From contig NZ_CP038810.1 of assembly GCF_004797125.1 (NCBI RefSeq), forward strand, positions 1,612,001 through 1,676,000: a stretch of 64,000 nucleotides of DNA, written 5' to 3'. How positions within the stretch are numbered: position 1 is the first letter of the stretch; each line of letters opens with the position of its first letter. Made by a program: the position numbers and the translations under genes. The notes below the pieces were generated by a model that searched no databases, was not told where the DNA came from, and saw nothing but the letters and a program-made list of their open reading frames with translations. Source of the DNA: Flavobacterium sangjuense. GTDB taxonomy: Bacteria > Bacteroidota > Bacteroidia > Flavobacteriales > Flavobacteriaceae. This document shows positions 1 through 64,000 of the stretch, piece after piece.

Positions 1-858
1 TGCGACGATTTGTTGTTCACACTCCAAAAAATAAGGCATTTATTTAGTGTAAATGTGACTTGTGTTGTATTTGACGATGGCTCAACTGATGCTACTTTTG
101 AAAAAGTAAAATCAAATTTTCCGGAGGTTGAAGTATTGAGAAACCAAACGTCAAAAGGATATCTTTTTTGTAGAAATGTGATGCTCAATAAGACAACTGC
201 AGATTTTGCCATTTCGTTAGATGATGATGCACATTTTCTAACTGAAACTCCAATAGAAATTATTACTGCTTATTTTCAAAATAATCCAGCATGTGGATTG
301 ATAGCAACCCGAATATATTGGAGTAAAACAGCACCCGAAAATGGCAATAATAAAGAAATTCAGCAAAAGGTAAAAAGCTATGTTGGCTGTGGTCACGTTT
401 GGCGAATGAAAGCCTGGAGAGCTATTTCAAATTATCCTGAGTGGTTTCAGTTTTATGGAGAAGAAACCTTTGCCTCATTTGAATTGTTCAAAGCAAAATG
501 GGAAGTTCATTATGTTCCTGAACTTTTGGTATTGCATAGAGTTGATTTAAAAGAAAGAACAAAATCAAATAATGACTTTGCTTTTCGTTACAGAAGAGCA
601 ATCAGAGCCGATTGGTATATTTATTTTTTGTTTCTCCCACTTGGTAAAATCCCAAGAAGATTGGCATATTCTATATGGATGCAATGCAAAACCAAAATTC
701 TAAAAGGCGATTTTAAAGTAATAAAACCATTGCTTTTGGCTATTTTTGATTTGATTTGCTGCTTTCCAAAGTTGATTAAAAACAGAAATGCTTTAACAAG
801 CGAGGAATACGATGTTTATGTTAAATTAAACGAGGCAAAAATATATTGGAAACCATAA
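1..858 (+). CDS. Family 2 glycosyltransferase (5' truncated)
   Basis: This GT-A-fold sugar transferase probably adds one residue to the surface glycan on the cytoplasmic side. The reading frame is open from base 1, so the true start lies upstream and the first beta strand of the fold is missing. Visible motifs are FDDGSTDAT near the truncated start and an LDDDAH metal- and nucleotide-binding motif at about bases 217-234. A GEETF acid motif follows in the acceptor half, and the tail is basic and hydrophobic. It is the first visible gene of the plus-strand polysaccharide locus, 33 bp before the cytidylyltransferase gene. Donor and acceptor cannot be read from sequence. Confidence 0.85.
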   Translation, partial: CDDLLFTLQKIRHLFSVNVTCVVFDDGSTDATFEKVKSNFPEVEVLRNQTSKGYLFCRNVMLNKTTADFAISLDDDAHFLTETPIEIITAYFQNNPACGLIATRIYWSKTAPENGNNKEIQQKVKSYVGCGHVWRMKAWRAISNYPEWFQFYGEETFASFELFKAKWEVHYVPELLVLHRVDLKERTKSNNDFAFRYRRAIRADWYIYFLFLPLGKIPRRLAYSIWMQCKTKILKGDFKVIKPLLLAIFDLICCFPKLIKNRNALTSEEYDVYVKLNEAKIYWKP

Positions 859-891
859 AAACGGTTATTTTTACAATCACTAATTTTACTA

Positions 892-1560
892 ATGAAGAAT
901 ATTGCAATAATTCCTGCACGTGGCGGTTCGAAAAGATTGCCCGATAAAAATATTTTACTTCTAAATGGCATTCCGATGATTGCCTATAGCATCATGTATG
1001 CTCAACAAAATCCTGAAATAATTGACGCCATATTTGTGAGTACTGATGATGAAAAAATCAAGGAAATAGCAATAAAGTATGGAGCCAAAGTAATTGACAG
1101 ACCAACAGCAATATCCGGAGATTTTGAGCCTACAGTTAGTGCGTTGAAGCATTGTTTAGAAGTTATAAACGATAAGAAAATCGAAAATGTAATTTTACTT
1201 CAACCTACAAATCCGTTGCGTCCTGAAAATTTATTGAAAGAAGCCTTTGATATTTATCAAAACAAGAGTTGTGATAGTTTGTTTACAGTAACCAGAAACC
1301 AACACAAATTTGGTAAAATAATAAATGATAAATTTGTTCCTTTTAATTATGAAATAGGGCAAAGAAGTCAGGATTTAGAACCTATTTATTTTGAAAATGG
1401 ATTGTTGTATATTAGCAAAACAGCAGCCGTTTTAAAAGAAACTATTATCACAAAAAATGCTTTTCCGTTTGAGGTGAATCATCCTTTTTCAACAGTTGAT
1501 ATTGATACTCAGGAAGACTTTGATTATGCCGAATATTTATTGAAAAAGTCAAAAAAGTAA
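892..1560 (+). CDS. neuA: Acylneuraminate (nonulosonic acid) cytidylyltransferase, NeuA-like
   Basis: The enzyme activates a nonulosonic acid with CTP to give the CMP-sugar donor. The N-terminus carries the IPARGGSKR nucleotide-binding signature (residues 7-15), and QPTNPLRP and the C-terminal DIDTQEDF fit the CMP-NeuAc synthetase family. At 222 residues it has the length of a single-domain enzyme. It lies 7 bp before the synthase gene and begins a NeuA-NeuB-NeuC series. The sequence does not tell whether the substrate is N-acetylneuraminate, legionaminate or a derivative. Pseudaminate is less likely because the third gene is a hydrolysing 2-epimerase. Confidence 0.88.
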
Positions 1561-1567
1561 ATCTAAA

Positions 1568-2608
1568 ATGAATCCGTATATAGAAATAGCAGGAAGAAAA
1601 ATTGGCCAGGATTTTCCACCATTAGTAATAGCTGAAATAGGAATCAATCATGAAGGCTCACTTAAAGTTGCCAAAGAAATGGTTGATGCCGCTTTCCGCG
1701 CCGGAGTTGAGGTTGTAAAACACCAAACTCATATTGTTTCTGACGAAATGAGTGGTGCTGCCAAAAAAGTAATTCCGGGGAATGCTGATGTTTCCATTTA
1801 TGAAATAATGGAGCGCTGTTCTCTGAATGAAGCTGACGAATTAGAACTTAAAAATTATGTAGAAAGCAAAGGAATGATTTTTATTTCTACACCATTCTCA
1901 AGAGCTGCAGCCGAAAGGTTAAAAAAGTTTGATATACCGGCATATAAAATTGGTTCAGGAGAATGCAATAATTATCCGTTGCTGGAACATATTTGTAGTT
2001 TTGGGAAACCAGTGATTTTAAGTACTGGCATGAATACTATTGAAAGTGTGAAAAAAGCGGTTGCTATTTTTGATAAACACAAAATTCCGGTGGCCTTATT
2101 ACATACGACTAATTTATATCCAACACCAATACATTTGGTTCGTTTTGGAGCTATGACACAATTGCACGAAGCATTTCCGGATAAGGTTTTTGGCTTATCG
2201 GATCACACGTTGAATAATAATGCATGTCTTGGTGCAGTCGCACTTGGAGGAAGTATTTTGGAGCGACATTTTACGGACCATATGCAACGAACCGGACCTG
2301 ATATTGTTTGCAGTATGGACGAAAGCGCCTGTGCGGAATTAATAGTTTCTTCGAATGAAATATGGCAAATGCGTGGCGGACAAAAAGAACCCGCCAAAGA
2401 AGAACAGGTAACTATCGATTTTGCTTTTGCAACGGTTTGTTCTATTTTACCTATCAAAAAAGGGGATAAGTTATCCAAAGAAAATATCTGGGTGAAACGT
2501 CCTGGTACGGGTAAAATTTTAGCGGAACATTTCAATGATTTAATCGGAAAAACAGCAAATCGTGATATTGATAACGACGAACAATTAGACTTTACAGATT
2601 TTGAATAA
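1568..2608 (+). CDS. neuB: N-acylneuraminate/legionaminate synthase, NeuB-like
   Basis: This enzyme condenses phosphoenolpyruvate with an N-acylmannosamine-type sugar to form a nine-carbon nonulosonic acid. The protein has 346 residues, normal for the family. The AEIGINHEG motif near residues 24-32 marks the start of the TIM barrel, with STPFS, LSTGMNT and LSDHT further on. The last 60 or so residues look like the antifreeze-like SAF domain (VKRPGTGK). Its neighbours are the cytidylyltransferase 7 bp upstream and the 2-epimerase, which overlaps its end by 8 bp, so the three genes are almost certainly cotranscribed. Confidence 0.9.
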
Positions 2609-3737
2609 AACAAAGAAAATCCTTTTTCTTACCGGTACACGTGCCGATTTTGGCAAAATAAAATCATTGATTTCAATCCTTGAAAATAATCAGGAATTTG
2701 AAGTTTTTGTTTTTGTAACTGGTATGCATTTACAAAAGGAATATGGATATACGCTTATCGAAATAGAACGCTGCAATTTCAAAAACGTTCACGCTTTTGA
2801 AAATCATACACACGAAACTACGATGGATTTGACTTTGGCAAAAACCATTGAAGGTTTTTCAAGCTATTGCAAACAAATAAACCCCGATTTGATTGTCATT
2901 CACGGCGATAGAGTTGAAACGTTAGCAGGTGCCATTGTAGGTTCGCTTAACAACATTTTAGTTGCCCACATCGAAGGTGGTGAATTGTCAGGAACGGTTG
3001 ATGAACTGATTCGCCATAGCGTGACCAAATTGAGCCATATTCATTTTGTTTCCAATGATGAGGCCGCAAAGCGATTACTGCAAATGGGAGAAATAAAATC
3101 TTCTATTTTTACTGTAGGCTCTCCCGATATTGATATTATGTTTTCAGACAATTTGCCAACTCTTGAAAGTGTTAAGGAATATTATCAGATTGATTTCGAC
3201 CAATACGCTATCGTTATGTTTCATCCGGTTACAACCGAAACTAAACAGATGAAGCAATATGCCGAAGATTTTGTTGAAAGTTTATTGGCCGTAAATGAAA
3301 ATTTTGTGGTCATTTATCCTAATAACGATTTGGGAAGTAAATATATCATTGAAGCTTATCAAAAATTAAAAGGCAATCCTAATTTTAGAATATTTCCATC
3401 ACTTCGATTTGAGTATTTTTTGGTTTTACTAAAAAAGGCAAAATTCATTATAGGCAACAGCAGTGCTGGAATTAGAGAAGCTCCTTATTATGGCATTCCC
3501 ATTATTAATATTGGAACGCGTCAACAAAACAGAAGCTTAAATGCCGATATTATAAATGTTGACTATCAGAAACAAAATATTCTAGATGCGTTATGTTCTA
3601 TTTCAGAGCATAAGCAAAGTCAGACTGACAATGATTTCGGAAAAGGAAATAGTGCCGAATTGTTCTTAAATTCTTTATTGTCAACCAAAATATGGGAAAT
3701 AAGTCATCAAAAGCAGTTTAAAAACATCAATTTTTAA
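2601..3737 (+). CDS. neuC: Hydrolysing UDP-GlcNAc 2-epimerase family, NeuC/LegG-like
   Basis: The enzyme releases UDP while epimerising a UDP-N-acetylhexosamine, supplying the ManNAc-type substrate for the NeuB-like synthase. The TGTRADFG motif (residues 11-18), HGDRVE, HIEGGE and [10 protein letters not shown] are characteristic of the WecB/NeuC fold, and 378 residues is the usual length. No ATG is available at the N-terminus. The start is a TTG at 2601 inside the end of neuB, an 8-bp overlap that suggests translational coupling. Its presence argues for a sialic or legionaminic rather than pseudaminic product. Confidence 0.88.
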
Positions 3738-3740
3738 AGA

Positions 3741-4610
3741 ATGCAGAAGCTGTTTCAATTGTATAGATTAGATTTTTTCAATGGAATTTTGGTTTTAAAA
3801 TATCTTTTGAAAAGGATATTGCATTTCAAAACTTCCGAAAAAGAAAAGCAAATCAACGAATACTATTTTCATCTCATCACTTTTAACGGTTTTTTAAAAC
3901 AGGAAAATGAAAAAGATTTTGTTGCCAATTACCCTGATTTTGGAGCAACGATTAAACTTAGAAAACGACCATCAAGCGACTTAAATGTTTTTGCTCAAAT
4001 TTATCAATATCAGGAATACAAACCACTTGTTGCCGCTTTTCAGAAGCATTTCCCAACTGATACAATGCTCAACATTATTGATGCCGGAAGTAATATTGGT
4101 TTGACATCGGTCTATTTGGCTAAGCATTTTTCAAATTCTAATTTCATTACCATTGAACCTGATAGTTCAAATTTTGACAGTGTTAGTTATAATCTAAAGG
4201 CTAACGGAGTTAAAAACAGCATCCAAATAAAAGGCGGACTTTGGAGCAGAAATGCCAACCTGAAATTAGTCAAAGATTTTAGAGATAAAAAAGATTGGTC
4301 AATTCGGGTAGAAGAAACTTCTGAAGCTGCTGATTTAAAAGCATTTTCTATAAGTCATTTGATGCAGGAACATAAATTTGAAATGATTGACATACTCAAA
4401 ATTGACATAGAAGGTTCTGAAAAAGAAGTTTTTACCGGAGCAAAGGCAGATGTTTCTTTTTTAGCCAATACAAAATGCATTGCTATTGAAATTCATGACG
4501 AGTTTGATTGCAGGGAAGCTATTTACAGCATTTTAAAGGATTATAATTTTGATTTTTTCGAATCAGGAGAATTGACTATAGGTATTAATAAAAATTTTGC
4601 AATTAAATAG
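3741..4610 (+). CDS. FkbM family SAM-dependent methyltransferase
   Basis: This is a predicted O-methyltransferase of the FkbM (Methyltransf_21) family, often found in polysaccharide clusters where it caps or decorates a sugar. The SAM-binding motif I is DAGSNIG (residues 114-120), followed by the acidic strand end TIEPD. LKIDIEGSE is the typical FkbM post-motif. The N-terminal 100 residues are family-typical and carry no second domain. It follows neuC by 3 bp in the same operon, so a nonulosonic acid or neighbouring sugar is a reasonable but unproven target. Confidence 0.85.
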   Translation: MQKLFQLYRLDFFNGILVLKYLLKRILHFKTSEKEKQINEYYFHLITFNGFLKQENEKDFVANYPDFGATIKLRKRPSSDLNVFAQIYQYQEYKPLVAAFQKHFPTDTMLNIIDAGSNIGLTSVYLAKHFSNSNFITIEPDSSNFDSVSYNLKANGVKNSIQIKGGLWSRNANLKLVKDFRDKKDWSIRVEETSEAADLKAFSISHLMQEHKFEMIDILKIDIEGSEKEVFTGAKADVSFLANTKCIAIEIHDEFDCREAIYSILKDYNFDFFESGELTIGINKNFAIK

Positions 4611-4642
4611 CTATTACTTTTTATATTACTCATAAAATCAAG

Positions 4643-4686
4643 ATATTTGAGCGTTCAATTTAAAAATAAGAATGCAAATCAAATAT
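4643..4686. repeat. 8-bp inverted repeat upstream of the deacetylase gene
   Basis: ATATTTGA (4643-4650) and TCAAATAT (4679-4686) are perfect inverted copies in the only sizeable gap of the early operon. The second arm ends 10 bp before the deacetylase start codon. The region is very AT-rich, so this may be chance. It could act as a weak hairpin or an internal regulatory site. Confidence 0.25.
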
Positions 4687-4696
4687 TATTTTTTCA

Positions 4697-5620
4697 ATGC
4701 TAACGGTTAGTAACTATCATTATATCAGAGAAAATTTTGGCGCACCTTTCCCAAGTATCTTTGGCGTTACACCGGCTTCTTTTGAAAAGCAGATAGTTTT
4801 ACTCAAGACTACTGGCAAGTTTATTTCTCCGGACTATCTTACAGACAATCTGGATTTTATTTTAAACTCAGCAGATAATTACATTTTGATAACGTTTGAT
4901 GATGGTTTGAGAGAACAGTATGAAGTAGCTAAACCCATACTTGACAAGCATAACATCAAAGCATTATATTTTATAAATTCGATAAATCACATTGAAAAAG
5001 AAGTTTCATTAGTTCATAAAATTCATTTGGTTCGTTCACAAACAGAACCGAAGATTCTTCTGGAATATATTGAAACAAAATTATCTGATTGCGATGTCAA
5101 ACTTTCAGAAAATGAAAAACAGAAAGCGGTTTCATATTATATTTATGATGATTTTAATAGTGCTTGTTTAAAGTATTTATTGAATTTTAAATTAACATCA
5201 ATCCAGTTAAAAAATGTGATTGACAGTTTGTTTTCTGATAAATTTGATTCAGAAAAAATAGGCACTGATTTATATATGAATCACCAACAGTTGCAGGATT
5301 TAGCGAATGGGAATATGCTGGGAAGCCATTCACACAGCCATTTTGCATTAGGTTTGTTAAGTCCGAAAGCTATTGAAAATGAAATGTCAAAAACGATACA
5401 GTTTTTAAACTCATTTAAAGAGAATGCCAATTTGACCATAAGTTATCCATACGGAACAAAAGAAGCATGTTTGTCACCGGTTCCTCAAACTGCGGCCGCT
5501 TTAGGTCACAAAATCGGTTTTACAATGGAAAGAGGAAGCAATGTTTCCGGTGCTGATAAACTTCTTTTAAAGAGATTTGATTGTAATGATTTATTGGGCG
5601 GAAAAGATTTTAAAAATTAA
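4697..5620 (+). CDS. Polysaccharide deacetylase family protein (CE4/NodB)
   Basis: A predicted metal-dependent deacetylase acting on N- or O-acetylated sugars. The NodB motif ITFDDG lies at residues 65-70 and supplies the catalytic Asp and a metal ligand. The metal-binding His pair appears as GSHSHSH at residues 209-215, followed by SYPYG. The spacing between motifs is long (about 140 residues), which suggests an insertion. There is no signal peptide, so it may act on lipid-linked or nucleotide-linked sugars inside the cell. An 86-bp AT-rich spacer separates it from the FkbM gene. It pairs with the GNAT gene 3 bp downstream. Confidence 0.82.
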   Translation: MLTVSNYHYIRENFGAPFPSIFGVTPASFEKQIVLLKTTGKFISPDYLTDNLDFILNSADNYILITFDDGLREQYEVAKPILDKHNIKALYFINSINHIEKEVSLVHKIHLVRSQTEPKILLEYIETKLSDCDVKLSENEKQKAVSYYIYDDFNSACLKYLLNFKLTSIQLKNVIDSLFSDKFDSEKIGTDLYMNHQQLQDLANGNMLGSHSHSHFALGLLSPKAIENEMSKTIQFLNSFKENANLTISYPYGTKEACLSPVPQTAAALGHKIGFTMERGSNVSGADKLLLKRFDCNDLLGGKDFKN

Positions 5621-5623
5621 ATT

Positions 5624-6457
5624 ATGATTACACGAGAGGCAACCATAGAAGATTGGGATAAGTTATTTGTTTTTTTCTCTAAAATTTACAGAGAGAATCA
5701 TCCATTGCAGAATAAAGATTTTTGGCAATGGCAATACGGGAATAAAGAATTTGGACGTTCCTTTATTTGTCTTAATGATTCAGATACAATTGTAGGACAC
5801 GTTGGTGCCAACTTTGGAGGTGAAATGGCTTGGATTATAAATGTATATTTAGAAGAAGAATGTAGAGGAAAAGGGATATTAGGAAGATTATATGAATTAG
5901 CCAGAAATTATTATCCATTGGCGGCCACAGCAGCAAATCAGGCTGGACTTGGTTTATACAGAAATATGCGCTGGATTAGGTATTATGATTTAGTACGATA
6001 TGTGAAAATTAATCCAAACATAAGTAATCCAACAACTGAAAGTGTTTGCATTCCAATTGAAGTAGATACAGAAAAACTTATAATCAAAGACTCTCATTAT
6101 TTCCAGCAACCATCATTGGATGGATTACTGTTAAATTCAGGGTCAAAAGCAGTTTGTAACAAAAGAGTTGGCGGTATAAGAATGGTTGATATTGAAGATT
6201 TAACCACATCGGAAAATCAAATCTGGGAATTAGGATATTTATGGATTGATTATATAACATCCTGGAATGACTTAAAAACAATTGAATTAGAAAAAAATAA
6301 TTGGGTTCTTGATTATAAAAGTGTTGTTCCATGGCGTTTAAATCCTTTACAAAAAGACTATTTTTGCGATATAACTTTTCTTTCAGAGAAGCCTTTAGAC
6401 AACAATTTTATTGTTCACAGATCGTTTTCAGATCATGGTAGAATTGGAAGTTTGTAA
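5624..6457 (+). CDS. GNAT family N-acetyltransferase
   Basis: A predicted acetyl- or acyl-CoA-dependent N-acyltransferase. The acetyl-CoA pyrophosphate loop is RGKGILG at residues 81-87, preceded by the beta-4 strand AWIINVYL. At 277 residues it is longer than a single GNAT domain, and the second half has no motif I recognise. It lies 3 bp after the deacetylase, an arrangement that would allow an N-acyl group on a sugar to be removed and replaced. That coupling is an inference from gene order. It carries no signal peptide. Confidence 0.78.
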   Translation: MITREATIEDWDKLFVFFSKIYRENHPLQNKDFWQWQYGNKEFGRSFICLNDSDTIVGHVGANFGGEMAWIINVYLEEECRGKGILGRLYELARNYYPLAATAANQAGLGLYRNMRWIRYYDLVRYVKINPNISNPTTESVCIPIEVDTEKLIIKDSHYFQQPSLDGLLLNSGSKAVCNKRVGGIRMVDIEDLTTSENQIWELGYLWIDYITSWNDLKTIELEKNNWVLDYKSVVPWRLNPLQKDYFCDITFLSEKPLDNNFIVHRSFSDHGRIGSL

Positions 6458-6466
6458 TTAAAATCA

Positions 6467-7864
6467 ATGAGCGACAAAAAGATATTTATATTATTACCAG
6501 ATGGTCTTGGATTGAGAAACTTTGGTTATACTGACTTTTATAAAAAATCAGCCGACAACAATTCTGAGATTATTTTCTGGAACATAACCCAGTTTCCCTT
6601 AACTGATTTGGGTTATAAGGAATTAAAAATCAGCAATGCTAAACTTCATCCGCTAACGGATTTTTATAAAAGTGCAAAAGTTCAGGTTGAGTTTAATTTG
6701 AATATTAAAAAAACCAAGGATAAAGTATACAATAGATATAGGTTTCCCTTTCGATATAATACGGTTAAATCGGCTGTCAAAAGTGGTTTAATTAATTTCC
6801 TAACTCTTACTCATTCAACAAATTGGGGATTAGTAAGAATTAGAAAAAAAATTAATGAAAGTGAAAGAAAAACACTTTATTATCACGAATCTTTAACCAC
6901 TTTAGAAAGGGAAAAACCTGCGATAGTTTTTTGTACAAATCAAAGGCATATTACAACTGTCGCACCTCTTCTTGCCGCAAAAGATTTGGGAATTCCAACC
7001 GCTACATTCATTTTTTCATGGGATAATTTGCCCAAGGCAACTATGGTAGTTGAGACCGATTATTATTTTGTGTGGAGCGATTATATGAAGGATGAATTGC
7101 TTTTTTATTATCCTTACATTAAACCGGAACAAGTAATTGTTACCGGAAGTCCGCAGTTTGAAATGCATTTTGACAAAAATAATTTGTTACCCAAAGAAGA
7201 ATTTTTCAGGCAAAATGGTTTAGATTTATCAAAAAAATATATCTGTTTTTCCGGCAATGATGAAACTTCAAGCCCTGATGATCCGAAGTATTTGATAGAT
7301 ATTGCAGAAGCAGTAAGAAAGTTAAACGCACAAGGAAATAATATTGGGATTATATTCAGAAAGAGTCCAGTTGATTTTTCAGGAAGATTTGATTTTATTT
7401 TAGAAAAGTATTCTGAAGAAGTTGTTTTTGTTGACCCACTTTGGAAAGCGATGTCTACAGCATGGAATTCGATTCTGCCAACAATTAAAGATGATGTTTT
7501 ATTTTCTAACTTAGTCGAATATTCCGAATTGCTTATCACTATTGGTTCTTCAACAGTTTTTGATTTTACAGCACATAATAAACCTACAGCATATTTAAGA
7601 TATAATCAGCAGGAGCAATTGGATAAGAAATGGGATATTCATAAATGTTATAGTTATGTTCATTTCCGTTCGATGCCTTCACAAGAAGTAGTTTTTTGGA
7701 TTGATAATCCTGAAGAAATATCGGCAGCTATTTTAAATGCTGTGTCAAATAACAAGAGAAACTTAGACCAGGCTCAAAAATGGTTCGAAAGAATTAATCA
7801 GCATCCGCCACAATTAGCCTCTGAAAGAATATGGAATGCGATAAATGAAATTTGTAAAACATAA
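6467..7864 (+). CDS. Putative GT-B-type surface carbohydrate transferase
   Basis: I cannot assign this 465-residue protein firmly. Alternating beta-alpha segments and the VTGSPQFE motif near residue 225 recall GT-B folds such as the CDP-glycerol glycerophosphotransferase and 'surface carbohydrate biosynthesis' families. A later SSTVFDFTAHNKPTAYLR region resembles their donor-binding half. It has no signal peptide or membrane segment. It sits in the nonulosonic acid and decoration block and shares one base with the next gene (ATAATG). As no classical sialyltransferase is visible here, it is a candidate for the nonulosonic acid transferase, but this is speculation. Confidence 0.55.
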   Translation: MSDKKIFILLPDGLGLRNFGYTDFYKKSADNNSEIIFWNITQFPLTDLGYKELKISNAKLHPLTDFYKSAKVQVEFNLNIKKTKDKVYNRYRFPFRYNTVKSAVKSGLINFLTLTHSTNWGLVRIRKKINESERKTLYYHESLTTLEREKPAIVFCTNQRHITTVAPLLAAKDLGIPTATFIFSWDNLPKATMVVETDYYFVWSDYMKDELLFYYPYIKPEQVIVTGSPQFEMHFDKNNLLPKEEFFRQNGLDLSKKYICFSGNDETSSPDDPKYLIDIAEAVRKLNAQGNNIGIIFRKSPVDFSGRFDFILEKYSEEVVFVDPLWKAMSTAWNSILPTIKDDVLFSNLVEYSELLITIGSSTVFDFTAHNKPTAYLRYNQQEQLDKKWDIHKCYSYVHFRSMPSQEVVFWIDNPEEISAAILNAVSNNKRNLDQAQKWFERINQHPPQLASERIWNAINEICKT

Positions 7865-8427
7865 TGCTGAGAGAATATATTTTATCCGATTTTAAACGTT
7901 GTGGCATCCAAAAGATATCTTTTGGAGTGTTGTTTTCTACATTTTATATCCAACCAAATCCGGGTTTGAAATTCATGACAATTTTTCGTTTAACCCAGCA
8001 TTACAGAAGAAAAAACAGAATGTTGTTTTATTTTTTCTTTTTGTGGCTCAGACGATTAAAAGTTAAATATGGATTTGATATTTCGTATCGAACTCAAATA
8101 GGAAAAGGATTTTATATCGGTCATTTTGGAAATATTGTCATTCATGGCGATACTGTTATTGGAGAAAACTGTAACATCTCACAAGGAATGACCATTGGTA
8201 TTAGCAATTACGGAGAAAAAAAGGGAGTTCCAACTATTGGGAATCGTGTTTTTATTGGTCCAAATGCCGGAGTTTTTGGCAATATTACCATTGGCAATAA
8301 TGTAACGATTGGTGCCAATGCAGTAGTAACCGAAAGTATTGCAGACGGAAAAACTATTTTGACTTCAAAAATGACCGTTTTGGATAAAGATTTATCGCCT
8401 TATTATATTCATAACAGCTCCAACTAA
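7864..8427 (+). CDS. Hexapeptide-repeat O-acetyltransferase (CysE/WcaB-like)
   Basis: A left-handed beta-helix acetyltransferase of the serine acetyltransferase-like group used in polysaccharide clusters. The N-terminal 70 residues are helical. From about residue 75 there are imperfect hexapeptide repeats such as IGENCN, IGNRVF, IGPNAG and IGANAV. The family's catalytic His is probably in the HGDTVIG turn. It has 187 residues, shorter than true CysE (about 270), so it more likely O-acetylates a sugar than makes O-acetylserine. It overlaps the preceding stop by one base and precedes a GT4 gene by 1 bp. Confidence 0.8.
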   Translation: MLREYILSDFKRCGIQKISFGVLFSTFYIQPNPGLKFMTIFRLTQHYRRKNRMLFYFFFLWLRRLKVKYGFDISYRTQIGKGFYIGHFGNIVIHGDTVIGENCNISQGMTIGISNYGEKKGVPTIGNRVFIGPNAGVFGNITIGNNVTIGANAVVTESIADGKTILTSKMTVLDKDLSPYYIHNSSN

Positions 8428-8428
8428 T

Positions 8429-9577
8429 ATGAAAATTGCTTTTCTAACACCAGAATTTCCACATCCAAAAATGGGTCCGGCTGGCGGAATTGGAACAAGT
8501 ATTTTGAATCTTTCCAAAGGATTGATTGGGTTAGGGCATGAAGTAAGTGTTTTAGTGTATGGTCAAAAAGAAGACGGCTTTTTTGTAGAAGACGGAATTT
8601 CTTTTTACAGCATTAAAAACGTAAAACTAAAAGGATTTTCCAGACTTTTAACTCAAAATAAAATTCAAAAACTAATTAATAAGCTGGTCAAAGAAAGCAA
8701 AATTGAAATCCTTGAGGCCGCAGACTGGACAGGAATAACGTCTAATATAAAGCCAAAATGCCCGGTTGTTATCCGTCTGAATGGTTCAGATACTTATTTT
8801 TGTCATTTGGATAATCGTCCGGTAAAATTTTGGAACAAATTTCATGAAAAACGTGCGTTGCAAAATGCTAATGGGTTACTTTCCGTTAGTCAATACACGG
8901 CAGCTGTAACCAAAGAATTATTTTCATTGGAGCGCGATTTTACGATTATTCCCAACTCCATTGATATTAATAAGTTCTCGGAAAGCGTAGCTAATGTTGA
9001 GGAGAATACCATTTTATATTTTGGAACTTTAATTAGAAAAAAGGGACTTTTAGAATTACCATTGATTTTTAACGAAGTGTATAAGCAAAACAATGCCGCC
9101 AAATTAATTTTGATTGGCCGTGATTCTTCGGATATTATTTCGGCAAATGTTTCCACTTGGACGATGATGCAATCGTTATTTGATGGAAACGCTTTGAAAA
9201 ATGTGAATTATATTGGCAGTGTTGCTTATGACAAAATCAGGGAACATATTAGTTCGGCTTCCGTTTGTGTTTTTCCAACCTTTGCCGAAGCATTACCAGT
9301 TTCCTGGATAGAAGCCATGGCGCTAAAAAAAGCAATTGTTGCCTCCGATATTGGTTGGGCAACCGAAGTTATAGATGACGGAGTAAATGGTTTTTTAGTG
9401 CATCCCAAAAATCATAAAATGTATGCTGATAAAGTTTTAGAATTACTTGAAAATAAGGAGTTAAGAAACCAATTTGGCACAGAAGCCAGAAAGAAAGTGG
9501 AACAAAAATTTAGCATTGAAGTAGTTGCCAAACAAAGTTTAGCATTTTATCAGGAAGAATTAAACAAGCATAAATGA
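8429..9577 (+). CDS. Family 4 glycosyltransferase
   Basis: A retaining GT-B glycosyltransferase. The N-terminal acceptor domain carries GPAGGIGTSI, the Gly-rich loop of GT4 enzymes. The donor domain has ILYFGTLIRKKG and the E-x7-E motif at Glu287 and Glu295. At 382 residues it is full length and soluble. It ends with a 4-bp ATGA overlap with the following GT2 gene, so the two are translationally coupled. Donor sugar is unknown. Confidence 0.88.
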   Translation: MKIAFLTPEFPHPKMGPAGGIGTSILNLSKGLIGLGHEVSVLVYGQKEDGFFVEDGISFYSIKNVKLKGFSRLLTQNKIQKLINKLVKESKIEILEAADWTGITSNIKPKCPVVIRLNGSDTYFCHLDNRPVKFWNKFHEKRALQNANGLLSVSQYTAAVTKELFSLERDFTIIPNSIDINKFSESVANVEENTILYFGTLIRKKGLLELPLIFNEVYKQNNAAKLILIGRDSSDIISANVSTWTMMQSLFDGNALKNVNYIGSVAYDKIREHISSASVCVFPTFAEALPVSWIEAMALKKAIVASDIGWATEVIDDGVNGFLVHPKNHKMYADKVLELLENKELRNQFGTEARKKVEQKFSIEVVAKQSLAFYQEELNKHK

Positions 9578-11115
9578 TAGTACTCAAAGAATATACTACA
9601 AAGAAAGGCGAGCAAATCCTTTATAGCGGAAACCCGAATTTTGACAGTTTAGAAGAATTGTCAGAAGGAGTTGGGGATATTTGGCACAGCTCTTTTGAAC
9701 AAGGATATAAAAATGCTTTCCCTGAATTGGTATATCAAACAGCTACTTTTTTTTGGTTTCTTAAAGACTTTGACAATCTGGATGTTTGTGTTAGTTGGAG
9801 AGTGAATCCAAATAATTTTGCCGTACGTAAATCGGTTTGGGAAGCGCTGAAAGGATTTGATGCTGATTATAAAAACAGTCAAATGCAGGCATTGGATTTT
9901 GGTTACAATGCGTTGCGGATTAGTGGTGCAATTCCACTTTATGTTAAAGGATTGTTTGAAAGTGATGCGAAAGAAAAAATTACAATTTCTGCCAAAGACC
10001 GATATACTTTTTTTATTAAAAACTTCAAAATTGACCATTCGATTTTCATGATTTACCGTGAAGGTTTTTGGAAATTTAAAGAATGGAATGCCTTTTTTTA
10101 CGCTAGGAAAAATTACAAAAAATCTGGTGCGAAACCTATCCTTACGCCACGTGAACTGAAGCCGATTCAGGGAAGCCCGACAGTGAGTTATATCATTCCG
10201 ACGATGATGCGGCAGGATTTTACTTTAAACTTATTAGATGATTTGTCTAAACAGAGTTATAAACCCACTCAAGTTGTTATCGTTGACGCAACACCAGTTG
10301 ACCAAAGAGATGCCAGCTTGTATAATCAGACTAATTATTCATTCGAATTGATTGTAAAATGGCAGGAAACAAAAGGAAGTTGCAGAGCCCGAAATGAGGC
10401 CATTGCGTTATGTAATGGCGATTATGTGATTTTTGGTGATGATGATATCAGATTGCCAGCAGATTATGTTCAGAACCACATTAGTTTTTTACAAACCTAT
10501 GGTGCCGGAGCATGTAACGGACTTGATATTCGGGCTGATCATCAAAAACAAAATCTGGATGATCTGAAGCATAAACTGGATAATTATGGTCACGGAAGAT
10601 TCTTGTCGGGTGTTGCCCAAATCTATAATAATGCTAATAATTGTGTCAAAAAAGAATATGTTGATGCCTTGGTTGGAAACGATGTAAACTATGATGGTGG
10701 CTATGGAGAAGATATCGATTATGGGTTTGATTTATTAAAAGCTGGTGTCATTGTACTTCAAAATCCATATTCCACAAATTTGCATTTGAAACCTCCGGTT
10801 GGTGGTTATCGTTTTTGGGGAAATCAGGCAAAAATAACTGGGAAGAAAAGGAAAAAACAACCATGGGAACTTGATACTCCGGTAAAATGGATTCGTCCCG
10901 TTCCGAGCCCGACATTGATGTATTATTACTATAAACAATTTGGCAAAGAAACGGTAAACGAATACCGGCATAAATACTTTTTCCTGTTTCTTTTTAAAGG
11001 TCCAAAATTGTCAATGCCTTTGCGATTTTTGAAAATGCCATACCGACAATTACAGTTTAACAAATCTATTTTTTATGCCAAGAAGCTTCTGAAACTTGGT
11101 AAAAGAACCCAATAA
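9574..11115 (+). CDS. Two-part family 2 glycosyltransferase
   Basis: This 513-residue protein has a complete GT2 domain in its second part: SYIIPTMMRQ near residue 205, VIVDAT, GDDD at 288-291 and YGEDIDYG in the acceptor half. The first 195 residues resemble only the acceptor half of another GT2 domain (NPNNFAVRKSVWEALKGF, LDFGYNAL), with no DxD motif. It may be a relic of a tandem enzyme or a structural module. It overlaps the GT4 gene by 4 bp and precedes the next GT2 gene by 2 bp. No membrane segment is evident. Confidence 0.8.
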   Translation: MIVLKEYTTKKGEQILYSGNPNFDSLEELSEGVGDIWHSSFEQGYKNAFPELVYQTATFFWFLKDFDNLDVCVSWRVNPNNFAVRKSVWEALKGFDADYKNSQMQALDFGYNALRISGAIPLYVKGLFESDAKEKITISAKDRYTFFIKNFKIDHSIFMIYREGFWKFKEWNAFFYARKNYKKSGAKPILTPRELKPIQGSPTVSYIIPTMMRQDFTLNLLDDLSKQSYKPTQVVIVDATPVDQRDASLYNQTNYSFELIVKWQETKGSCRARNEAIALCNGDYVIFGDDDIRLPADYVQNHISFLQTYGAGACNGLDIRADHQKQNLDDLKHKLDNYGHGRFLSGVAQIYNNANNCVKKEYVDALVGNDVNYDGGYGEDIDYGFDLLKAGVIVLQNPYSTNLHLKPPVGGYRFWGNQAKITGKKRKKQPWELDTPVKWIRPVPSPTLMYYYYKQFGKETVNEYRHKYFFLFLFKGPKLSMPLRFLKMPYRQLQFNKSIFYAKKLLKLGKRTQ

Positions 11116-11117
11116 TT

Positions 11118-12119
11118 ATGAATTTCACTCTGATAGTTTGCACCTATATGCGTCCTGTTCCTTTGCTGAATCTGTTGAATTCAGTAAAGCAGCAAACATT
11201 TTATCCGAATGAAATTCTAATAATCGATGGTTCAACAAACAGTGAAACGGAAGAGGTTTTGGGAAAAAATCATTTTGAAAATTTGAAATATTTCCGAGTT
11301 CCGCCAGAGCATAGAGGCTTAACCAAGCAACGTAATTTTGGCGTTTCAAAAGTGGCCAACGATTCAGCAATTATTTGCTTTTTGGATGATGATACGGTTT
11401 TGGCACCAAATTATTTTGAAGAAATCATCAAAGTATATACTGTTTTTCCTGATGCACTTGGTGTTGGCGGTTATATAAACAACGAAACAAAATGGGAAAA
11501 AGTAGCTGAGGATTATGTTCCAACTATAAAAGAGTTTGCCTATGATGGTTGGAAACAAAATGATGGAAGCCGGTTTGTTTTAAGAAAAAGATTTGGATTA
11601 GACAGTGATACAAAGCCTGGATTTTTACCCGAATTCTCTAATGGTAGAAGCATTAGTTTTTTACCACCATCAGCTAAAATATATGAAGTAGAGCAATTAA
11701 TGGGAGGCGTTTCTTCTTTCAAAAAATCGGTCTTTGATACGTTTGCATTTTCTACTTATTTTGAAGGTTATGGCTTGTATGAAGATGCCGATTTTACGCT
11801 TCGACTTTCCAAAACAGGTAAATTATATGTCAATACAAATGCACAACTCGGACATTTTCATGACGAATCAGGAAGACCTAACAAATACCAATATGGTAAA
11901 ATGGTAGTTAGAAATGGCTGGTATGTTTGGCGCGTTAAATATCCAAATCCTTCTTTGAAAGCCAAATTTAAATGGAATGCCATCGTATTATTGTTGACTT
12001 TTATTAGATTTACCAATATATTTACAACAAACAAAAGGCAAGAAGCTTTTACCGAGTCATTAGGAAGAATGGTCGGTTGGTTTAGTTTGTGGTTCGACAA
12101 ACCAAAGATTAAATCGTAA
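11118..12119 (+). CDS. Family 2 glycosyltransferase
   Basis: A GT-A-fold transferase of 333 residues. FTLIVCTYMRP begins the fold, IIDGST is the usual second strand, and FLDDD (DDD at 90-92) is the metal and nucleotide site. YEDADFTLRL provides the acceptor-side acidic motif. A hydrophobic C-terminal helix (IVLLLTFIRF) is followed by a tail that has a degenerate homologue at about 17475-17601, showing that a related gene once lay there. It is in series with GT2 genes on both sides. Confidence 0.87.
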   Translation: MNFTLIVCTYMRPVPLLNLLNSVKQQTFYPNEILIIDGSTNSETEEVLGKNHFENLKYFRVPPEHRGLTKQRNFGVSKVANDSAIICFLDDDTVLAPNYFEEIIKVYTVFPDALGVGGYINNETKWEKVAEDYVPTIKEFAYDGWKQNDGSRFVLRKRFGLDSDTKPGFLPEFSNGRSISFLPPSAKIYEVEQLMGGVSSFKKSVFDTFAFSTYFEGYGLYEDADFTLRLSKTGKLYVNTNAQLGHFHDESGRPNKYQYGKMVVRNGWYVWRVKYPNPSLKAKFKWNAIVLLLTFIRFTNIFTTNKRQEAFTESLGRMVGWFSLWFDKPKIKS

Positions 12120-12131
12120 CTAATTTAAGAT

Positions 12132-13058
12132 ATGAAATTATCAATAGTATCGCCGGTTTATAAAGCCGAAACGATTATTCCGAGTTTGGTAGAAAGAATT
12201 GAAAAATCAATTGCCAAAATAACGGATGATTATGAAATTTTATTAGTTGAAGACTGTGGTCCTGATAATTCGTGGCGCGTTATCGAAAAGATTGCTGCTA
12301 CTAATTCGAGAGTAAAGGGAATCAAATTAAGCAAAAACTTCGGTCAGCATCCAGCTATCAATGCCGGACTTTCTCTTGCAAAAGGCGATTGGATAGTGGT
12401 TATGGATTGTGATTTGCAAGACCAGCCCGAAGAAATCGAAAAGCTTTACAGTAAAGCAATGGAAGGATTTCAAATTGTCCTCGCTAAAAGAAGTAACCGA
12501 AAAGATGGTTTTTTAAAAAAGCTTTCGTCTAAATTTTTCTTCAAAGTATATAGTTATTTAACCGATACTAAGTTTGACAACTCCATTGCTAATTTTGGTA
12601 TTTATGACAAAAAAGTAATAACCGAAGTTTTAGAGATGAATGATTATATAAAATCATTTCCTTTGTTTGTCAATTGGGTTGGTTTTAACTCGGCAACCGT
12701 CGAGGTAGAACACGCCGAAAGAGCTTCCGGGAAATCTTCCTATAGTTATTCAAAATTATTAAGTCTTGCTTTTAATACCATTATTTCCTTTTCCAATAAG
12801 CCTTTAAAATTATTTGTGAAGTTTGGTATGGCCATGTCATTAATTTCTTTTTTGGTTGGGATAGTGACTATTTTCAGATATTTTTCAGGTGAAATTAGTG
12901 TTTTAGGGTATAGTTCGCTGATGGTTTCTATATGGTTTTTATCAGGTGTTATTATAACAATTATTGGTATAGTAGGCATTTATATTGGTAAAATATTTGA
13001 CCAAACCAAGGGAAGAAAACCATTTGTAATTCAAAAAACGGTTAACTATGAAGTATAA
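12132..13058 (+). CDS. Membrane-anchored family 2 glycosyltransferase (GtrB/ArnC-like)
   Basis: This resembles polyprenyl-phosphate sugar transferases that load glucose, aminoarabinose or similar sugars onto undecaprenyl phosphate. The catalytic part has SIVSPVYKAE, NFGQHPAINAGL and MDCDLQD (DCDLQD at 92-97). Two membrane helices follow at roughly residues 228-250 and 262-290. The charged C-terminal tail is typical. It overlaps the next gene by 11 bp. A GT-C-like membrane protein occurs downstream at 16197 and could use the lipid-linked sugar, though other roles are possible. Confidence 0.85.
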   Translation: MKLSIVSPVYKAETIIPSLVERIEKSIAKITDDYEILLVEDCGPDNSWRVIEKIAATNSRVKGIKLSKNFGQHPAINAGLSLAKGDWIVVMDCDLQDQPEEIEKLYSKAMEGFQIVLAKRSNRKDGFLKKLSSKFFFKVYSYLTDTKFDNSIANFGIYDKKVITEVLEMNDYIKSFPLFVNWVGFNSATVEVEHAERASGKSSYSYSKLLSLAFNTIISFSNKPLKLFVKFGMAMSLISFLVGIVTIFRYFSGEISVLGYSSLMVSIWFLSGVIITIIGIVGIYIGKIFDQTKGRKPFVIQKTVNYEV

Positions 13059-13848
13059 TAATATTGATGCGGATGAAATAGTCATAGGCAAAAATACCAT
13101 CATCGAACCTTCGGCTAAAATTAGAGGCGTTAGCGGTAAAGCAAAAAAAATAGTAATTGGAGACAACTGTTATATAGGCGAAAATGTTCAGATAATCTGT
13201 GATGACTTTGCTTTAGGCGACTATTCCAAAATACAACACAATACCAATGTTCACGGCTACTTACCTTGTCATATTGGACATAATGCCTGGATAGGACAAT
13301 TTACCATAATTGATTCTATTGGAGGAACCACCATTGGAAACAATTGCGGAATTGGAGCACATTCCCAAATTTGGAGCCACATTAAGTATGGAGACACACT
13401 CGAAGGTTGTCGTTTTTTAACAGAAAAACCAATGATAATTGGAAACGATGTTTGGTTCGTCGGGCATTGTATAGTGTCGCCAATAGTTGCCGAAGATAAA
13501 TCAATGGCGATGGTTGGTTCGGTAATTACAAAAAACATGAGTTTTAACGAAATTTATGCCGGTTCTCCAGCCAAATCAATATCAGATAAAATTGGTTTTC
13601 AGTTTGAAACGGTTAGCATTGAAGACAAACTTGCTAAAATGAAATTGTATCTCAACGAATGGGATAGTTCCTGTCAAAAAATTAAGTTGGTTACAGACAA
13701 TTCCGAAATTGATTTCTCTGATTCCGGACGTACTTATTTTAACGTAGCAGACAGAACCTATACCAAAACCGGGAGCAATGAAGAAGTTAGTTTTATGAAG
13801 TTTTTACTTCCGGCAAAGGCTAAATTTGTACCGATTAGTAATCAATAA
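13048..13848 (+). CDS. Hexapeptide-repeat acetyltransferase
   Basis: A beta-helical acyltransferase of the LbetaH superfamily, 266 residues. Repeats such as IGKNTI, IGDNCY, IGENVQ, IGHNAW, IGNNCG and IGAHSQ run over about residues 10-165. The remaining 100 residues form a separate C-terminal part with no motif I recognise. It is likely to O- or N-acetylate a sugar of the surface glycan. The start codon lies inside the end of the previous GT2 gene (11-bp overlap). An 89-bp gap with an inverted repeat follows. Confidence 0.78.
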   Translation: MKYNNIDADEIVIGKNTIIEPSAKIRGVSGKAKKIVIGDNCYIGENVQIICDDFALGDYSKIQHNTNVHGYLPCHIGHNAWIGQFTIIDSIGGTTIGNNCGIGAHSQIWSHIKYGDTLEGCRFLTEKPMIIGNDVWFVGHCIVSPIVAEDKSMAMVGSVITKNMSFNEIYAGSPAKSISDKIGFQFETVSIEDKLAKMKLYLNEWDSSCQKIKLVTDNSEIDFSDSGRTYFNVADRTYTKTGSNEEVSFMKFLLPAKAKFVPISNQ

Positions 13849-13865
13849 GGCGATTTTATTCAACG

Positions 13866-13903
13866 AATACTATCTAAGAGCGTAAAAAAAAGTTGATAGT
13901 ATT
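13866..13903. repeat. 9-bp inverted repeat in the intergenic gap
   Basis: AATACTATC (13866-13874) and GATAGTATT (13895-13903) form a perfect 9-bp inverted pair around a 20-nt A-rich loop, between the acetyltransferase and the acyltransferase-3 gene. No T-run follows, so it is not a clear terminator. It may be an attenuating hairpin or a protein site. Confidence 0.35.
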
Positions 13904-13937
13904 GAAATAGAATAAATATTAGAAGTAAATTATTGAA

Positions 13938-15083
13938 ATGAAAATAAAACAACTTTTTTTTTTAAACGGATTAAATGAACTAAGAGCGATTGCCGCTCTT
14001 TTGGTTGTTTTGCATCATATTGAACTGAATAATACTATAAATTCATTTCACAGTAATTTTAGCTTTAGTAATTATTTTATAGGCAATATTGGCCAAAATG
14101 GCGTTTTCTTATTTTTTGTTTTAAGCGGATTTTTGATAAGCTATTTGTTGTTATTAGAAAAAGAAAAAAATCAGACAATCCAATTGAAAAAATTCTTTTT
14201 AAGGAGAATTTACAGAATATGGCCGTTGTATTATTTTGTTTTTGCAATAGCTGTAATTTTGATTCCATTATTAGCTACCAATTTTGATATTTTTAAAGAA
14301 GACCCCTTGTCTTATAATCAAATAATTGACACCCATAATTACGGAATTAAAGGCATATTGTTTTATTTGTTTTTTATGCCAAATGTTGCTTTATGGTCGG
14401 GATATTTAATGGTTGGTTGTTCTCAGGCTTGGTCTGTTGGTGTAGAAGAACAATTTTATCTAATCTGGCCATTACTAATTTTATTTCTCAATAGAAAAAT
14501 AATAATACGGGTTTTCCTTTTGTTGTTTTTTGTTTTTCCAATAGCGATTTTCTTGGCTAAAAATGGTTTTATTCCTTACCCATTTTCGGTTATTATGGTA
14601 TCAATTCCATTTCATTTTATGGCCATCGGTTCTATCGGAGGTTATTTTTTCTTTTACAAAAAGGAACTTGTTGAACGATATACAAAATCAAAATTCCTAT
14701 ACGCTTTAATAGTAATGCTGATTTTACTTTTTGTTTCCGTGCCGGTTTTCAGAATTGAAGTTCAGGAAATAGTGGTTAGCCTTCTTTTTTTGGCTTTGAT
14801 TTTATGCAGTATAAACGATAAAAATCCAATCGTTTTCAGAAATAAGCAGTTCGCATTCCTGGGGAAGATATCCTATGGGATTTATATGTACCACACTTTT
14901 GTGATGTTTCTGGTGTTTCCTTTTATCAATAAATTTTATACCTACAATCAAAATGGTTTTATTTATAACCTTTTAATTTATCCATTAATTTTTATTATTA
15001 CAATATTAATTAGTTATTTGTCCTATAAATACTTTGAATCCAAATTCATAGAAATTAAAGATTCAAAATATAAAACAGTTTAA
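13938..15083 (+). CDS. Acyltransferase 3 family membrane protein (OafA/YrhL-like)
   Basis: An integral membrane O-acyltransferase that usually acetylates O-antigen or exopolysaccharide sugars from the periplasmic side. It has about ten hydrophobic segments over 381 residues. The N-terminal LNELRAIAALLVVLHHIE contains the conserved R and His of the family, and GVFLFFVLSGFLIS and WSVGVEEQFYLIWPL are diagnostic. There is no extra SGNH domain. The gene ends 1 bp before the aminotransferase gene. Confidence 0.9.
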   Translation: MKIKQLFFLNGLNELRAIAALLVVLHHIELNNTINSFHSNFSFSNYFIGNIGQNGVFLFFVLSGFLISYLLLLEKEKNQTIQLKKFFLRRIYRIWPLYYFVFAIAVILIPLLATNFDIFKEDPLSYNQIIDTHNYGIKGILFYLFFMPNVALWSGYLMVGCSQAWSVGVEEQFYLIWPLLILFLNRKIIIRVFLLLFFVFPIAIFLAKNGFIPYPFSVIMVSIPFHFMAIGSIGGYFFFYKKELVERYTKSKFLYALIVMLILLFVSVPVFRIEVQEIVVSLLFLALILCSINDKNPIVFRNKQFAFLGKISYGIYMYHTFVMFLVFPFINKFYTYNQNGFIYNLLIYPLIFIITILISYLSYKYFESKFIEIKDSKYKTV

Positions 15084-15084
15084 A

Positions 15085-16200
15085 ATGATTCCCTTCAACA
15101 AACCTTATCTCACTGGTAAAGAAATAGTCTACATTGAAGATGCTGTAAAAAAAGGCAAGATTTCGGGTAATGGTTATTATACCCAACGTTGTCATGATTT
15201 TTTTGAAAAGAAGTATGGCTTTAATAAGTGTTTGTTGACGACTTCGTGTACGGATGCACTTGAAATGGCCGCCATTTTGATTAATATTAAAGAAGGAGAT
15301 GAGGTAATCATGCCTTCTTTTACGTTTGTTTCTACAGCTAATGCTTTTGTATTGCGTGGAGCCAAAATTGTTTTTGCTGACAGCAGATCGGATCATCCGG
15401 GAATGGATGAAGAAAAACTGGAAGCACTTATTACAGCAAAGACAAAAGCCATAGTGCCGGTTCATTATGCCGGAGTAGCTTGTGATATGGATAAAATCAT
15501 GAGTCTGGCTCATCAATACAATTTGTTTGTCATTGAAGATGCAGCTCAAGCCATTGACAGCTTTTATACCGGTAAAGACGGAATTAGGAAACCACTGGGT
15601 TCTATAGGTCATTTGGCTGCATTCTCATTTCATGAAACTAAAAATATAATTTCAGGAGAAGGCGGAATGTTAGTCATTAACGATAAAAGCTTTGCTCAAA
15701 GAGCCGAAATAATTTGGGAAAAGGGGACTAATCGGTCTGCTTTTTTCAGAGGCGAAGTAGATAAATACAGCTGGGTTGATATTGGATCCAGCTTTTTACC
15801 ATCCGAAATAGTAGCTGCTTTTCTTTGGGCACAATTGGAGAACATTGAAGATATCCAAAAAGTGAGAATTTCACATTGGGAAAAATATTATAATGAACTT
15901 CAAGATTGGGCTTTAAAAAATGAGATAACACTTCCTGTAGTTCCATCCTATGCCACCAATAATGGACATATGTTTTATCTGGTTTGTAAGTCGATAGAAC
16001 AAAGACAGGCAATTATTGATAAATTGAAAAGCAAAGATATACTGGCTGTTTTTCACTATATCAGTTTGCACAGTAGCGTTTTTAATAAAACTAATAATAT
16101 AATTCCCGAATTAAACCAAAGCGATAAGTACTCTGATTGCTTATTGAGATTGCCATTTTTTTATGAATTAAATATTCGGGAAATAATCGAAGCCTTATGA
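15085..16200 (+). CDS. wecE: dTDP-4-amino-4,6-dideoxygalactose transaminase, WecE-like
   Basis: A PLP-dependent sugar aminotransferase (DegT/DnrJ/EryC1 family) converting dTDP-4-keto-6-deoxyglucose to dTDP-Fuc4N. It matches E. coli WecE closely along its length as I remember it: MIPFN start, EVIMPS(F/Y)TFVSTANAF, VPVHYAGVAC, FSFHETKN with PLP-lysine Lys186, EKGTNRS and WAQLE. The 371-residue protein ends slightly short of WecE. Its end overlaps the next gene by 4 bp. The dTDP-glucose synthase and dehydratase needed to make its substrate are not in the window. Confidence 0.92.
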   Translation: MIPFNKPYLTGKEIVYIEDAVKKGKISGNGYYTQRCHDFFEKKYGFNKCLLTTSCTDALEMAAILINIKEGDEVIMPSFTFVSTANAFVLRGAKIVFADSRSDHPGMDEEKLEALITAKTKAIVPVHYAGVACDMDKIMSLAHQYNLFVIEDAAQAIDSFYTGKDGIRKPLGSIGHLAAFSFHETKNIISGEGGMLVINDKSFAQRAEIIWEKGTNRSAFFRGEVDKYSWVDIGSSFLPSEIVAAFLWAQLENIEDIQKVRISHWEKYYNELQDWALKNEITLPVVPSYATNNGHMFYLVCKSIEQRQAIIDKLKSKDILAVFHYISLHSSVFNKTNNIIPELNQSDKYSDCLLRLPFFYELNIREIIEAL

Positions 16201-17441
16201 ATAAATTACATTTGAAATACACCAATACTTTTGAACTTTTGTTTAAAATAGGAGCTTTGTCCTATTTAGCCGTATCCTTTTTTTATTTTTTCTTCATTGC
16301 CGGAGCAGGTGGAGGAGATGAAAGTTTATTTATTAGTGACTTAGTTTTTATAAAAACAAATGGTTGGATTGCAGCAATAGAGAAAAGTATTTGTATTCCT
16401 TATATGCTTTTGGCCTATCCGTTTTCTTTAATCTTTGAAGAACACATTGCTTTACGGTTTACGAATCTTATTTTACTGCTAGCTTTGGTCGGCTATTTTT
16501 TTAAAGTGGTAAAAATCAAGTCGGCTAATTTCTATTATTATTTGGCATTTTATATAGCAACAGTGGCCTTTTTCTTTGTGGGAACTAATGACGAACTCTT
16601 TTTTATAGGTGTCCTCATTTTTATGACCGAGGTTTTTTATTTTATTGAGAATAAAAAAATGAATAATGAGATTCTCGCTTTTTCAGGTTTGATAATTTCC
16701 TTTTTTACCAGAGAATTATTTTATGTATATCTGCCTGTGATAATCTTTGGCTTTTTCTTTCTGTATAAGAATGGGTTTAACTTTTTTACTAAAAAGATGA
16801 TTTTACCGTTGCTACTGTTTTGTTTTTTTATTTTGGTCAACATTCCTAGCATAAAAACCAATCATAAATTGTCTTATGATGATAAAAGACCATCAAGTAA
16901 AATTGCCACATGGACACAGAGACAGTATTTGGCGCAATTAATGGTGAATAAGGACGAGCTGCCAAATTTTCAGCATCCAAGTTGGGAAGAAACGGAAGCT
17001 TATTTGAAAAAAAACGGACCTAATTCTCTGCCTGATGGTATTATAACAGGAATGACTTTCGATTATGCTCTGACAATAACGGAATTTTTCAAAGACTTTT
17101 ACTATTCTATGTTTTATGGATTTAGGCAATTAGGATTAATTCTATTATTTCCTTTCTTTTTCATTGCAATGAATTTTAAAAAAGAAAAGCTGTTGAGTGC
17201 CAAATTTTTTATACCCTACTCACTGATCGCGATGATTTCCATTTTATCATTAATTATAATTTCTTATGTAGAACTCAGATGGTATATTTCAGTTTTTCTG
17301 CTTGCCATAGTGTTTTACAATTATCAGCAAACCAAAAACAATATAAACAGTAATTTTATTTTCCTTAATTATTTTGTTTTGGCGTGTTTCTCTCTATATG
17401 GTGTTTATGGTCTACTGCATAGGTTTATTGGAGTTATATAA
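16197..17441 (+). CDS. Polytopic membrane protein, GT-C-like
   Basis: A 414-residue protein with about ten hydrophobic helices. The first periplasmic loop carries GGGDESLF near residue 37, the position where GT-C transferases (PMT/ArnT type) keep their catalytic DE or DD pair. A large soluble loop lies at about residues 218-285. I cannot place it in a named family. It could be a lipid-linked sugar transferase or a polymerase. It overlaps wecE by 4 bp and precedes a decayed GT2 remnant. Confidence 0.65.
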   Translation: MNKLHLKYTNTFELLFKIGALSYLAVSFFYFFFIAGAGGGDESLFISDLVFIKTNGWIAAIEKSICIPYMLLAYPFSLIFEEHIALRFTNLILLLALVGYFFKVVKIKSANFYYYLAFYIATVAFFFVGTNDELFFIGVLIFMTEVFYFIENKKMNNEILAFSGLIISFFTRELFYVYLPVIIFGFFFLYKNGFNFFTKKMILPLLLFCFFILVNIPSIKTNHKLSYDDKRPSSKIATWTQRQYLAQLMVNKDELPNFQHPSWEETEAYLKKNGPNSLPDGIITGMTFDYALTITEFFKDFYYSMFYGFRQLGLILLFPFFFIAMNFKKEKLLSAKFFIPYSLIAMISILSLIIISYVELRWYISVFLLAIVFYNYQQTKNNINSNFIFLNYFVLACFSLYGVYGLLHRFIGVI

Positions 17442-17474
17442 GTTATTGTAAAGAAATCGTATTGATTCAGGACT

Positions 17475-17601
17475 AATGGTCATATTATATTGGCAGTTAT
17501 AAGATTTAGCAATATATTTACAACCAGGAAAAGAAGCATTTACCGAATTTAATGGAAGAATAGTTGGTTGGCTTTCATTATTCATTAATAAACCTCTTTA
17601 A
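17475..17601 (+). pseudogene. Frameshifted remnant of a family 2 glycosyltransferase C-terminus
   Basis: Translation in two frames gives IRFSNIFTTRKR, then after a frame change AFTEFNGRIVGWLSLF and INKPL with a stop at 17599-17601. This parallels the C-terminus of the GT2 encoded at 11118-12119 (IRFTNIFTTNKRQ, AFTESLGRMVGWFSLW). A deletion of about 5 bp relative to that gene explains the frameshift. No upstream part of a GT2 gene survives, since the preceding sequence belongs to the membrane protein. The left border is approximate. Confidence 0.72.
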
Positions 17602-17606
17602 TAAAG

Positions 17607-18425
17607 ATGAAAACTCAGGAAGAAATCATAGAAATCAATAAAAAGCAAAAAGATTTTTATAATTATAAAAGTGATAAAAAAAACTTGCCAACCCGAATTT
17701 GGTATTATTTCAGAGAGAAAACACTAAAAAAAATCAGAAAAGATATAGGCATTCTTAGCGAATCCTATGAAATACATAAAACGTGGTTTGGCGATTTGTC
17801 CAATAAAAAAGTATTGGATTTAGGTTGTTTTGCCGGCAATCACTGGAGTTTGTATATGGCTGAAAACAGCAAGGAATTTATTGGTCTTGATTTGAGTGAT
17901 GTTGCCATAGCAAGGCTAGCCGAAAGAATTAAACCATACCCAAACGCTAAAGCTGTTGCTGCTGATTTTCTTTCGGAAACCGATTTCCCGGATAAAGATT
18001 TTGACATCATTTATGCTTATGGTGTTTTGCATCATTTTCAAAATCCGGATGTTTTAATAGCCAAACTTGATGAAAAATTAGCACCTGGTGGTGTTGTTAT
18101 AAGTTATGATCCTTTAGAAACCAGTTTGCCAATCAAAATTATGCGTGTTCTGTATCGCCCGTTTCAATCGGATAAAGATTGGGAATGGCCGTTTACTAAA
18201 AAAACGTATTTTAAATTCGCTAAAACTTTTAATATTGTTGAGCGTCACGGACTTTTAGGCCAGGCCAAATGGTATTTTATTATGAATTTTATTCCCTTCT
18301 TATCTGAAGAGAAAAAACAAAGCATTGGAAAAAAATGGCATAAAAAAGATTGGGATTTGTCTGCGAAATCAGACAGCCAATTATTTAAATGTATGCATTT
18401 GACTATGTTAATGCAAAAAAAATAA
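17607..18425 (+). CDS. Class I SAM-dependent methyltransferase
   Basis: A Methyltransf_11/25-type enzyme of 272 residues. Motif I is VLDLGCFAGNH at about residues 70-80, the acidic loop is GLDLSDVAI, and the post-I strand is FDIIYAYGVLHHF. The C-terminal 100 residues, rich in Trp and Lys, may bind the acceptor. By context it methylates a sugar, a lipid-linked glycan or a phospholipid. The start codon lies 5 bp after the stop of the GT2 remnant. Confidence 0.82.
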   Translation: MKTQEEIIEINKKQKDFYNYKSDKKNLPTRIWYYFREKTLKKIRKDIGILSESYEIHKTWFGDLSNKKVLDLGCFAGNHWSLYMAENSKEFIGLDLSDVAIARLAERIKPYPNAKAVAADFLSETDFPDKDFDIIYAYGVLHHFQNPDVLIAKLDEKLAPGGVVISYDPLETSLPIKIMRVLYRPFQSDKDWEWPFTKKTYFKFAKTFNIVERHGLLGQAKWYFIMNFIPFLSEEKKQSIGKKWHKKDWDLSAKSDSQLFKCMHLTMLMQKK

Positions 18426-18431
18426 ATCGCG

Positions 18432-19550
18432 ATGAAGTTTGCCATAATAACTCATGTCATTCATGGTAAAGAATTGGGAAACTATTTTGGTTATGAACCT
18501 TATGTTCGCGAAATGAATTTATGGATAAAGAACGTTTCCGAAGTTTTACTGGTTGCGCCTTTACATTCTACTCCCAAAAGTCCTATACAAGAATTTTATC
18601 AGCATGAAAAAATAACATTTGTTCCTGTTGCTAATTTTGACATTTCCAGTTTTAAAAACGCTTTACATTCTTTGATGGTAATGCCTTCAATAGTTTGGAA
18701 AATGTACAAAACTATGAAAAATGCCGACCATATTCATTTGCGTTGTCCTGGAAACATAGGTTTGTTAGGTTGTTTGGTTCAAATACTTTTTCCGGCCAAA
18801 CCTAAAACCGCAAAATATGCGGGCAACTGGGATTTAAGTGCAAAGCAGCCATTGAGTTATCGTATTCAAAAATGGATTTTGAGCAATACGTTTTTAACCA
18901 AAAACATGCAGGTTTTAGTCTATGGCGAATGGGAGAACAGCACAAAAAATATAAAGCCTTTTTTCACAGCAAGTTATTTTGAAAAAGATAAAATAGAAGT
19001 AAAACCCAGAGAATTAAAAGGGAAAATTTCATTTCTTTTTGCGGGAACACTTTCCAATGGTAAACAACCTTTGTATGCCATCAAATTAGTGGAAGAACTT
19101 TATAAGAATGGCAATGCTATTCAATTAACACTATATGGTGAAGGAAATGAAAGAGCGATGCTTGAGCATTACATCTCTGAAAATAAATTGGAAAATGTTA
19201 TTTTTCTTAAAGGCAACCAAAATCAGGAAGTGATTAAAAAGGCTTATTTAGAAAATCATTTTGTAGTTTTACCATCCTTGAGTGAAGGTTGGCCAAAAGT
19301 GGTAGCCGAAGGAATGTTTTGGGGTTGCTTGCCCATAGCTTCAAAAGTTTCCTGTGTTCCCAATATGCTTGAAAATGGGAATAGAGGTTTGTTGCTCGAT
19401 TTGAAATTAAACCAGGATGTTCAAAATATCCAATCAATTCTAAATGATAATAATTTGTATCAGGATAAAGTGAATAAAGCAATTCAATGGTCGAGACAGT
19501 ATACTATGGATGTTTTTGAAGCCGAAATTAAACTGCTTTTAAAATCATGA
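18432..19550 (+). CDS. Family 4-like glycosyltransferase
   Basis: A 372-residue GT-B transferase. The donor half has SFLFAGTLSNGKQPL and LYGEGNER. The E-x7-E motif is present as EGWPKVVAE in LPSLSEGWPKVVAEGMFWG. The N-terminal half lacks the Gly-rich loop common in GT4 enzymes, beginning MKFAIITHVIHGKELGN. The end overlaps the next GT4 gene by 4 bp. Confidence 0.82.
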   Translation: MKFAIITHVIHGKELGNYFGYEPYVREMNLWIKNVSEVLLVAPLHSTPKSPIQEFYQHEKITFVPVANFDISSFKNALHSLMVMPSIVWKMYKTMKNADHIHLRCPGNIGLLGCLVQILFPAKPKTAKYAGNWDLSAKQPLSYRIQKWILSNTFLTKNMQVLVYGEWENSTKNIKPFFTASYFEKDKIEVKPRELKGKISFLFAGTLSNGKQPLYAIKLVEELYKNGNAIQLTLYGEGNERAMLEHYISENKLENVIFLKGNQNQEVIKKAYLENHFVVLPSLSEGWPKVVAEGMFWGCLPIASKVSCVPNMLENGNRGLLLDLKLNQDVQNIQSILNDNNLYQDKVNKAIQWSRQYTMDVFEAEIKLLLKS

Positions 19551-20620
19551 GAACAGTTCAAATTATTGACTCATTAGAAATTGGCGGAGCCGAAAAAATG
19601 GCAATTAATTATGCTAATGCACTTTCTGTTACCAATGAGTTTTCAGGTTTAGTTGCCACAAGAGCTGAAGGAAAATTGAAAAATCAGTTGAGTGATTCGG
19701 TTTCGTATCTTTTCTTAAAGAAAAAGGCAACTATTGATTTTGGTGCTGTTTTTAGATTAAGAAAGTATTGCAAGGAAAACAAAGTCGAATTTCTTCAGCC
19801 ACATAGCAGCTCTTATTTCACAGCCTTATTGGTTAAATTTGTTTACCCAAAAGTCAAAATAATCTGGCATGACCACAATGGTTTGAGTGAATTTATCAGC
19901 TCTGAAAAATCATTTGCGTTAAAGATTGCCTCTTTTTTTTTCAAGGGTATCATTGTGGTAAATTACAAGCTCAAAGCATGGGCAGAAAAAGAGTTGAATT
20001 GCCAAAACGTAATTTATTTGCCTAATTTTACCACTATTGATAACGCTGCGAGTACTGAAACTGTTTTAAAAGGAGAATCGGGGAAAAAGATACTCTGTCT
20101 CGCCAATTTACGAGATCAAAAGAATCACTTTTTGTTGCTGGAAGTAGCCGAAAAGTTGAAGCAATCGCATCCGGATTGGTCATTTCATTTAGTGGGAAAA
20201 GATTTTGAAGATGACTATTCAGCCAATGTCAGAGCAGCAATTGTAAATAAGAATTTAGAAGAAAATGTTTTTATATATGGTTCAAAAAACGATATTAAAA
20301 ACATTATAAATCAATCAGACATCGCCATTCTGACTTCAAAATCAGAAGGTTTGCCTATAGCTTTAATTGAATATGGGCTTTCGAAAAAGCCAGTGGTTTC
20401 AACTAAAGTTGGTGAAATACCATTAATAATCAAAGATGGAATTAATGGGTTTATTGTTGATGTAAATGAGGCAGATTTGTTTTATCAAAAACTAGTGAGG
20501 TTTATAGATGAAAATGATTTACGCATTCAAATGGGGAATTCGCTGCATCAAACCATTTTAGAAAATAATTCAGAAGAGGGTGTTATTGCTAAGTACTTAA
20601 ACTGGGTTTTAAGTTTATAA
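19547..20620 (+). CDS. Family 4 glycosyltransferase
   Basis: A 357-residue GT-B enzyme. DSLEIGGAEKMAINYANAL is the acceptor-side Gly-rich loop. The donor side has ILCLANLRDQKNH, FHLVGKD and the E-x7-E motif in SKSEGLPIALIEYG. It starts inside the end of the preceding gene (4-bp overlap) and lies 3 bp before the Wzy/WaaL-like gene, so it probably adds a late residue of the repeat unit. Confidence 0.87.
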   Translation: MRTVQIIDSLEIGGAEKMAINYANALSVTNEFSGLVATRAEGKLKNQLSDSVSYLFLKKKATIDFGAVFRLRKYCKENKVEFLQPHSSSYFTALLVKFVYPKVKIIWHDHNGLSEFISSEKSFALKIASFFFKGIIVVNYKLKAWAEKELNCQNVIYLPNFTTIDNAASTETVLKGESGKKILCLANLRDQKNHFLLLEVAEKLKQSHPDWSFHLVGKDFEDDYSANVRAAIVNKNLEENVFIYGSKNDIKNIINQSDIAILTSKSEGLPIALIEYGLSKKPVVSTKVGEIPLIIKDGINGFIVDVNEADLFYQKLVRFIDENDLRIQMGNSLHQTILENNSEEGVIAKYLNWVLSL

Positions 20621-20623
20621 AAT

Positions 20624-21964
20624 ATGAAAGAAAGAAACTATATTTTATTAATTCTTTTACATGCTGCAATTGCGGTTTTAATTTTCCTTGTGCGACCATT
20701 CTCGGTTATGTATGCTATCGCTATACCGGCAGTTGGTTTATACTATGTAATAAAAACGCAAAATAGAAATAACGAAGTGTTATATGTATCTGCGTATATC
20801 GTTGGGAGCGAAGTACTTTTGAGAATGACAGGAGGTAATTTACTTTATGAATCCTCTAAATATGGTGTGATGGTATTTCTGGCTTTGGGAATGTATTATA
20901 GTGGATTTTCTAAAAATGCAGTGCCATATTGGATTTATCTGTTATTGCTATTACCCGGTGTAATTATAGCGACTGAAACACTAAACATGCAAACGGATGT
21001 CAGAAAGGCAATAGCGTTCAATATTTCCGGACCGGCTTGTCTTGGTATTGCATCACTATATTGTTACAATCGGAAAATTTTTCTTTCACAGCTTAACGGA
21101 ATATTATTGGCCTCGGCATTGCCTGTATTTGCAACCACGATTTATTTAATTTTATACACTCCGGATTTAAAAGAAGTCCTGGTAGGAACTGGGTCGAATA
21201 ATGCAACATCCGGTGGATTTGGACCTAATCAAGTGGCCACTTTAATGGGGCTTGGAATGTTTGTCTTTCTCTCTAGATTACTCTTAGAATCTAAAACAAA
21301 ATTGTTGTTTTTTATAAATATAATTATACTATTCAACATTACTTACAGAGGTTTAGTTACATTTTCAAGGGGAGGAATGATTACTGGTTTTATAATGATA
21401 ACAGTATTAATTTTATATTTATTTATAAAATCAAAAAGCCAAGGGAAATATAATATTTATCGATTGTTAATTTTTATGATGGGCGCCTTTTTTGTGACTT
21501 GGTTATATACTTCCAATCAAACAGGTGGATTAATTGATAAACGATATGCCAATCAAGATGCAGCAGGAAGAGTGAAGGAAAGTAAATTTTCGGGGAGGGA
21601 AGAAATTTGGGATAGTGAAATAGCTGATTTTCTTGATAATCCGGTTTTTGGTATTGGAGTTGCAAAAGCACTGGAAATAAGAGAGGAAAAATCAGGTGGA
21701 TACATTGTTGCATCTCATAGTGAAATTTCAAGAACACTAGCTGAACACGGAACAATGGGGATAATAGCATTATTAATAGTTTTATTTACGCCGATTTTCT
21801 TATTTCTTGATAATCAGCAACATATATACTTGTTTTGCTTCGTTATATTCTGGTTGCTAACAATTAATCATGCTGCAATGCGGTTAGCCGCACCAGCTTT
21901 TGTATATTCGCTATCGTTATTAAAAGTATTTATTGGTGAAGAACCTCCTTTACATAGGGAATAA
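20624..21964 (+). CDS. O-antigen polymerase/ligase-like membrane protein (Wzy/WaaL)
   Basis: A polytopic protein of 446 residues with about eleven to twelve hydrophobic segments. A periplasmic loop region near residues 300-365 (GRVKESKFSGREEIWDSEI, FGIGVAKALEIREE, ASHSEISRTLAEHG) matches the Wzy_C pattern of a conserved Arg and an H-x-E/S-type motif. It would polymerise repeat units or ligate the glycan to a lipid on the outer face of the inner membrane. Which of the two roles applies cannot be told. Its end overlaps the next GT4 gene by about 30 bp in another frame. Confidence 0.82.
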   Translation: MKERNYILLILLHAAIAVLIFLVRPFSVMYAIAIPAVGLYYVIKTQNRNNEVLYVSAYIVGSEVLLRMTGGNLLYESSKYGVMVFLALGMYYSGFSKNAVPYWIYLLLLLPGVIIATETLNMQTDVRKAIAFNISGPACLGIASLYCYNRKIFLSQLNGILLASALPVFATTIYLILYTPDLKEVLVGTGSNNATSGGFGPNQVATLMGLGMFVFLSRLLLESKTKLLFFINIIILFNITYRGLVTFSRGGMITGFIMITVLILYLFIKSKSQGKYNIYRLLIFMMGAFFVTWLYTSNQTGGLIDKRYANQDAAGRVKESKFSGREEIWDSEIADFLDNPVFGIGVAKALEIREEKSGGYIVASHSEISRTLAEHGTMGIIALLIVLFTPIFLFLDNQQHIYLFCFVIFWLLTINHAAMRLAAPAFVYSLSLLKVFIGEEPPLHRE

Positions 21965-22946
21965 ATTATCAGATCATGGATATACTTCTACTTCTATTGA
22001 AACATTAGGAATGTTTCTGGAAGCAGAAGGTTTTCATGTTTATTATGCTTCATCCAAAAAAAATAAAGTCTCGCGAATGTTTGAGATGATATTGAAAACA
22101 TTCAAATATGCCAGAAAAGTTGATTATGTTTTAATTGACACCTATAGTACTAAGAATTTTTGGTATGCTTTTATTATTTCCCAGCTTTGCAGAATTCTAA
22201 ATTTAAAATACATACCTAAACTTCACGGTGGTAATTTGCCAAGTAGAATTGTGCGAAGTAAATTCTTTTCAAATTTAATTTTTAAAAATGCCTATATAAA
22301 TATTGCACCATCTTATTACTTATTAGAAGCTTTTAAAAAAAGTGGGTATACGAATTTAAAATATATTCCCAATACCATTGAAATGCAATTGTATCCATCT
22401 ACAGTTAAAGAATTTAAATCACCAAAAATACTTTGGGTAAGATCATTTGCTAAAATATACAATCCGTTAATGGCGGTTAAAGTTTTTATCAAAATAAAGG
22501 CTGCTTTTCCTGAAGCCAAAATTTGTATGGTAGGTCCCAAAAAAGATGATAGTTATTCAAAAACTTTAAAATTTGCCAAAAAAAATAATATCGAAGTCAT
22601 TTTTACAGGCAAATTGTCAAAAACAGATTGGATTGAATTGTCAAAAGACTACAATGTTTTTATAAATACAACACATTTTGATAATACACCCATTAGTGTT
22701 ATTGAAGCCATGGCTTTGGGCTTACCGGTTGTGTCAACAAATGTTGGTGGAATTCCTTATTTATTAGAGCATGACGTAAATGCACTTTTGGTAAACGATG
22801 ACGATGTTGATGGTATGACAGATCAAATTAACCGACTTTTCACAGAACCAAATCTGGCCAATACTTTATCGGAAAAAGGCAAAGAATCGGTTCAAAGCTT
22901 TGATTGGGAAATAGTTAAAAAGCAATGGATAGAATTACTCGTTTAA
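21936..22946 (+). CDS. Family 4 glycosyltransferase
   Basis: A 336-residue GT-B enzyme with ILWVRSFAKIYNP, KICMVGPKKDD and an E-x7-E-type region NTTHFDNTPISVIEAMALG, in which the first Glu is replaced by Asp. There is no ATG at the start. GTG at 21936 gives MKNLLYIGNKLSDHG, and a TTG one codon upstream is possible. The start lies 29 bp inside the Wzy/WaaL-like gene. It is followed by a 46-bp gap before the initiating sugar-phosphate transferase. Confidence 0.85.
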   Translation: MKNLLYIGNKLSDHGYTSTSIETLGMFLEAEGFHVYYASSKKNKVSRMFEMILKTFKYARKVDYVLIDTYSTKNFWYAFIISQLCRILNLKYIPKLHGGNLPSRIVRSKFFSNLIFKNAYINIAPSYYLLEAFKKSGYTNLKYIPNTIEMQLYPSTVKEFKSPKILWVRSFAKIYNPLMAVKVFIKIKAAFPEAKICMVGPKKDDSYSKTLKFAKKNNIEVIFTGKLSKTDWIELSKDYNVFINTTHFDNTPISVIEAMALGLPVVSTNVGGIPYLLEHDVNALLVNDDDVDGMTDQINRLFTEPNLANTLSEKGKESVQSFDWEIVKKQWIELLV

Positions 22947-22992
22947 AAGGTTTTTAGTAACTTGCGACTTCAAAATTCTTTTACCCCAAGAA

Positions 22993-24381
22993 ATGAACAA
23001 ATACAAGGATATACATTTTGAAGTATCGGAAAGAAAAATTCTTTTACGGATTTTTGACGTTATTTCTGTACTTCTTTCTTTGTATTTAGTTGGTATTGTA
23101 TTCAAATTCAATTATTTCAATATTTCGACCACCAATTTTTATTGGACAATTGTATTAGGGATTTACCTGAATTTTATTGGGTCTGTTTTTGAAATGTATA
23201 ACCTGCAGGTTGCCAGCAATCAATTTCAGGTTATAAAAAGTATCATCCTTACTTCATCAATAACGGTTTTGATGTATTTATTAACGCCGGTTTATACGCC
23301 GCTTCTTCCAACTAACCGTCTTCAAATACTCATTTTTTACCTGGCTATTTTTGTAGCATTATTTATATGGAGAATGATTTATGTGCGTTTTTTTGCGTCC
23401 AATAGATTTTCAAAAAAAGTAATTCTGATTTGTGATAAAGAACAACTCAAAGAACTGGTTCATGCGCTCGAAAGTGCTGATCCACATTATCGTGTTTTAG
23501 GGTTTGTTAACTCTGATAGTGCCAATACCAAAACAAATGATAAAATAAAAAGCATTGACATTAATAATCTTGAAGCATTTGTCAAGGAAAATTCAATTTC
23601 AGAAGTTGTAATTGCCTCCCAAAAAACAGATGGAATAACCGTAAATCTTTATAACCAATTGATACATTTATTAGAAAACGGTTATATAATTAGAGAGTAT
23701 ACACAGGTTTATGAAAATATTACGCAACGAATTCCGGTGCAATATGTTTCCCGGGATTTTTACCGTTATTTCCCATTTAGCAGAAGCAACCAAAATCATT
23801 TTTACTTAATTATTGTACGTCTTTTTGAGATTATATTTTCACTAATTGGTTTATTAATAGGTCTAGTGATTTTACCATTAATTTTGATTGGAAACCTTTT
23901 TGGAAACAGAGGAAAATTATTTTACACTCAGGAAAGAGTAGGTAAGAATGGTAAAATTTTCAATATTGTCAAGTATAGGACAATGGTTAAGAATGCTGAA
24001 GAAGAAGGTGCAGTTTTTGCCACGACAAATGATAGCAGAGTAACACCATTTGGGAAAATAATGCGAAAGTCGCGTATGGACGAAATACCACAGTTTATCA
24101 ATATTCTTAAAGGTGATATGGCCGTAATTGGACCAAGACCAGAGCGTCCGATTTTCGTAAGCGAAATTGCCGAAGTGATGCCGTTTTATGAAACACGTCA
24201 CGTTATAAAGCCTGGACTAACAGGCTGGGCACAGGTGAATTATTCTTATGGTGAAACTATTGACGATAGCCTGATTAAACTTCAATACGATTTGTATTAT
24301 ATCAAGCACCGAAGTATTTTTCTGGATGTTAATATCATATTCAAAACCCTGAGCACCGTTTTACTTTATCGGGGACAATAA
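22993..24381 (+). CDS. Polyprenyl-phosphate sugar-1-phosphate transferase (WcaJ/WbaP type)
   Basis: It probably starts glycan synthesis by moving a sugar-1-phosphate from a nucleotide sugar to undecaprenyl phosphate. The 462 residues comprise four N-terminal membrane helices, a CoA-binding-like cytoplasmic domain (about 145-245), a fifth membrane segment near 280-300 and the catalytic bacterial sugar transferase domain. Diagnostic motifs are YTQERVGKNGK, KYRTM, SRMDEIPQ, GDMAVIGPRPERP and KPGLTGWAQV. It is the last gene of the plus-strand polysaccharide run. Its 3' end overlaps the convergent Lnb-like gene by 21 bp. Confidence 0.92.
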   Translation: MNKYKDIHFEVSERKILLRIFDVISVLLSLYLVGIVFKFNYFNISTTNFYWTIVLGIYLNFIGSVFEMYNLQVASNQFQVIKSIILTSSITVLMYLLTPVYTPLLPTNRLQILIFYLAIFVALFIWRMIYVRFFASNRFSKKVILICDKEQLKELVHALESADPHYRVLGFVNSDSANTKTNDKIKSIDINNLEAFVKENSISEVVIASQKTDGITVNLYNQLIHLLENGYIIREYTQVYENITQRIPVQYVSRDFYRYFPFSRSNQNHFYLIIVRLFEIIFSLIGLLIGLVILPLILIGNLFGNRGKLFYTQERVGKNGKIFNIVKYRTMVKNAEEEGAVFATTNDSRVTPFGKIMRKSRMDEIPQFINILKGDMAVIGPRPERPIFVSEIAEVMPFYETRHVIKPGLTGWAQVNYSYGETIDDSLIKLQYDLYYIKHRSIFLDVNIIFKTLSTVLLYRGQ

Positions 24382-25479
24382 TTTCAAAGGGTTTCTCCCA
24401 TTCAATTTCAATAAAATATACAGATTGGTTACAATAAATGGCATCATTATCATCAGATGTGGTTTTGTTAGCATCAGTATGCAGTATATCAAAAGCAATA
24501 TCAACAATGTGGCGTTAAGCTTTTTCAAAAAATTATTCTTCGCAAACGGAATCAAAAGAAACAGCGGATTAAAGAGCAGCGCATTGTAATTCCATAACAA
24601 TTCCTCATGTTGGGAATATAAACCAATCAGGCATAGAAAAAGCCCCAAAATGCCACAAACAAAAAGATAGCCTTTAAATAAAAAAAGTTTGTTGGTAATT
24701 ACCAATAACAGAAGCACCACACAAATCAAGTAAATGCTATCGAAAAACGAGAATTGAGGCTGACTAGAAACTCCCTGAACTACAGTTTCCTTTTTTGAAA
24801 CCAATGGTTTTCCGTCTACTGTAGCTTTATCTAAACTGTTCAGCAATTCTATAGGAAGAAACAACTTCTCTGCATTTTGGTCGGTTTTGGCTCCAAAAAC
24901 AATATTAATTCCCAATTTATACCAAAAATAATTCTCGAAATAAGGATATAAAACCGTTCGGTAGCTAATCGATTTATCGTCTACTTTCTGAATTTTTTCA
25001 GTGCCAAACAAACCGTTTATTTTATTGACAACCATTGAGGTACAGTTTCTGTCAATAAATTTATAGGTATAACTTTTTTCGTCCGAAAGCAACGATTTAT
25101 TTAGTGCGTCAAATAGTTCCTGTTTTTTTGCTAGCGGTAAGTTTAGCGTCTGTTCAATAACCTGCCTTCTTTCTAATTTGTATTCAAAAACAAAATCATC
25201 ATATGAAGTTACTTTCATATAATACTGCAAATCGCCTTTTACAAATTTGAAGTAGAAATTTTCAGTCCTGAAATCAAAATAACCATAATTATATACTACA
25301 TCAAGCGCATTATTTGGGTCAGTGATTCTAAGTGCGGTGTGCCCAAAAGTAGAATACAATTCTTCACCCCTGTCGCAGGTAAAAATACTAACCTGTGCGT
25401 CAGCAGAAAGATTTGGTTCCTGCGAAAATGCAATGAAACTATACAAGAGTAAGGAAAAACAAAGAATTTTTTTGAGCAT
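24361..25479 (-). CDS. Lnb-type lipoprotein N-acyltransferase (formerly DUF4105)
   Basis: The N-terminus is a signal peptide (MLKKILCFSLLLYSFIAFSQ). A periplasmic domain follows with FTCDRGEELYSTFGHTALRI and a later FIDRNCTSMVVNKI. The conserved His and Cys in these motifs fit the DUF4105/Lnb_N family. About five hydrophobic helices fill the C-terminal 130 residues. From memory, Bacteroides Lnb is the enzyme that completes N-acylation of lipoproteins where Lnt is absent. The role here is inferred from family. It is convergent with the sugar transferase and lies 5 bp downstream of the barrel gene, so the two may be cotranscribed. Confidence 0.75.
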   Translation of the reverse strand: MLKKILCFSLLLYSFIAFSQEPNLSADAQVSIFTCDRGEELYSTFGHTALRITDPNNALDVVYNYGYFDFRTENFYFKFVKGDLQYYMKVTSYDDFVFEYKLERRQVIEQTLNLPLAKKQELFDALNKSLLSDEKSYTYKFIDRNCTSMVVNKINGLFGTEKIQKVDDKSISYRTVLYPYFENYFWYKLGINIVFGAKTDQNAEKLFLPIELLNSLDKATVDGKPLVSKKETVVQGVSSQPQFSFFDSIYLICVVLLLLVITNKLFLFKGYLFVCGILGLFLCLIGLYSQHEELLWNYNALLFNPLFLLIPFAKNNFLKKLNATLLILLLIYCILMLTKPHLMIMMPFIVTNLYILLKLNGRNPLKLLSPIK

Positions 25480-25484
25480 AATTT

Positions 25485-26555
25485 TTATCTAAAAATACTT
25501 AAATCTATTTTCACAGAAAAAATATTGGAATACAAAGCGGCACTTTGGTCACCTAAATCAGTCAAAGCATAATCAACCTGAATGCCTTTGTATTTAAATC
25601 CCAAACCAATATTGGGCTGAAAGTTAACTTTAGTGCTTCCGTCAAGTTGCTCTACATTTTGAAAATTTCCAACACCGGCGCGAAGAAAGACCAAATCGGT
25701 ATAGCCAAACTCCAATCCCAAAGCCGGGTCAATACTAAAGGCACTGTTAGAAATGATGTCGTTGGTTTCGGCAAACTGCATATTCAAATTAACTGCTGCA
25801 AGCAAAGTGTACTCCGTATGAAAATCAAATTTTTTGGAAACCCCAAGTTGCGCTTTTGGAAAAGTTATTTCGGTACTTTCAGGCGGTTCCTGATTTTGTC
25901 CGGCAACGGCATCTTTTATTTCATTGTATTTATCTTCATCAATTGCCCATATGTTGTAAGTTGTCGTAATATCGCGAAGCATTACACCATAATGCCAATC
26001 ATTACTTTCATACTGCAATCCGAAATCAAAACCAAAACCCCACGAACTGGCAAAATCGCCAATAACCCTGCGGATGACTTTGGCATTCACTCCATATTGT
26101 AAGCCTTCAACCAATGTTGGGCGCCTTGCATACGAAAACGTCAAGCCATAATCGGCGGTTGAAAAAAGGCTGATTCTGTTGTAGTCAATATTTCCTTCGC
26201 TGTCAATAAGCTGTGTGGTATTTAAGATGTCATCCACTCCGAAACGTATTAGGGAAATTCCCCAAGCACTTCTGTCATCTATCTTTTTGGCGTAAGCTGC
26301 ATAATCATATTGGGCAATATTGGCAAAGTAACTCGCATGCATCAGTGCAGCTTCGCTGTCTTCAATTTTTAATAAACCTGCCGGATTCCAATAGCCCGAA
26401 TTTACATCGCTTGTAAAAGCCGTAACTGCATTAGACATTCCCAAAGCAGCAGCATCAACCCCAATGTTCATGAATTCATTGGAATATTTTCTAACTGATT
26501 GTGCATGAGTGATTATGCTAATAAAAAGCAGTAGAATAGCAATTGTTTTTTTCAA
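25485..26555 (-). CDS. PorV/PorQ family outer membrane beta-barrel protein
   Basis: A FadL-like barrel of the PorV/PorQ family. PorV shuttles T9SS cargo to the attachment complex; PorQ and other paralogues have less clear roles. After the signal peptide (about 18 residues, ending THAQS) comes the family start FMNIGVDAAALGMSNA with SGYWNPAGL, then many amphipathic strands. No ATG precedes the signal peptide. I chose TTG at 26555, giving MKKTIAILLLF; a TTG nine codons upstream is also open. Which paralogue it is cannot be decided from sequence alone. Confidence 0.8.
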   Translation of the reverse strand: MKKTIAILLLFISIITHAQSVRKYSNEFMNIGVDAAALGMSNAVTAFTSDVNSGYWNPAGLLKIEDSEAALMHASYFANIAQYDYAAYAKKIDDRSAWGISLIRFGVDDILNTTQLIDSEGNIDYNRISLFSTADYGLTFSYARRPTLVEGLQYGVNAKVIRRVIGDFASSWGFGFDFGLQYESNDWHYGVMLRDITTTYNIWAIDEDKYNEIKDAVAGQNQEPPESTEITFPKAQLGVSKKFDFHTEYTLLAAVNLNMQFAETNDIISNSAFSIDPALGLEFGYTDLVFLRAGVGNFQNVEQLDGSTKVNFQPNIGLGFKYKGIQVDYALTDLGDQSAALYSNIFSVKIDLSIFR

Positions 26556-26628
26556 GGCAATTTTTCTTTTTACAAATATCAAATAAAAATCTCTAATATA
26601 AAACGTAGAAAGCTTTAACTTATTGTAT

Positions 26629-26636
26629 TAGATTTG
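26629..26636 (+). promoter_or_regulatory. Putative -7 promoter element for pssA
   Basis: TAGATTTG matches the Bacteroidota TAnnTTTG -7 element 31 bp before the pssA start codon. No good TTTG -33 box sits at the expected distance. Confidence 0.4.
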
Positions 26637-26667
26637 TATTTCTTTTTTAAAAGCTAATTGAATTCGT

Positions 26668-27426
26668 ATGAAAATTAAAGCACTGATTCCGAACTTATTT
26701 ACAATGCTTAATCTGTTTTGTGGATGTGTGGCTTTGGTTATGATTTCTAATCTAAACTTTGATTGGGCATTTTTCTTCGTTTGTTTGGGTATTTTCTTTG
26801 ATTTTTTTGATGGTTTTTTTGCCCGTAAATTTGGAGTAGCCGGACCATTGGGAGTTCAATTGGATTCTTTGGCGGATATGGTAACAAGTGGTGTTGTTCC
26901 GGGATATACAATTTATAGGTTTTTAAATGAAATTGATATTGATGAATTTGTAATAAATCATTGTATATATCAATATAAAGGTGCAGACTACATACCCTAT
27001 TTAGGTTTTGTCATAACTCTTGGAGCATGTTATCGCTTAGCAAAATTCAATATCGATACAAGACAGTCGGATTCATTTATCGGGTTACCAACACCTGCAA
27101 ATGCTCTGTTTTTTACAAGTTTACCACTTTTGCATATTATCCCAGATAATGTAAATGATGCTGTGAACTTGAATTTTACATTGTTGAAAATAGTATTGGT
27201 AGTGTTAGTGTTCTTAAGTGCCTATGTCATGAATGCCGAGATTCCATTGTTTTCACTGAAGATTAAGAACTTTAGTTTTGCCAAATACAAACTGCAGATT
27301 TTCTTTTTAGCGCTTTCAATTTTGTTATTGGCTTTCCTTCAAATACTGGCAGTTCCGTTGATAATTATAATCTACGTTTTACTGTCGGTTATCAATAATA
27401 TAGTCACAAAAAAAGCTTCCGTTTAG
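26668..27426 (+). CDS. pssA: CDP-diacylglycerol-serine O-phosphatidyltransferase
   Basis: It makes phosphatidylserine from CDP-diacylglycerol and serine at the inner membrane, the precursor of phosphatidylethanolamine. The CDP-alcohol phosphotransferase motif is complete: Asp45, Asp48-Gly49, Ala52-Arg53, Gly62, Asp66 and Asp70. It has about eight hydrophobic segments in 252 residues. The companion decarboxylase and CDP-diglyceride synthetase genes are at 44201 and 44844. The stop codon lies within the loop of a strong terminator hairpin. Confidence 0.93.
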   Translation: MKIKALIPNLFTMLNLFCGCVALVMISNLNFDWAFFFVCLGIFFDFFDGFFARKFGVAGPLGVQLDSLADMVTSGVVPGYTIYRFLNEIDIDEFVINHCIYQYKGADYIPYLGFVITLGACYRLAKFNIDTRQSDSFIGLPTPANALFFTSLPLLHIIPDNVNDAVNLNFTLLKIVLVVLVFLSAYVMNAEIPLFSLKIKNFSFAKYKLQIFFLALSILLLAFLQILAVPLIIIIYVLLSVINNIVTKKASV

Positions 27427-27437
27427 GAAGCTTTTTT
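27408..27437. terminator. Bidirectional terminator between pssA and the DUF5808 gene
   Basis: GCTTCC (27415-27420) pairs with GGAAGC (27426-27431) around a 5-nt loop. An A-run on the left and a T-run on the right extend the stem and give U-tracts in both directions. It serves the convergent pssA and the lptB-DUF5808 operon. Confidence 0.88.
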
Positions 27438-27666
27438 ATTGATTTCGTGTAATCATATAAATCATAAATCCGAAAAGGGAAAAGAAGATCAGCATGTATA
27501 CATATGCATAGCGATGTGCAAAGTTGAATGTTACTCCATAAGCAGGATTGGGTTTGTCAACTAGAACCCGATCATCTTCCTTACAGTAGTAGAACATACC
27601 AAAAACCTTCCAATTTTTAGGGTCTTTGTGTAGTTTTTCCTGCCGTTCTTTCAACGAGCTTTCCAT
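27436..27666 (-). CDS. Small membrane protein, DUF5808 family
   Basis: A 76-residue protein. The N-terminal part contains DPKNWKVFGMFYYCKEDDR and GVTFNFAHRYA, which fits the DUF5808 pattern (DPxNWK...FYYNPxDxR...TLNFA). One membrane helix forms the C-terminus (VYMLIFFSLFGFMIYMI). Function is unknown. It lies 3 bp after lptB and is probably the last gene of that operon. Confidence 0.75.
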   Translation of the reverse strand: MESSLKERQEKLHKDPKNWKVFGMFYYCKEDDRVLVDKPNPAYGVTFNFAHRYAYVYMLIFFSLFGFMIYMITRNQ

Positions 27667-27669
27667 TTA

Positions 27670-28410
27670 TTAAAACGTTAGTTTCTTTTTACGAAGTTCA
27701 AAGTTTTGTCCGAGATATACTTTTCTTACCATTTCGTCAGCAGCTAATTCTTCCGGAACTCCGGCTTTCAGAATTCCACCTTCAAACATTAAGTATGTTT
27801 TATCCGTAATAGCCAAAGTTTCCTGAACGTTGTGATCGGTAATTAAGATTCCGATGTTTTTATTTTTTAACTGTGCTACAATTCGCTGAATATCTTCAAC
27901 AGCTACAGGGTCAACGCCTGCGAATGGTTCATCAAGTAGAATAAATTTCGGATCCGTAGCCAAAGCTCTCGCGATTTCGGTTCGTCGCCTTTCACCACCG
28001 GAAAGTAAATCGCCACGATTGGTTCTGATATGCTCCAGACTAAACTCGGCAATCAGGCTTTCCATTTTGGCTATTTGCTCTTGTTTGGTGTAATTGGTTA
28101 ATTGCAAAACACTCAAAATATTATCTTCGATGCTCAACTTTCTGAAAACTGAAGCTTCCTGCGCCAAATAACCAATTCCGTGTTGGGCACGTTTGTACAT
28201 TGGAAATTCCGTGATATTCATGTCATCCAAATAGATATTACCTGAATTTGGTTTAACCAATCCAACAATCATATAGAACGAAGTTGTTTTTCCGGCGCCA
28301 TTCGGACCCAAAAGCCCCACGATTTCACCTTGATTTACTTCTACAGAAATGCCTTTTACGACACTTCGGCCTTTATAGGTTTTGACTAAATTTTCGGCTC
28401 TTAACTTCAT
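27670..28410 (-). CDS. lptB: LPS export ABC transporter ATP-binding protein
   Basis: The ATPase of the LptB2FG complex, which extracts LPS from the inner membrane and drives its transport to the outer membrane. The 246-residue protein has Walker A GPNGAGKT (35-42), the [14 protein letters not shown]-loop segment typical of LptB, signature LLSGGERRR, Walker [14 protein letters not shown] and switch ITDHN. Membrane partners LptF and LptG are not in the window. The upstream 123-bp spacer carries two short tandem repeat arrays, one ending 6 bp before the ATG. Confidence 0.93.
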
Positions 28411-28416
28411 GTTTGA

Positions 28417-28448
28417 GGTTCTAAGGTTCTAAGTAACTAAGGTACTAA
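28417..28448. repeat. Tandem array of four 8-bp units upstream of lptB
   Basis: The units are GGTTCTAA, GGTTCTAA, GTAACTAA and GGTACTAA on the plus strand. They form a gap-free 32-bp array that begins 6 bp before the lptB start codon. On the transcribed strand the units read TTAG-N4. The same spacer holds a second array with a different unit and period. Confidence 0.8.
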
Positions 28449-28514
28449 GTTTTATTTAATGCAAATAAACAAAATCCATTTGCTTGATTTATCGTTTTAA
28501 CTTCAATTTTGGAA

Positions 28515-28542
28515 ACTGATTACTAAATACTGATTACTGACC
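28515..28542. repeat. Tandem array of four 7-bp units at the end of the CMD gene
   Basis: The units are ACTGATT, ACTAAAT, ACTGATT and ACTGACC. The array covers the stop codon of the carboxymuconolactone decarboxylase-family gene, so its last two codons are written in the repeat. It looks like a repeat that invaded or grew at the gene end. Confidence 0.75.
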
Positions 28543-28884
28543 ACTTTCCTCTAACGCTTCCCAAAATTCATAAGCTCTTCTCAGGTGCGGAATTACAATG
28601 GTTCCTCCAACTAAAGTAGCAATTCCCATAGCTTCCATCATTTCTTCTTTGGTGATGCCTTCTTTATAACTTGTTTCCAAATGGTATTTGATGCAATCGT
28701 CACAACGCAATACTGTAGAAGCCACAAGTCCGAGAAGCTCTTTCGTTTTTACATCCAAAGCGCCTTCAGCATAAGCATTGGTATCCAGATTGAAAATTCG
28801 TTTTACAATTTTATTATTGTCTGCCAATAATTTTTCGTTCATTTTTGAACGATAGTCATTAAATTCTTCAACTAGTTTGCTCAT
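28534..28884 (-). CDS. Carboxymuconolactone decarboxylase/AhpD-family protein
   Basis: A small all-helical CMD-fold protein of 116 residues. The AhpD-type redox pair is present as CDDC in LRCDDCIKYHLETS, which favours a peroxidase- or disulfide-related role over decarboxylation. It starts within the end of tatC (17-bp overlap) and so belongs to the kdsD-tatC operon. The C-terminal residues (ESGQ) fall at a 7-bp tandem repeat array. Substrate unknown. Confidence 0.85.
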   Translation of the reverse strand: MSKLVEEFNDYRSKMNEKLLADNNKIVKRIFNLDTNAYAEGALDVKTKELLGLVASTVLRCDDCIKYHLETSYKEGITKEEMMEAMGIATLVGGTIVIPHLRRAYEFWEALEESGQ

Positions 28885-29689
28885 CTTTCTTTTTATTTTT
28901 TTCTACAATTGCTGAAATCCAGATACAGCCTTCATAAATTATCAACATAGGTACAGCAACGGTAACCTGACTTACAACATCCGGAGGCGTTACAATTGCA
29001 GCAATAATCAATATGATTACAATAGCCCATTTTCTGTATTTTCTTAAGAAACTCGGGCCAACTAATCCTAATTTGGTCAGGAAATAAATGATGATTGGCA
29101 ATTCAAAATACAATCCACTGGCAATGACAGCTGTTTTAACCATGCTAACATAGGAATCTATACTAAATTGATTTTTCACAACGCTGCTTATAGAGAATGT
29201 TGCCAGGAAATTTACCGACATTGGAACGATTACAAAATAACCAAAAAGCACACCCAAAAAGAATAGTATCGAAGCTACAAAAATGAAAAGTTTGGCGTTC
29301 TTTTTCTCTTTTTCATACAAGGCCGGACTAATAAATTTCCATAATTCCCAGAGGATATAAGGGAAAGCCAAAATAAAACCTGCGGTGATACAAACCCAGA
29401 CAAAAATATTTACCTGACCTTCCATTTGAGTATTCTGAATAATGAAATTTAGTTCGGTAATACAAATGCTGTCAGCAAAACCAAGGTAATGTGAAGCGTC
29501 ACAAAAGAAACGATAGGTTATAAAACTTGGGTCGGTTGGACCAAAAATTAAATCACTGAAAATATAATCTGCAAAAAAATAGGAAACAATTGCCATGGTG
29601 ACAACGGCAGCCGAACTTCTTACCAACAACCATCTTAACTCTTCAAGATGATCCAGGAATGACATTTCATTAAGTGGTTTCTTTGCCAT
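28868..29689 (-). CDS. tatC: Twin-arginine translocase subunit TatC
   Basis: The receptor subunit of the Tat pathway, which exports folded proteins. The N-terminus MSFLDHLEELRWLL matches the TatC cytoplasmic signature (SHLxELRxRL). Six membrane helices are visible, with the family's FxxxPL-type segments (FPYILWELWKFISPALYEKEKK). A slightly long first periplasmic loop is common in Bacteroidota. TatA is not in the window. The gene shares one base with kdsD and overlaps the CMD gene by 17 bp. Confidence 0.93.
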   Translation of the reverse strand: MAKKPLNEMSFLDHLEELRWLLVRSSAAVVTMAIVSYFFADYIFSDLIFGPTDPSFITYRFFCDASHYLGFADSICITELNFIIQNTQMEGQVNIFVWVCITAGFILAFPYILWELWKFISPALYEKEKKNAKLFIFVASILFFLGVLFGYFVIVPMSVNFLATFSISSVVKNQFSIDSYVSMVKTAVIASGLYFELPIIIYFLTKLGLVGPSFLRKYRKWAIVIILIIAAIVTPPDVVSQVTVAVPMLIIYEGCIWISAIVEKNKKKDEQTS

Positions 29690-30654
29690 TATACAATGCC
29701 TTCTTTTAAAATGTCATGCAAGTGAATTACGCCTTTGTAGTCATCATTATCAACAACCACTAATTGCGTAATTGAAAAATCTTCAAGGATATTCAAGGCA
29801 TCGCTAACCATATCTGTTGATTTTATGGTTTTCGGTTTTTTGGTCATTATCTCCTGTGCTGTCAATCCTGTAATGTTTTCAGTTTTGTTCAACATTCTTC
29901 TGATATCACCATCGGTTATGATTCCAATAACTTTATTATTTTCTACAACAGCAGTAACTCCAAGACGCTTTTCAGATATCTCAATAATTGCATTTTTGAT
30001 AGTCGAATCCGGTGAAACAAGTGGCCTGTGTGTAGTGTCTAACATATCGCCAACACGTAATAACAGTTTTTTGCCCAATGCACCACCAGGATGGTATTTG
30101 GCAAAATCTTCTGCAGTAAAGTTTTTCATTTCCATCAGGCAAACCGCAATCGCATCACCCATTACCAATTGGGCTGTGGTGCTATTGGTCGGAGCCAGAT
30201 TAATTGGGCAAGCTTCGGTTTCGACATACGTATTCAAAACAAAATCGGCTTCCTTTCCTAAAAAGGAAGTCGTATTTCCGGTAATGGCAATTAGTCTATT
30301 TCCGAATCGTTTTAGCAACGGAACCAAAACCTTAATCTCAGGACTGTTGCCACTTTTTGAAATGCAAATCACAACATCGCCAGGTTGCACCATGCCTAAA
30401 TCGCCGTGAATTGCTTCTGAAGCATGAAGAAAAAGGGAAGGAGTTCCGGTTGAGTTTAAAGTCGCCACAATCTTTTGGGCTATGATAGCACTTTTACCAA
30501 TTCCGGTTACAACTAAACGACCTTTTGAATTGTAAATGATTTCGACCGCATTTACAAAATTGTCATCTAAAAATTGGGTTAGCTTGGCTATAGATTCACT
30601 TTCAGACAAAATTGTCTTTTTAGCAGAAGCAAGAATGTTTTCTTTATTTATCAA
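29689..30654 (-). CDS. kdsD: Arabinose-5-phosphate isomerase (KdsD/KpsF)
   Basis: It converts ribulose-5-phosphate to arabinose-5-phosphate, the first step of Kdo synthesis for LPS. The N-terminal SIS domain contains VTGIGKSAIIAQK, CISKSGNSPEI and TNSTTAQLVMGDA. Two CBS domains follow, roughly residues 205-320. The protein has 321 residues, as usual. It is the first gene of an operon with tatC, the CMD gene and lptB, which links LPS precursor synthesis to LPS export. The promoter region is shared with recQ. Confidence 0.9.
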   Translation of the reverse strand: MINKENILASAKKTILSESESIAKLTQFLDDNFVNAVEIIYNSKGRLVVTGIGKSAIIAQKIVATLNSTGTPSLFLHASEAIHGDLGMVQPGDVVICISKSGNSPEIKVLVPLLKRFGNRLIAITGNTTSFLGKEADFVLNTYVETEACPINLAPTNSTTAQLVMGDAIAVCLMEMKNFTAEDFAKYHPGGALGKKLLLRVGDMLDTTHRPLVSPDSTIKNAIIEISEKRLGVTAVVENNKVIGIITDGDIRRMLNKTENITGLTAQEIMTKKPKTIKSTDMVSDALNILEDFSITQLVVVDNDDYKGVIHLHDILKEGIV

Positions 30655-30701
30655 AATTGTAACAATATAAAATTTGTATGTATAAAAGAAAGTCTTATCT
30701 T

Positions 30702-30709
30702 TATGTTTG
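30702..30709 (+). promoter_or_regulatory. Putative -7 element for recQ
   Basis: TATGTTTG fits TAnnTTTG, 31 bp before the recQ start codon. It abuts a minus-strand TAAATTTG, making a TTTGCAAA centre. The nearest TTTG upstream is 25 bp away, longer than ideal. Confidence 0.45.
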
Positions 30710-30717
30710 CAAATTTA
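30710..30717 (-). promoter_or_regulatory. Putative -7 element for the kdsD operon
   Basis: The minus strand reads TAAATTTG, directly abutting the recQ element. Each promoter would start transcription inside the other's -7 box, so simultaneous use seems unlikely. No clear -33 box was found. Confidence 0.4.
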
Positions 30718-30740
30718 TGTAAAAATACCATTAACAGAGA

Positions 30741-32936
30741 ATGAATTTAAACGAAATTGACATTCACAAAGAATTAAAAAAATATTTTGGTTTCAACCAA
30801 TTTAAAGGATTACAAGAACAAGTTATAAAAAGTATTATTACTCGAAATAATACTTTTGTTATAATGCCTACAGGTGGCGGAAAGTCATTGTGTTATCAGT
30901 TGCCTGCTTTGATTCAGGAAGGAACCGCAATCGTGGTTTCGCCGCTTATTGCTTTAATGAAAAATCAAGTGGATGCGATACGAAGTTTGTCTTCTGAAAA
31001 TGGTATCGCTCATGTGTTGAATTCGTCTCTTACCAAAACAGAAATTAATCAAGTTAAAAAAGATATTACCTCAGGAGTTACCAAATTATTATACGTAGCC
31101 CCGGAATCACTAACCAAAGAAGAGTATGTAGAATTTCTTCAAAATGTAAAAATCTCTTTTGTTGCCATAGACGAAGCACACTGTATTTCAGAATGGGGAC
31201 ATGATTTCAGACCAGAATATCGAAATTTAAAAGCCATTATCAAACTAATTGGAGATGTTCCGGTTATTGGTTTGACCGCAACGGCGACTCCAAAAGTGCA
31301 GGAAGACATTCTTAAAAATCTGGATATGTCAGATGCAGTCACTTTTAAGGCATCCTTCAATCGTCCTAATTTATTTTATGAAGTACGTACCAAAACAAAA
31401 AATATAGAATCGGATATCATTCGTTTTATAAAACAACATAAAGGAAAATCCGGAATTATATATTGTTTGAGCCGGAAGAAGGTTGAAGAAATTGCAGAAG
31501 TATTGCAGGTAAACGGAATTTCTGCTGTACCGTATCACGCAGGTTTGGATGCTAAAACCAGAGCCAAACATCAGGACATGTTTCTTATGGAAGATGTTGA
31601 TGTGGTCGTAGCCACCATAGCATTCGGAATGGGAATCGATAAACCGGACGTTCGTTTTGTAATCCATCATGATATTCCGAAATCACTGGAAAGTTATTAT
31701 CAGGAAACGGGTCGAGGCGGAAGAGATGGAGGCGAAGGTCATTGTTTGGCTTACTATTCGTATAAAGATGTCGAAAAATTAGAAAAATTCATGTCGGGTA
31801 AACCGGTGGCTGAGCAGGAAATTGGGTTTGCTTTGCTACAGGAAGTTGTCGCTTATGCTGAAACTTCGATGTCCCGTCGTAAATTCTTATTGCATTATTT
31901 CGGAGAAGAATTTGACAGCGAAACTGGTGAAGGTGCCGATATGGATGACAATGTCCGCAATCCGAAAACAAAAATCGAAGCACAGGATCAAGTCAAGTTG
32001 CTTTTGGAAATTGTTAGAGACACTAAGCATTTGTATAAATCAAAAGAAATATGCTTTACGCTTATCGGAAGAGTGAATGCTATGATTAAGGCGCACAGAA
32101 CCGATTCGCAAACTTTTTTTGGAAAGGGAAGCAAATTCGAAGAGCGTTATTGGATGGCATTGATTCGACAAGTGCTGGTTGCAGGTCTTTTGACAAAAGA
32201 TATTGAAACCTATGGTATTTTAAAAGTATCAGAGAAAGGACATGAGTTTATCAAAAATCCAACATCGTTTATGATGTCGGAAGATCATGAATATAATGAA
32301 GCAGAAGACGATGCAATAGTAACAGCATCTAAAGCCGGTGGCACTGCAGATGAAGCTTTGATGGCGATGTTGCGTGAGTTGCGTAAAAAAGTAGCTAAGA
32401 AATTGGGTGTTCCGCCATTTGTAGTTTTTCAGGATCCATCGTTAGAAGATATGGCCTTGAAATATCCAATTACCATTGACGAGTTGACCAATACACATGG
32501 AGTTGGTGAAGGAAAAGCAAAAAAATACGGAAAAGAATTCGTCGATTTGATTGAGCGCTATGTTGAAGATAACGACATCATTCGCCCAGACGATTTAGTG
32601 GTAAAATCTACCGGAGCGAATTCGGCTAATAAACTATACATCATCCAAAACATTGACCGAAAACTGTCGCTTGAAGATATAGCCAAAGCCAAAGGATTTA
32701 CAATGGATAATTTGTTGAAAGAAATGGAGCAAATAGTCTATTCCGGAACCAAATTAAATATCAGTTATTGGGTAAATGAAATCCTTGACGAAGAACAACA
32801 GGAAGAAATTCATGACTATTTTATGGAATCAGAATCAGATAAAATAGAAGATGCCTTAAAGGAGTTTGATGGCGATTATGATATCGAAGAATTGCGTCTG
32901 ATGCGAATAAAATTTATAAGCGAAGTAGCGAATTAA
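30741..32936 (+). CDS. recQ: ATP-dependent DNA helicase RecQ
   Basis: A 3'-5' helicase of the RecQ family, 731 residues, acting in recombination and replication-fork repair. Walker A is PTGGGKS (43-49) and the DEAH box lies at 144-147 followed by CISEWGHDFRPEY, the RecQ aromatic-rich loop. Motif VI is QETGRGGRDG. An RQC part and an HRDC domain (about 540-620, LRELRKKVAKKLGVPPFVVF) follow, and a further C-terminal winged-helix-like region carries the length beyond E. coli RecQ (about 610). Zinc-binding cysteines of the RQC domain seem absent. Confidence 0.93.
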   Translation: MNLNEIDIHKELKKYFGFNQFKGLQEQVIKSIITRNNTFVIMPTGGGKSLCYQLPALIQEGTAIVVSPLIALMKNQVDAIRSLSSENGIAHVLNSSLTKTEINQVKKDITSGVTKLLYVAPESLTKEEYVEFLQNVKISFVAIDEAHCISEWGHDFRPEYRNLKAIIKLIGDVPVIGLTATATPKVQEDILKNLDMSDAVTFKASFNRPNLFYEVRTKTKNIESDIIRFIKQHKGKSGIIYCLSRKKVEEIAEVLQVNGISAVPYHAGLDAKTRAKHQDMFLMEDVDVVVATIAFGMGIDKPDVRFVIHHDIPKSLESYYQETGRGGRDGGEGHCLAYYSYKDVEKLEKFMSGKPVAEQEIGFALLQEVVAYAETSMSRRKFLLHYFGEEFDSETGEGADMDDNVRNPKTKIEAQDQVKLLLEIVRDTKHLYKSKEICFTLIGRVNAMIKAHRTDSQTFFGKGSKFEERYWMALIRQVLVAGLLTKDIETYGILKVSEKGHEFIKNPTSFMMSEDHEYNEAEDDAIVTASKAGGTADEALMAMLRELRKKVAKKLGVPPFVVFQDPSLEDMALKYPITIDELTNTHGVGEGKAKKYGKEFVDLIERYVEDNDIIRPDDLVVKSTGANSANKLYIIQNIDRKLSLEDIAKAKGFTMDNLLKEMEQIVYSGTKLNISYWVNEILDEEQQEEIHDYFMESESDKIEDALKEFDGDYDIEELRLMRIKFISEVAN

Positions 32937-32961
32937 AGAGAGGTGAGAGCTTCTCTTTTTT
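32935..32961. terminator. Terminator after recQ
   Basis: AAAGAGA (32935-32941) pairs with TCTCTTT (32952-32958) around a 10-nt loop, followed by a T-run. It overlaps the recQ stop codon and the 3' end of the convergent small gene. Confidence 0.7.
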
Positions 32962-33199
32962 ATTCAGCATAAATTTCTCCACGATGTGGTTTTAAAGTAT
33001 CTCTAACAGAAATCATATTCTCATCTGTTACGACCATAAAAGCAATGGCATGTAGTTCGTTTTTGATTTCAAAACCGGTAATGTTTATCGGAAATTTTTC
33101 AATGGCGATGTATTCTTTTAAATGAATTTCGTGATGTTCTGCAGTTTTGGCTGAGGCTTCTCCACGAAAATCCCAAATTAGTTTTATTTGTCTGGACAT
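32960..33199 (-). CDS. Small conserved-looking hypothetical protein
   Basis: A 79-residue soluble protein beginning MSRQIKLIWDFRGEASAKTAEHH and rich in charged residues, with no signal peptide or membrane segment. I recognise no named family. Features favouring a real gene are an ATG start, a bounded position between a terminator and a divergent gene, and a balanced alpha/beta-like composition. The three His residues near positions 22-26 might bind a metal, but that is only a guess. Confidence 0.65.
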   Translation of the reverse strand: MSRQIKLIWDFRGEASAKTAEHHEIHLKEYIAIEKFPINITGFEIKNELHAIAFMVVTDENMISVRDTLKPHRGEIYAE

Positions 33200-33244
33200 C
33201 TCGTTAAAATTTTAAAAATCAGTAGTTTAATTCGTAAAAAATAA

Positions 33245-33252
33245 TACTTTTG
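33245..33252 (+). promoter_or_regulatory. Putative -7 element for the T9SS-secreted protein
   Basis: TACTTTTG fits TAnnTTTG, 25 bp before the start codon at 33278. No TTTG -33 box is found at the normal distance. Confidence 0.45.
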
Positions 33253-33277
33253 CTTTCGTCAAACTAAACAAAAAATC

Positions 33278-34807
33278 ATGAAGCAAAAGTACATTCTTTT
33301 TATCTTGTTTTCCTTATTTGTTTTTAAAGGAAATGCCCAAAGCAATTACGCTGTAAATTCAATTCCATTTCAACCATATTCAGGAACATTGTCGCCATTA
33401 ACAACAGCTGATGACATCTATTCACCGGTAATAACTATGCCGTTTAGTTTCGATTTTTACGGAAACAGTTATACTCAGTTTGTCGTTAGTACCAACGGAT
33501 ATGTTGATTTTAGAACATCATTAGCGGGTCAGTACTCACCTTGGAATGTCGTATATACCATTCCAAATGCTGGATTTGGAACCAAAAATTCCATTTTAGG
33601 ATGCTATGAAGACTTAAATAATAATAGTACTGGCGCTATCGGAACCATAACTAGCGGAGTTTATGGAACAGCACCTTACAGAAAATTTGTAGTTTATTTT
33701 AACAATCAACCTCATTTTCAGTGCAATAGTACAGTTGCGTTGAGCTCTTCTCAAATCATTTTGAGTGAAACCACCAATATAATTGATGTGCAGGTAATTA
33801 ATAGGACACCATGTTTAGCCTGGCAACAAGGTAGAGGTGTGATTGGTTTAGTTAACCTTGATGGAACTCAAGCCATAGCGCCACCGGGAAGAAACACAGG
33901 AAACTGGAGTGCAAACCAGGAAGCTTGGCGTTTCTATCGTCCAGGATATTATCCAAGCTATTCTTTTGTGCGTTGTGATGATGATTCAGATTCATTTGTA
34001 ACGTTTGATTTAACTGTGGCAGCAAATGATTTATCACCTGCTAATCCTTCTGCCATATCTTTTTTCGAGGATAATGCATTGACAATTCCGGTTGCAAATC
34101 CAACAGCCTATATAAATACTTCAAATCCAAGAACGGTTTATGCCAGCGGAAATGGAGCGATAAGATCAGTTATTCTAAGTGTTATCGATTGTAGTATTGA
34201 TGCTGATAGTGACAGCGTACCTTCGGCAACAGAGGATGTAAATAATGACACCAATTTGGCTAATGATGATACTGATTTAGACGGAATTCCAAATTATTTA
34301 GACAATGATGACGATGGTGATTTGGTGTTAACCAGCGTAGAATATGTTTTTGCCAGAGTCAATCCGCGTCAGGTAAATGTTATTTTAGATACTGATTTAG
34401 ACGGAATTCCAAATTATTTGGATAACGATGATGATGGAGATGGTTTGTTAACCTGGAGAGAAGACTACAATCACGATGGAAATCCGGGTAACGATGATAC
34501 TAACAGCAGTGGTACTGCTGATTATCTTGAATCTTCAGTAGCTTTGGGTGTGACGCCTGTTAGCATAGACAATAACAGTATAAAAGTATTCCCAAATCCG
34601 GCAACTAATGTGCTGAATATTCAAAATAATACTGATGATACTAACGCTTCGATAGAAATTTATTCCATCAGTGGAGCCAAAGTAAAATCATTAAAAACAA
34701 CACAAGCATTGACAACAATCGCTGTTTCGGATTTGCAAAGCGGTGTTTATTTTGTCAAAGTAACAATGAACAACCAAGTGGGTAATTATAAATTCATTAA
34801 GAACTAA
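33278..34807 (+). CDS. Secreted protein with Asp-rich repeats and T9SS sorting domain
   Basis: A 509-residue exported protein. It has a signal peptide (about 20 residues, ending GNAQS), then a beta-rich region with the FSFDFYGNSYTQFVVSTNGYVDF motif common in gliding-group surface proteins. Two Asp-rich, thrombospondin type-3-like calcium-binding repeats (DTDLDGIPNYLDNDDDGD) lie at about residues 330-400. The last 75 residues form a type A T9SS sorting domain (VFPNPATNVLNI ... YKFIKN). The protein should cross the outer membrane through T9SS and be anchored or released. A terminator follows. Confidence 0.88.
   Translation: MKQKYILFILFSLFVFKGNAQSNYAVNSIPFQPYSGTLSPLTTADDIYSPVITMPFSFDFYGNSYTQFVVSTNGYVDFRTSLAGQYSPWNVVYTIPNAGFGTKNSILGCYEDLNNNSTGAIGTITSGVYGTAPYRKFVVYFNNQPHFQCNSTVALSSSQIILSETTNIIDVQVINRTPCLAWQQGRGVIGLVNLDGTQAIAPPGRNTGNWSANQEAWRFYRPGYYPSYSFVRCDDDSDSFVTFDLTVAANDLSPANPSAISFFEDNALTIPVANPTAYINTSNPRTVYASGNGAIRSVILSVIDCSIDADSDSVPSATEDVNNDTNLANDDTDLDGIPNYLDNDDDGDLVLTSVEYVFARVNPRQVNVILDTDLDGIPNYLDNDDDGDGLLTWREDYNHDGNPGNDDTNSSGTADYLESSVALGVTPVSIDNNSIKVFPNPATNVLNIQNNTDDTNASIEIYSISGAKVKSLKTTQALTTIAVSDLQSGVYFVKVTMNNQVGNYKFIKN
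34271..34440 (+). repeat. Direct repeat with 120-bp period coding for Asp-rich motifs
   Basis: Bases 34271-34320 and 34391-34440 are near-identical 50-bp copies, exactly 120 bp (40 codons) apart. The first 29 bases are the same in both. They code for the two TDLDGIPNYLDNDDDGD-type motifs and suggest recent duplication or gene conversion. Confidence 0.85.
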
Positions 34808-34842
34808 TTTGAACTGCTACTGGCAGTCCTCCTCTTAATATC

Positions 34843-34872
34843 AAAGGTTTGGCGAAAGCTGAACCTTTTTTA
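34843..34872 (+). terminator. Terminator after the T9SS-secreted protein gene
   Basis: AAAGGTT (34843-34849) pairs with AACCTTT (34862-34868), with an inner GC/GC pair around a GAAA loop, followed by T residues. It lies 36 bp after the stop codon. Confidence 0.82.
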
Positions 34873-34902
34873 TTTGTACTAACTTTCATTTGATTATTTT
34901 TG
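34873..34902 (+). promoter_or_regulatory. Bacteroidota-type promoter for the FAD oxidoreductase
   Basis: TTTG (34873-34876), an 18-bp spacer and TATTTTTG (34895-34902) match the -33/-7 consensus closely. The promoter begins where the preceding terminator ends. The start codon is 17 bp after the -7 box. Confidence 0.7.
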
Positions 34903-34918
34903 CCAAACAAATCAAACT

Positions 34919-36481
34919 ATGCCACAAGAACTCCAACTTCAAGTTTCACCCGAAATAGCAGCTAACGAAAGTTTGCTCTATGAACACGTGGCGCAATTAG
35001 TTCGGGTTTCTACAAAATTGGTTCATAAAGTTGTAATTCTGAAACGTTCTATTGATGCGCGTCAAAAATCTATTAAAGTCAATCTTAAAGTTTCGGTTTA
35101 TTTAATAGATGAAAAATATACCGAACAAAAAATCGAACTTCCCAATTATGAAAATGTTTCCAATAAACAGGAAGTAATCATTGTTGGTGCTGGTCCGGCC
35201 GGACTTTTCGCAGCTTTGCAATTAATAGAATTAGGTTTAAAACCAATAATTATCGAACGCGGAAAAGATGTTCGTGGTCGTCGTCGCGATTTGAAAGCCA
35301 TCAATGTTGACCATATTGTCAATGAAGATTCAAATTATTGTTTTGGTGAAGGCGGCGCAGGAACCTATTCTGATGGGAAATTATATACGCGTTCCAAAAA
35401 ACGTGGTGATGTTGACAGAATTCTGCAGTTGTTAGTTGGTTTTGGTGCTACGCCCGATATCTTAGTCGAAGCGCATCCGCATATCGGGACCAATAAATTA
35501 CCGCAAATCATTCAGGACATTCGGGAGAAAATTATCGAATGTGGCGGAAAAGTGTTGTTTGAAACCAGAGTGACTGATTTCGTTATTAAAAACAATGAAA
35601 TGCAAGGCGTTGTTACTCAAAATGGCGATACAATTTCGGCCAATAAACTAATTTTAGCAACCGGACATTCGGCTCGTGATATATTTGAATTACTAGATAA
35701 GAAAAAGATTTTTATCGAAGCAAAACCTTTTGCATTAGGCGTTCGTGCGGAACATCCTCAGGAATTGATTGATAGAATTCAATACAGTTGCGATTTTCGT
35801 GGAGACTATTTACCACCTGCACCATATTCCATTGTGAAGCAGGTTAATGGTCGCGGAATGTATTCGTTTTGTATGTGTCCCGGTGGCGTAATTGCACCTT
35901 GTGCTACAAGTCCGGGAGAGGTAGTAACCAATGGTTGGTCACCATCTAAACGAGATCAGGCGACAGCCAATTCGGGTATTGTGGTCGAATTAAAACTAGA
36001 AGATTTTAAACCCTTTGCCAAATTCGGAGCTTTAGCAGGAATGGAATTCCAGAAAAGCATCGAACAAAAAGCCTGGCATTTGGCTGGAGAGACACAAAGA
36101 GTTCCGGCACAGCGAATGATTGATTTTACCAGAAGTAAAGTGTCGGAATCAATTCCAAAAACATCTTATGTTCCGGGAACAACTTCAGTTGAAATGGGAC
36201 AGGTTTCCCCTGGCTTTTTAACCCAAATTATGCGGGAAGGCTTTATTGAATTTGGAAAAGCAATTCGTGGTTATATGACTAATGATGCTATTCTTCATGC
36301 ACCGGAAAGCAGAACTTCCTCACCGGTACGCATTCCGCGTGACAACGAAACTTTGGAACATACACAAATCAAAGGTTTGTATCCTTGTGGAGAAGGTGCC
36401 GGATTTGCAGGTGGAATTATTTCTGCCGCTATTGACGGTGAAAAATGTGCCTTGAAAATTGCACAAAGTCTCTCAAAATAA
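34919..36481 (+). CDS. FAD-dependent dehydrogenase, COG2509 family
   Basis: A 520-residue flavoprotein. About 85 N-terminal residues of alpha/beta character precede the dinucleotide fold (VIIVGAGPAGLFAALQLIE, about 88-106) with ERGKDVRGRRRD and FGEGGAGTYSDGKLYTR. ATGHSARD and the C-terminal PCGEGAGFAGGIISAAIDG complete the FAD site. This is the widely conserved uncharacterised COG2509 group; substrate and physiological role are unknown. It appears monocistronic, with its own promoter. Confidence 0.85.
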   Translation: MPQELQLQVSPEIAANESLLYEHVAQLVRVSTKLVHKVVILKRSIDARQKSIKVNLKVSVYLIDEKYTEQKIELPNYENVSNKQEVIIVGAGPAGLFAALQLIELGLKPIIIERGKDVRGRRRDLKAINVDHIVNEDSNYCFGEGGAGTYSDGKLYTRSKKRGDVDRILQLLVGFGATPDILVEAHPHIGTNKLPQIIQDIREKIIECGGKVLFETRVTDFVIKNNEMQGVVTQNGDTISANKLILATGHSARDIFELLDKKKIFIEAKPFALGVRAEHPQELIDRIQYSCDFRGDYLPPAPYSIVKQVNGRGMYSFCMCPGGVIAPCATSPGEVVTNGWSPSKRDQATANSGIVVELKLEDFKPFAKFGALAGMEFQKSIEQKAWHLAGETQRVPAQRMIDFTRSKVSESIPKTSYVPGTTSVEMGQVSPGFLTQIMREGFIEFGKAIRGYMTNDAILHAPESRTSSPVRIPRDNETLEHTQIKGLYPCGEGAGFAGGIISAAIDGEKCALKIAQSLSK

Positions 36482-36512
36482 AGTAAATTTCATTTTTGTT
36501 TTTTAAAAAGTA

Positions 36513-36537
36513 GGGTGATGACATTTTGTGTTGTCTA
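36513..36537 (+). promoter_or_regulatory. Candidate ECF-type promoter for the Kazal lipoprotein
   Basis: GGGTGATGACA and GTCTAA lie in the 83-bp gap before the lipoprotein gene and do not match TAnnTTTG. I suspect an ECF sigma promoter, because an ECF sigma/FecR pair is encoded just downstream. This is inference without a known consensus for this sigma. Confidence 0.3.
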
Positions 36538-36564
36538 ACCTTTAAACACTAAATTATAAATAAG

Positions 36565-37617
36565 ATGAAAAAAATTAAAATTTTACTATTGTTACTTACA
36601 GTAACTGTTGCAGGTTTCTATTCTTGTACCGATAATGATCCGGTTGAAAACGAAGTGGTAACTACCAAAAGTATTTCGTTGAGAACCACATTAAACGAAA
36701 TCAAAAAAGCCAACAATATCAGTGGGAAAAATGGTTTAACTACAGATGACCAATTTTTTTGCTTCGGGTTTGTTTATCCTATTAGCCTTTCATATAATGA
36801 CGGAACAGTAATTACCGTTTCTTCATATGAGGGATTAATTGAAATTTTAACTAATGAAACCTCTACATTATATATTGAGGGAATCGAATTTCCTTTCCAA
36901 GTGCAACAAGAAGGAGCAGTTACTACTATAAATAATGAAGCCGAATTCTTTGCATTGATTGATGACTGTACTTTTTATACTGTGAATGATATCGTCTTTG
37001 ATTTTACTTGTTATTCCATTGTTTTCCCGATTTCGGTTGTGAATGCAAATGGTCAAACTATAGTGGTAGATGATCAAACGGAATTGGTAAACTTAGCTTC
37101 ACCAACGCCTACAGGAACATCTTATCAATTGGATATTGTATTTCCAATCTCAGTTGTTCAAAACGATCAGACTATAGTTATTAATAATTTATATGAATTC
37201 TTTGATTTGAATAATGATTGTCCAAGCAGCTCATGTGTTTGTCCTGCCGACTATAATCCGGTTTGTGTACAAACTTCTGCTGGTGTGGTTGAATACTCGA
37301 ATATGTGTCATGCAGAATGTGATGGATTTACTGCTGCCGATTTAGTATCCTGTGATCCTGTGACAACTGTTAATTTCGGAACAGGTTTAGGTTCGTGTTT
37401 TAATATGGCTTATCCGGTACAGGTTCAATCTGGTGGTGCTTTGGTAACGGTGAATTCTGATGACAATTTGCGTCAGTATTATTTCCCGGCACTGTCAAGT
37501 ATTCCAGCCTTTGTTTATCCGGTAACGGTAACATTTAATAGTGCAACAGGTCCGGTAACAGTACTTATAACCAGTAGTGCTCAGTTTGAAACGGCTATCA
37601 CTAATAATTGTAATTAA
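36565..37617 (+). CDS. Repeat lipoprotein with an internal Kazal-like domain
   Basis: A 350-residue predicted lipoprotein. The lipobox ends AGFYSC with Cys21 as the lipidation site. A repeated unit of about 30-45 residues ((I/V)xFP(I/F)xV...(I/V)T(I/V)NxxxEFxxL) occurs six times, starting near residues 66, 107, 149, 189, 278 and 316. Pairs of units are bracketed by Cys: 66-135, 149-219 and 278-349. Between the second and third pair sits a Kazal-type domain (224-263: CVCPADYNPVC, YSNMCHAEC, C263). Kazal domains usually inhibit serine proteases. Its target is unknown. It directly precedes an ECF sigma, FecR and TonB-receptor set. Confidence 0.8.
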   Translation: MKKIKILLLLLTVTVAGFYSCTDNDPVENEVVTTKSISLRTTLNEIKKANNISGKNGLTTDDQFFCFGFVYPISLSYNDGTVITVSSYEGLIEILTNETSTLYIEGIEFPFQVQQEGAVTTINNEAEFFALIDDCTFYTVNDIVFDFTCYSIVFPISVVNANGQTIVVDDQTELVNLASPTPTGTSYQLDIVFPISVVQNDQTIVINNLYEFFDLNNDCPSSSCVCPADYNPVCVQTSAGVVEYSNMCHAECDGFTAADLVSCDPVTTVNFGTGLGSCFNMAYPVQVQSGGALVTVNSDDNLRQYYFPALSSIPAFVYPVTVTFNSATGPVTVLITSSAQFETAITNNCN

Positions 37618-37655
37618 TTGATTTTAAATAAGAATTGGGAAAAATCAATGTTACG

Positions 37656-37681
37656 ACACAACCTTAGCGATAAGGTTGTGT
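37656..37681. promoter_or_regulatory. Strong hairpin just upstream of the ECF sigma gene
   Basis: ACACAACCTTA (37656-37666) and TAAGGTTGTGT (37671-37681) form a perfect 11-bp stem with a GCGA tetraloop. It lies 38 bp after the lipoprotein stop and 14 bp before the sigma start codon. The U-tract after it is poor. It could be a terminator, an attenuator, or a structure limiting translation of the sigma factor. Confidence 0.7.
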
Positions 37682-37695
37682 TTGTAATTTAAGCT

Positions 37696-38220
37696 ATGAA
37701 AGAAGAAAACCAAAATGTTAAGCTCTGTTCCGAAGCGGTTTTTCGCTCGGTTTTTGACACTAATTTTAAAGTGTTGCGTAACTTTTTGGTATATAAATTC
37801 CGGGGCGATATAGAAAGTGCCGAAGATGTAGCTCAAAATGCTTTTGTTAAACTTTGGGAAAATTGCGGAATAATTCAACCCGAACAAGCCAAAAGCTTTT
37901 TATACACTACAGCTATTAGGCTTTCGCTGAATAGAATTAAGCACAATCAGGTAGTGAATAATTATGATTTGCAATTTAGACCCAAATCATCACACAAAGA
38001 ATCACCGGAATTTTTAATGGAGGAAACCGAATTAAAATCCCTGTTAGAAAAAGCCATAAATGATTTGCCCGAAAAGCAAAGAACCGTATTTTTAATGAAC
38101 CGTTTTGACAATCAGTCTTATACTGAAATTGCAGCATCATTGGATTTATCGGTAAAAGCGGTGGAAAAACGAATGCACCAAGCATTATTGTCCTTGAGAA
38201 AAGTAGTAAAAAACGTTTGA
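37696..38220 (+). CDS. ECF RNA polymerase sigma factor (FecI-like)
   Basis: A 174-residue extracytoplasmic-function sigma factor. Region 2 contains AEDVAQNAFVKLWEN and region 4 has LPEKQRTVFLMNRFDNQSY, TEIAASLDLSVKAVEKRM. No region 3 or N-terminal extension is present. It overlaps or abuts the FecR-type gene and is followed by an STN-type TonB receptor, the classic cell-surface signalling order. It would direct transcription of its own cassette and perhaps of the adjacent Kazal lipoprotein. Confidence 0.9.
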   Translation: MKEENQNVKLCSEAVFRSVFDTNFKVLRNFLVYKFRGDIESAEDVAQNAFVKLWENCGIIQPEQAKSFLYTTAIRLSLNRIKHNQVVNNYDLQFRPKSSHKESPEFLMEETELKSLLEKAINDLPEKQRTVFLMNRFDNQSYTEIAASLDLSVKAVEKRMHQALLSLRKVVKNV

Positions 38221-38231
38221 AAAATAATACG

Positions 38232-39134
38232 ATGGAAGAGATGAACGAAACGTATTTATCCGATTGGTTGGCCAATAAAATTACAGACGAACAATTAAAA
38301 GAATTGGTTTCGGCAGAAGATTTTGAGGCATTTCAAAAGATAAAAAACACGCTAAGCAATTTTGAATTCAGCAATCCTGATTTGGAACAAAACTTTAGCG
38401 CAGTCAAGCAAAAGCTGGCTACTAAAAGTCAAGCTAAAACAAAAGTAATTCCGCTTTGGCGTTATGCTTCGATTGCGGCTTGTTTGCTGGTAATGTTTGG
38501 TTTGTATCATTTTTTTATAGCCGAAAATACCATAACAACTGCTTTTGGTCAAACACAAATAATCACCTTGGCCGACCATTCCAAAGTATCTTTAAATGCC
38601 AAATCAACACTGGTTTACCGCAACAATTACAGCTACAAACGAGCCTTGTGTCTCGATGGTGAAGCTTTTTTTGAAGTCGAAAAAGGAAGTTCGTTTACTG
38701 TAAAAACATCGCTCGGCGATATTCACGTTTTGGGAACCAAATTCAATGTGATAGCATTCAAAGATTTCTTTGAAGTAAAATGTTATGAAGGCAAAGTGGA
38801 AGTAACACAAAAAGGAAAATCAATCATTTTAACACACGGAGAAAGCGTTCGCTATTACAATCATACGGTTGAAAATTGGGCAGATGATACAACTGAAAAG
38901 CCAACCTGGATTTCGGGAGAAACGTCTTTTAAAAATGTACCGATGCGCTATGTAATTGACCAGTTTAAAAACCAATACAATGTTGAAATCGACTATCCGA
39001 AAACCATTGAAAACATAAAATTCACAGGAACTTTTACACATAAAGAATCAACCGTAGCGCTGCAAACCATTTGTTTGCCGTTGCATTTAAAATTTGGCAA
39101 AGACCAAACCGGAAAAATTATCATTTCTAAATGA
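38232..39134 (+). CDS. FecR-family anti-sigma factor
   Basis: A single-pass inner-membrane regulator. The cytoplasmic N-terminus (about 75 residues) would hold the sigma factor, followed by the membrane helix YASIAACLLVMFGLYHFFIA. The periplasmic FecR domain contains TLADHSKVSLNAKSTLVY and GEAFFEVEKGSSFTVKT. The C-terminal DUF4974/STN-like part has FKNVPMRYVIDQFKNQYNVEI. ATG at 38232 is chosen over an in-frame TTG at 38217 that would overlap the sigma gene by 4 bp. The gene overlaps the receptor gene by 4 bp. Confidence 0.88.
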   Translation: MEEMNETYLSDWLANKITDEQLKELVSAEDFEAFQKIKNTLSNFEFSNPDLEQNFSAVKQKLATKSQAKTKVIPLWRYASIAACLLVMFGLYHFFIAENTITTAFGQTQIITLADHSKVSLNAKSTLVYRNNYSYKRALCLDGEAFFEVEKGSSFTVKTSLGDIHVLGTKFNVIAFKDFFEVKCYEGKVEVTQKGKSIILTHGESVRYYNHTVENWADDTTEKPTWISGETSFKNVPMRYVIDQFKNQYNVEIDYPKTIENIKFTGTFTHKESTVALQTICLPLHLKFGKDQTGKIIISK

Positions 39135-41425
39135 AGAAACTAATGTTGTTAGCCTTCTTTTTGTGCTGGTTACAATTTTCCTGGTCACAAAAAAAGAAGT
39201 CGTTTTTTTATGCTGATGCAAAACTCACCAAAGTGCTTTCTGATGTCGAGGAAGCATTTGATGTTAAATATTCCTATGTCGATTCTTTGGTAATTCCACA
39301 GCGATTTTCATTGCCAAAAAAGTTATATGACTTAGATGAAATTAATAATGAAATTGAAAAGCAATCGACTTTAAAAATCATCAGGATTAACCAGCGTTTT
39401 TATTCTCTTAATAAAACGGAAGCCAAAGGAACGGAATCAAACATAACACTGCTCAAAGAAGTTATAGTCGAAGAGTTTTTGGCAAAAGGAATTCAAAAAA
39501 CCAATCAACATTATAGCATCTTTCCACAAAAAGTGCAAACGCTTCCGGGAATAACGGATGCCGATATTTTGCAATCACTACAACAGTTACCTGGAGTTAA
39601 AAGTCCGAATGAAACGGCAACAGGCTTATATATTCGCGGCGGCACTTCTGACCAGAATTTAATCCTGATGGATGGCATTCGGTTGTATCATCCCGGGCAT
39701 TTATTTGGCATGATTTCTAGTATTAATCCTAATGTGGAGCAAACCGTGGATTATTACAATAAGGCTGTGAATCCAAGGTTTGGTGAAAGAGTTTCGGGAA
39801 TTATCGATATCAAATCCACAGACAAAATCTCAGATAAGTTAAAAATTAATGCGGGAATCAACGCTCTGAATGCCGATATTTATCTGAAAGCATCATTGAT
39901 TAAAGATAAATTAGGCTTGCAATTTTCTGCCCGAAAATCGTATACCGAATGGCTGCAATCGCCTACGTTTAATCAATTGGAACGCAAGGTTTTTCAGAAT
40001 ACCGACTTCAAAGAATTTGATAATGACAACCAATTTCAGTTTTATGATTATTCAGCAAAATTGAATTTCAAACCCAATCCAAAAACTGAAATTTCACTCT
40101 CGGCTTTGGTTATTAAAAATGATTTAGATTATAAAAGTGTTATCAAGACCGACAGTATCAGTAACCAAAGAATGAAAGTAGAAAATTATGGATTCAGTCT
40201 GAATTGGACACAAAAATATACTCCGAAATTCAAGCAGCAAACTTTGGTTTACTACTCGCTTTACAGTTTTGATTACCTCAAGAAACAGGATTATGATAGC
40301 AATAAATTTGAAGCGTTCAAGAAATTAAATAGAGTAGTAGATTCGGGCGCTGAGTTGCGTTTTGGTTATCAAATGAATGAACAATCTAATTTAGATTTTG
40401 GTTATCAGGTTTTCGGAAATGATATTTCACATTTGTTCAATAGTTACAATCAGGATGTTGGAATTGATTTAGGTTTGCGACATCTTTACAATGTTACTCA
40501 TGCCGGATATGTTCATTACCAAAGTGATTTTGGCAGTTGGAATATCCAGCCCGGCTTGCGTTATAACTTTTATAGCCAAATAAAAGCCTCGAGTTTCGAA
40601 CCGCGTTTGATGCTTCAAAAGAAACTAACTGAATCGTTAATCTGGCAAGTTTCTTATGAACGAAGAAGCCAGATTTTGAGTCAGGTTCGCGAAAATGCGG
40701 CTAACGATTTGAGTCTGGAAAACTATGTTTGGGTATTGTCTGATAATGGTGAATATCCAATTCAGAAAGCAAATCAGTTTGCTTCCGGAATCATTTTCAA
40801 AAAGAATAACTGGCTTTTAGATGTTGATACTTATTACAAAAATATCACTGGAATCACTTCGTATACTTTGGGTTTTTTGGGACAGAATGACAATGACATT
40901 CATCACGGAAAAGGATTTACCAAAGGAGTAGATGTTTTGCTTCAAAAAAGCCATAATTCATGGCGTGCTTGGATGACATACACTTATCAGGATTCACAGA
41001 ATAAGTTTGAGAGTTTAAATGACGGGAATTATTTCAGCTCCAATGCCGATATCAAGCACAATTTTACGATTGCGTTCAATAAAAAATGGAAGAACTTTTT
41101 GTTTACAACAGGATGGTTTTGGCACAGCGGAAAACCATTTAGCACGGTTAATGATTCGGGAGAAATCACAGCTTACAATTCCGAAAGATTACCTGATTAT
41201 CATCGTTTAGATTTTTCTGCCAGTTATCAGTTTCAAAACCAAAAAGGAACTATTTTTAAAGTTGGCGTATCGGTTTACAATCTTTACAACCACAGCGATC
41301 TTATCAGTAAAGAATTCGAGCGAAAGTATGCAAGTCTTCAGGATTTCATCACGCCGCGTTATGAGATGCAGAATTATTACACTTTGGGCATCATGCCAAA
41401 TGTTTTTTTTAGAGTGAATTTTTAA
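39131..41425 (+). CDS. TonB-dependent receptor with N-terminal signalling (STN) domain
   Basis: A 764-residue outer-membrane receptor. The signal peptide is MKKLMLLAFFLCWLQFSWSQ, then an STN-like domain (about 22-95) that would contact the FecR protein. The plug (about 130-230) has LQQLPGVKSPNETATGLYIRGG and LILMDGIRLYHPGHLFG. The rest is beta-barrel, ending in the aromatic FFRVNF. No SusD-like gene or CarboxypepD_reg domain is present, so it is not a standard glycan-utilisation (PUL) receptor. The ligand is unknown. The receptor, FecR and ECF sigma make a complete transenvelope signalling unit. Confidence 0.9.
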   Translation: MKKLMLLAFFLCWLQFSWSQKKKSFFYADAKLTKVLSDVEEAFDVKYSYVDSLVIPQRFSLPKKLYDLDEINNEIEKQSTLKIIRINQRFYSLNKTEAKGTESNITLLKEVIVEEFLAKGIQKTNQHYSIFPQKVQTLPGITDADILQSLQQLPGVKSPNETATGLYIRGGTSDQNLILMDGIRLYHPGHLFGMISSINPNVEQTVDYYNKAVNPRFGERVSGIIDIKSTDKISDKLKINAGINALNADIYLKASLIKDKLGLQFSARKSYTEWLQSPTFNQLERKVFQNTDFKEFDNDNQFQFYDYSAKLNFKPNPKTEISLSALVIKNDLDYKSVIKTDSISNQRMKVENYGFSLNWTQKYTPKFKQQTLVYYSLYSFDYLKKQDYDSNKFEAFKKLNRVVDSGAELRFGYQMNEQSNLDFGYQVFGNDISHLFNSYNQDVGIDLGLRHLYNVTHAGYVHYQSDFGSWNIQPGLRYNFYSQIKASSFEPRLMLQKKLTESLIWQVSYERRSQILSQVRENAANDLSLENYVWVLSDNGEYPIQKANQFASGIIFKKNNWLLDVDTYYKNITGITSYTLGFLGQNDNDIHHGKGFTKGVDVLLQKSHNSWRAWMTYTYQDSQNKFESLNDGNYFSSNADIKHNFTIAFNKKWKNFLFTTGWFWHSGKPFSTVNDSGEITAYNSERLPDYHRLDFSASYQFQNQKGTIFKVGVSVYNLYNHSDLISKEFERKYASLQDFITPRYEMQNYYTLGIMPNVFFRVNF

Positions 41426-41472
41426 AAGTTATTAGTTACAACGTTTTAGTTAATTTCTTTCCGCTAAACGAT

Positions 41473-41503
41473 GTTGATGGTCTTAACCAAAATAGTAATT
41501 TTA
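41473..41503 (+). promoter_or_regulatory. Putative promoter for the GapN-like dehydrogenase
   Basis: GTTG (41473-41476), a 19-bp spacer and TAATTTTA (41496-41503) resemble the TTTG/TAnnTTTG consensus with one mismatch in each box. The start codon is 16 bp downstream. Confidence 0.35.
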
Positions 41504-41518
41504 TAAAAAATCATTTTT

Positions 41519-43099
41519 ATGAATACTATTCCAACCGAATTTCAAATTACCAAATTATTACACCAAGATACTTATTTAGTTGACGGTCAGCTAAAAAAAT
41601 GGACTGGCGAAACCTCAGAAGTTTATTCTACTATTTCCTCAACCGAAAATTATGCGCCAACATTATTAGGTTCCATTCCAACGATGGGAGAAGCTGCTGC
41701 TGCTGAAGTAGTAGAATCGGCTGTTGCTGCTTATAACAACGGACAAGGATTGTGGCCAACGATGAAAGTCATTGACCGTATCAGATGCATGGAGAATTTT
41801 GTTACGCAAATGAAAGCTGCCCGTAGCGAAGTAGTCAAATATTTGATGTGGGAAATCGGAAAATCATTACCTGATTCAGAGAAGGAATTTGACAGAACGG
41901 TTGAATACATTTATGACACAATTGAGGATTACAAAGAATTAGACAGAAACAATGCGCGATTCACCAAAAGCCAAGGCGTGAATGCCATGGTTCGACGTGG
42001 GCCATTGGGAGTTGTGCTGTGTCTTGGACCTTATAATTATCCTTTGAACGAAACTTTTTCATTGCTAATTCCCGCCATCATCATGGGAAATACGGTGATT
42101 TTTAAACCCGCAAAACACGGCGTTTTATTGATTTCGCCATTGCTTGAAGCGTTTAAAAGCAGTTTTCCAAAAGGCGTTATCAATATCGTTTACGGCAGAG
42201 GAAGAGAAGTGGCTTCACCTATTATGAAATCGGGGAAAGTAGATATTCTTGCTTTGATTGGAAATAGCAAATCGGCAATTGCTTTGCAGGATTTGCATCC
42301 AAATAAAAACCGTTTGCGTTTGATTTTGGGATTGGAAGCTAAAAATCCCGCGATTATTTTGCCAGATGCGGATTTGGATTTGGCAATTCAGGAATGCATT
42401 ATGGGAACGTTGTCTTTCAATGGGCAACGTTGTACAGCCTTGAAAATTCTTTACGTACACGAATCAATTGCGGCGGAATTCAACAGAAGATTTACGGATA
42501 AAGTTGATGCACTTCCTTTTGGAAATCCATGGGAGAAAGGCGTTTCATTGACACCATTACCCGAAAAAGACAAACCCGATTATATTCAGGAATTAATTGA
42601 TGATGCTATAACTAAAGGTGCTAAAGTCATTAATGCAAAAGGTGGAGAACGTTCGGATAATTATATTTTTCCAGCTGTTTTATTTCCGATAAACAAAGAA
42701 ATGCGTGTGTATCACGAAGAGCAATTTGGGCCTGTGATTCCAATTATAACTTTCAAAGACATTCAGGAACCGTTGAATGATATGGCAGAATCAAACTATG
42801 GACAACAAGTGAGTTTGTTTGGGAAAGACATTAAAACCATTGCGCCGCTTATTGACACTTTGGTGAATTTGGTTTGCCGTGTGAATTTAAACAGTTCCTG
42901 TCAACGTGGTCCGGATGTGTATCCGTTTACGGGAAGAAAAGATTCGGCTGTGGGAACCTTGAGTATTCATGATGCCTTGCGTTCGTTTTCTATTCGAACG
43001 TTTGTAGCTTCCAAAGACAATGCGTATAACAATGCGATTTTACAGGAATTGCTCAATAGTAAGGAATCGAATTTTATAAATACTGATTATATTTTATAA
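41519..43099 (+). CDS. gapN: NADP-dependent glyceraldehyde-3-phosphate dehydrogenase, GapN-like
   Basis: An aldehyde dehydrogenase superfamily enzyme of 526 residues. The catalytic Cys305 lies in [10 protein letters not shown] and the general base Glu273 in [18 protein letters not shown] and the RCTALK form of the Cys loop are typical of non-phosphorylating GAPDH, which makes 3-phosphoglycerate and NADPH. The N-terminus is longer than in streptococcal GapN. Activity on another aldehyde cannot be excluded. The gene stands alone, with a terminator directly after it. Confidence 0.82.
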
Positions 43100-43100
43100 C

Positions 43101-43130
43101 AAAAAAGCCCCGAGCAATCGGGACTTTTTT
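43101..43130. terminator. Bidirectional terminator between gapN and the SOD gene
   Basis: CCCGA (43109-43113) pairs with TCGGG (43118-43122) around a 4-nt loop; flanking GC/AC bases make one mismatch and A- and T-runs extend on the two sides. It serves both convergent units. Confidence 0.85.
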
Positions 43131-43137
43131 ATAAAAT

Positions 43138-43914
43138 TTATTTCTTCGCTGTCGCTTCTTCATAGCGTTCGGAAACTTTTTTCCAATTGATTATTTTGAA
43201 GAAGTTGTCAATGTATCTTTTTCGTTTGTATTGATAATCTAAATAATAAGCATGCTCCCAAACATCGAGATTTAAAATTGGTGTGCCCGAAACGATTTGC
43301 TTTGGCATCAAAGGATTATCCTGATTTGGTGTACTGGTTACCTGTAATTTTCCTGTTTTATCAACAACCAGCCAAGCCCAACCTGAACCGAATTGTTTGT
43401 CGGCTGCATCAGTAAATTGTGTTTTAAACACATCAAATGAGCCAAAATCCCGGGTAATAAGTGTTGCTAACGTATCTTTAGGTTGTCCGCCTGATTTAGG
43501 TGCCATGCCTTCCCAAAACAAACTGTGATTGTAATAGCCACCGGCATTATTTTTTAAATCGGCATTGCTGCCATCACATTTTTTTAAGATGTCTTCAATG
43601 CTTAAATCGATTAATGTTGGATCTTCAACTACTAATTTATTTAGGTTGTTGGTATAGGTCAAATAATGTTTGGAATAATGCACTTCCATTGTTAGTATAT
43701 CAATGCTTGGTTCAAGTTCATTGTATTGATAAGGTAATTTGGTAAGAGAAAATTGTCCCTCAATGGCGCTTACGTCATCAGGTTGCCCAATAGTGATTTT
43801 TTCTTCGGCTGATGGCAACGGCACTTCAACAACTTCGGTAAGTTTTTTTCTTTTGCAGGATGGTAGCAATAGTATAAAAGAAAAGCATAAAACAATTGAA
43901 AAAATCTTCTTCAT
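43138..43914 (-). CDS. Exported Fe/Mn superoxide dismutase lipoprotein
   Basis: A 258-residue superoxide dismutase with an export signal. The start at 43914 gives MKKIFSIVLCFSFILLLPSC, a lipoprotein signal peptide with Cys20 as anchor. A longer open frame upstream runs through the neighbouring ACBP gene and is not used. The SOD fold begins at FSLTKLPYQYNELEP. Metal ligands fit HYSKHY, YYNHSLFWEGM and LDVWEHAYYLDY. GSGWAWLV and STPNQDNPL are also family marks. Metal preference is not settled. It lies 4 bp after the ACBP gene. Confidence 0.87.
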   Translation of the reverse strand: MKKIFSIVLCFSFILLLPSCKRKKLTEVVEVPLPSAEEKITIGQPDDVSAIEGQFSLTKLPYQYNELEPSIDILTMEVHYSKHYLTYTNNLNKLVVEDPTLIDLSIEDILKKCDGSNADLKNNAGGYYNHSLFWEGMAPKSGGQPKDTLATLITRDFGSFDVFKTQFTDAADKQFGSGWAWLVVDKTGKLQVTSTPNQDNPLMPKQIVSGTPILNLDVWEHAYYLDYQYKRKRYIDNFFKIINWKKVSERYEEATAKK

Positions 43915-43918
43915 AAAT

Positions 43919-44194
43919 CTACTTTTTACTATTTGCAATTTCGTGTATTGCTTCTGTGTATAATTCTTTTGCTTCGTCAATGGATAGATGGCTAATTTGC
44001 ATCCATGCATTAGTTTTAAAGGCATTTCGCAAGTCAAAATCAGCAGAGTTATTATAGTTAATAGTGCCAAAAGTTGCCTGCTTATAATAGGCATACAATC
44101 GCAATTGCACATCTTGCGGAAGCTCAGATTGTGACATTTTTGAAGCAATTTCTACTGCTTCCTGAAATCGAATTTCTAATTCTTTTTCGTCCAT
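43919..44194 (-). CDS. Acyl-CoA-binding protein (ACBP)
   Basis: A 91-residue four-helix acyl-CoA-binding protein, a family best known in eukaryotes but found in some bacteria including flavobacteria. The core pattern LPQDVQLRLYAYYKQATFG followed by AWMQISHLSIDEAKELY matches the ligand-binding helices. It would bind long-chain acyl-CoA in the cytoplasm. It sits 6 bp after psd and 4 bp before the SOD lipoprotein gene, in the phospholipid synthesis run, which fits a role in acyl supply. Confidence 0.9.
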   Translation of the reverse strand: MDEKELEIRFQEAVEIASKMSQSELPQDVQLRLYAYYKQATFGTINYNNSADFDLRNAFKTNAWMQISHLSIDEAKELYTEAIHEIANSKK

Positions 44195-44200
44195 TTCAGC

Positions 44201-44854
44201 TTATTCTTTTATTGCAATAACTGTTTGGTTTCCAACAGCATTTTGCTGAAGTTTCACTTCTACTTTTGTTCCTAGTGGAAAATAGATATCGACTCTTGAG
44301 CCAAATTTAATAAATCCGGCATCGTCTCCTTGACGAACCTGCATTCCTTCTTCGGCATAATTTACAATTCTGCGAGCCAAAGCACCGGCAATCTGACGAT
44401 AAAGAATTTCGCCAAATACTCGGCTTTCAATAACAACAGTGGTTCTTTCGTTTTCGGTACTTGCTTTTGGATGCCAGGCAACCAAATATTTTCCAGGATG
44501 GTATTTGCTGTATTTTATCTTTCCGCTAACACAATAGCGCGTCACGTGTACGTTTATTGGCGACATAAAAATGGAAACCTGTAACCGTTTGTCTTTGAAA
44601 TATTCTTCTTCAAATACTTCTTCAATAACGACTACCTTTCCATCAACCGGAGCAAGAACAACTTTATCGTTTGCTTCTATTTTTCTATTCGGGTTTCTGA
44701 AAAATTGTAAAATTAGTAATAGAAATACCAAAGCCGCAATTTGGATGGTTTTTTCCAACCAGATTATTGAAGTCAACTTTGGTGCAAACAGCGTAATGAT
44801 TACGGTTAACGTAGTTGCTATTAAAATAATTTTTCCGCCTTCTTTATGAAACAT
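44201..44854 (-). CDS. psd: Phosphatidylserine decarboxylase family protein
   Basis: It converts phosphatidylserine to phosphatidylethanolamine with a pyruvoyl cofactor made by self-cleavage. The short form (217 residues) is used, with two N-terminal membrane helices. The cleavage site is Gly-Ser in FIKFGSRVD near the C-terminus. Other marks are APVDGKVV, SIFMSPINVHVTR and YHPGKYLVAWHPKAS. ATG at 44854 (MFHKEGGK) is chosen over one ten codons upstream. It overlaps cdsA by 11 bp, linking synthesis of both precursors. Confidence 0.92.
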   Translation of the reverse strand: MFHKEGGKIILIATTLTVIITLFAPKLTSIIWLEKTIQIAALVFLLLILQFFRNPNRKIEANDKVVLAPVDGKVVVIEEVFEEEYFKDKRLQVSIFMSPINVHVTRYCVSGKIKYSKYHPGKYLVAWHPKASTENERTTVVIESRVFGEILYRQIAGALARRIVNYAEEGMQVRQGDDAGFIKFGSRVDIYFPLGTKVEVKLQQNAVGNQTVIAIKE

Positions 44855-45668
44855 AATATAAGATTTGATAAAACAAATAAACAAATGGTGCTACAAATAT
44901 AATACTATCTAGGCGATCTAGAATACCACCATGGCCAGGCATTATATTTCCGCTGTCTTTTACACCAGCGATTCTTTTAAATTTTGATTCGATTAAATCA
45001 CCTAAAGTGCTGAATATACTGATGATTACAGCACTTATTGTCCAAATAATTATTGAAGTATAAAGGTAATTTGGTTTGGGTTGAAAATAAAATTTCGAAA
45101 TTAAAATTCCTGCAATTACCGAAAATACAATTCCACCGATAAATCCTTCTACGGTTTTTTTAGGTGATATTCTTTCGATAAGCTTGTGTTTCCCAATTGA
45201 TTTTCCAACGATATACGCAAAAGTATCATTTGTCCAAATCAGGATAAAAATACTGATAATTATTTTGGGTCTGAAGCTATTATAGGAAAACGGAATTTTT
45301 GTAATGATAATGAATGGAAGAATAACGTAACCAATGGTGTAAACGTATTTCGAAAGCGTGTCGAAAGTTTCTTTTTTTGAATTGAAAAGCAGCAATAAAC
45401 ATTTTATCGAAACGAATAGCGTTGCGATTAAAAGCAAAACATCATTTGTCTGATTTGTTCTAAATTGGGTCGCTAAACAATAGGCTGAAGTGCCTAAAAG
45501 AATCGGTGCTATTTTGTTTAAATGAACTAACTGGCAAAATTCATAAACAGCAATTATCATAAATATTCCGAATAGCAGATAAAAACTATTCACAGAATAG
45601 GAAGTGGCGATTATAAGCAGCGCAACATAAACTACACCAGATAATAATCTCTTTAGCGATTCGTTCAT
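44844..45668 (-). CDS. cdsA: Phosphatidate cytidylyltransferase
   Basis: It makes CDP-diacylglycerol, the common phospholipid precursor, from phosphatidate and CTP. The signature near the C-terminus is complete: SKFKRIAGVKDSGNIMPGHG followed by GILDRLDS. About eight membrane segments precede it in 274 residues. It lies 1 bp after the LUD gene and overlaps psd by 11 bp. Together with pssA elsewhere in the window it gives a full route to phosphatidylethanolamine. Confidence 0.93.
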   Translation of the reverse strand: MNESLKRLLSGVVYVALLIIATSYSVNSFYLLFGIFMIIAVYEFCQLVHLNKIAPILLGTSAYCLATQFRTNQTNDVLLLIATLFVSIKCLLLLFNSKKETFDTLSKYVYTIGYVILPFIIITKIPFSYNSFRPKIIISIFILIWTNDTFAYIVGKSIGKHKLIERISPKKTVEGFIGGIVFSVIAGILISKFYFQPKPNYLYTSIIIWTISAVIISIFSTLGDLIESKFKRIAGVKDSGNIMPGHGGILDRLDSIIFVAPFVYLFYQILYYVS

Positions 45669-45669
45669 C

Positions 45670-46275
45670 TTATAAATCTTCTAGAAGCAGCAAATACAAG
45701 TTTTTCGCTGTGCTTCCATATTGAAGAAAGTCTTCGTCTTTTGCTTTCTCAAAATATTTTATAGTGGTAATATTTGTTGGATAGTCTTTTTCGTATTTCT
45801 TTTTAATCACACGAAGGCCATCACTTTTTGCCTCTAAAATTTGACTGGTTGTAGCTAAAATTATGATGTTGTTTGGCAAATCATTTGGCTTGTTTTGCTT
45901 AATTTGATTGGATGAAAAAAGCACTGAACCTTCATCAGCAATCAGGTTTTCGCAACTGGCAAATAAAAATTTCGGATTTACAGGTTTATCGTAGTGAAGT
46001 TTATTCTCGTCCAACATACTATAAAGCTTTGGCTCATAGCATAAGGCTTCGCATTCAAACCAATCATTTTCTTCTAAAATATTCAGAAATTGGTCTTTTA
46101 CCTCGTTTAAGTTTTCACAATATAAAAACTTTCCGCCATTTTTTTTGAAGTTATATGTGAACTTTTCATCTACCGGAAGTAATGAAAAGCTGGAAGGAGC
46201 ATTGTTGAATTCGCTTTGACTTTCTTCGTCAGAGGCATCATTACCGGTGCCAAAAATTTTTCTGAAAAGACTCAT
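45670..46275 (-). CDS. LUD domain protein (lactate-utilisation type)
   Basis: A 201-residue protein. The first 45 residues are polar and low in structure. The rest is LUD-like (LutC/YkgG group), with CENLIADEGSVLFSSNQI and LPNNIIILATTSQIL matching the conserved ITxADxxIAETGS...LP motifs in altered form. There are no LutA or LutB partners nearby, so a role in lactate oxidation is unlikely. It heads the cdsA-psd-ACBP-SOD operon, a position that hints at a link to lipid metabolism. Function is unknown. Confidence 0.78.
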   Translation of the reverse strand: MSLFRKIFGTGNDASDEESQSEFNNAPSSFSLLPVDEKFTYNFKKNGGKFLYCENLNEVKDQFLNILEENDWFECEALCYEPKLYSMLDENKLHYDKPVNPKFLFASCENLIADEGSVLFSSNQIKQNKPNDLPNNIIILATTSQILEAKSDGLRVIKKKYEKDYPTNITTIKYFEKAKDEDFLQYGSTAKNLYLLLLEDL

Positions 46276-46315
46276 GCTTGTTTTGGTATAATCTAGGTTT
46301 AAAATTGAAATCCTT

Positions 46316-46323
46316 CAAAGATA
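46316..46323 (-). promoter_or_regulatory. Putative -7 element for the LUD-cdsA-psd operon
   Basis: The minus strand reads TATCTTTG, matching TAnnTTTG, 41 bp before the LUD start codon and directly after the ftsH terminator. A TTTG lies 14 bp upstream, closer than usual. Confidence 0.45.
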
Positions 46324-46325
46324 AA

Positions 46326-46364
46326 AAAATCTTAATTCAAAAGTAAGTTTTGAATTAAGATTTT
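46326..46364. terminator. Long perfect terminator hairpin after ftsH
   Basis: A perfect 17-bp inverted repeat (46326-46342 with 46348-46364) surrounds the 5-nt loop GTAAG. On the minus strand a T-run follows. It separates ftsH from the LUD operon on the same strand. Confidence 0.9.
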
Positions 46365-46387
46365 AAAAAAATGTTAAAAAACATTAG

Positions 46388-48307
46388 TTATACTAATTCC
46401 GTTTCTTCAGGCGGAAGGTTAAAAGGCCTTGCTCCAAAAATAGCTTCCAAATCATCTTTAAAAATAACTTCTTTTTCAATCAGGATAGCAGCAAGTTGTT
46501 CCAATTTTTCTTTGTTATCTTCCAGGATTTTTATAGCTCTTTGATATTCATTTTCAATTAGTTTTGAAATTTCTTTATCAATTACTAAGGCTGTTTCTTC
46601 TGAATAAGGTTTTGAGAAACTGTATTCACTTTGTCCCGTTGAATCGTAATAGGTTATATTTCCCAATTCATCATTCAATCCGTAGATGGTAACCATCGCT
46701 CTTGCTTGTCGGGTTACTTTTTCCAAATCGCTCAAAGCACCGGTTGAAATTTTACCAAAGACAACTTTTTCTGCTGCTCTTCCTCCCATAGTGGCGCACA
46801 TTTCATCTAGCATTTGCTCCGTACGAACAATTAATCTTTCTTCAGGTAAATACCAGGCAGCACCTAAGCTTTGTCCTCTTGGAACAATCGTAACTTTTAT
46901 CAATGGCGCAGCATGTTCCAGCATCCAGCTTACGGTAGCATGACCGGCTTCGTGAACAGCAATCGCGTGTTTCTCTTCGGTGGTTACGATTTTATTTTTC
47001 TTTTCTAATCCACCAACAATTCGGTCAACGGCATCTAAAAAGTCTTGTTTGTCAACCGCAGTTTTATTATTTCTGGCCGCAATTAAAGCTGCTTCGTTAC
47101 AAACGTTTGCAATATCAGCACCCGAGAATCCCGGAGTTTGTTTGGCTAAAAATTCAGTATCTAAATTTTCTACTTTTTTAAGCGGAGCCAGATGCACTTC
47201 AAAGATTTCTTTTCTTTCTCTAATGTCCGGTAAGTCAACATAAATCTGTCTGTCAAAGCGACCTGCACGCATCAAGGCTTTGTCTAATACATCAGCTCTG
47301 TTGGTTGCCGCGATTACGATTACATGTGTATTGGTACCAAAACCGTCCATTTCGGTTAGTAATTGGTTCAAAGTATTTTCGCGTTCGTCATTACCGCCCG
47401 ACATATTGTTTTTTCCTCTGGCTCTACCAACGGCATCAATTTCATCAATAAAGATTATAGATGGCGCTTTGTCTTTGGCTTGTTTGAATAAATCTCTAAC
47501 ACGGGAAGCACCAACACCAACAAACATTTCAACAAAATCGGAACCCGATAATGAGAAGAAAGGAACTTTAGCTTCACCGGCAACGGCTTTCGCTAATAAT
47601 GTTTTTCCGGTTCCCGGAGGACCAACTAAAAGTGCGCCTTTTGGAATTTTTCCACCTAAAATGGTATACTTTTCAGGAGTCTTAAGAAATTCTACAATTT
47701 CCTGTATTTCTTCTTTAGCACCTTCTAAACCGGCAACGTCTTTAAAAGTGGTTTTAACTTCTGTTTTTTCGTCAAAAAGTTTGGCTCTCGATTTTCCAAT
47801 ATTGAAGATTTGACCTCCGCCACCGCCAGCTCCGCCAGACATTCTGCGCATAATCAATATCCAAAGACCAATGATGATTACAAAAGGTAAGATGCCCATT
47901 AAAAGTTCACCCCAATTGCTTTTGGCTTTGAAATCGTAATCTTTTATTTTACCTTCCTGAGCCGCTTTTTCAATTTTATTTTGGAAACTTTCGTCATTTC
48001 CTATATCGAAAGAGTAGTGTGGGCCTTTATTTACACCGCCCATCATGTCTTTTGCTACTTTGGCATTTGCCTTATCTTTCAGAGCTTCTTTTGTCAGGTA
48101 GGCTTCACCTTCTGTTTTGTTGTAGATGATTACTTTTTCAATTTGCCCTTTGTTTAGATACTCATTGAATTTTGCAGAGGATATTTTGGTAGTGTCCTGA
48201 AAACCGGAACCTCCGAAGTAGTTAAGTGCAATGAATCCGATGATTACTACAACGTATATTAACCACGGACTTATCTTGAAATTATTAGGTTTTTTTTCGT
48301 TAGCCAT
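46388..48307 (-). CDS. ftsH: ATP-dependent zinc metalloprotease FtsH
   Basis: A membrane-bound AAA+ protease of 639 residues that degrades misfolded membrane proteins and short-lived regulators. Two N-terminal membrane helices flank a periplasmic domain (about 13-30 and 135-153). Walker A is GPPGTGKT (229-236), Walker B IIFIDEID, and SRH ends AGRFDRQ. The zinc site HEAGH lies at 452-456. The Gly-rich stretch after the second helix is usual. It lies 20 bp after rsfS and ends with a strong terminator. Confidence 0.96.
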
Positions 48308-48327
48308 TTTATTCTATGAACTATTTT

Positions 48328-48699
48328 TTAATATTTATTTTGGATGGTAGTTATTTTGGCATCTCCCCAAAGTCCTTCTATGTTATAGAATTCGCGAATT
48401 TGTTTTTGGAAAACATGCACCACAATGTTTACATAATCCATTAAAACCCATTCGGCATTATCCGTTCCTTCAACGTGCCAAGGTTTATCTTTCAATTCTT
48501 TAGAAACTAATTTTTGGATGGAGTTAACAATCGCGTTAACTTGTGTATTCGAACTACCATTACAGATTATAAAGTAATCACAAACTGCTGTATCAATGGC
48601 TCTCAAATCGAGGATGTCAATATCATTTCCTTTTACTTCTTCTATGCCTTTTATGATGTTCGCCAAAAGAACATCTGAGTTAACCGTTTTCTTCGTCAT
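48328..48699 (-). CDS. rsfS: Ribosomal silencing factor RsfS
   Basis: A 123-residue RsfS/Iojap protein that binds ribosomal protein uL14 and blocks subunit joining. Diagnostic stretches are DIDILDLRAIDTAVCDYFII and CNGSSNTQVNAI, then HVEGTDNAEWVLMDYVNIVV and FYNIEGLWGDAK. It is the first gene of the rsfS-ftsH unit and is divergent from birA. Confidence 0.94.
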   Translation of the reverse strand: MTKKTVNSDVLLANIIKGIEEVKGNDIDILDLRAIDTAVCDYFIICNGSSNTQVNAIVNSIQKLVSKELKDKPWHVEGTDNAEWVLMDYVNIVVHVFQKQIREFYNIEGLWGDAKITTIQNKY

Positions 48700-48715
48700 T
48701 TATATTTATGTATGT

Positions 48716-48749
48716 TTTGCAAATGTATTACTTTTTGTCTTTATTTTTG
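48716..48749 (+). promoter_or_regulatory. Putative promoter for birA
   Basis: TTTG (48716-48719), a 22-bp spacer and TATTTTTG (48742-48749) fit the Bacteroidota promoter with a slightly long spacer. The chosen birA start is 43 bp after the -7 box. Confidence 0.5.
48720..48727 (-). promoter_or_regulatory. Putative -7 element for rsfS-ftsH
   Basis: The minus strand reads TACATTTG, 21 bp before the rsfS start codon. It abuts the TTTG of the opposite birA promoter, again forming a TTTGCAAA centre as in the recQ/kdsD region. Confidence 0.45.
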
Positions 48750-48791
48750 CTTAACAAAAGTTTAAAATTCATTAATATTTACCATTGTAAC

Positions 48792-49520
48792 ATGCCTTTA
48801 ATCAAACTCGATGCCATAGATTCGACGAATGACTTTCTAAAGCAATTGTTTAAAGATTCTGTGGTCGAAGATTATACGATTGTCATGGCTAATGAACAAA
48901 CCAAAGGCAAAGGGCAAATGGGTGCCAAATGGATTTCTGAACCTGGTAAAAACCTTACTATGAGTGTTTTGGTTAAGGATGTCCATCTCAAAAATCAAAA
49001 CATTTATGATTTTAATATTGCGGTTGCACTATCGGTATCGGATACTTTAAAAAAAATGGGGTTGCCTAACATTTCAATAAAATGGCCCAACGACATTATG
49101 TCAGATTCGAAGAAAGTGTCAGGGATTTTAATAGAAAATATCTTTAAGCATGACGGTAATTTTAATTCTGTCATCGGAATCGGATTGAATGTAAACCAAA
49201 CTGATTTTAAAGATTTGCCTCAGGCAACTTCACTAAAATGCATCACTGGGAAAGATTACGACTTGGAAGAAATCGCGTTACTTTTGTCTGATTCTTTGCG
49301 GGGATTTATACAGGTATTAGCAAAACACCGTGAAATACTTTGGGATTTTTACCATCAAAATCTGTATAAATTAAATTATCCGTCGCCTTTTGAAGATAAA
49401 AATGGGAATCGTTTTATGGGCATCATCAAAAAAGTTACCCGCGATGGAAAACTTGAGGTTCTACTAGATGATGATAACGTAACTCATTACGATGTTAAAG
49501 AGATAAAAATGTTGTTTTAG
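48792..49520 (+). CDS. birA: Biotin-[acetyl-CoA-carboxylase] ligase
   Basis: It attaches biotin to the carboxyl carrier protein via biotinyl-AMP. The protein has 242 residues from ATG 48792 (MPLIKLDAIDSTND); an in-frame upstream extension has hydrophobic non-family sequence and is rejected. The ligase loop is QTKGKGQMGAKW and the second motif SIKWPNDIM. There is no N-terminal DNA-binding domain, so it is monofunctional and not a biotin-operon repressor. It is convergent with a lipoprotein gene, overlapping by 4 bp. Confidence 0.92.
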   Translation: MPLIKLDAIDSTNDFLKQLFKDSVVEDYTIVMANEQTKGKGQMGAKWISEPGKNLTMSVLVKDVHLKNQNIYDFNIAVALSVSDTLKKMGLPNISIKWPNDIMSDSKKVSGILIENIFKHDGNFNSVIGIGLNVNQTDFKDLPQATSLKCITGKDYDLEEIALLLSDSLRGFIQVLAKHREILWDFYHQNLYKLNYPSPFEDKNGNRFMGIIKKVTRDGKLEVLLDDDNVTHYDVKEIKMLF

Positions 49521-49927
49521 TGTTTTAGAGTTATAGCAAATCCGTCGGCTATAGATTGATCAATAACAAGGCTGTCATTTGCTATCGAATAACATCCGTA
49601 TTCAGCACCGTTGATATAGATACTTTCGGAGCAAGGCATTCCCGGGTTATTGGCGAAGTGATAATTATAAACCCCAGTCTCTAAAACATCCCACAAATTT
49701 GAATCAGTGTTATTATTGGTCACCGTTACAGTTTGTGTTATCGGATTAAAATCCCAAGTAATCATTCCTTCGGGGAAATCGTTGTTTATTCCGGCAAATG
49801 TTCCGCTTACGTTAACTAATTTCCATTGTCCGGTAACGGTATCATGTGCTGAAGTATTTGAATCTTTGCTACATCCAACCAATAAAAGGGTCATTAAAAT
49901 TCCTAAAATCGAGAGTTGCTTTTTCAT
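49517..49927 (-). CDS. Small lipocalin-like lipoprotein
   Basis: A 136-residue predicted lipoprotein. The signal peptide ends LLLVGC with Cys19 as anchor. After a polar linker, TVTGQWKLVNVSGTFAG begins a beta-rich domain that resembles the short lipocalin-like families of Bacteroidota (G-x-W-x-L near the start). Two Cys (in MPCSES and YGCYSI) may form a disulfide. No specific function can be given. The gene is alone and convergent with birA. Confidence 0.75.
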   Translation of the reverse strand: MKKQLSILGILMTLLLVGCSKDSNTSAHDTVTGQWKLVNVSGTFAGINNDFPEGMITWDFNPITQTVTVTNNNTDSNLWDVLETGVYNYHFANNPGMPCSESIYINGAEYGCYSIANDSLVIDQSIADGFAITLKH

Positions 49928-50049
49928 TTTCTTATTGTTTTTTATCGAGATACTTTCGCTTAAAAATGGTTGCGCTGGAGAATTAAAAAAATGTAAATCA
50001 AGATAACATTAAATTGAAAATAATTCTTTTTCTTTGGAGCTAAATTAAT

Positions 50050-50057
50050 TACTTTTG
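50050..50057 (+). promoter_or_regulatory. Putative -7 element for sucC
   Basis: TACTTTTG fits TAnnTTTG. A T-rich TTTT ends 19 bp upstream in place of a true TTTG. The start codon is 50 bp downstream, so sucC would have a leader of about 45 nt. Confidence 0.45.
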
Positions 50058-50107
50058 TGGCACATTTAGCTGAATCAGTTCAGTATCTCACAATCTAACT
50101 CATTATT

Positions 50108-51301
50108 ATGAACATACACGAATATCAAGGTAAAGAAATTTTAGCCAGCTATGGCGTACGAGTTCAACGTGGTATTGTTGCCAACAATCCGGTAGAAGCT
50201 GTGGCTGCGGCCAAACAATTAACGGCAGAAACAGGAACCGGTTGGCATGTTATCAAAGCCCAAATTCACGCAGGTGGAAGAGGAAAAGGCGGTGGCGTAA
50301 AATTGGCAAAAAACATACAGCAGGTTGAAGAAATATCAGAGCAAATTATTGGGATGATGTTAAAAACACCTCAAACTCCACCAGAAGGAAAACGAGTGCA
50401 CAAAATTTTGATTGCTGAAGATGTTTATTATCCTGGAGAAAGTGAAACCAAAGAGTTTTACGTGTCTGTTCTTTTAAATAGAGCAAAAGCAAGAAACATG
50501 ATTATGTATTCTACCGAAGGCGGAATGGATATCGAAGAAGTTGCTGAACACACACCGCATTTAATCTTTACAGAAGAAATTGATCCTTCAGTTGGGTTAC
50601 AAGGTTTCCAGGCACGTAGAATTGCCTTCAATCTTGGACTTTCAGGAAACGCTTTCAAGGAAATGGTAAAGTTTATAGATTCATTATATAATGCTTATGT
50701 AGGTTCCGATGCTTCCATGTTTGAAATAAATCCGGTTTTAAAAACGTCGGATAATAAAATTTTGGCTGTTGATGCCAAAGTAAATATTGATGACAACTCC
50801 TTGTATCGTCAGGCAAAATATGCTGACATGCGCGACATTCGTGAAGAAAATCCAATTGAAGTGGAAGCCAAAGAAGTTGGCCTGAACTATGTTGACCTTG
50901 ACGGAACTGTTGGCTGTATGGTTAACGGTGCCGGATTAGCAATGGCAACAATGGATTTGATTAAATATGCAGGTTTTGAACCGGCAAATTTCCTTGACGT
51001 TGGTGGTACTGCAGATGCAAAACGTGTTGAAACTGCGTTTAGAATTATCTTGAAAGATCCAAACGTAAAAGCAATTTTGATTAATATTTTTGGTGGAATT
51101 GTTCGTTGCGACAGAGTTGCACAAGGTGTTGTTGATGCTTACAAAAATATGGGTGATGCTATAAAAGTGCCAATCATTGTACGTCTTCAGGGAACTAATG
51201 CTGAAATTGCAAAAGAGTTAATTGATAATTCAGGAATGCCAATTTTATCAGCTACACAATTTCAGGAAGCTGCGGACCAGGTTAAAGCTGCTTTGTCATA
51301 A
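50108..51301 (+). CDS. sucC: Succinyl-CoA ligase (ADP-forming) beta subunit
   Basis: TCA-cycle enzyme subunit that, with SucD, converts succinyl-CoA to succinate and makes ATP. The 397-residue protein begins with the family signature MNIHEYQGKEILASYGV, and has KAQIHAGGRGKGGGVKLAK in the ATP-grasp domain. The CoA-ligase domain contains DVGGTADAKRVETAF and ILINIFGGIVRCD. No sucD lies next to it; the downstream gene is a membrane glycosyltransferase after a terminator. Confidence 0.96.
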   Translation: MNIHEYQGKEILASYGVRVQRGIVANNPVEAVAAAKQLTAETGTGWHVIKAQIHAGGRGKGGGVKLAKNIQQVEEISEQIIGMMLKTPQTPPEGKRVHKILIAEDVYYPGESETKEFYVSVLLNRAKARNMIMYSTEGGMDIEEVAEHTPHLIFTEEIDPSVGLQGFQARRIAFNLGLSGNAFKEMVKFIDSLYNAYVGSDASMFEINPVLKTSDNKILAVDAKVNIDDNSLYRQAKYADMRDIREENPIEVEAKEVGLNYVDLDGTVGCMVNGAGLAMATMDLIKYAGFEPANFLDVGGTADAKRVETAFRIILKDPNVKAILINIFGGIVRCDRVAQGVVDAYKNMGDAIKVPIIVRLQGTNAEIAKELIDNSGMPILSATQFQEAADQVKAALS

Positions 51302-51320
51302 AGAAATAAATATATTTAGA

Positions 51321-51353
51321 AAAAAAATCCTGAGTTAAAGCTCGGGATTTTTT
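51321..51353 (+). terminator. Terminator after sucC
   Basis: An A-run and ATCCTGAG pair with CTCGGGAT and a T-run around a TTAAAG loop, with one G-T wobble. It lies 20 bp after the sucC stop. Confidence 0.85.
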
Positions 51354-51379
51354 ATTATTTTTCGACATTATTTCATCCT

Positions 51380-52750
51380 ATGACACAAATGAGTGCATTT
51401 AATTTTTTAACCAAAAGAATAAACATCGGTATCATTTTGATTTCCTCTTTGATGATGTTTGTTGTGCTTAATCTTCCTTTTAAAGCAAAACCTTTTGGAG
51501 ATGAGACCTTTCATATTGAAGCTAAAAATATGGCTCGTTATATAAAAGGAGATGTTGGTTATGATAAAGTCACGATTACAAAAGCGCCCGGCCCAATTCT
51601 TTTTTATACCATACCCTATATTATAGCTTCTTCGAGCGCTACAGACAATCAGCTTTGGGTTTATGCTACTGTGTTTACCTTTCTTATTGTTACCATTAGT
51701 TTATTGTTAATTTTTAGGATTGGATCATCTTTTTTTTCAAGGGAAGTTGGTCTTTTAGCCGTATTGCTCTTTTTTGTTTTTCCAATTCATTGTTATTATT
51801 CACTTGGAATTTTAGCCGAAGTTCCCGCATTTTTCTCTTTGACTGTAGCTCTTTACGGTTGGTTAATTGCATTTCAGAATCCGAATAAAATAAAAGGCTG
51901 GGTTTTACTGATTCTCGGTTTGTGGTTTCTGATTTTGAACCGGCCTAACACTATGCTGATTCTCGGTTTGGGCTTTTTAATTATTGCGTATTCCCTTTTC
52001 AGGAGAAAAGAGTTTTTTAAGAGCTATGGAAAAAAATTAGCGTTAACCTTTTGTACTGTTGGATTATTGAGTTTTGGCGTTGTGCAATTGGCAAAAGTCA
52101 TCACTGGAACAAAGTCAAACGAAAGTCAGGAAGGTTTATTTTATTACGTTGCGCATCAGGGAAGGTTTCAGTTTAGAGAAGAGCCAACCGATTTTAGGTA
52201 TTGGGAAAGCGATATAAGACCGGATAGTGATGATTATCAAAATTGGGGTAAAAGTGTTCACAAGTTGAATGCAATTGGGATAGAAACCCATCGTTCGCCC
52301 ACTGAGGTTTATAGAAATTTTTTGATTAATGATGCATTAGAACATCCATTCTGGTTTACGCGACAGTTTTTTATCAAATGCTTTTATGGTCATGTGTATT
52401 TTATTAATAGTGTCAAACCCGAGAAATTTCATCTCGGTCCAATCCACGGAACAATCGGGTATTGGTTTGTTATTTTACTTATCAATTGCATTAACATAGC
52501 GCTCATTTTTGGTGCTTTACTGTTTTTATTTAAAGAAAAAAATCTCATAAACTATTGGCCATTTTGGGGAGTAATTCTAGCATTGTTAATTTTTCACGGA
52601 TTGACTTATATGGAACCAAGATATATGTTTCCGTCAAGAGTAGCTTTATACCTTATGAGTGCTGCTGGTTTATATCGAATAAAATGGTTTCAAAATAAAG
52701 TTAACTTTATTGCTAAATTTGTCTTTCCAAATAAAATACCAACCAGCTAA
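51380..52750 (+). CDS. GT-C fold membrane glycosyltransferase (family 39/ArnT-like)
   Basis: A polytopic protein of 456 residues with about eleven helices. The first large loop has PFGDETFHIEAK (GDE at residues 37-39), the catalytic acid position of GT39/PMT enzymes, then ITKAPGPILFY. Such enzymes take a sugar from polyprenyl phosphate and add it to lipid A, a glycan or a protein in the periplasm. The next gene, which overlaps by one base, encodes a GtrB-like transferase that would make the donor. Acceptor unknown. Confidence 0.8.
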   Translation: MTQMSAFNFLTKRINIGIILISSLMMFVVLNLPFKAKPFGDETFHIEAKNMARYIKGDVGYDKVTITKAPGPILFYTIPYIIASSSATDNQLWVYATVFTFLIVTISLLLIFRIGSSFFSREVGLLAVLLFFVFPIHCYYSLGILAEVPAFFSLTVALYGWLIAFQNPNKIKGWVLLILGLWFLILNRPNTMLILGLGFLIIAYSLFRRKEFFKSYGKKLALTFCTVGLLSFGVVQLAKVITGTKSNESQEGLFYYVAHQGRFQFREEPTDFRYWESDIRPDSDDYQNWGKSVHKLNAIGIETHRSPTEVYRNFLINDALEHPFWFTRQFFIKCFYGHVYFINSVKPEKFHLGPIHGTIGYWFVILLINCINIALIFGALLFLFKEKNLINYWPFWGVILALLIFHGLTYMEPRYMFPSRVALYLMSAAGLYRIKWFQNKVNFIAKFVFPNKIPTS

Positions 52751-53706
52751 TGGAAACCAACCAAAAACCAATAATCGGAATTGTCTCTCCTTGTTATAAC
52801 GAAGAGTTAGTATTGAATGAAACCTCGGCGCAATTAAACGAAATCATAAAGGATTTGGTTGCCCGAAATAGTATTTCAGAAAAGAGCTTTGTGGTTTTTA
52901 TTGACGATGGAAGCAAGGACAAAACGTGGCATATTATAGAAGAAAAAGCATCGCAATTAACGCATGTCAAAGGCTTGAAATTAGCCGGAAATGTTGGGCA
53001 TCAAAAAGCGCTGCTGGCAGGATTGCTGACTTTTAAAGATGAAGCCGATGCACTGATTTCTATCGATGCTGATTTGCAGGATGATGTTCGCGTGATTGAA
53101 GAAATGATTTTGAAGTTCAAATCAGGAACCGATGTGGTTTATGGCGTTCGAAAAGAAAGAAAGACAGATACTTTTTTCAAACGAAATACGGCTTTGCTTT
53201 TTTATAAGTTGATGAACATGATGAAAGTGAATGTTGTTCACAATCATGCCGATTATAGATTGTGTAGTAACAGAGTTTTGAAAGCGTTGGCCGAATTTGG
53301 TGAAGTTAATTTATTTCTTCGTGGAATCATACCAAGCATCGGTTTTAGCAATGATGTTGTTTATTACGACCGATTGGAACGCTTTGCCGGAGAATCTAAA
53401 TATCCATTCCGAAAAATGGCAGCCTTTGCATGGAATGGCGTAACTTCTTTTAGTAATTACCCTTTGAAACTGGTAACCATAATCGGTTTTGCAATTTTCT
53501 TTCTTTGTTTAATAATGACTGGTTACGCTTTGTTTTCGTTGTATAACGGCAATGTTGTTCCCGGTTGGCTTTCAACAGTTTTGCCAATGTATTTTTTAGG
53601 CGGTGTGCAATTGTTTTGTTTCGGGATATTGGGCGAATATATTGGAAAAATTTACTCGGAAGTAAAACAAAGACCGCGTTATTTTATTGATAAAAGAGTA
53701 GATTAA
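52750..53706 (+). CDS. Polyprenyl-phosphate glycosyltransferase (GtrB/DPMS-like, GT2)
   Basis: A 318-residue membrane-anchored GT2 enzyme. It has GIVSPCYNEE, FIDDGSKDKTW, NVGHQKALLAGL and the DADLQDD motif at residues 106-112. Two membrane helices follow (about 233-255 and 268-290), and the tail has the GEYIGKIYSEVKQRPRYFI pattern typical of GtrB-like proteins. It should load a sugar onto undecaprenyl phosphate at the cytoplasmic face for the GT-C partner upstream. A GtrA-type flippase gene is not adjacent. Confidence 0.9.
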   Translation: METNQKPIIGIVSPCYNEELVLNETSAQLNEIIKDLVARNSISEKSFVVFIDDGSKDKTWHIIEEKASQLTHVKGLKLAGNVGHQKALLAGLLTFKDEADALISIDADLQDDVRVIEEMILKFKSGTDVVYGVRKERKTDTFFKRNTALLFYKLMNMMKVNVVHNHADYRLCSNRVLKALAEFGEVNLFLRGIIPSIGFSNDVVYYDRLERFAGESKYPFRKMAAFAWNGVTSFSNYPLKLVTIIGFAIFFLCLIMTGYALFSLYNGNVVPGWLSTVLPMYFLGGVQLFCFGILGEYIGKIYSEVKQRPRYFIDKRVD

Positions 53707-53849
53707 AAGCGGTTATTTTCCCTTCCGGAATCATCACATTTTGTGTTGACGTAAGAGTTTCTTAGAAAACATTGGTCTTTGATAAAATATTTATCATATA
53801 ATTAACGAAAACGCTGGCATATTTCTTTTTTATTTCATTTCGAATTCCC

Positions 53850-53857
53850 TAAATTTG
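53850..53857 (+). promoter_or_regulatory. Putative -7 element for gltA
   Basis: TAAATTTG fits TAnnTTTG, 42 bp before the gltA start codon. A TTTTTA stretch about 18-19 bp upstream may serve as the -33 region. It lies in a 193-bp gap that otherwise shows no gene. Confidence 0.5.
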
Positions 53858-53899
53858 TTAAATTATTAATTTATCAGATTTAATTCCCTAATTTATACC

Positions 53900-55183
53900 A
53901 TGTCCAAAACAGCAATATTAGAATTTGATGGCAACAAATATGAGTTTCCGGTAATTGTTGGAAGCGAAAATGAAGCAGCCATTGATATTGAAAAACTACG
54001 TGCTTTAACAGGTGCAATAACACTTGATCCGGGTTATAAAAACTCAGGTTCTTGTCAAAGTGAAATCACTTTCCTTGATGGTGAAGAAGGAATTCTTCGT
54101 TACCGCGGTTATGCCATCGAAGATTTAGCCGAAAAAGCAGATTTTCTTGAGGTTTCCTATTTAGTGATTTTCGGAGAATTACCAACAAAAAGTCAGTTAG
54201 CTCAATTTGAAACTGACATCAGAAAATATACTTTGGTAAACGAAGAAATGAAAAACATCATCGATGGTTTTCCAAAAACTGCCCATCCAATGGGTGTGTT
54301 GTCTTCGCTTACAAGTGCACTAACAGCTTTTAACCCAAAAGTGGTTAATGTTGAAAACGAAAAAGAAATGTATGAGGCTATCTGCAAAACCATGGGTAAA
54401 TTTCTGGTGATTGCAACCTGGACATACAGAAAAATGATGGGTTATCCTTTAAATTACTATGATAACACCATTGGTTATGTTGATAATTTCATGCAGTTGA
54501 TGTTTAAATTGCCAACCGGACCTTATTCTTCAAATCCTGTCGTAGTTGATGCTTTAGATAAATTATTCATCCTTCATGCCGACCACGAGCAAAACTGTTC
54601 TACGTCTACTGTGAGAATTGTTGGTTCGTCACACGCCGGATTATTTGCATCCATTTCTGCCGGAGTTTCGGCACTTTGGGGACCGTTACATGGTGGCGCT
54701 AATCAAGCTGTGTTAGAGATGTTGGAAGCTATTCAAAGAGATGGTGGCGATGCAGCCAAATATATGGCGAAAGCCAAAGATAAAGATGATCCGTTCCGTT
54801 TGATGGGATTCGGGCACAGAGTTTATAAAAACTTTGACCCAAGAGCAAAAATTATCAAAAAGGCGGCCGATGAGGTTTTGAAAAATCTTGGTGTTGATGA
54901 TCCGGTTTTAATTATTGCAAAACAATTGGAAGAAGCAGCATTAGTAGATGACTACTTCGTATCAAGAAAATTATATCCAAATGTTGATTTCTATTCAGGT
55001 ATTATTTACCGTGCGTTAGGAATTCCAACCGATATGTTTACCGTTATGTTTGCCATCGGAAGATTGCCGGGTTGGATTGCGCAATGGAAAGAAATGCGTA
55101 TCAACAAAGAGCCAATCGGAAGACCAAGACAAGTATATACAGGTCATCCTTTAAGAGATTTTACTCCAATGGATAAAAGATAA
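53900..55183 (+). CDS. gltA: Citrate synthase
   Basis: First enzyme of the TCA cycle, joining acetyl-CoA and oxaloacetate. The 427-residue protein is of the Gram-negative type II length. Catalytic-region motifs are LHADHEQNCSTSTVR, LWGPLHGGANQAVLEML, MGFGHRVYKNFDPRA and VDFYSGIIYRALGIP. The N-terminal beta-rich domain (FDGNKYEFPV) is typical of type II enzymes regulated by NADH, but allostery cannot be read from sequence. It is monocistronic, with a terminator after it. Confidence 0.96.
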   Translation: MSKTAILEFDGNKYEFPVIVGSENEAAIDIEKLRALTGAITLDPGYKNSGSCQSEITFLDGEEGILRYRGYAIEDLAEKADFLEVSYLVIFGELPTKSQLAQFETDIRKYTLVNEEMKNIIDGFPKTAHPMGVLSSLTSALTAFNPKVVNVENEKEMYEAICKTMGKFLVIATWTYRKMMGYPLNYYDNTIGYVDNFMQLMFKLPTGPYSSNPVVVDALDKLFILHADHEQNCSTSTVRIVGSSHAGLFASISAGVSALWGPLHGGANQAVLEMLEAIQRDGGDAAKYMAKAKDKDDPFRLMGFGHRVYKNFDPRAKIIKKAADEVLKNLGVDDPVLIIAKQLEEAALVDDYFVSRKLYPNVDFYSGIIYRALGIPTDMFTVMFAIGRLPGWIAQWKEMRINKEPIGRPRQVYTGHPLRDFTPMDKR

Positions 55184-55200
55184 CTTATCCTTTTAAAATA

Positions 55201-55232
55201 AAAAAACTCCTTGTTTACGCAAGGAGTTTTTT
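55201..55232. terminator. Bidirectional terminator between gltA and msrBA
   Basis: AAAAAACTCCTTG and CAAGGAGTTTTTT form a perfect 13-bp stem around TTTACG. It gives a U-tract in both directions for the convergent genes. Confidence 0.92.
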
Positions 55233-55236
55233 ATTG

Positions 55237-56337
55237 CTATTTCTTTTTCAATCTATCTTTAAAGACTTTTTCAAATTTCTCAATTTTGGGTTGAATCACC
55301 ATTTGACAATAGGGTTGGTCTTTGTTATTTTCATAATAATTCTGATGATAATCTTTTGCTTTGTAAAAAGTTTTAAACGGTTCTAAAGTGGTGACTATTT
55401 TGCTGCCATACACTTTAGCATTATTCAACTCGGCAATAATACTTTCAGCCGCTTTCTTTTGTTCTTCAGTTGCATAAAAAATCACGGAACGATATTGTGT
55501 TCCAACATCACCGCCTTGACGGTTCAAAGTTGTCGGGTCATGAACTGTAAAAAAGACGTGAAAGATTTCATCCAAATTGGTTTTGGTTTTATCATACGTA
55601 ATTTGAACTACTTCAGCAGCACCCGTTCTTCCGGTGCAAACTTCTTCATAACTCGGATTGGCAACAGTTCCACCGGCAAAACCGGAAACTACTTTTTCAA
55701 CACCTTCTAAGTTTTCATAAACGGCTTCAACACACCAATAACAGCCACCACCAAGAACAATCGTCTCTAAATTTCCTTTGGTTTCAGTTGCATCCGGAAC
55801 AAAATCTAATGAAATAGCATTCATGCAATAACGCTTTCCTGTTGGCTCCGGGCCATCATCAAATAAATGTCCCAAATGACTGTTACATCTCCCGCAGAGC
55901 GCTTCTATTCTTCGCATCCCATAGGAATTATCATCTTTGAAAGTGATGCTGCTTTTGTTTTCCTGTTCAAAAAAACTTGGCCAGCCACAACTGCTGGTGA
56001 ACTTTTGGTCTGATCTGAAAAGCTTTAATCCGCAGGCCGCACAATAATAAGTTCCTTTGGTTTCCGAATTCCACATCGTTCCGGTGAAAGCTCTTTCGGT
56101 ATCCGCCTGACGGGCAACCGCATATAAATCTGGAGATAATACTTTCTTCCATTCGGCATCAGATACATCCAGTTTTTTGGTGTCAATGTTTGAGTAATAC
56201 GGATTTTCAGGTTTTGAAATTACGTTTTCCATAGCAATGGGTTTTGAAGTTGTGTTTTCTTTATTGTTTGTTTGCCCACAAGCATTTAACATGAATAATG
56301 GTAACAAAAGTAAAAAGTTAAAAATTGATTTTTGCAT
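55237..56337 (-). CDS. msrBA: Fused methionine sulfoxide reductase MsrB-MsrA lipoprotein
   Basis: A 366-residue bifunctional repair enzyme for oxidised methionine. A lipoprotein signal peptide ends MLNAC (Cys20). The MsrB domain (about 58-182) comes first, with zinc Cys pairs C99/C102 and C148/C151 and the catalytic Cys171 in RYCMNA. MsrA (about 190-350) follows, with GCYWC (catalytic Cys199). The order MsrB-MsrA is the reverse of the MsrA-MsrB order in many pathogens. The anchor places it in the periplasm or outer membrane, protecting exported proteins from oxidation, as would the SOD lipoprotein in this window. Confidence 0.92.
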   Translation of the reverse strand: MQKSIFNFLLLLPLFMLNACGQTNNKENTTSKPIAMENVISKPENPYYSNIDTKKLDVSDAEWKKVLSPDLYAVARQADTERAFTGTMWNSETKGTYYCAACGLKLFRSDQKFTSSCGWPSFFEQENKSSITFKDDNSYGMRRIEALCGRCNSHLGHLFDDGPEPTGKRYCMNAISLDFVPDATETKGNLETIVLGGGCYWCVEAVYENLEGVEKVVSGFAGGTVANPSYEEVCTGRTGAAEVVQITYDKTKTNLDEIFHVFFTVHDPTTLNRQGGDVGTQYRSVIFYATEEQKKAAESIIAELNNAKVYGSKIVTTLEPFKTFYKAKDYHQNYYENNKDQPYCQMVIQPKIEKFEKVFKDRLKKK

Positions 56338-56362
56338 TGTGTTTATTTTTAATAATCTACCA

Positions 56363-56370
56363 CAAATTTA
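56363..56370 (-). promoter_or_regulatory. Putative -7 element for msrBA
   Basis: The minus strand reads TAAATTTG, 26 bp before the msrBA start codon. No clear TTTG -33 box is present at the usual spacing. Confidence 0.4.
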
Positions 56371-56478
56371 CTACACAAGATACGAAGAGAATTGTCGTGT
56401 AGTTTACAAAAAGTTGTGTTTTAAGGAAAGTTTAACGGTTGTTGAAAATGTATAATTATGAAGGCTGATTTTTTTTCG

Positions 56479-56486
56479 TATTTTTG
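56479..56486 (+). promoter_or_regulatory. Putative -7 element for idi
   Basis: TATTTTTG fits TAnnTTTG. Its last base is the first base of a dispersed repeat copy, so the predicted transcript begins within that repeat. Confidence 0.45.
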
Positions 56487-56510
56487 TCCTTCGACTGCGC
56501 TCAGGATGAC
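56486..56510 (+). repeat. Dispersed palindromic repeat copy in the idi leader
   Basis: The 25 bases have near-inverted ends (GTCCTT and AGGATGAC) around CGACTGCGCTC. They match the widespread bacterial repeat that, when translated, gives FDxAQDD peptides. An in-frame ATG upstream would add SFDCAQDD to Idi; this is repeat, not protein. Confidence 0.65.
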
Positions 56511-56525
56511 AAAATATTGCACCTT

Positions 56526-57053
56526 ATGATTGAAGAACAAGTAATCTTGGTTAACGAACAAGATGAACCTATCGGTTTAATGAACAAACTCGAAGCGCAT
56601 GAAAAGGCAATTTTGCATCGTGCTTTTTCGGTTTTTGTGTTGAATAAAAACAACGAAATCATGTTGCAGCAACGTGCGCATCATAAATATCATTCACCTT
56701 TATTATGGACAAATACCTGTTGCAGTCATCAGCGAAATGGTGAAACCAATATCCAGGCCGGAACCCGCAGATTGTTTGAAGAAATGGGTTTCAAAACCGA
56801 ACTCAAAGAACTATTTCATTTTATTTATAAAGCACCATTTGATAACGGTTTGACCGAGCATGAATTAGATCACGTCATGATTGGTTATTATAATGAAGGA
56901 CCAAAAATAAATGAAGACGAAGTTGAAAGCTGGAAGTGGATGAAAATTGAAGACGTGAAAACCGATATGCTTCAAAACCCGAATATATACACGGTTTGGT
57001 TCAAAATTATCTTTGACGAATTTTATCATTACCTGGAAGACCATAAACTCTAA
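56526..57053 (+). CDS. idi: Isopentenyl-diphosphate delta-isomerase, type 1
   Basis: It interconverts IPP and DMAPP for isoprenoids such as menaquinone, carotenoids and undecaprenyl phosphate. The Nudix-fold protein has 175 residues from ATG 56526. The active-site Cys is in NTCCSHQRNGE, and the second motif is ELTEHELDHVMIG with the acidic metal ligands. An upstream in-frame ATG at 56484 is rejected because the added residues come from a dispersed repeat. It lies 2 bp before queD and likely starts a four-gene run to manA. Confidence 0.93.
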   Translation: MIEEQVILVNEQDEPIGLMNKLEAHEKAILHRAFSVFVLNKNNEIMLQQRAHHKYHSPLLWTNTCCSHQRNGETNIQAGTRRLFEEMGFKTELKELFHFIYKAPFDNGLTEHELDHVMIGYYNEGPKINEDEVESWKWMKIEDVKTDMLQNPNIYTVWFKIIFDEFYHYLEDHKL

Positions 57054-57055
57054 TT

Positions 57056-57466
57056 ATGAAAGTTACAGTATCAAGAAAAGCCCACTTCAATGCCGCACAT
57101 CGATTGTACCGAAAAGATTGGTCGATGGAGAAAAACGATGCGTTTTTTGGTAAGTGCAATAATCCAAACTTTCACGGTCATAATTATGAATTAACCGTTT
57201 CGGTTACTGGCCAGATTGATCAGGAAACGGGTTATGTTATCGATACCAAAATCTTAGCCGATTTAATCAAAGAGCATATTGAAAATGCTTTCGACCATAA
57301 AAATCTAAACCTTGATTTACCCGAGTTTACCGACTTAAATCCAACTGCTGAAAATGTCGCGGTTGTCATTTGGCAAAAACTTAGAAAGCACATTGATGCT
57401 ACTAAAGATTTGGAAGTCGTTCTTTATGAAACACCAAGAAATTTTGTAACCTACAACGGTAATTAA
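57056..57466 (+). CDS. queD: 6-carboxytetrahydropterin synthase (QueD/PTPS family)
   Basis: It makes 6-carboxy-5,6,7,8-tetrahydropterin for queuosine or a related pterin. The 136-residue T-fold protein has zinc His residues in KAHFNAAHRL and NFHGHNYEL. The catalytic Cys is in FGKCNNP, and AFDHKNLNLD and the Glu of YETPRNFV complete the family pattern. It shares its last base with the following peroxiredoxin start and is 2 bp after idi. QueE and QueC are not in the window, so a tetrahydrobiopterin-type role is also possible. Confidence 0.9.
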   Translation: MKVTVSRKAHFNAAHRLYRKDWSMEKNDAFFGKCNNPNFHGHNYELTVSVTGQIDQETGYVIDTKILADLIKEHIENAFDHKNLNLDLPEFTDLNPTAENVAVVIWQKLRKHIDATKDLEVVLYETPRNFVTYNGN

Positions 57467-57918
57467 TGGGATTAAAAGTAGGAGACAAAATTCCAAATTT
57501 CGCAGCCATTGATACCAATGGTGATTTGTTTGATAGCAATGAAGTTATAGGCAAAAAACCAGTGGTTATTTACTTTTATCCAAAAGATGATACTCGTGTT
57601 TGTACCGAGCAAGCCTGTTCTTTCCGTGATCAATACGAAGATTTTAAAAGCTTGGATGCTGAAGTTATAGGCATCAGTAGCGACAGTTTGAAATCGCATG
57701 TTGCGTTTGCCAATAAACATAAGCTTCCGTTTATTTTGCTTTCCGATTTTGATAAAAAAATCAGAAAAGCATTTGGCGTTCCCAATGATTATCTCGGTTT
57801 AATTCCGGGCAGAGCAACCTATGTTGCCGATAAAAACGGTATTGTTCAATTAATTTTTGACAGTACTTCAGGTAAAATTCATATCGAAAAAGCACTCGAA
57901 ATTCTCAAAACTATGTAA
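57466..57918 (+). CDS. Peroxiredoxin, Bcp/PrxQ type
   Basis: A thiol peroxidase of 150 residues that reduces peroxides with thioredoxin-type donors. The peroxidatic and resolving Cys are in VCTEQACSFRD, five residues apart as in PrxQ. The usual TPGCT is changed to TRVCT. The fold begins GLKVGDKIPNFAAIDTNG. There is no signal peptide. It overlaps queD by one base and precedes manA by 11 bp. Confidence 0.9.
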   Translation: MGLKVGDKIPNFAAIDTNGDLFDSNEVIGKKPVVIYFYPKDDTRVCTEQACSFRDQYEDFKSLDAEVIGISSDSLKSHVAFANKHKLPFILLSDFDKKIRKAFGVPNDYLGLIPGRATYVADKNGIVQLIFDSTSGKIHIEKALEILKTM

Positions 57919-57929
57919 GTTTGCTCAAA

Positions 57930-58901
57930 ATGGCATCGATGAAATTATATCCGTTACAATTTGAACCTATTTTGAAAGAGAGAATCTGGGGCGGAACCAA
58001 GTTAAAAACCTATCTCAACAAACCCATAACTTCTGATATTACCGGTGAAAGTTGGGAAATATCTACTGTTGAAAATGATGTCAGTATTGTAGCTAATGGA
58101 ATTTTCAAAGGAAAATCACTCAACGAATTGATAAACGAATTCCCCGAAGCTGTTTTAGGAACTAAAGTGTATGCTCAATTTGGAAAGCAATTTCCTTTAC
58201 TTTTTAAATATTTAGATGCCCGTGAAGATTTATCGATTCAGTTACATCCCAATGATGAATTGGCAAAAAAGCGTCACAATTCTTTTGGTAAAACCGAAAT
58301 GTGGTATGTGATGCAGGCCGATACTGACGCAAGATTGATTGTTGGGTTCAAAGAAAAATCATCTCCGGAAGAGTATATTCAAAATCTCAATAACAAAACC
58401 TTACTCAGCATTCTCGATACTAAAAAAGTAAATCCGGGTGATGTTTTTATGTTGAATACCGGAACTATTCACGCGCTTGGTGCCGGAATTGTGATAGCCG
58501 AAATCCAGCAAACATCAGATATTACGTATCGTGTTTATGATTTCGATAGAGTAGATGCAAATGGAAATAAACGCGAATTGCACATCGATTTGGCTCTGGA
58601 AGCTTTGAATTACGAAAAAATTGAAGCACAACGATTGTATTCTAAAAATCAAAACACTTCCAACGAAGTTATTAATTGCAAGTACTTTACAACGAATTTT
58701 ATTCCGCTTGACGGGAATACAAAAATCCACAAAAATAAAAAATCATTTACGGTTTATATGTGTGTCGATGGTGACTTTCAGCTGACTGGCGATGGTGAAA
58801 GCTATGCTTATAAAAAAGGAGATACGGTTTTAATTCCGGCTGCTTTGACTGATTTTCAGCTTTCTGGGAAGGCGTCAATCTTAGAAATTTATATTTCGTA
58901 G
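57930..58901 (+). CDS. manA: Mannose-6-phosphate isomerase, class I-like
   Basis: It interconverts fructose-6-phosphate and mannose-6-phosphate, feeding GDP-mannose and related nucleotide sugars. The 323-residue cupin enzyme has LQFEPILKERIWGGTKL, then LFKYLDAREDLSIQLHPND and GKTEMWYV with zinc ligands, and NTGTIHALGAGIVIAEIQQ. ATG 57930 is used; ATG 57939 (MKLYPLQFEP) is equally possible. A TTG at 57921 is less likely. It could supply sugars for the polysaccharide locus at the other end of the window. Confidence 0.9.
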   Translation: MASMKLYPLQFEPILKERIWGGTKLKTYLNKPITSDITGESWEISTVENDVSIVANGIFKGKSLNELINEFPEAVLGTKVYAQFGKQFPLLFKYLDAREDLSIQLHPNDELAKKRHNSFGKTEMWYVMQADTDARLIVGFKEKSSPEEYIQNLNNKTLLSILDTKKVNPGDVFMLNTGTIHALGAGIVIAEIQQTSDITYRVYDFDRVDANGNKRELHIDLALEALNYEKIEAQRLYSKNQNTSNEVINCKYFTTNFIPLDGNTKIHKNKKSFTVYMCVDGDFQLTGDGESYAYKKGDTVLIPAALTDFQLSGKASILEIYIS

Positions 58902-58931
58902 TTTGTTTTCTAAAGATTTAGTGTAATTTTG
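58902..58931 (+). promoter_or_regulatory. Bacteroidota-type promoter for the 88-residue protein
   Basis: TTTG (58902-58905), an 18-bp spacer and TAATTTTG (58924-58931) match the consensus. It begins directly after the manA stop, and the start codon is 25 bp downstream. Confidence 0.72.
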
Positions 58932-58955
58932 CACCGAATTTTAAAAATAAAGAAA

Positions 58956-59222
58956 ATGCCAAGTGTTAGAAATTTAAAGAAAGATATTAACTTCGTATTA
59001 GGTGATATTATTGAAGCGGTTTACATTTATGAAATGACAACTACCGGAAAACCATCTGATAAAACAAACGCTATCATTGATGAAGCTATCACGTCTTTTG
59101 ACGGTTTGATTGAAAAAGTTAATGCTAAGAATGTAGAAAACAAAAAAGCGCATTTCAAGCAAATTAATGCAGATTTAGAACAAACTGCAAATCAATTGGT
59201 TGAAAAAATCAACGCACTTTAA
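58956..59222 (+). CDS. Small conserved-looking helical protein
   Basis: An 88-residue soluble protein, nearly all helical by composition, beginning MPSVRNLKKDINFVLGDIIE and ending in a possible coiled coil rich in Asn, Glu and Lys. I recognise it only as the sort of short protein found across flavobacteria; no domain name applies. It has a good promoter of its own and an ATG at 58956; a TTG nine codons earlier is rejected. The strong promoter suggests solid expression. Confidence 0.75.
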   Translation: MPSVRNLKKDINFVLGDIIEAVYIYEMTTTGKPSDKTNAIIDEAITSFDGLIEKVNAKNVENKKAHFKQINADLEQTANQLVEKINAL

Positions 59223-59243
59223 TAGAAAAAAGTTCAAAAATAT

Positions 59244-59274
59244 TTTGGTGAATTAATTTTCACTTCTATATTTG
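59244..59274 (+). promoter_or_regulatory. Consensus promoter for tRNA-Thr
   Basis: TTTG (59244-59247), a 19-bp spacer and TATATTTG (59267-59274) give a perfect match to the Bacteroidota -33/-7 pattern. The mature tRNA 5' end is 16 bp after the -7 box. Confidence 0.8.
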
Positions 59275-59289
59275 CAGAACTAATACGCC

Positions 59290-59366
59290 GCCAGCGTAGC
59301 TCAGTTGGCTAGAGCAGCTGATTTGTAATCAGCAGGTCGTGGGTTCGAGTCCCTCCGCCGGCTCCA
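59290..59366 (+). tRNA. tRNA-Thr(TGT)
   Basis: A full cloverleaf can be folded: D arm GCTC...GAGC, anticodon stem CTGAT/ATCAG with loop TTGTAAT-type sequence and anticodon TGT, T loop TTCGAGT, and an encoded CCA at 59364-59366. The acceptor stem has A4 opposite C69, a mismatch, and the T stem has T50 opposite T64. Other acceptor pairs are G-C or C-G. It reads ACA and related Thr codons. Confidence 0.93.
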
Positions 59367-59397
59367 AAAAAGGAAAACGAAAGTTTTCCTTTTTTTT
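59366..59397 (+). terminator. Terminator after tRNA-Thr
   Basis: An A-run with GGAAAAC pairs with GTTTTCC and a long T-run around a GAAA tetraloop. It starts at the encoded CCA end. Confidence 0.9.
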
Positions 59398-59441
59398 ATG
59401 GAATTAAATGAGCATTTCACAAATCCTATTTGAAAAAACTT

Positions 59442-59470
59442 TTTGTAAACCATTTCAATTCGTATCTTTA
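59442..59470 (+). promoter_or_regulatory. Putative promoter for guaD-xdhAB
   Basis: TTTG (59442-59445), a 17-bp spacer and TATCTTTA (59463-59470) match the consensus with one mismatch at the last -7 base. The guaD start is 56 bp downstream. Confidence 0.5.
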
Positions 59471-59526
59471 TTGGCTTCAAAATTTTGAAAGCACTTCAAT
59501 TATTAAAATATTATTATCATAACAAT

Positions 59527-60009
59527 ATGTGTTCTACAACAAAACAAAGTGAATTTATGCAGGAAGCGATTCAGCTTTCTATCGAAAATGTAAAATCGGG
59601 TAAAGGCGGACCGTTTGGTGCTGTGATTGTGAAAGACGGAAAAATTATTGCTCGTGGTGCTAATGGCGTAACTTCTACGAATGATCCAACGGCTCATGCT
59701 GAAGTTGTAGCGATTAGAAATGCCTGCAAAGCCTTAGGGAGTTTCCAATTAGACGGTTGCGAAATCTACACGAGTTGCGAACCTTGTCCAATGTGTCTGG
59801 GAGCAATCTATTGGGCAAGACCAGACCGAATGTATTTTGCCAACACCAAAAAAGATGCTGCTGATATTAACTTCGATGACCAATTCATTTACGAGGAATT
59901 AGAATTGCCATACCAAAACCGAAAATTAGAAACGATTCAAATGATGAATGAAGAAGCTTTGGAAGCTTTTAAACTTTGGTCAGAAAACATCAATAAAATA
60001 GAATACTAG
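59527..60009 (+). CDS. guaD: Guanine deaminase
   Basis: It converts guanine to xanthine and ammonia. The 160-residue cytidine-deaminase-fold enzyme has zinc motifs PTAHAEVVAIR and TSCEPCPMCLGAIYWARP, and GGPFGAVIVKDG and INFDDQFIYEEL match B. subtilis GuaD closely from memory; these set it apart from TadA. The first in-frame ATG is at 59527; a TTG at 59485 is rejected. It lies 14 bp before the xanthine dehydrogenase genes, so product and next enzyme are cotranscribed. Confidence 0.88.
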   Translation: MCSTTKQSEFMQEAIQLSIENVKSGKGGPFGAVIVKDGKIIARGANGVTSTNDPTAHAEVVAIRNACKALGSFQLDGCEIYTSCEPCPMCLGAIYWARPDRMYFANTKKDAADINFDDQFIYEELELPYQNRKLETIQMMNEEALEAFKLWSENINKIEY

Positions 60010-60023
60010 ATTTCTAAATCAGC

Positions 60024-61430
60024 ATGATTCAATTTATATTAAACAACCAACTCATCAAAACTGACAAACCAGCAAGTACCACTTTGCTGGATTTTGTTCG
60101 TTATGATGAAAACTTACGCGGTACAAAAATCGGTTGTCGCGAAGGCGATTGCGGTGCCTGTACTGTTTTGATAGGCTCTATGAAAGAAGGAAAACTCGAA
60201 TACATGAGTGCCACTTCCTGCTTAACGCCATTGCCAAACGTTCACGGAAAACATGTCGTTACAGTCGAAGGTTTAAACTTACCGGATAAATTAAACCAAG
60301 CGCAACAAGCCATGGTTGATTGTTCCGGAACGCAATGCGGATTTTGTACACCAGGCTTTGTAAACTCGATGTGTGGCTACGCTTTGACTTGTGCCGAACC
60401 AACATTAGAAAGCGCCATTAGTGCCATCGATGGTAATATTTGTCGCTGCACGGGTTATAAAACAATCGAAAGAGCATCAGCAAAATTGGCTGAAAAACTT
60501 CAAACCAAAGATAAAAATAACGCAATGTCGTGGCTGGTTGCCAACGAATTTGTCCCCGATTATTTTTTAGATATTGAAACAAGAGTAAAGGCAATTCAAA
60601 CGCCGCTTGTCATTCCCGTGCAGACGGGAATCCCAATTGGTGGTGGGACTGATTTATACGTTCAGAAGCATGATGAATTGCACGATTACGATTTGGATTA
60701 TTTATTCGACAAAAGTGAGTTAAACGGAATTTCATTTGACGGAAATGCTTGTGTTTTAAAATCATCAGTTACGGTTACCGATTTGATGGAGAATGAAAGA
60801 TTGTTAGAAACGATTCCGAATTGGTACAATTACTTGAAATTACTGTCGTCAACACCAATCCGAAACATCGCAACCATAGCGGGAAACATTGCCAACGGTT
60901 CGCCGATTGGGGATTTTACGATTATTCTTTTGGCAATGAAAGCACAACTGACATTGACCAATAAAGAAAATGATAGCCGAAAAGTAATGCTGAAAGATTT
61001 CTATTTAGGCTACAAAACTTTAGATAAAAAAGCAGACGAAATCATAACTGAAATCGCTTTTGAATTGCCAACCAACGAAACGCAATTCAATTTTGAAAAA
61101 GTCTGCAAAAGACAATATTTGGATATTGCCAGCGTGAATTCGGCAATGACAATTTCAAATAGCGGAAACACGATTACCGAAGCACATGCTTCTATGGGTG
61201 GAGTAGGACCAATTCCGACATATCTGGCGAAGACCAGCGAGTTTTTGGCAAACAAATCAATAACTGTTTCAGTCATAAAAGAAGCGGAACAAATCCTGCA
61301 AACCGAGTTGTCACCAATTAGCGATGCCAGAGGAACAGAGGCCTACAAAAGATTATTGGGACGCCAATTGTTCTTCAGCCATTTCATCACACTTTTTCCT
61401 GAAACCATTAAAATGGACCACTTACTATGA
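60024..61430 (+). CDS. xdhA: Xanthine dehydrogenase small subunit (2Fe-2S and FAD)
   Basis: It carries electrons from the molybdenum subunit to NAD. The first [2Fe-2S] cluster uses Cys38, Cys43 and Cys46 in GCREGDCGAC. The second has CSGTQCGFCTPG and ICRCTGY. The FAD domain starts at IGGGTDLYV near residue 205 with TPIRNIATIAGNIANGSPIGD further on. Residues 196-204 (VIPVQTGIP) are written by a palindromic repeat inserted in frame just before the FAD loop. The gene overlaps xdhB by 4 bp. Confidence 0.92.
   Translation: MIQFILNNQLIKTDKPASTTLLDFVRYDENLRGTKIGCREGDCGACTVLIGSMKEGKLEYMSATSCLTPLPNVHGKHVVTVEGLNLPDKLNQAQQAMVDCSGTQCGFCTPGFVNSMCGYALTCAEPTLESAISAIDGNICRCTGYKTIERASAKLAEKLQTKDKNNAMSWLVANEFVPDYFLDIETRVKAIQTPLVIPVQTGIPIGGGTDLYVQKHDELHDYDLDYLFDKSELNGISFDGNACVLKSSVTVTDLMENERLLETIPNWYNYLKLLSSTPIRNIATIAGNIANGSPIGDFTIILLAMKAQLTLTNKENDSRKVMLKDFYLGYKTLDKKADEIITEIAFELPTNETQFNFEKVCKRQYLDIASVNSAMTISNSGNTITEAHASMGGVGPIPTYLAKTSEFLANKSITVSVIKEAEQILQTELSPISDARGTEAYKRLLGRQLFFSHFITLFPETIKMDHLL
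60609..60634 (+). repeat. Palindromic repeat inserted in frame in xdhA
   Basis: ATTCCCGT (60612-60619) and ACGGGAAT (60624-60631) form a perfect 8-bp stem around GCAG, flanked by GTC and CCC. It is GC-richer than its surroundings. It matches the common bacterial repeat that translates as VIPAKAGIQ-like peptides and here reads VIPVQTGIP in the xdhA frame. Confidence 0.75.
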
Positions 61431-63676
61431 TTAATATAGACGCACATAATCACGTAAAAGGAAAATCTATTTACCTCGACGATATTCAGGAAGTACAAGG
61501 GACTTTGTACGCGCTTCCGTTTGATGCAACTGTCGCTCATGCCAAAATCAAAAGTATTGATTTGAATGCTGCTTTAAAAAGTCACGGAATTGTTTCAATT
61601 CTAACAGCTAAAGATGTCACAGGTTTAAACCAAATAGGAGGCATCATTCCTGACGAACCTTTATTTGCCGAAGATGAAGTTCACTTTCGTGGACAGGTAA
61701 TCGCTTTAATCGTTGGGACTTCAGAACATCATTGCCGAATGGCTTCGAAACTGATTAAAGTCGAATTCGAAGAACTTCCCGTAATTGTTGACCCAAGAGA
61801 AGCGCAGGCAAAAGGCAAATTAATAATGCCTCCGAGACAATTTAAACTCGGAGATACCGAATCTGCCTGGGCCAAATGCGAACATATTTTTGAAGGCAGA
61901 AGTGATGTCAACGGACAGGAACATTTATACATAGAAACACAAGGCGCTTACGCTCGTCCAAAAGAAGACGGAAGCATTGTCATATCATCATCCACGCAAG
62001 GCCCAACAGCTGTTCAACGAATGGTGGCGCAGGTTTTGGGAATCCCAATGCACAAGGTAGAAATCGATACGGTTCGACTTGGCGGTGGTTTTGGAGGAAA
62101 AGAAGATCAGGCAACTCCTTGGGCAGTAATGGTAGCTTTGGCTTGCCAGATGCTGCACAAACCCGTAAAAATGTCGATGCATCGTATGGATGACATGCGC
62201 ATGACAGGAAAACGTCATCCGTATTCAGCTGATTTTAAAATTGGTTTGGATAAAGATTTAAAAATCATTGCCTACGAAGTAACGCATTATCAAAACGCAG
62301 GAGCTGCAGCCGATTTATCACCAGCGGTTATGGAACGAACCTTATTCCATTCGACCAATGCGTATTTTGTTCCGAACGTGATTGCGAAAGCATACAGCTG
62401 TAAAACCAATCTGCCTCCAAACACTGCGTTCCGTGGATTTGGAGGACCGCAAGGAAAATTTGTTATCGAAGCTGCGATTGTTAAAGCAGCTGAATCTTTG
62501 GGCGTAAGCCCGGCAATGATTCAAAAAGCAAATCTGGTTAAAGACGGCGATGAGCTATCGTATGGACAAATTCTGCAACAGGTAGAAGCGAGCAATACCT
62601 GGGAAACCTGCATGAAAAGCTACGATTACGAGTCACAAAAAAATAGAGTAGAAGCTTTCAATAAAACTAACGCCCGATTCAAAAAAGGATTGGCGATTCA
62701 ACCGATTTGCTTTGGGATTTCGTTTACCAATACGATGATGAACCACGCTCGTGCTTTGGTACACATCTATCACGATGGAAGTGTTGTAGTAAGTACCGGT
62801 GGCGTTGAAATGGGGCAGGGTTTGAATACCAAAATGCTACAAATCGTTGTAGAGACTTTAGGCATTAAAGCTGATAAAGTCAGATTGGAATCAACTAATA
62901 CGTTGCGTGTTGCCAATACGTCACCAACAGCAGCAAGTGCAGGAGCCGACCTAAACGGAAAAGCTTTGTTAATGGCTTGCAACGCTTTGTTGGAACGATT
63001 AAAAGCGGTTGCCCAAAAAGAATACACTGACCAAATCATTGAAATCAAAGACGAAATGGTGTATGCGAATGAAACCAAAACCGAAATGAGTTGGAAAGAC
63101 TTAATTTTAAAAGCATTTACACAAAGAGTTGCGCTTTCTGAAAATGCACATTACGCCACACCAACCATTCATTACGATAAAACCAAAGAAAAAGGACATC
63201 CGTTTGCATACCACGTTTACGGAACTTCGATTCACGAGGTTACGGTTGATTGCCTAAAAGGAACGTATGAATTTGACAGTATCAATATCGTTCACGACTT
63301 TGGGAAAAGTATGAATAAGGACATCGACAATGGTCAGATTGAAGGCGGTTTGGTACAGGGAATTGGTTGGATGACGTTGGAAGAAATTATATATAACGAC
63401 CAAGGTCGATTGGTTTCGAATGCGTTATCGACATACAAAGTGCCAGATATTTATTCGGTGCCAAAGCAAATCAATATTCAACATTTGGAAACAGAAGGTC
63501 ATGAACTCGCTATCAAAAAATCAAAAGCAGTAGGTGAGCCACCATTGATGTATGGAATTGGTGCTTATTTCGCGATAAGAAGTGCAGTAAAAGCTTTTAA
63601 TCCAAATGCTGATTTGGCTGTCAACGCGCCCTATACTCCGGAAAAAGTGCTAATGGACTTATATAGAAAATCATAA
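61427..63676 (+). CDS. xdhB: Xanthine dehydrogenase large (molybdopterin) subunit
   Basis: It holds the molybdenum cofactor and oxidises xanthine (and hypoxanthine) to urate. The 749-residue protein has GGGFGGKEDQATPWA, AFRGFGGPQGKFVIE and GGVEMGQGLNTKM as cofactor-binding loops. The catalytic Glu is in KAVGEPPLMYGIGAY. The N-terminal SIYLDDIQEVQGTLYALP is the usual start. It overlaps xdhA by 4 bp (ATGA). An XdhC-type maturation gene is not seen and may be beyond the window. Confidence 0.94.
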   Translation: MINIDAHNHVKGKSIYLDDIQEVQGTLYALPFDATVAHAKIKSIDLNAALKSHGIVSILTAKDVTGLNQIGGIIPDEPLFAEDEVHFRGQVIALIVGTSEHHCRMASKLIKVEFEELPVIVDPREAQAKGKLIMPPRQFKLGDTESAWAKCEHIFEGRSDVNGQEHLYIETQGAYARPKEDGSIVISSSTQGPTAVQRMVAQVLGIPMHKVEIDTVRLGGGFGGKEDQATPWAVMVALACQMLHKPVKMSMHRMDDMRMTGKRHPYSADFKIGLDKDLKIIAYEVTHYQNAGAAADLSPAVMERTLFHSTNAYFVPNVIAKAYSCKTNLPPNTAFRGFGGPQGKFVIEAAIVKAAESLGVSPAMIQKANLVKDGDELSYGQILQQVEASNTWETCMKSYDYESQKNRVEAFNKTNARFKKGLAIQPICFGISFTNTMMNHARALVHIYHDGSVVVSTGGVEMGQGLNTKMLQIVVETLGIKADKVRLESTNTLRVANTSPTAASAGADLNGKALLMACNALLERLKAVAQKEYTDQIIEIKDEMVYANETKTEMSWKDLILKAFTQRVALSENAHYATPTIHYDKTKEKGHPFAYHVYGTSIHEVTVDCLKGTYEFDSINIVHDFGKSMNKDIDNGQIEGGLVQGIGWMTLEEIIYNDQGRLVSNALSTYKVPDIYSVPKQINIQHLETEGHELAIKKSKAVGEPPLMYGIGAYFAIRSAVKAFNPNADLAVNAPYTPEKVLMDLYRKS

Positions 63677-63686
63677 ATATATAGCT

Positions 63687-64000
63687 ATGGGAACTAAAAA
63701 GCAATTGTCAGCAGAGCAATCTTCAGCACTTCTCAATCTATTGAAAGAGCGTTTTGAGAAAAACAAGAATCGTCACAAAGACCTTGAATGGTCAAATGTG
63801 CAGGCAAAGTTAGAAGCGAATCCTGAAAAACTTTGGTCACTCAACGAAATGGAAAGAACCGGCGGTGAACCCGATGTTGTTGGTTATGATGCGAAGACTG
63901 ACGAATATATTTTCTATGATTGCTCTGCCGAAAGTCCAAAAGAACGCAGAAGCATTTGTTACGACCAACAGGCATTGGATTCGAGAAAAGAATTTAAACC
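63687..64000 (+). CDS. DUF4256 family protein (3' end beyond the window)
   Basis: The frame is open from ATG 63687 to the window end, giving 104 residues. KERFEKNKNRHKDLEW, LEANPEKLWSLNEMERTGGE, PDVVGYDAKTDEYIFYDCSA and ESPKERRSICYD match the DUF4256 family (usual length about 185) from memory. Function is unknown. It lies 10 bp after xdhB and may be cotranscribed with it. Confidence 0.85.
   Translation, partial: MGTKKQLSAEQSSALLNLLKERFEKNKNRHKDLEWSNVQAKLEANPEKLWSLNEMERTGGEPDVVGYDAKTDEYIFYDCSAESPKERRSICYDQQALDSRKEFK

Follow-up and report, generated by a model that had tools for sequence, protein, structure and literature searches.

A conserved ECF sigma factor/FecR/TonB receptor gene set of Flavobacteriaceae with a predicted lipoprotein partner

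Introduction

ECF sigma factor/FecR-controlled SusCD glycan loci occur in Bacteroidota. They are built from the same kinds of signalling parts as the gene set described here and are found in the same phylum. Unlike in SusCD loci, no SusD was found among the eight proteins scanned around the locus (33278-44148). In the FecI-FecR-FecA (iron citrate) system of Escherichia coli, the N-terminal domain of the receptor signals through FecR to the sigma factor, FecI drives fecA, and sigma-70 drives fecIR, according to an excerpt of PMC9249621. The locus of this study resembles Fec in having a FecI-like ECF sigma factor, a FecR with a FecR_C domain, and a TonB receptor whose N-terminus is a putative signalling domain. 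As in the Fec arrangement of that excerpt, the sigma factor would drive the receptor gene (in cassettes of divergent gene order) but not its own. Unlike Fec, the locus has no iron-carrier or uptake gene among the same eight scanned proteins, and what the sigma factor is predicted to target throughout is a lipoprotein built from an undescribed domain. A further known system combines a surface lipoprotein with a TonB-dependent protein. A similar pairing is predicted here, where the two proteins would work jointly, and here an ECF/FecR relay belongs to the gene set. Among the open-licence titles listed, none dealt with such a cassette, placed Kazal lipoproteins next to ECF genes, or described a GTAGGG promoter for Bacteroidota.

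Materials and methods

The window is a 64,000-nucleotide stretch of Flavobacterium sangjuense (contig NZ_CP038810.1, positions 1,612,001 to 1,676,000), and its lipoprotein is called LIPO. "FxFP" is a name coined in this analysis for the ~71-residue domain of LIPO. Relatives of LIPO were collected by a scan of genome contigs, and the best 80 of 97 confirmed stretches gave 77 distinct loci. A promoter-blind census of 60 FecR_C loci from 45 family genomes, among the matches listed, comprised 52 loci with frames below ~350 aa and 8 long ones. The 52 were fetched from 57 listed FecR_C matches below ~350 aa; the other five (two from the genome of the window, three already fetched) are known to bear FxFP. 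A sigma factor of this type was defined in the census as one scoring above 80 bits by phmmer; the 31 census loci that have one also have a similar receptor.

Results and discussion

The first-pass annotation had read the locus as a series of lipoprotein, ECF sigma factor, FecR, and TonB receptor genes. The ORF list and Pfam confirmed four consecutive genes, all on the + strand, at 36565-41425. LIPO (36565..37617; ORF, homologues, model mean pLDDT 78.7) is a lipoprotein with three FxFP domains, the last two of which are separated by a Kazal-like module. The ECF sigma factor (37696..38220) is FecI-like, with Pfam Sigma70_r2 and r4_2 above cut-off and NCBIfam TIGR02985 slightly below it (124.3 vs 126.4 bits). 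The FecR-type anti-sigma factor/regulator (38217..39134) matches FecR (PF04773, 63.4 bits) and FecR_C (PF16344, 40.5 bits), each above cut-off; its likelier start is the ATG at 38232, in preference to the TTG. The TonB-dependent receptor (39131..41425) has plug and barrel above the Pfam cut-off and a putative STN-like domain at its N-terminus. In a scan of receptor-family N-termini, STN was found in 7/20 and FecR_C in 14/20; the N-terminus of the window's own receptor matches neither family, and a profile search against the PDB gave a putative anti-sigma factor as best match (E 0.055).

The genes on both sides are ordinary: one for a FAD-dependent protein upstream of LIPO (34919-36481) and one for an aldehyde dehydrogenase downstream of the receptor (41519-43099). 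A hairpin lies between LIPO and the sigma gene (37650..37688, + strand; RNA fold z -4.69; terminator-like scan) and is a putative terminator or attenuator. The same gap folds to -16.6 kcal/mol or lower in 21/25 co-directional relatives, as single folds without shuffles. A strong hairpin that is kept in relatives suggests reduced read-through into sigma. Elsewhere in the window, a protein with a Por_Secre_tail (type IX secretion tail) is encoded two genes 5' of LIPO (33278-34807) and has strong relatives at the equivalent place in three other loci (L007, L011, L013). A surface polysaccharide cluster lies at 1568-22946, with NeuB, a DegT aminotransferase, glycosyltransferases, and an O-antigen ligase among the scanned proteins.

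LIPO starts with a lipoprotein signal peptide and lipobox (36565..36627, + strand), recognized from the sequence and an export-signal consensus. Cys21 is invariant in LIPO alignments A1, A2, and A3 (A3 omits L032 and L036, masked N). The following residues, TDNDP, resemble SDDFE, the surface-export consensus for lipoproteins of F. johnsoniae given in an excerpt of PMC5080379. FxFP domains 1 (36757..36969), 2 (37006..37221), and 3 (37393..37605), all on the + strand, were located by profile match. Domain 1 modelled alone with AlphaFold reached a pLDDT of 95.4 and has the order bbb-a-bbb-a; the FxFP domain belongs to no Pfam family, and none of its PDB matches is convincing. LIPO is single-copy in its 3.13-Mb genome, and the full-length protein is patchy in near relatives (5/120 genomes, its own included). 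At L019:12998-13816, a second, shorter copy of LIPO lies directly 3' of the receptor gene.

Sigma, FecR, and receptor genes together adjoin LIPO in 69/77 loci (best 80 of 97 stretches), and at least sigma does so in 70/77. The conserved linkage of lipoprotein and signalling genes, for which the first-pass annotation had proposed a gene-neighbourhood check, was thus borne out. The gene order is co-directional in 26 loci, mostly from Flavobacterium or Bacteroidota records and one from Polaribacter, and divergent in 44, from Psychroserpens, Winogradskyella, and others. No sigma gene was in view in the remaining seven (L022, L031, L032, L033, L047, L063, and L083, of which L031 and L083 are at contig ends). 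The lipoprotein and signalling genes could have stayed together through common descent with no regulatory link between them, and many co-directional loci indeed also retain the FAD enzyme gene upstream. However, the linkage outlasts change of gene order and strand, the promoter-like site described below precedes LIPO in both gene orders, and -35 variants match within cassettes. Inheritance alone is scarcely credible.

The upstream regions of LIPO relatives share GTAGGGT...GTTGTC. In the window, this promoter-like site, GTAGGG-N15-TTGT, lies before LIPO at 36510..36534 (+ strand; pattern and conservation) and is the predicted target of the adjacent ECF sigma factor; it is the sole match of the pattern GTAGGGTN{13,16}TTGT in the window. 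A regular expression that permitted spacers of 13-18 nt found the site before LIPO in 66/77 loci, with a spacer of 15 nt in 66/66. After correction of two starts, the site was exact in 63 of the 70 sigma-bearing loci, deviated at one position in 6, and deviated at two in the last. Among the seven loci without sigma, the site is exact in L083, has one mismatch in L047, two in L063, and four in L022, L032, and L033; L031 lacks upstream DNA. When 250-nt stretches were drawn at random from these loci, 57/3850 held a site with at most one mismatch; some of these may coincide with true sites.

Placement by script over 1,218,113 bases assigned 67 sites to the position before LIPO, 40 to the gap between sigma and FecR, and 3 elsewhere, two of which are cassette sites by their coordinates (L079, L080). 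The site in the sigma-FecR gap faces fecR-receptor and is present in 40/44 divergent loci by script, or 41/44 with L080. No match precedes the sigma gene in divergent cassettes, and no second site of 15-nt spacing was found in the 26 co-directional loci. Since the divergent cassettes have no site before the sigma gene, the loop would boost lipoprotein, anti-sigma factor, and receptor in concert and would thereby be self-limiting. The motif differs from the flavobacterial sigma-A motif TAnnTTTG and from the ECF-like motif with a CGT box reported for F. psychrophilum, both as given in an excerpt of PMC9723704. We infer that the adjacent sigma factor reads the GTAGGG-N15-TTGT site. The conserved site before LIPO lends support, at the level of sequence, to the earlier idea that the sigma factor induces the lipoprotein.

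The genome of the window has two FecR_C loci, the one in the window and one at C1:3082907, and both are of this type. The second (C1:3072000-3090000) is a complete cassette with sigma, FecR, and an 840-aa receptor. Its FxFP lipoprotein lacks a Kazal module and ends in a tail that looks lipocalin-like by eye, and a small lipocalin-like lipoprotein is encoded as well. The promoter pattern has three matches in this genome, namely before LIPO and before these two lipoprotein genes of the second cassette. A reversed control pattern also has three, so the positions of the matches, not their count, are the evidence. The sigma-FecR gap of the second cassette contains GTAGGG without TTGT at the right spacing.

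The census asked nothing of the promoter. Scored with an FxFP profile that had been iterated on the same loci, 28/31 census cassettes with this type of sigma factor have an FxFP protein vs 0/29 of the others (Fisher p 4e-14, among the matches listed). No FxFP protein was in view in L149, L161, and L178, and L161 and L178 have no obvious substitute among their partly listed ORFs. A phylum-wide search for the FxFP domain, with at most 14 candidates scored per genome, was positive in 40/395 genomes: 35/41 Flavobacteriaceae genomes and 5 in the rest, on the assumption that a partly shown list of misses is ordered by kinship. Of the distinct loci from this search, 29 were examined, and in 28 of them an ECF sigma gene adjoins the FxFP gene; in this set, ten fetched stretches were hand-chosen, L206 equals L220, and L198 is the window. 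The exception is L199, with no sigma within the 3.2 kb seen around its FxFP gene. The sigma-adjacent loci include other classes (L218-L222). In L223-L225 and L227, of a Flavobacterium branch, FxFP proteins stand beside a different ECF sigma factor of 183 aa, and FecR was not found by phmmer; the one FxFP protein scanned among these four loci, that of L223, has an Lcl_C-like tail.

The Kazal-like module of LIPO (37222..37356, + strand) was recognized by profile against PDB chains and by structural match. It is a divergent domain with the six-Cys Kazal fold, and residues ~221-266 share Cys spacing and fold with the Kazal inhibitors LDTI and greglin. Unlike these, the module sits inside a bacterial lipoprotein, flanked by FxFP domains, and its predicted P1, placed by analogy to LDTI, is Ala (Ala228) in the window and often acidic in relatives. 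Over 118 Kazal loops, the residue predicted at P1 is Glu in 35, Asp in 27, Thr in 17, Ala in 15, and another in 24.

The first-pass annotation had suggested a protease- or peptide-related signal. In such a defence circuit, the receptor would sense the signal and the Kazal lipoprotein would inhibit an outside serine protease. The fold does match, at low Z, inhibitors solved bound to subtilisin and trypsin. Kazal is present in 76/79 FxFP proteins of the 77 LIPO-relative loci vs 1/45 elsewhere, the first figure being inflated by the Kazal stretch among the query patterns of that scan, and the Kazal label needs 3 changes on the receptor tree (FastTree, 114 rows) vs 36.3 when shuffled. Against this explanation, 44/45 FxFP proteins outside the LIPO-relative loci have no Kazal module and mostly belong to cassettes of the same kind, Asp/Glu occupies the predicted P1 in 62/118 loops, and the alignments show 3 more residues after PVC than the inhibitors that it matched have there. 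The near-confinement of Kazal to one clade weakens the protease reading. The suggested signal was not supported: Kazal marks one clade, FxFP is the constant element, and a protease-defence circuit is decidedly unlikely.

Other, paralogous cassettes use GTAGGA or TCAGGA, and both sites of one cassette mostly share the hexamer. With AGG and the spacer held fixed in the pattern, the same -35 hexamer occurs at both sites in 29/33 cassettes outside the LIPO-relative set in which both sites were found (40 examined). Eighteen stretches of other genera (L120-L137) had been chosen by promoter pattern, which makes the census subset, assembled without regard to the promoter, the fair test. There, the hexamers agree in 17/21 cassettes (26 examined), compared with a shuffled mean of 6.2 and 0/100,000 shuffles as high, although related sequences inflate shuffle tests. 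Two variants coexist within one genome in two cases, L159 with L184 (G144) and L177 with L187 (G154). The matching -35 variants supply naturally occurring sigma-promoter pairs that may be insulated from one another.

With a probability of roughly 0.7, we propose that the conserved four-gene set works as follows. The TonB receptor would bind an outside ligand, and its N-terminal domain would signal to FecR. In turn, FecR would release the ECF sigma factor to transcribe LIPO from GTAGGG-N15-TTGT and, in divergent cassettes, fecR-receptor too. LIPO would be flipped to the cell surface and may work there as a partner of the receptor, with the FxFP domains as the constant part and Kazal, lipocalin-like, or Lcl modules as a presumably exchangeable, ligand-facing part. 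Because matched sites precede receptor and lipoprotein and their pairing is near-constant, a surface receptor-lipoprotein pair is the most economical reading. Judged by sequence, we regard the locus as a FecIRA-like signalling unit whose presumed lipoprotein partner is new and dedicated to it.

Two other explanations concern the role of the lipoprotein. It could be output only, a surface coat or adhesin with an FxFP stalk and C-terminal tips that is induced by the sigma factor without a physical link to the receptor. This would suit the variable, modular C-termini of FxFP proteins (Kazal, lipocalin-like by eye, and Lcl_C below cut-off) and the proteins that look like FxFP repeats only (L125, L126, L226). 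The close coupling with one receptor type and the matched lipoprotein and fecR-receptor sites fit a pair better, and we consider the output-only explanation rather unlikely. Alternatively, the lipoprotein or a piece of it could be what the receptor senses. Such self-monitoring would agree with the near-constant lipoprotein-receptor pairing and with the scanned neighbours, which hold no uptake gene; however, a positive loop driven by what it makes itself would require a further trigger, and this alternative is highly improbable.

The receptor-lipoprotein pair can be extended, tentatively and at somewhat less than even odds, to a new family-wide surface-sensing class of Flavobacteriaceae. FxFP would be the dedicated extracellular partner of the ECF/FecR/STN-receptor relay, capture heads would be swapped in evolution (Kazal modules to catch proteases, lipocalin-like ones to catch small greasy molecules, and Lcl to catch other ligands), and each cassette would be insulated by its own -35. 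For the sampled Flavobacteriaceae genomes, FxFP marks a class of lipoproteins as likely products of specific signalling units. The predicted LIPO promoter lends itself to a simple reporter assay. The question of what SusD-less receptors sense becomes experimentally approachable via the binding partner of the lipoprotein.

Among the eighteen pattern-chosen stretches of other genera, 14 hold a sigma factor of this type, and 13 of these 14 have an FxFP protein. The exception is L120, a cassette of the same kind with a site cluster before a thioredoxin-like gene and no FxFP gene; at L120:6935-7963 there are three tandem GTAGGG sites, the last of them before that gene. One genome (G304; L130-L134 and L137) contains 25 copies of GTAGGGT-N14-TTGT, some before genes without FxFP, possibly an expanded regulon.
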